From NCBI GenBank assembly GCA_016209865.1, contig JACQVL010000219.1, forward strand, positions 1-9,065: a DNA stretch of 9,065 nt, in the 5' to 3' direction. The stretch comes from Candidatus Latescibacterota bacterium (GTDB lineage: Bacteria; JAAXHH01; JACQVL01). The first letter of the stretch is position 1. The number at the start of each line of letters is the position of its first letter. Below are positions 1 through 9,065 of this stretch, one piece after another. The position numbers and the translations under genes are program-made. The notes beneath the pieces were generated by a model. It was not told the DNA's origin. It searched no databases and saw only the letters and a program-made list of their open reading frames with translations.

Positions 1-142
1 GGAAGATCGTCGTGAATTCACGGGTGTGCGAGTCGTAGCTTGGATGCACCACAGGTCGGCGAATGAGGTATATTGCTGGGGAGTAATGTAGGGGAACCTT
101 CTTGTCTGTCAAGCAAAAACTCGTTCTATCTCTTGGCACACG
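1..142. other. Left-edge stretch with no supportable gene
   Basis: No reading frame here can be called a gene. On the plus strand one frame is open from the edge to a TAG at 36-38 and another to a TAG at 89-91, so the C-terminal tail of a rightward gene could end here, but neither tail resembles a family I recognise. A perfect 12-bp palindrome, CGTGAATTCACG, lies at 11-22. If a rightward gene does end here, the terminator at 143-172 would serve it as well as the leftward Rieske genes. Confidence 0.4.
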
Positions 143-172
143 AAAAAACCGGCCTCTCGTGCGCCGGTTTTT
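143..172 (-). terminator. Intrinsic terminator, probably bidirectional, after the Rieske gene pair
   Basis: The arms AAAAACCGGC (144-153) and GCCGGTTTTT (163-172) are exact inverse complements around a 9-nt loop. Because the stem is flanked by A on one side and T on the other, it gives a GC stem followed by a U-run on both strands. On the minus strand it lies about 57 nt past the stop codon of the distal Rieske gene (229-231), so it is the natural end of that transcript. On the plus strand it could end a gene that starts left of the window. Confidence 0.8.
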
Positions 173-228
173 CTTTCATTTCCGCCTCCCTTCCGCGCCG
201 ATGAGGTTTCCGGCTCCCGTCTCTTCAG

Positions 229-1977
229 CTACGCTTCATACAGGTCGACCGCCGTCTGACCGCGTGCGAACCGCAGGGCGGTCTGTGAGGCGGATTGGCT
301 GCCCGTCCGCTTGCGCACGTCGGTCGCCCAGCGGGCAAGGCCGATGAGCAATTGGTGACGGGCAGGATGGCCTTCGCACCCCTTCCACTCGTCAAACACC
401 GTCCGCAGCGTGTGGAGGAGGTTCCAGCCGTTGTCGTCTTTGAGGATCGACTGCCCCATCTCCAGTAACAGACGATGGCCAGAGAAGCCGGCGTTCAGAT
501 ACTCCCGCGTGTGCTGTCCAACCTCGCGGACCTGGATGGCCTCGATGGAGTCCAGCACGACCCGGAGCGCGGCGTCTTCGTCCGGTGCTTCCGATTTGGT
601 GGTCCCCAGGGGTTCAGTTAAGGAACGCGGGGCGATGTTGAGCCAGCGGTCGCTGAAGAATTGCCAGGCGACGTGGTACAGCGCCCGGGCCCCCACCGTA
701 AAACCGCCGTAGCGAAGCGCGGTCCGAACCGACGAGGCCAGCGTCATTTCCCGGCCCAGATTCCACCAGCCGGGGCTCATCGTCACCGGCGTCCGGGCCA
801 TCCGGTCGGCGGCCAGGAGAACCATCGTGGTGACGATCCGGTCGATATCGGCTCCAGCGTTCAGGGCGTCTGAGACGGCGGTAAATGTCTTCGTCAGATC
901 CCCGCTCACCAGTCCCTCGGCCAACGCGTCTTCATCGTATTCAGCGGCCGAATCGGCGGGCGTCTGTGAAGCCAGATGATCGATCAACCGATTGATCGGG
1001 TCGAACCTCTTCATCGCCGCCAGCCGGAGTTCTTCCGGCGCGCCCCGACCCCGGCCGAGCATCTTCGCGGCCAGGTTACAGACGAGTTCTTCGACCTGAT
1101 CCCATCCAAACTCTTCGAGCAACTCAGCCAGAGACCCCAAGTGTAAGAGGTTATCGGAGTAGCCCAAGAAGAAGGGTTCGACGGCGCATTCATAGAGCAA
1201 TGGCAGGATGTGCTCATCGTGGCCACCGCGCCGTCGTGCGGTGATCAGACACTTCTCGATCCCCTCCCACATCTTGTCTTCTGAGAACACACGAATCCAG
1301 TGAGAGAGCTTCTCCCAGGTCACCGGCGAGGGCAACGACTGGATCGCCGGCCGATCTCCCGCACGGCCTGACGCGCCCCGGGCCGCCATCATCAGCGGAA
1401 TCAGTCGATCATCCGGCTCGTAGTGCCGCGCCACTTTTACCCCATTGACCATCAGAGCGACCTGGTTTCCCCCGTCGGCGTCCCGTTCGGTGGCGATGTG
1501 CCGGCCCATGTGCTGCACGAGCATCTTCAACGTCTCCTGCTCGGACACTCCTTTCGCGAGCATGATGGCGATGGCCTTCGACAGGGTCCAGGTATCCGTA
1601 CTCAGCAACCCTTCTTTCAGCAGGAGCACGTGAGCATCCTTGCGTTTTGACCCCCCGCCGCGTACGTTGATGTAGATGGTGCCATCGCGAACATCGACGG
1701 GGAAGGTGTCGAGGTCATCACAGCCGCCGGTGAAACACCCGCCGCCGGCCATATCGTAGCTCCACCCATGCCAGTCGCAGGTCAACACCCCATGACGGAC
1801 CCGTCCCCGCGTCAGGGGATAGCCCATGTGCGGGCACTGGTTGTCCGTCGCGTAGACACGGCCCTGGTGCTGAAACAGCGCGATGCTGCGCCCTTCGACT
1901 TTGACCGCTTTGGGAGTCCCTTCAGGGACATCCGTGAGGTCAGCCACTTTGACGAAGTTGGAGGGTTTGCGTGGCAT
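229..1977 (-). CDS. Rieske [2Fe-2S] domain protein with long helical C-terminal region (paralogue A)
   Basis: This predicted 582-residue cytoplasmic protein has no signal peptide or membrane segment. Residues about 8-105 form a Rieske domain with C48-x-H50 and C67-x-x-H70 (CPHMG and CDWHG), the four ligands of a [2Fe-2S] cluster. The extra disulfide cysteines of respiratory Rieske proteins are absent, so it is of the ferredoxin/oxygenase-component type. A GGGCFTGGCDDL segment (78-89) follows and is largely shared with the paralogue. Residues about 115-582 are predicted helical and match no family I can name with confidence. They contain HxxxH (H156, H160), E267, D275-N276, H435 and H537, all conserved in the neighbour at 2078-3850. 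An electron-transfer role is known for the domain; a redox or oxygenase function of the helical part is inference. The ATG at 1977 is chosen because AAAGGAG (1985-1991) precedes it by 7 nt; the frame stays open further upstream, but that stretch is unlike the paralogue. It is probably cotranscribed with the upstream paralogue. Confidence 0.9.
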   Translation of the reverse strand: MPRKPSNFVKVADLTDVPEGTPKAVKVEGRSIALFQHQGRVYATDNQCPHMGYPLTRGRVRHGVLTCDWHGWSYDMAGGGCFTGGCDDLDTFPVDVRDGTIYINVRGGGSKRKDAHVLLLKEGLLSTDTWTLSKAIAIMLAKGVSEQETLKMLVQHMGRHIATERDADGGNQVALMVNGVKVARHYEPDDRLIPLMMAARGASGRAGDRPAIQSLPSPVTWEKLSHWIRVFSEDKMWEGIEKCLITARRRGGHDEHILPLLYECAVEPFFLGYSDNLLHLGSLAELLEEFGWDQVEELVCNLAAKMLGRGRGAPEELRLAAMKRFDPINRLIDHLASQTPADSAAEYDEDALAEGLVSGDLTKTFTAVSDALNAGADIDRIVTTMVLLAADRMARTPVTMSPGWWNLGREMTLASSVRTALRYGGFTVGARALYHVAWQFFSDRWLNIAPRSLTEPLGTTKSEAPDEDAALRVVLDSIEAIQVREVGQHTREYLNAGFSGHRLLLEMGQSILKDDNGWNLLHTLRTVFDEWKGCEGHPARHQLLIGLARWATDVRKRTGSQSASQTALRFARGQTAVDLYEA

Positions 1978-2036
1978 CGGGATTCTCCTTTGTGAGCGAC
2001 CTTGTAGGGGATTGCCTGCCGTGACCATCCCTGTAT

Positions 2037-2070
2037 CCTGTGCGTGCCAAAAGCAAGGCAACCACACAGG
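2037..2070 (-). other. Imperfect hairpin in the spacer between the two Rieske genes
   Basis: The 100-nt spacer between the two Rieske genes can fold on the minus strand: CCTGTGTG (2063-2070) pairs with CGCACAGG (2037-2044) with one G-T wobble, and a further GCC/GGC step lies across a small internal loop. No U-run follows, so it is not an intrinsic terminator. It could be an RNA-processing or stability element between the cistrons, or chance pairing. Confidence 0.3.
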
Positions 2071-2077
2071 GCTGCTC

Positions 2078-3850
2078 CTACTCCTCAAACACCTCTACCG
2101 TCGTTTTCCCCTCCGCAAAGCGCATCGCGGTCGTGGCGGCGGATTGGCTATCCTTATTGGTGCGGATGTCGGTCGCGTAGCGGGCAAGCCCGACCAGGAG
2201 CTGGAACCGAGCGGGATGTCCGGCGCCCAGGGCGGGGTCCGAACCGTGACACTGCTCCCATTCGTCGAAGACGATCCGCAGCGTGGGCAAGAGCTGCCTG
2301 CTGGTGTCATCCCAGAGGATGATCCGTCCCATCGCGTGCAACAACGTCTGCCCGGAGTATCCGGCGTTGAGATACCCCAGCACCTGCCGACCCACATCCT
2401 GCACGTTCAACGATTTGATGGAGTCGAGAATCACTCGCACGCCGGTCGCCTCGTCCGGTACGTTGAGTTTCTCGCCGCTGAGCGGTTCCGTGAGGGGCCG
2501 TACCGGAATGTTGAGCCAGCGGTCGGCAAAAATCTGCCAGGCCGCATGGAAGAGACCTTTCGCGGCCACGGTCGCTCCTCCACACCGTTGAGCGGTCCGT
2601 AGCGATGCCGCCAGGTGGAGTTCCGTCGTTAACGCGCCCCAGCCAGCATCGACGTTCACCGGTGTCCGCGCCATCCGATCCGCCGCCAGGAGCACCAGGG
2701 TGGTGACGAGACGATCCAGCCTGATATCGGCAGCCAGGACGGTTCCGATCGCGTCAAACGACTTCTGGATGTTCACGCTCCCTACGGCACTCACGAAAGC
2801 CTCTTCATCGTATTCAATCCTCTGGTTTGCAGACGCATGCGAGGCGGCTTCCTCGATAGACGGCACCATAGACGTCATCATGCTCACCGCATCCCTGCGG
2901 AAGCGCTCTGGCTCGCCCCGCCGGCGCCCGACCAGCTTGGCCCCCAAGTTGAAGATGAGCTCGGATGACTCCTTCCAGCCGAACAGATCGAGGACTTCCG
3001 AGAGGTATCCGAGCGAGATCAGGTTGTCGGCAAACCCGAGGAAATACGGCTCAACCGCACATGCAAAGAGCAATGGGAGGATCATCTCCCCATCGCCCTG
3101 ATGGTGTGCGGTGAAGAGGCATCGTTCGATCCGGCCACTCTGGGCATCATGGGAGAACATCCGCACCCAGCGATCAATCTTGTCCCGATCGACAGGCTCC
3201 GGCAGCGGTACGACCTCCAGTCGTTCCGCCGCCTGGCCGGCCGCAGAGCAAGCGGCGGTAGTCAGCGCAATCAGGCGGTCGGCGTCTTGATACCGTCGCC
3301 CCACGTTGAGGCCGTTGATCAATCGAGCCACATCCTTCCCACCGTCCGCCTCATGCGAACTGACGATGTGCCGCCCGATATGCCGGAGGATCAACTGTAC
3401 GATGTCGTCTTCTGCGACGCCGCCCTTCAGGAGCAACGCGATCGCCTTGGAGATCGTCCACCGGTCTTCACTCAGCAGTCCTTCCCACAGTAAACGGAGA
3501 TGCTCATCCCGGCGCCTGTACTGGGAATCGCCGACCTGAATCCAGATTTCACGGCCCCGAATGTCAACCGGAAACGTCTGTAAATCGTCGCACTCCGAGT
3601 TGAAACAGCCGCCTCCTTCCAGGTCGAAACTCCGGCCGTGCCAGTCGCAGGTCAGGATGCCGTGCCGAACGACACCCCGCGTCAAGGGATACCCCATGTG
3701 CGGACACTGATTCTCCGTCGCATAGACCCGACCATCGATGTTGAACAGCGCGATGCTGCGCCCTTCCCCTATCCGGATCGCTTTCGCCTCACCGGCTGGA
3801 ACATCGCTGAGGGAAGCCACGCATCTCCACTGCGGCGCTGGGCTGGACAT
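2078..3850 (-). CDS. Rieske [2Fe-2S] domain protein with long helical C-terminal region (paralogue B)
   Basis: This 590-residue protein is colinear with the product of 229-1977, and by eye about half or more of the positions are identical. The Rieske ligands are C49, H51, C68 and H71 (CPHMG, CDWHG), followed by GGGCFNSECDDL (79-90). The helical remainder keeps HxxxH (H157, H161), E267, D275-N276, H435 and H545. It also keeps blocks such as LLAADRMARTPV, DRWLNI, LTEPL and YLNAG. It lacks a signal peptide and membrane helices, so it is probably cytosolic. The start at 3850 follows AAAGGAG (3861-3867) by 10 nt; a GTG at 3853, 7 nt from the same site, is an equally good start and adds one residue. 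A longer in-frame ATG at 3946 is rejected because it would place coding sequence across the terminator at 3902-3966. It is the first gene of the Rieske pair, with 100 nt to the next. Tandem duplication is the simplest origin. The substrate is unknown. Confidence 0.9.
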   Translation of the reverse strand: MSSPAPQWRCVASLSDVPAGEAKAIRIGEGRSIALFNIDGRVYATENQCPHMGYPLTRGVVRHGILTCDWHGRSFDLEGGGCFNSECDDLQTFPVDIRGREIWIQVGDSQYRRRDEHLRLLWEGLLSEDRWTISKAIALLLKGGVAEDDIVQLILRHIGRHIVSSHEADGGKDVARLINGLNVGRRYQDADRLIALTTAACSAAGQAAERLEVVPLPEPVDRDKIDRWVRMFSHDAQSGRIERCLFTAHHQGDGEMILPLLFACAVEPYFLGFADNLISLGYLSEVLDLFGWKESSELIFNLGAKLVGRRRGEPERFRRDAVSMMTSMVPSIEEAASHASANQRIEYDEEAFVSAVGSVNIQKSFDAIGTVLAADIRLDRLVTTLVLLAADRMARTPVNVDAGWGALTTELHLAASLRTAQRCGGATVAAKGLFHAAWQIFADRWLNIPVRPLTEPLSGEKLNVPDEATGVRVILDSIKSLNVQDVGRQVLGYLNAGYSGQTLLHAMGRIILWDDTSRQLLPTLRIVFDEWEQCHGSDPALGAGHPARFQLLVGLARYATDIRTNKDSQSAATTAMRFAEGKTTVEVFEE

Positions 3851-3860
3851 CACAGCTTTA

Positions 3861-3867
3861 CTCCTTT
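3861..3867 (-). promoter_or_regulatory. Ribosome-binding site deciding the start of Rieske paralogue B
   Basis: AAAGGAG on the minus strand lies 10 nt before the ATG at 3850 and 7 nt before the GTG at 3853. The same heptamer precedes 229-1977 (7 nt), 3976-4332 (7 nt) and 7676-8455 (8 nt). This supports these starts and argues against the longer upstream reading. Confidence 0.75.
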
Positions 3868-3901
3868 CGTCGTCGGGCGTCGATGATGACCCTCTCCTGT
3901 T

Positions 3902-3966
3902 AAAAAAAAGGACTGTCTTAGGACTGGATGCACGTCTGACCATCATCCTTCGTCCTGAGACAGTCC
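3902..3966 (-). terminator. Strong intrinsic terminator after the VOC gene, possible attenuator
   Basis: Read on the minus strand, GGACTGTCTCAGGAC (3952-3966) pairs with GTCCTAAGACAGTCC (3910-3924) over 15 positions with a single wobble, followed at once by eight U residues (3902-3909). The 27-nt loop holds a small inner pairing, GGATG with CATCC. It starts only 9 nt past the VOC stop codon. Its U-run ends 51 nt before the first Rieske gene, leaving little room for a separate promoter, and I see no convincing -35/-10 pair there. It may therefore act as a partial or regulated terminator within a four-gene transcript. Confidence 0.88.
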
Positions 3967-3975
3967 CTTGAGGAC

Positions 3976-4332
3976 TTACGCGCCCTCTCTGAAGAGGCCA
4001 ATGCAGTTGCCCGCCGGATCACTGAACCATGCGAAGCTCCCGGTGTTGGGAATCGGGGTGGGCGGGACGATCGTCTTTCCTCCGACACTCTCTATCTTCT
4101 TCAGGTAGGCCTCCAGGTCGTCAACCTGCACGTAGAACGTCACCCAGGAAGAGGGACCATTCGGGATCGACCCGGAGATACCGCCACCGATGCCACGTTC
4201 CGCCGCTTCCACCAGTCCATAATGCATCTCATCATGGCTGTGAATCTTCCAGTCGAAGACCTGCCCGTAGAACCGCTCAAGCTGCTTGCGATCGTTCCCC
4301 CCGACCTCGAAATGCACGACAGGGTGTCCCAT
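3976..4332 (-). CDS. VOC-superfamily (glyoxalase/bleomycin-resistance fold) protein
   Basis: This 118-residue protein is the usual length for a single-domain VOC protein. Visible landmarks are the first strand VVHFEV (5-10), the helix and turn LERFYGQVFDWKI (18-30), the second-module strand VTFYVQVDDLEAYLKKIESVGG (within 64-85), and the closing FSDPAGNCIGLF (103-114) typical of the glyoxalase-like COG3324 group. H7 is a possible first-strand metal ligand. The strand where many VOC enzymes carry a second His has Phe/Tyr here, so a classical metal-dependent glyoxalase I activity is doubtful. The substrate cannot be read from the sequence. The ATG at 4332 has AAAGGAG (4340-4346) 7 nt upstream. 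It follows the 64-aa gene by 20 nt and is very likely cotranscribed with it from the promoter at 4610-4638. The strong terminator at 3902-3966 follows directly. Confidence 0.9.
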   Translation of the reverse strand: MGHPVVHFEVGGNDRKQLERFYGQVFDWKIHSHDEMHYGLVEAAERGIGGGISGSIPNGPSSWVTFYVQVDDLEAYLKKIESVGGKTIVPPTPIPNTGSFAWFSDPAGNCIGLFREGA

Positions 4333-4352
4333 ACTTCGGCTCCTTTCTGGGC

Positions 4353-4547
4353 TTATGCGATAGCGACCGGTGTCGCGGTGATGCGGCGGTCGACGGTGAG
4401 CTTGACCGCCCGTTTCGGTGAGATCGTGAGATGGCCTTCGATCCGCTGCTTCGCTTCGTGATCGACGATGAACACATCGAGCGATTCTTCATGCTGGCGC
4501 TCGCTGACCTCGATGAGGAGCGTTTCGCCCTCGACGTAGACACGCAT
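4353..4547 (-). CDS. Small protein of unknown function, 64 aa
   Basis: I do not recognise this protein. From the ATG at 4547 it is 64 residues, with alternating hydrophobic residues suggesting beta strands (MRVYVEG, LLIEVSE, LDVFIVD, GHLTIS, AVKLTV). It has no cysteines, signal peptide or membrane segment. A longer reading from an ATG at 4610 is rejected: that codon lies inside the -10 box of the promoter serving this gene, so it would not be transcribed. The chosen start has a purine-rich GGGAGGG about 5 nt upstream, a weaker ribosome-binding site than the AAAGGAG of its neighbours. It is the first gene of the leftward unit, 20 nt before the VOC gene. A promoter this good directly in front of it supports a real gene, but the coding call is less secure than the others. 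Confidence 0.6.
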   Translation of the reverse strand: MRVYVEGETLLIEVSERQHEESLDVFIVDHEAKQRIEGHLTISPKRAVKLTVDRRITATPVAIA

Positions 4548-4600
4548 CTGGCCCTCCCTGGCGGCACGGTTTTCACGGGATCGGTTGGAGAACGGAGTAT

Positions 4601-4616
4601 CTATACACAAGTATAG
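4601..4616. promoter_or_regulatory. 16-bp palindromic operator over the -10 box
   Basis: The sequence CTATAC-ACAA-GTATAG is a perfect 6-bp inverted repeat with a 4-bp spacer. It covers the whole -10 hexamer (4610-4615) and the expected transcription start of the leftward promoter. A dimeric helix-turn-helix repressor bound here would block RNA polymerase. No regulator gene of that kind lies in the window, and I see no second copy of the palindrome. Confidence 0.6.
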
Positions 4617-4638
4617 TAAACTTATGTATTGTTGTCAA
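4610..4638 (-). promoter_or_regulatory. Consensus sigma-70 promoter for the leftward small-ORF/VOC unit
   Basis: On the minus strand there is a perfect -35 TTGACA (4633-4638), a 17-nt spacer, and a -10 TATACT (4610-4615), one base from consensus. Transcription should start near 4603, giving an untranslated leader of roughly 55 nt before the ATG at 4547. The surrounding 4600-4700 stretch is markedly AT-rich compared with the genes on both sides. Confidence 0.88.
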
Positions 4639-4748
4639 GAATTTTTTCGAGGGGTAGGGCAATTTTTTTAAACCAATTGGATTCGGACTGTATCTTATAA
4701 GCACATTCCACGGAGTACATTCCACTCCTGAACCATTTCGTCCACGCT
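4639..4748. other. Upstream half of the divergent intergenic region; promoter of the sigma operon not resolved
   Basis: This AT-rich stretch must hold the rightward promoter for the sigma factor operon. A TATAAG at 4696-4701 could serve as a -10 box, but the TTGGAT at 4677-4682 is only 13 nt away, too close for a normal -35. No GGAAC-type -35 element of the kind many ECF factors use on their own promoter is convincing. An 8-bp palindrome, CCAATTGG, lies at 4673-4680. Confidence 0.35.
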
Positions 4749-5306
4749 GTGGAGACCATCTTGGAGCGTGAACGCCTCGGTATCGCGCAAGAGATAGAAC
4801 TGATCCAGCAGGCCCAACGCGGGAACCGGACCGCGTTCGAGCATCTGTACCGACACCACGTCGGCCGCGTCTATGCCATCTGCTTGAGGCTCTCCGCCGA
4901 CGCGGATCAGGCGGAGGAGTTGACGCAGGAGGTGTTTATCCGGGCGTGGCAGACGCTGTCCTCGTTCCGGGCGGAGAGCGCCTTCTCCTCCTGGCTGTAC
5001 CGTCTCGCCGTGAACGTCGCGTTCATCGACCGGCGGTCGCGACAGCGTCATCTGGCGAGAGTCACGGTCACCGACGACCTGTCGCCCTACGACCAGGAGG
5101 ATAGCCAGGCCTCCCCAGGGATAGGGCTTGACCTCGAACAGGCGATCGCCGGGCTGCCGCCGCAGGCCCGGCAGGTCTTCGTGCTCCACGATATCGAAGG
5201 GTACCGGCACGAGGAGATCGCCCGGCTCATGGGACTGGCGACGGGAACATCGAAAGCCCAGTTACACCGGGCGCGAAAACTGCTGAGGGAGGTGCTCGAA
5301 CGATGA
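4749..5306 (+). CDS. RNA polymerase ECF sigma factor (RpoE-like)
   Basis: This 185-residue protein is the usual ECF length and has only sigma regions 2 and 4. Region 2 (about 27-95) contains the core-binding and -10 recognition segment with DQAEELTQEVFIRAW (53-67) and the AFSSWLYRLAVNVAFID stretch. A linker (about 100-128) precedes region 4 (about 129-182), whose helix-turn-helix is built on GYRHEEIARLMGLATGT and the following SKAQLHRARKLLR. It should redirect RNA polymerase to a small regulon once released from the anti-sigma factor encoded next, with which it overlaps by 4 nt (ATGA). The start is uncertain: the GTG at 4749 gives the full reading but has no clear ribosome-binding site, while a TTG at 4761 has GGAG (4751-4754) 6 nt upstream and would shorten the protein by four residues without touching any domain. 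Confidence 0.94.
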   Translation: METILERERLGIAQEIELIQQAQRGNRTAFEHLYRHHVGRVYAICLRLSADADQAEELTQEVFIRAWQTLSSFRAESAFSSWLYRLAVNVAFIDRRSRQRHLARVTVTDDLSPYDQEDSQASPGIGLDLEQAIAGLPPQARQVFVLHDIEGYRHEEIARLMGLATGTSKAQLHRARKLLREVLER

Positions 5307-6448
5307 ACTGCGCTGAGGTGGATGATCGTCTGCATGCCTACATCAACGGGGACTTACCGAATGCAGAACGGCAGGTGGTCGAGGGGCATCTCGAACGGTG
5401 TCTGGACTGTCGCGCAGAGGCCGACCTCCTGCGCTCACTCATAGCCGATGTCGAGGCGCTCCCGACGCGCGTGCAACCCGCGCATGACCTCTGGCCGGCG
5501 GTCGAGGCACGGATCGAGAGGGATTCGATGACGAGACCCTGGTGGAAAACCGTCTTGCAGCGCGCTTCGAAGAACGGAGTCTATCGGGATCAGCGTGATT
5601 TTGCCGTCAGACTTCTTCATCCCCGGCGCCGATCTGCCTGGGCGGTTCGCGGGGTGCTGGCGGCGGCTGTGATCCTCCTGATGATGGCGGGAGTCTGGGT
5701 GCTCACGCGATCGTCACGAGGCGCATGGGAGGTGGCGCGCCGTACCGGGACACCCAGGATTGGAGCAGACCGGATGGAGGCCATCGATCGTCTTCAGGTG
5801 GGAGAGTGGGTGGAGACGGATGATTCCTCACGGGTGACGATCAAGGTCGGGACGATCGGACAGGTGGACCTCGACCCGAACACCCGCGTCCGTCTTGTCG
5901 AAACCCGCCTGACCGAGCACCGCCTTGCCCTGGATCGGGGGACGCTGCACGCGAGGATCTGGGCCCCCCCGCGCCTCTTCTTCGTCGAAACGCCGTCCGC
6001 CGTGGCGATCGACCTCGGCTGCGCGTACACCCTCGCCGTGGATGACACCGGCCGCGGGCTGCTGCACGTCACCGCTGGCCAGGTCGAGCTCGAACGGGAT
6101 GGCCGGACGTCGGTCGTCCCCGCTGGCGCGCTGTGCGAGACGCGGCCGGGGATCGGTCCCGGCACCCCTTTCTCTGAACAGGCATCCGGAACGCTCCGGC
6201 GCGCGCTGGCCCTGTTCGATTTTGAGAAGGGGGGAAATGGGGCGCTCACGACCGTCCTCGCTGAGGCGCGCGAACACGATGCGCTCACCCTTTGGTCCCT
6301 GTTCTCCCGCGTGGATTGGGCCGCACGCGGCCGGGTGTATGATCGCATGGCCATGCTCATCCCGCCGCCGGAAGGCGTCACACGGGACGGCGTGCTGAGA
6401 CTCGACCGGCGCATGCTCGACCGCTGGAACGAGCATCTCGGCCTATGA
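5303..6448 (+). CDS. Zinc-finger anti-sigma factor fused to a FecR-type periplasmic domain
   Basis: This is a 381-residue single-pass membrane protein. Residues 1-50 are a putative zinc-finger anti-sigma domain with C3 and H29-x3-C33-x2-C36, the motif that holds ECF sigma factors. A basic linker (about 78-112) leads to one transmembrane helix (about 114-135, VLAAAVILLMMAGVWVL). The arginines precede the helix, which fits an N-in, C-out topology. Residues about 145-280 form a FecR-like beta-rich domain: QVGEWVETDDSSRVTIKVG, the DPNTRVRLVE strand, GTLHARI, FVETPSAVAIDLGCAYTL and GLLHVTAGQVEL. A helical tail (about 296-381) ends in ALTLWSLFSRVDWAARGRVYDRM and a DRRMLDRWNEHLGL terminus. The start overlaps the sigma gene stop (ATGA), indicating translational coupling and matched stoichiometry. 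In classical FecIRA systems the FecR domain senses a TonB receptor; none is encoded here, so the periplasmic signal is unknown. Confidence 0.9.
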   Translation: MNCAEVDDRLHAYINGDLPNAERQVVEGHLERCLDCRAEADLLRSLIADVEALPTRVQPAHDLWPAVEARIERDSMTRPWWKTVLQRASKNGVYRDQRDFAVRLLHPRRRSAWAVRGVLAAAVILLMMAGVWVLTRSSRGAWEVARRTGTPRIGADRMEAIDRLQVGEWVETDDSSRVTIKVGTIGQVDLDPNTRVRLVETRLTEHRLALDRGTLHARIWAPPRLFFVETPSAVAIDLGCAYTLAVDDTGRGLLHVTAGQVELERDGRTSVVPAGALCETRPGIGPGTPFSEQASGTLRRALALFDFEKGGNGALTTVLAEAREHDALTLWSLFSRVDWAARGRVYDRMAMLIPPPEGVTRDGVLRLDRRMLDRWNEHLGL

Positions 6449-6450
6449 AG

Positions 6451-6456
6451 AGGAGG
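6451..6456 (+). promoter_or_regulatory. Ribosome-binding site deciding the propeller gene start
   Basis: A consensus AGGAGG lies 6 nt before the ATG at 6463. The in-frame ATG at 6445 overlaps the preceding stop as ATGA but has no Shine-Dalgarno sequence in front of it. This favours initiation at 6463, although coupled initiation at 6445 remains possible. Confidence 0.7.
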
Positions 6457-6462
6457 AAGTCT

Positions 6463-7650
6463 ATGACCCGTTTTGCGGTCCTGGCTGTGTTCGTCTCGAT
6501 GGGCTGGGCGACTCAACTCAACTCACAAAGCCCGTTGTTTGCGCCCGCGCCCGCCTCGCCCGTCACAGTCGGGCCGGGATCGGGTACAGTTGTGCTTGCG
6601 GATATCAACCGCGACGGGCATCTCGATCTGCTCACGAAGCATTTGCTGAATCAGAGCGTGGCCGTGCGGCTTGGCGACGGCAACGGGCACTTTGCGCCGG
6701 GTGCCGAGCGGCCGATGAGTTTCGGCTACCAGCCGGGAGCGATCGCGCTTGGTGACGTCAACAACGACGGAATTCTTGACCTGGGCGTCACGAGCAGAGA
6801 TAGCGTCAGAGAGAACGTCGCCATCTTCCTGGGCAACGGCAGGGGCGGCTTCAGTCTGGCCTCCGGGTCGCCCTTCGCCGCGAGTGCGTCCACCAAGGGG
6901 TACAAGCCCAGTCTTCGTTTTGTGGACGTCAACGAGGATGGAAAGCTGGACATCGTCAAAGCGAATGGCCGGCGGAACACCATCGAGATCCTTCTTGGAA
7001 ACGGTCGCGGAGGGTTCTCCCCAGGACCGATTGTGAGGCTGGAGCCTGGTCAAAACTTTTATTCCTTCGAGATTGGCGATGTTGACGGAGATGGACATCT
7101 TGACGTGGTGACCGCGAGCAGTCCGGGGCCAGGTCTGGGGACCGGCCGCGTCATGACGAAGCATGGGGACGGGAAAGGCAACTTCAGGGACGCGTCTGGT
7201 TCACCGTTGTCCGTCCCACCGGATCCGCGCGTCGGGACGCTCGCGGATGTGAACGGCGATCGACGTCTTGACATCGTGCTCAGCCACGGCGACCGCAGCC
7301 TTCTGAGCGTCCTGTTGAACGACGGCCACGGCATGTTCACGCCTGCGCCTGGTTCACCACTGAACCTTTGGAATCAGACATTTGTCGTGGTCGTCGCCGA
7401 TGTCAACCAGGACGAGAAGGCCGATCTCCTTGCAGCAACAGTCAATAGTCGCACCGCGCCGTTCGAATCAAGAATCGTGGTTCTTCTTGGCGCCGGCCGC
7501 GATGGGTTCGCGCCCGCGCCCGGCTCGCCGTTCCGCGCCGGACCAGGCGCCTACCACCTCACCGTGGGGGACGTCAACGAGGATGGCAAACTCGACGTCG
7601 CGGCCTCCAGCTTTGAGGGCAACGCCGTGACCGTGCTCCTGGCTCGATAA
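6463..7650 (+). CDS. Secreted seven-bladed FG-GAP/VCBS-repeat beta-propeller protein
   Basis: This 395-residue exported protein begins with a short signal peptide (FAVLAVFVSMGWA, 4-16). From the alternative ATG at 6445 the leader gains MKRRKS, a more typical positive start, so that start is not excluded. Seven repeats carry the calcium-loop motif DxNxDGxxD or a variant: ADINRDGHLD (46-55), GDVNNDGILD (97), VDVNEDGKLD (154), GDVDGDGHLD (205), ADVNGDRRLD (261), ADVNQDEKAD (312) and GDVNEDGKLD (369). They are spaced 51-57 residues apart and followed by LLGNGRGGFS-type turns. Repeats 5 and 6 have lost the Gly of the loop and probably bind calcium less well. The last repeat stops before its GxGxF turn, and the N-terminus (SPLFAPAPASPVTVGPG) supplies the missing piece, as in ring-closed propellers. 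Integrin-like and lectin-like propellers of this kind act in extracellular binding. Its position directly after the sigma/anti-sigma pair suggests a signal, sensor or output role, which is inference. Confidence 0.9.
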   Translation: MTRFAVLAVFVSMGWATQLNSQSPLFAPAPASPVTVGPGSGTVVLADINRDGHLDLLTKHLLNQSVAVRLGDGNGHFAPGAERPMSFGYQPGAIALGDVNNDGILDLGVTSRDSVRENVAIFLGNGRGGFSLASGSPFAASASTKGYKPSLRFVDVNEDGKLDIVKANGRRNTIEILLGNGRGGFSPGPIVRLEPGQNFYSFEIGDVDGDGHLDVVTASSPGPGLGTGRVMTKHGDGKGNFRDASGSPLSVPPDPRVGTLADVNGDRRLDIVLSHGDRSLLSVLLNDGHGMFTPAPGSPLNLWNQTFVVVVADVNQDEKADLLAATVNSRTAPFESRIVVLLGAGRDGFAPAPGSPFRAGPGAYHLTVGDVNEDGKLDVAASSFEGNAVTVLLAR

Positions 7651-7675
7651 CGTCTGGCCGGTGAGTCCGAATGGA

Positions 7676-8455
7676 TCACGCGAGCGACACCAGAGCGCCG
7701 ACGAGCGTCCGGCTTCGCGTGAGGGCGTCAAGCGGGTCTGGCAGCGCGGGACTCAGCTCAAGGCTGACCGCCCCGGCATAGCCGATGCCGTCGAGCGCCG
7801 CGAACGTGCGGCGCAGGGTCTCCACCGTCAGCACGCCATCCGTCAGCGCTACGTGCAGGTCGTTGCGGCCATCGTTGTCGTCCAGGTGGACGTAGCCGAG
7901 GCATGGTCCGGCATCCGCGATGATAGCAGCCGGGTCTTCTCCGGACATCTGCGCATGGCCGATGTCGAGGAGAAGGGACAGGCCGGGATGGCCGATTGTC
8001 CGCAGAAAGGCGAGGGTGGCCGCGGCGGTGGGAAGGGCTGAACCGGGAAAGTGCTCGACGCAGAGCGTGATGCCGAGGGCTGAAGCCCGGTCCGCCGCGG
8101 CGATCAGCGACCGGGCGTAGCGGTCGAGCGCCTCCTGGCTTCCATCCTTTCCGGGGACGAGGTAGGCGGCGGTCGCGCCAAGCTCTGCGCCGCAGGTCAG
8201 GACTTGCCTGGTGTACGTCAACGCCTGCGCGATGGCGTCCGCCTCCGGGTTGTCGAGCGCCGCGCCATCCGGCAGTCCGAACGACGCGGCCACGCACGAG
8301 ACGCGCAGGCCGAGCGCCCGGACGCGCGCGCGCGCCGCCTCGGACGTGAACCCGTACGGCCGGACGTCGATCCACCGGAAGTCCGCGTCCGCGAGCCGAG
8401 CGACCACGTCATCGTCTGAACCGGAGAGCGCCCAGGTACAGCAGGAAAGGATCAC
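7676..8455 (-). CDS. Sugar phosphate isomerase/epimerase family TIM-barrel protein
   Basis: This 259-residue protein is of the xylose isomerase-like (AP endonuclease 2) TIM-barrel superfamily, which includes sugar and inosose isomerases, epimerases and dehydratases. The metal-binding pattern can be followed: E134 (CVEHFPG), D164 and H167 (LLLDIGHAQ), H190 (GYVHLDDNDG) and E233 (SLELSP), with H201 in NDLHVALTDG near the active site. The protein is short for the superfamily but complete, from the first strand (ILSCCTWAL) to the last helix. The exact substrate cannot be read from the sequence. Translation starts at a GTG (8455) with AAAGGAG (8464-8470) 8 nt upstream. It lies 21 nt downstream of the hydrolase gene and is probably cotranscribed with it. 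It is convergent with the propeller gene, with only 25 nt between the two stop codons and no hairpin that I can see there. Confidence 0.88.
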   Translation of the reverse strand: MILSCCTWALSGSDDDVVARLADADFRWIDVRPYGFTSEAARARVRALGLRVSCVAASFGLPDGAALDNPEADAIAQALTYTRQVLTCGAELGATAAYLVPGKDGSQEALDRYARSLIAAADRASALGITLCVEHFPGSALPTAAATLAFLRTIGHPGLSLLLDIGHAQMSGEDPAAIIADAGPCLGYVHLDDNDGRNDLHVALTDGVLTVETLRRTFAALDGIGYAGAVSLELSPALPDPLDALTRSRTLVGALVSLA

Positions 8456-8476
8456 GGAAAAGACTCCTTTCTACGA

Positions 8477-9065
8477 TCATCTCCGAAATCTTCCCTGTTC
8501 CATATCCTTGACGAACTGGATCAGGTCGCGGAAGTAGACGTCCTGGTCATCGTACATCGACAGATGGCTGCCGTTCTCGCAGACCGAGACACGGGAGGTG
8601 GGAATGAGTTTGCCCATTTTTTGAATGTCCTCAACCCGCATCGTGTCGTGTCGCGCGCCGGACAGCAGGGTTGGGACGCGGATGGCGGGCAGGTTGTTCC
8701 ATCGGTCCCAGTCCTTGAACGTCCCGTTGACGACGAATTCATTCGGCCCCTGCATCGTGTTATACACCGTGGTATTCAGATGTCGGATCATCCGAGTGAC
8801 CGGTTCAGGCCACGGATCGAGCCGGCAGAGATGCCTGGCGTAAATCTGCGTGAACATGACTTCCTCGTATTCGGGCGCTGTATACTCCCCTTTCGTCTCG
8901 TATTTCTCCAACACCTTGATGATGTCCGGGGGGAGTTTCCGGCGCAGCTCGTTGATATACTCGACATAGGCCGGGATGCTGGCCGTCATGTTGGAGATGA
9001 TCAGTCCTTTGAGATGGGACTGATACTTCAAGGCGTACTCGATGGCTAACATGCCGCCCCAGGAC
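8477..9065 (-). CDS. Alpha/beta hydrolase, proline iminopeptidase type (partial, N-terminus beyond the window)
   Basis: Only the C-terminal part is present. The frame continues to the right edge, where the codons read Ser-Trp-Gly-Gly-Met-Leu-Ala, the second half of the GxSWGG nucleophile elbow; the Ser codon is 9062-9064. Counting from the Met at 9052, the catalytic acid is D136 in SGARHDTM and the catalytic His is H163 in NGSHLSMYDD, completing a Ser-Asp-His triad. The lid region between them (about 25-120, with YINELRRKLPPDIIKVLEKYE and YARHLCRLDPWPEPVTR) has the shape of peptidase S33 proline iminopeptidases, which remove N-terminal proline or act on related small amides and esters. About 100 further N-terminal residues, including the oxyanion-hole HGGPG motif, should lie beyond the edge. 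The Met at 9052 is not the start. It lies 21 nt upstream of the TIM-barrel gene. Its base composition looks less GC-rich than that gene. Confidence 0.9.
   Translation of the reverse strand, partial: SWGGMLAIEYALKYQSHLKGLIISNMTASIPAYVEYINELRRKLPPDIIKVLEKYETKGEYTAPEYEEVMFTQIYARHLCRLDPWPEPVTRMIRHLNTTVYNTMQGPNEFVVNGTFKDWDRWNNLPAIRVPTLLSGARHDTMRVEDIQKMGKLIPTSRVSVCENGSHLSMYDDQDVYFRDLIQFVKDMEQGRFRR

Follow-up and report, generated by a model that had tools for sequence, protein, structure and literature searches.

A co-inherited tandem pair of Rieske proteins with a predicted questin-oxidase-like helical domain in Latescibacterota

What could be the role of two adjacent genes which each join a Rieske cluster to a large helical domain? 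We addressed this question for a pair of genes, here called A and B, in a Latescibacterota draft genome (3.75 Mb, 83% complete), where the analysed window is an entire contig (C166) of 9065 bases (Table 1). The original prediction had described two adjacent colinear genes for proteins of 582 and 590 residues, each a Rieske-helical fusion and together a duplication, and this was borne out by the open reading frames, by Pfam Rieske matches in both proteins and by an identity of 53-54% between A and B (51% in their helical parts). The ATG of B is at 3850 and is preceded by AAAGGAG at 3867-3861 on the minus strand. A and B are real genes, as both orthologues were present at 41 fetched loci and the dN/dS (NG86) against the nearest relative (L055, about 80% identity) was about 0.14 for each; the helical parts gave values similar to those of the whole proteins, and both genes are under purifying selection. 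Between B and the glyoxalase-like gene upstream of it stands a strong terminator-like hairpin, and it is therefore probable that B and A are transcribed as a separate unit. A shared flanking unit, which had also been claimed for the two genes, was not found; the glyoxalase-like gene is closed off by this hairpin and has no counterpart in the compared loci, L055 included.

Table 1. Positions of genes, domains and sequence signals in the 9065-base window
Feature	Position	Strand	Basis
Gene A, 582 aa, Rieske and helical domain	229-1977	-	ORF; orthologues in 44 loci; dN/dS about 0.14
A: all-helical domain, residues 115-582, predicted questin-oxidase-like fold	232-1635	-	AlphaFold2 pLDDT about 91; 8yxs Z 13.8, 8z4q Z 12.4
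A: H156xxxH160, a motif conserved exclusively in A and B	1498-1512	-	H156 in 26/26 and H160 in 25/26 A and B sequences; C/D are gapped at the H156 column
A: Rieske [2Fe-2S] domain, residues 7-106; ligands C48, H50, C67, H70	1660-1959	-	Pfam PF00355 E 1e-19; ligands invariant; VIA matches to Rieske ferredoxins, BphA3 among them, with Z up to 19
Gene B, 590 aa, Rieske and helical domain	2078-3850	-	ORF; start matches homologues and Shine-Dalgarno sequence
B: helical domain, a homologue of the helical domain in A	2081-3502	-	51% identity to A in this part
B: Rieske [2Fe-2S] domain	3536-3832	-	Pfam PF00355 E 5e-17; four ligands intact
Shine-Dalgarno-like AAAGGAG 5' of B	3861-3867	-	Read from sequence
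Terminator-like hairpin with U-run between glyoxalase-like gene and B; upstream edge of B-A unit	3902-3970	-	MFE -35.7 kcal/mol, z -6.8, then eight U
Glyoxalase/VOC-family gene, upstream of B, followed by strong terminator-like hairpin	3976-4332	-	Pfam; hairpin computed
Small ORF of 85 aa, no Pfam match; directly preceded by a promoter-like site at 4638-4610 (11 of 12)	4353-4610	-	ORF
ECF sigma factor, zf-HC2/FecR anti-sigma-like protein and FG-GAP repeat protein in a row, ends overlapping	4749-7650	+	ORFs, Pfam
Xylose-isomerase-like TIM barrel gene	7676-8455	-	Pfam AP_endonuc_2
Alpha/beta hydrolase gene, truncated by contig end	8477-9064	-	ORF, Pfam

The ferredoxin-type Rieske domain expected at the N-terminus of both proteins was confirmed. 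Pfam matches it at residues 8-83 in A (E 1e-19) and at residues 6-93 in B (E 5e-17), and the nearest solved structures for this part are the Rieske ferredoxins of dioxygenases. All four ligands of the cluster are invariant across the family alignment, and the pattern CxH ... CxxH, with its two Cys and two His, was present in every full-length protein that we checked (43 of group A, 42 of group B and 31 of the related groups C and D described below). Rieske ferredoxins such as BphF/BphA3, the naphthalene dioxygenase ferredoxin and NirD have the same Rieske fold and ligands as A (Z up to 19), but they are proteins of about 105 residues and, unlike A and B, carry no second domain.

Beyond about residue 110 neither A nor B gave any match in Pfam or NCBIfam, and the helical domain used as a direct query found none in Pfam, NCBIfam or the PDB sequences. 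We modelled protein A with AlphaFold2 using 52 homologues; the mean pLDDT reached 91.4 over the full length and 91.7 for just the helical part, and the second domain (residues 115-582) was modelled as helices only. In the structure search with the whole protein, the sole listed match across the helical domain was 8yxs (Z 13.8, 334 residues), which the sequence library lists as AflY. When the search was restricted to the helical domain, the sole full-span match was 8z4q, the hydroquinone dioxygenase PaD (Z 12.4 over 314 residues with an rmsd of 4.4), the remaining long-span matches being pentatricopeptide-type proteins with Z below 6 and rmsd above 12. When searched against the PDB, the profile of bacterial questin oxidases matched exactly 8z4q, 7y3w-7y3y (BTG13) and 8yxs, so that both structural matches belong to one small family. 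Since Z values up to about 13 between helical proteins may reflect a common arrangement, the fold assignment, made on a predicted model, rests on the coincidence of two members of this family together with the His motifs described below. Taken together, the modelled domain very likely shares a fold relationship with the questin-oxidase family.

At the sequence level, no combination was significant in the profile-profile comparison with questin oxidases (P 0.06 or worse). The questin-oxidase family profile PF14027 had no match among 52 members (E up to 1), in the 16 genomes of the window's phylum, or in 194 sampled genomes of the cyanobacterial phylum, a search in which the control also gave no match. 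For the helical domain, Foldseek alone returned nothing below E 0.1, the viral structure library gave nothing useful, and the heme-oxygenase-like diiron fold was absent among the best structural matches listed. The domain had originally been called helical and uncharacterised; the former agrees with the model, while the latter gave way to the fold match with the questin-oxidase family, which the same prediction had proposed checking. That check came out divided, as the structural matches to 8yxs and 8z4q were obtained but the metal-binding His of the family are gone in A and B. The predicted absence of a typical Rieske oxygenase catalytic domain held, given that the second domain was modelled as helices only and no Pfam catalytic domain matched, and the whole protein gave no match to a characterised Rieske oxygenase or other named enzyme family. 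Conserved His and acidic residues, such as a 2-His-1-carboxylate iron site would require, do occur in A and B.

Relatives of the pair were found widely. A third paralogue, of group C, is located elsewhere in the same genome (L003 934-2697) and is 29% identical to A, with the Rieske-helical architecture of A and B; group D is likewise Rieske-fused. All 16 genomes of the window's phylum that were searched carry a match, and a scan of named genomes gave 78 loci, mostly labelled Poribacteria, Latescibacterota, Gammaproteobacteria, Chloroflexota and cyanobacteria, these labels being those of metagenome bins; a scan of viral contigs turned up no relatives. Using a profile of the helical domain alone we found two further groups. 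Group E (L150, L151, L163) is Rieske-fused and comes from genomes in the phyla of L095 (Pseudomonadota) and L107 (cyanobacteria), and group F (L177-L185), from the phylum of L112 (Chloroflexota), comprises proteins about 480 aa long that consist of the helical domain and have no Rieske motif. Profile comparison strongly supported the homology of E with C, of F with C, and of C with A and B. In a tree of the helical domain, built by a quick method with SH-aLRT support only, groups A, B, C/D, E and F were separate and unmixed (98 for B, 80 for A and 66 for C/D), with A and B as sister clades that have several phyla in common. B lies 5' of A on the same strand in 41 of the 41 loci having both, from Poribacteria, Latescibacterota, Gammaproteobacteria and others; A was found without B at three loci (L063, L085 and L086), all of which are short or begin near the gene. 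The sister clades with the same phyla, the constant position of B upstream of A and the low dN/dS establish that the B-A pair is an old duplication which has been retained as a unit under selection. It is highly probable that A and B are obligate partners, and their proteins probably form a heteromer.

To see what became of the metal site we used a joint unconstrained alignment of 13 A, 13 B, 26 C/D, 3 E and 8 F sequences, with columns numbered by the residues of A. Columns 275 and 519 are His in every C/D, E and F sequence (26/26, 3/3 and 8/8 at each). All E and F sequences and 11 of C/D have His at column 409, where the other 15 C/D have Asn, and column 415 in C/D is His or Asn reciprocally to column 409. 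This His/Asn exchange in C and D takes place between two positions which are six residues apart and match the two His of the questin-oxidase motif LHxVTGxHA. At column 522 the E sequences have Lys, and those of C/D and most of F have Gln; the correspondence of E with C at columns 519 and 522 rests on the joint alignment and the motif, as the pairwise profile alignment left this stretch unaligned. The His kept in C, D, E and F agree in order and spacing with FHxLIRLAYG, LHxVTGxHA and DxHxxK, the motifs of questin oxidases. In BTG13 the iron ligands are four His and a carboxylated lysine (K377), and the Lys of DDGHLAK is at 377 in the 7y3w numbering. The group C paralogue of the same genome keeps His 275, 409 and 519 and Gln 522 and, unlike A and B, is a single unpaired gene. 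In A and B none of columns 275, 409, 519 and 522 is conserved as His or Lys; the metal-binding His motifs of questin oxidases, partly kept in C/D, E and F, are lost. These alignments show the ancestral questin-type His positions lost from A and B, two genes which nonetheless evolve under purifying selection, and their helical domain is a derived and probably iron-less form.

We also looked for partners among the neighbouring genes, and no conserved partner enzyme adjoining the B-A pair was found in the compared loci. The glyoxalase-like gene beside B was rejected, as it is not conserved in these loci, and ankyrin, WD40 and MORN genes were rejected as they recur only around Poribacteria pairs. 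Such repeat genes were observed between or after B and A at L064, L072, L075 and other Poribacteria loci. A gene for a SorA-like sulfite dehydrogenase is located downstream of A in a single genus of the window's phylum (L062 9759-11090), and eight Poribacteria loci have such a gene downstream of group D (L127 9738-11096); the two are about 46% identical. The N-termini of these SorA-like proteins are Tat-signal-like, hence exported-looking, and A and B carry no signal sequence; no close copy of this molybdoenzyme was found in the window's genome (83% complete). Owing to the Tat-like N-terminus and the missing copy, the SorA-like neighbour remains a lead as a partner of the family.

We propose that in groups C, D and E the Rieske cluster would pass electrons to an iron in the helical domain of the same chain, a coupling that may be likened to that of Rieske oxygenases, but with an unrelated catalytic fold. 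A and B, devoid of the ancestral site, would together serve as a Rieske electron carrier or a regulatory pseudo-oxygenase and dock on some other redox enzyme. The simplest reading of the pair is therefore a two-subunit Rieske electron carrier or pseudo-oxygenase, with a rebuilt metal site as its main rival. We give slightly less than an even chance to the full proposal, namely that A and B are two partners, each with a Rieske and a questin-oxidase-like (AflY/BTG13/PaD) domain, which act as carrier or pseudo-oxygenase without that site; the carrier or pseudo-oxygenase role taken by itself is put forward tentatively. Against it stand the non-significant profile comparison, the Z range in which helical proteins call for caution, the failure to find a conserved partner enzyme beside the pair, and the exported-looking SorA-like neighbour of proteins without a signal sequence. 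The His and acidic residues conserved specifically in A and B (H156, H160, D391, E410, E530) also fit a rebuilt site. In such a case the A-B pair would be an active Rieske-coupled oxygenase in which the ancestral His have been replaced, in one or both subunits, by a new metal site, for example one putatively formed by H156xxxH160 with D391, E410, H435, E530 or H537. The near-complete conservation of the two His (Table 1), the presence of D391, E410 and E530 in all 26 A and B sequences, the retained Rieske cluster and the purifying selection on both genes are consistent with this, but sequences this similar are expected to share conserved polar residues anyway, and we regard a rebuilt site as possible while leaning against it.

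Two other explanations concern the helical domain itself. It could be a mere helical-repeat scaffold for protein-protein contact, without common descent with questin oxidases, in which case the fold match would be convergent. MgsA and clamp-loader collars match it locally, over about 92-93 residues only (Z 12.3 over 93), a few members gave weak Pfam matches to MgsA_C and Rep_fac_C, which along with those to PhageMetallopep we took as helical-repeat noise, and the profile comparison with questin oxidases was, as stated, not significant. But both full-span structural matches came from one small family, and the His kept in C, D, E and F follow the motif order and spacing of that family, which makes a convergent scaffold unlikely. 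That A and B are ordinary alpha subunits of Rieske non-heme iron oxygenases with a highly divergent alpha/beta catalytic domain is very improbable; the N-terminal Rieske domain is common to both, but the second domain was confidently modelled without any strand, the listed Rieske oxygenase structures align with the Rieske part only, and no Pfam catalytic domain was detected.

Compared with known enzymes, A and B resemble the alpha subunits of Rieske non-heme iron oxygenases in having an N-terminal Rieske domain and a large second domain in one chain. They differ from them in that the second domain is all-helical instead of the alpha/beta (helix-grip) catalytic fold, and in that the Rieske part is closest to ferredoxins. 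With the questin-oxidase family PF14027 (AflY, 8yxs; BTG13, 7y3w, 7y3x and 7y3y; PaD, 8z4q) the model of A shares the all-helical fold over 314-334 residues, and that family shares the His in motif register with groups C, D, E and F, and HxxK with E; A and B, on the other hand, have a Rieske domain fused in front, show no significant sequence match to it and have lost the motif His and Lys. Each domain is already of a known kind. We found no description of their combination in this Rieske-helical architecture, or of a tandem pair without the metal-site residues, in the literature searched, most subscription journals being outside its coverage. The A-B pair points to an undescribed kind of Rieske protein, and the wider family has a fair chance of being a new, undescribed class of Rieske-coupled iron oxygenases.

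To our knowledge, all Rieske oxygenases characterised so far have one and the same catalytic fold coupled to the cluster. We suggest, with some reserve, that the present family is a second, independent evolutionary route to Rieske-driven O2 activation via a questin-oxidase-like iron domain, with A-B as a derived heteromer whose site has been lost or rebuilt around HxxxH. If true, the joining of the cluster, in several phyla, to an all-helical fold related to fungal ring-cleaving enzymes would point to two origins of the coupling, and questin-oxidase-type chemistry would gain a built-in electron supply. The A-B pair, which is inherited together but lacks the residues of the ancestral metal site, provides a natural case in which to test ideas on pseudo-enzyme partners or on the rebuilding of metal sites, and the intact group C paralogue in the same genome offers a direct comparison for it.
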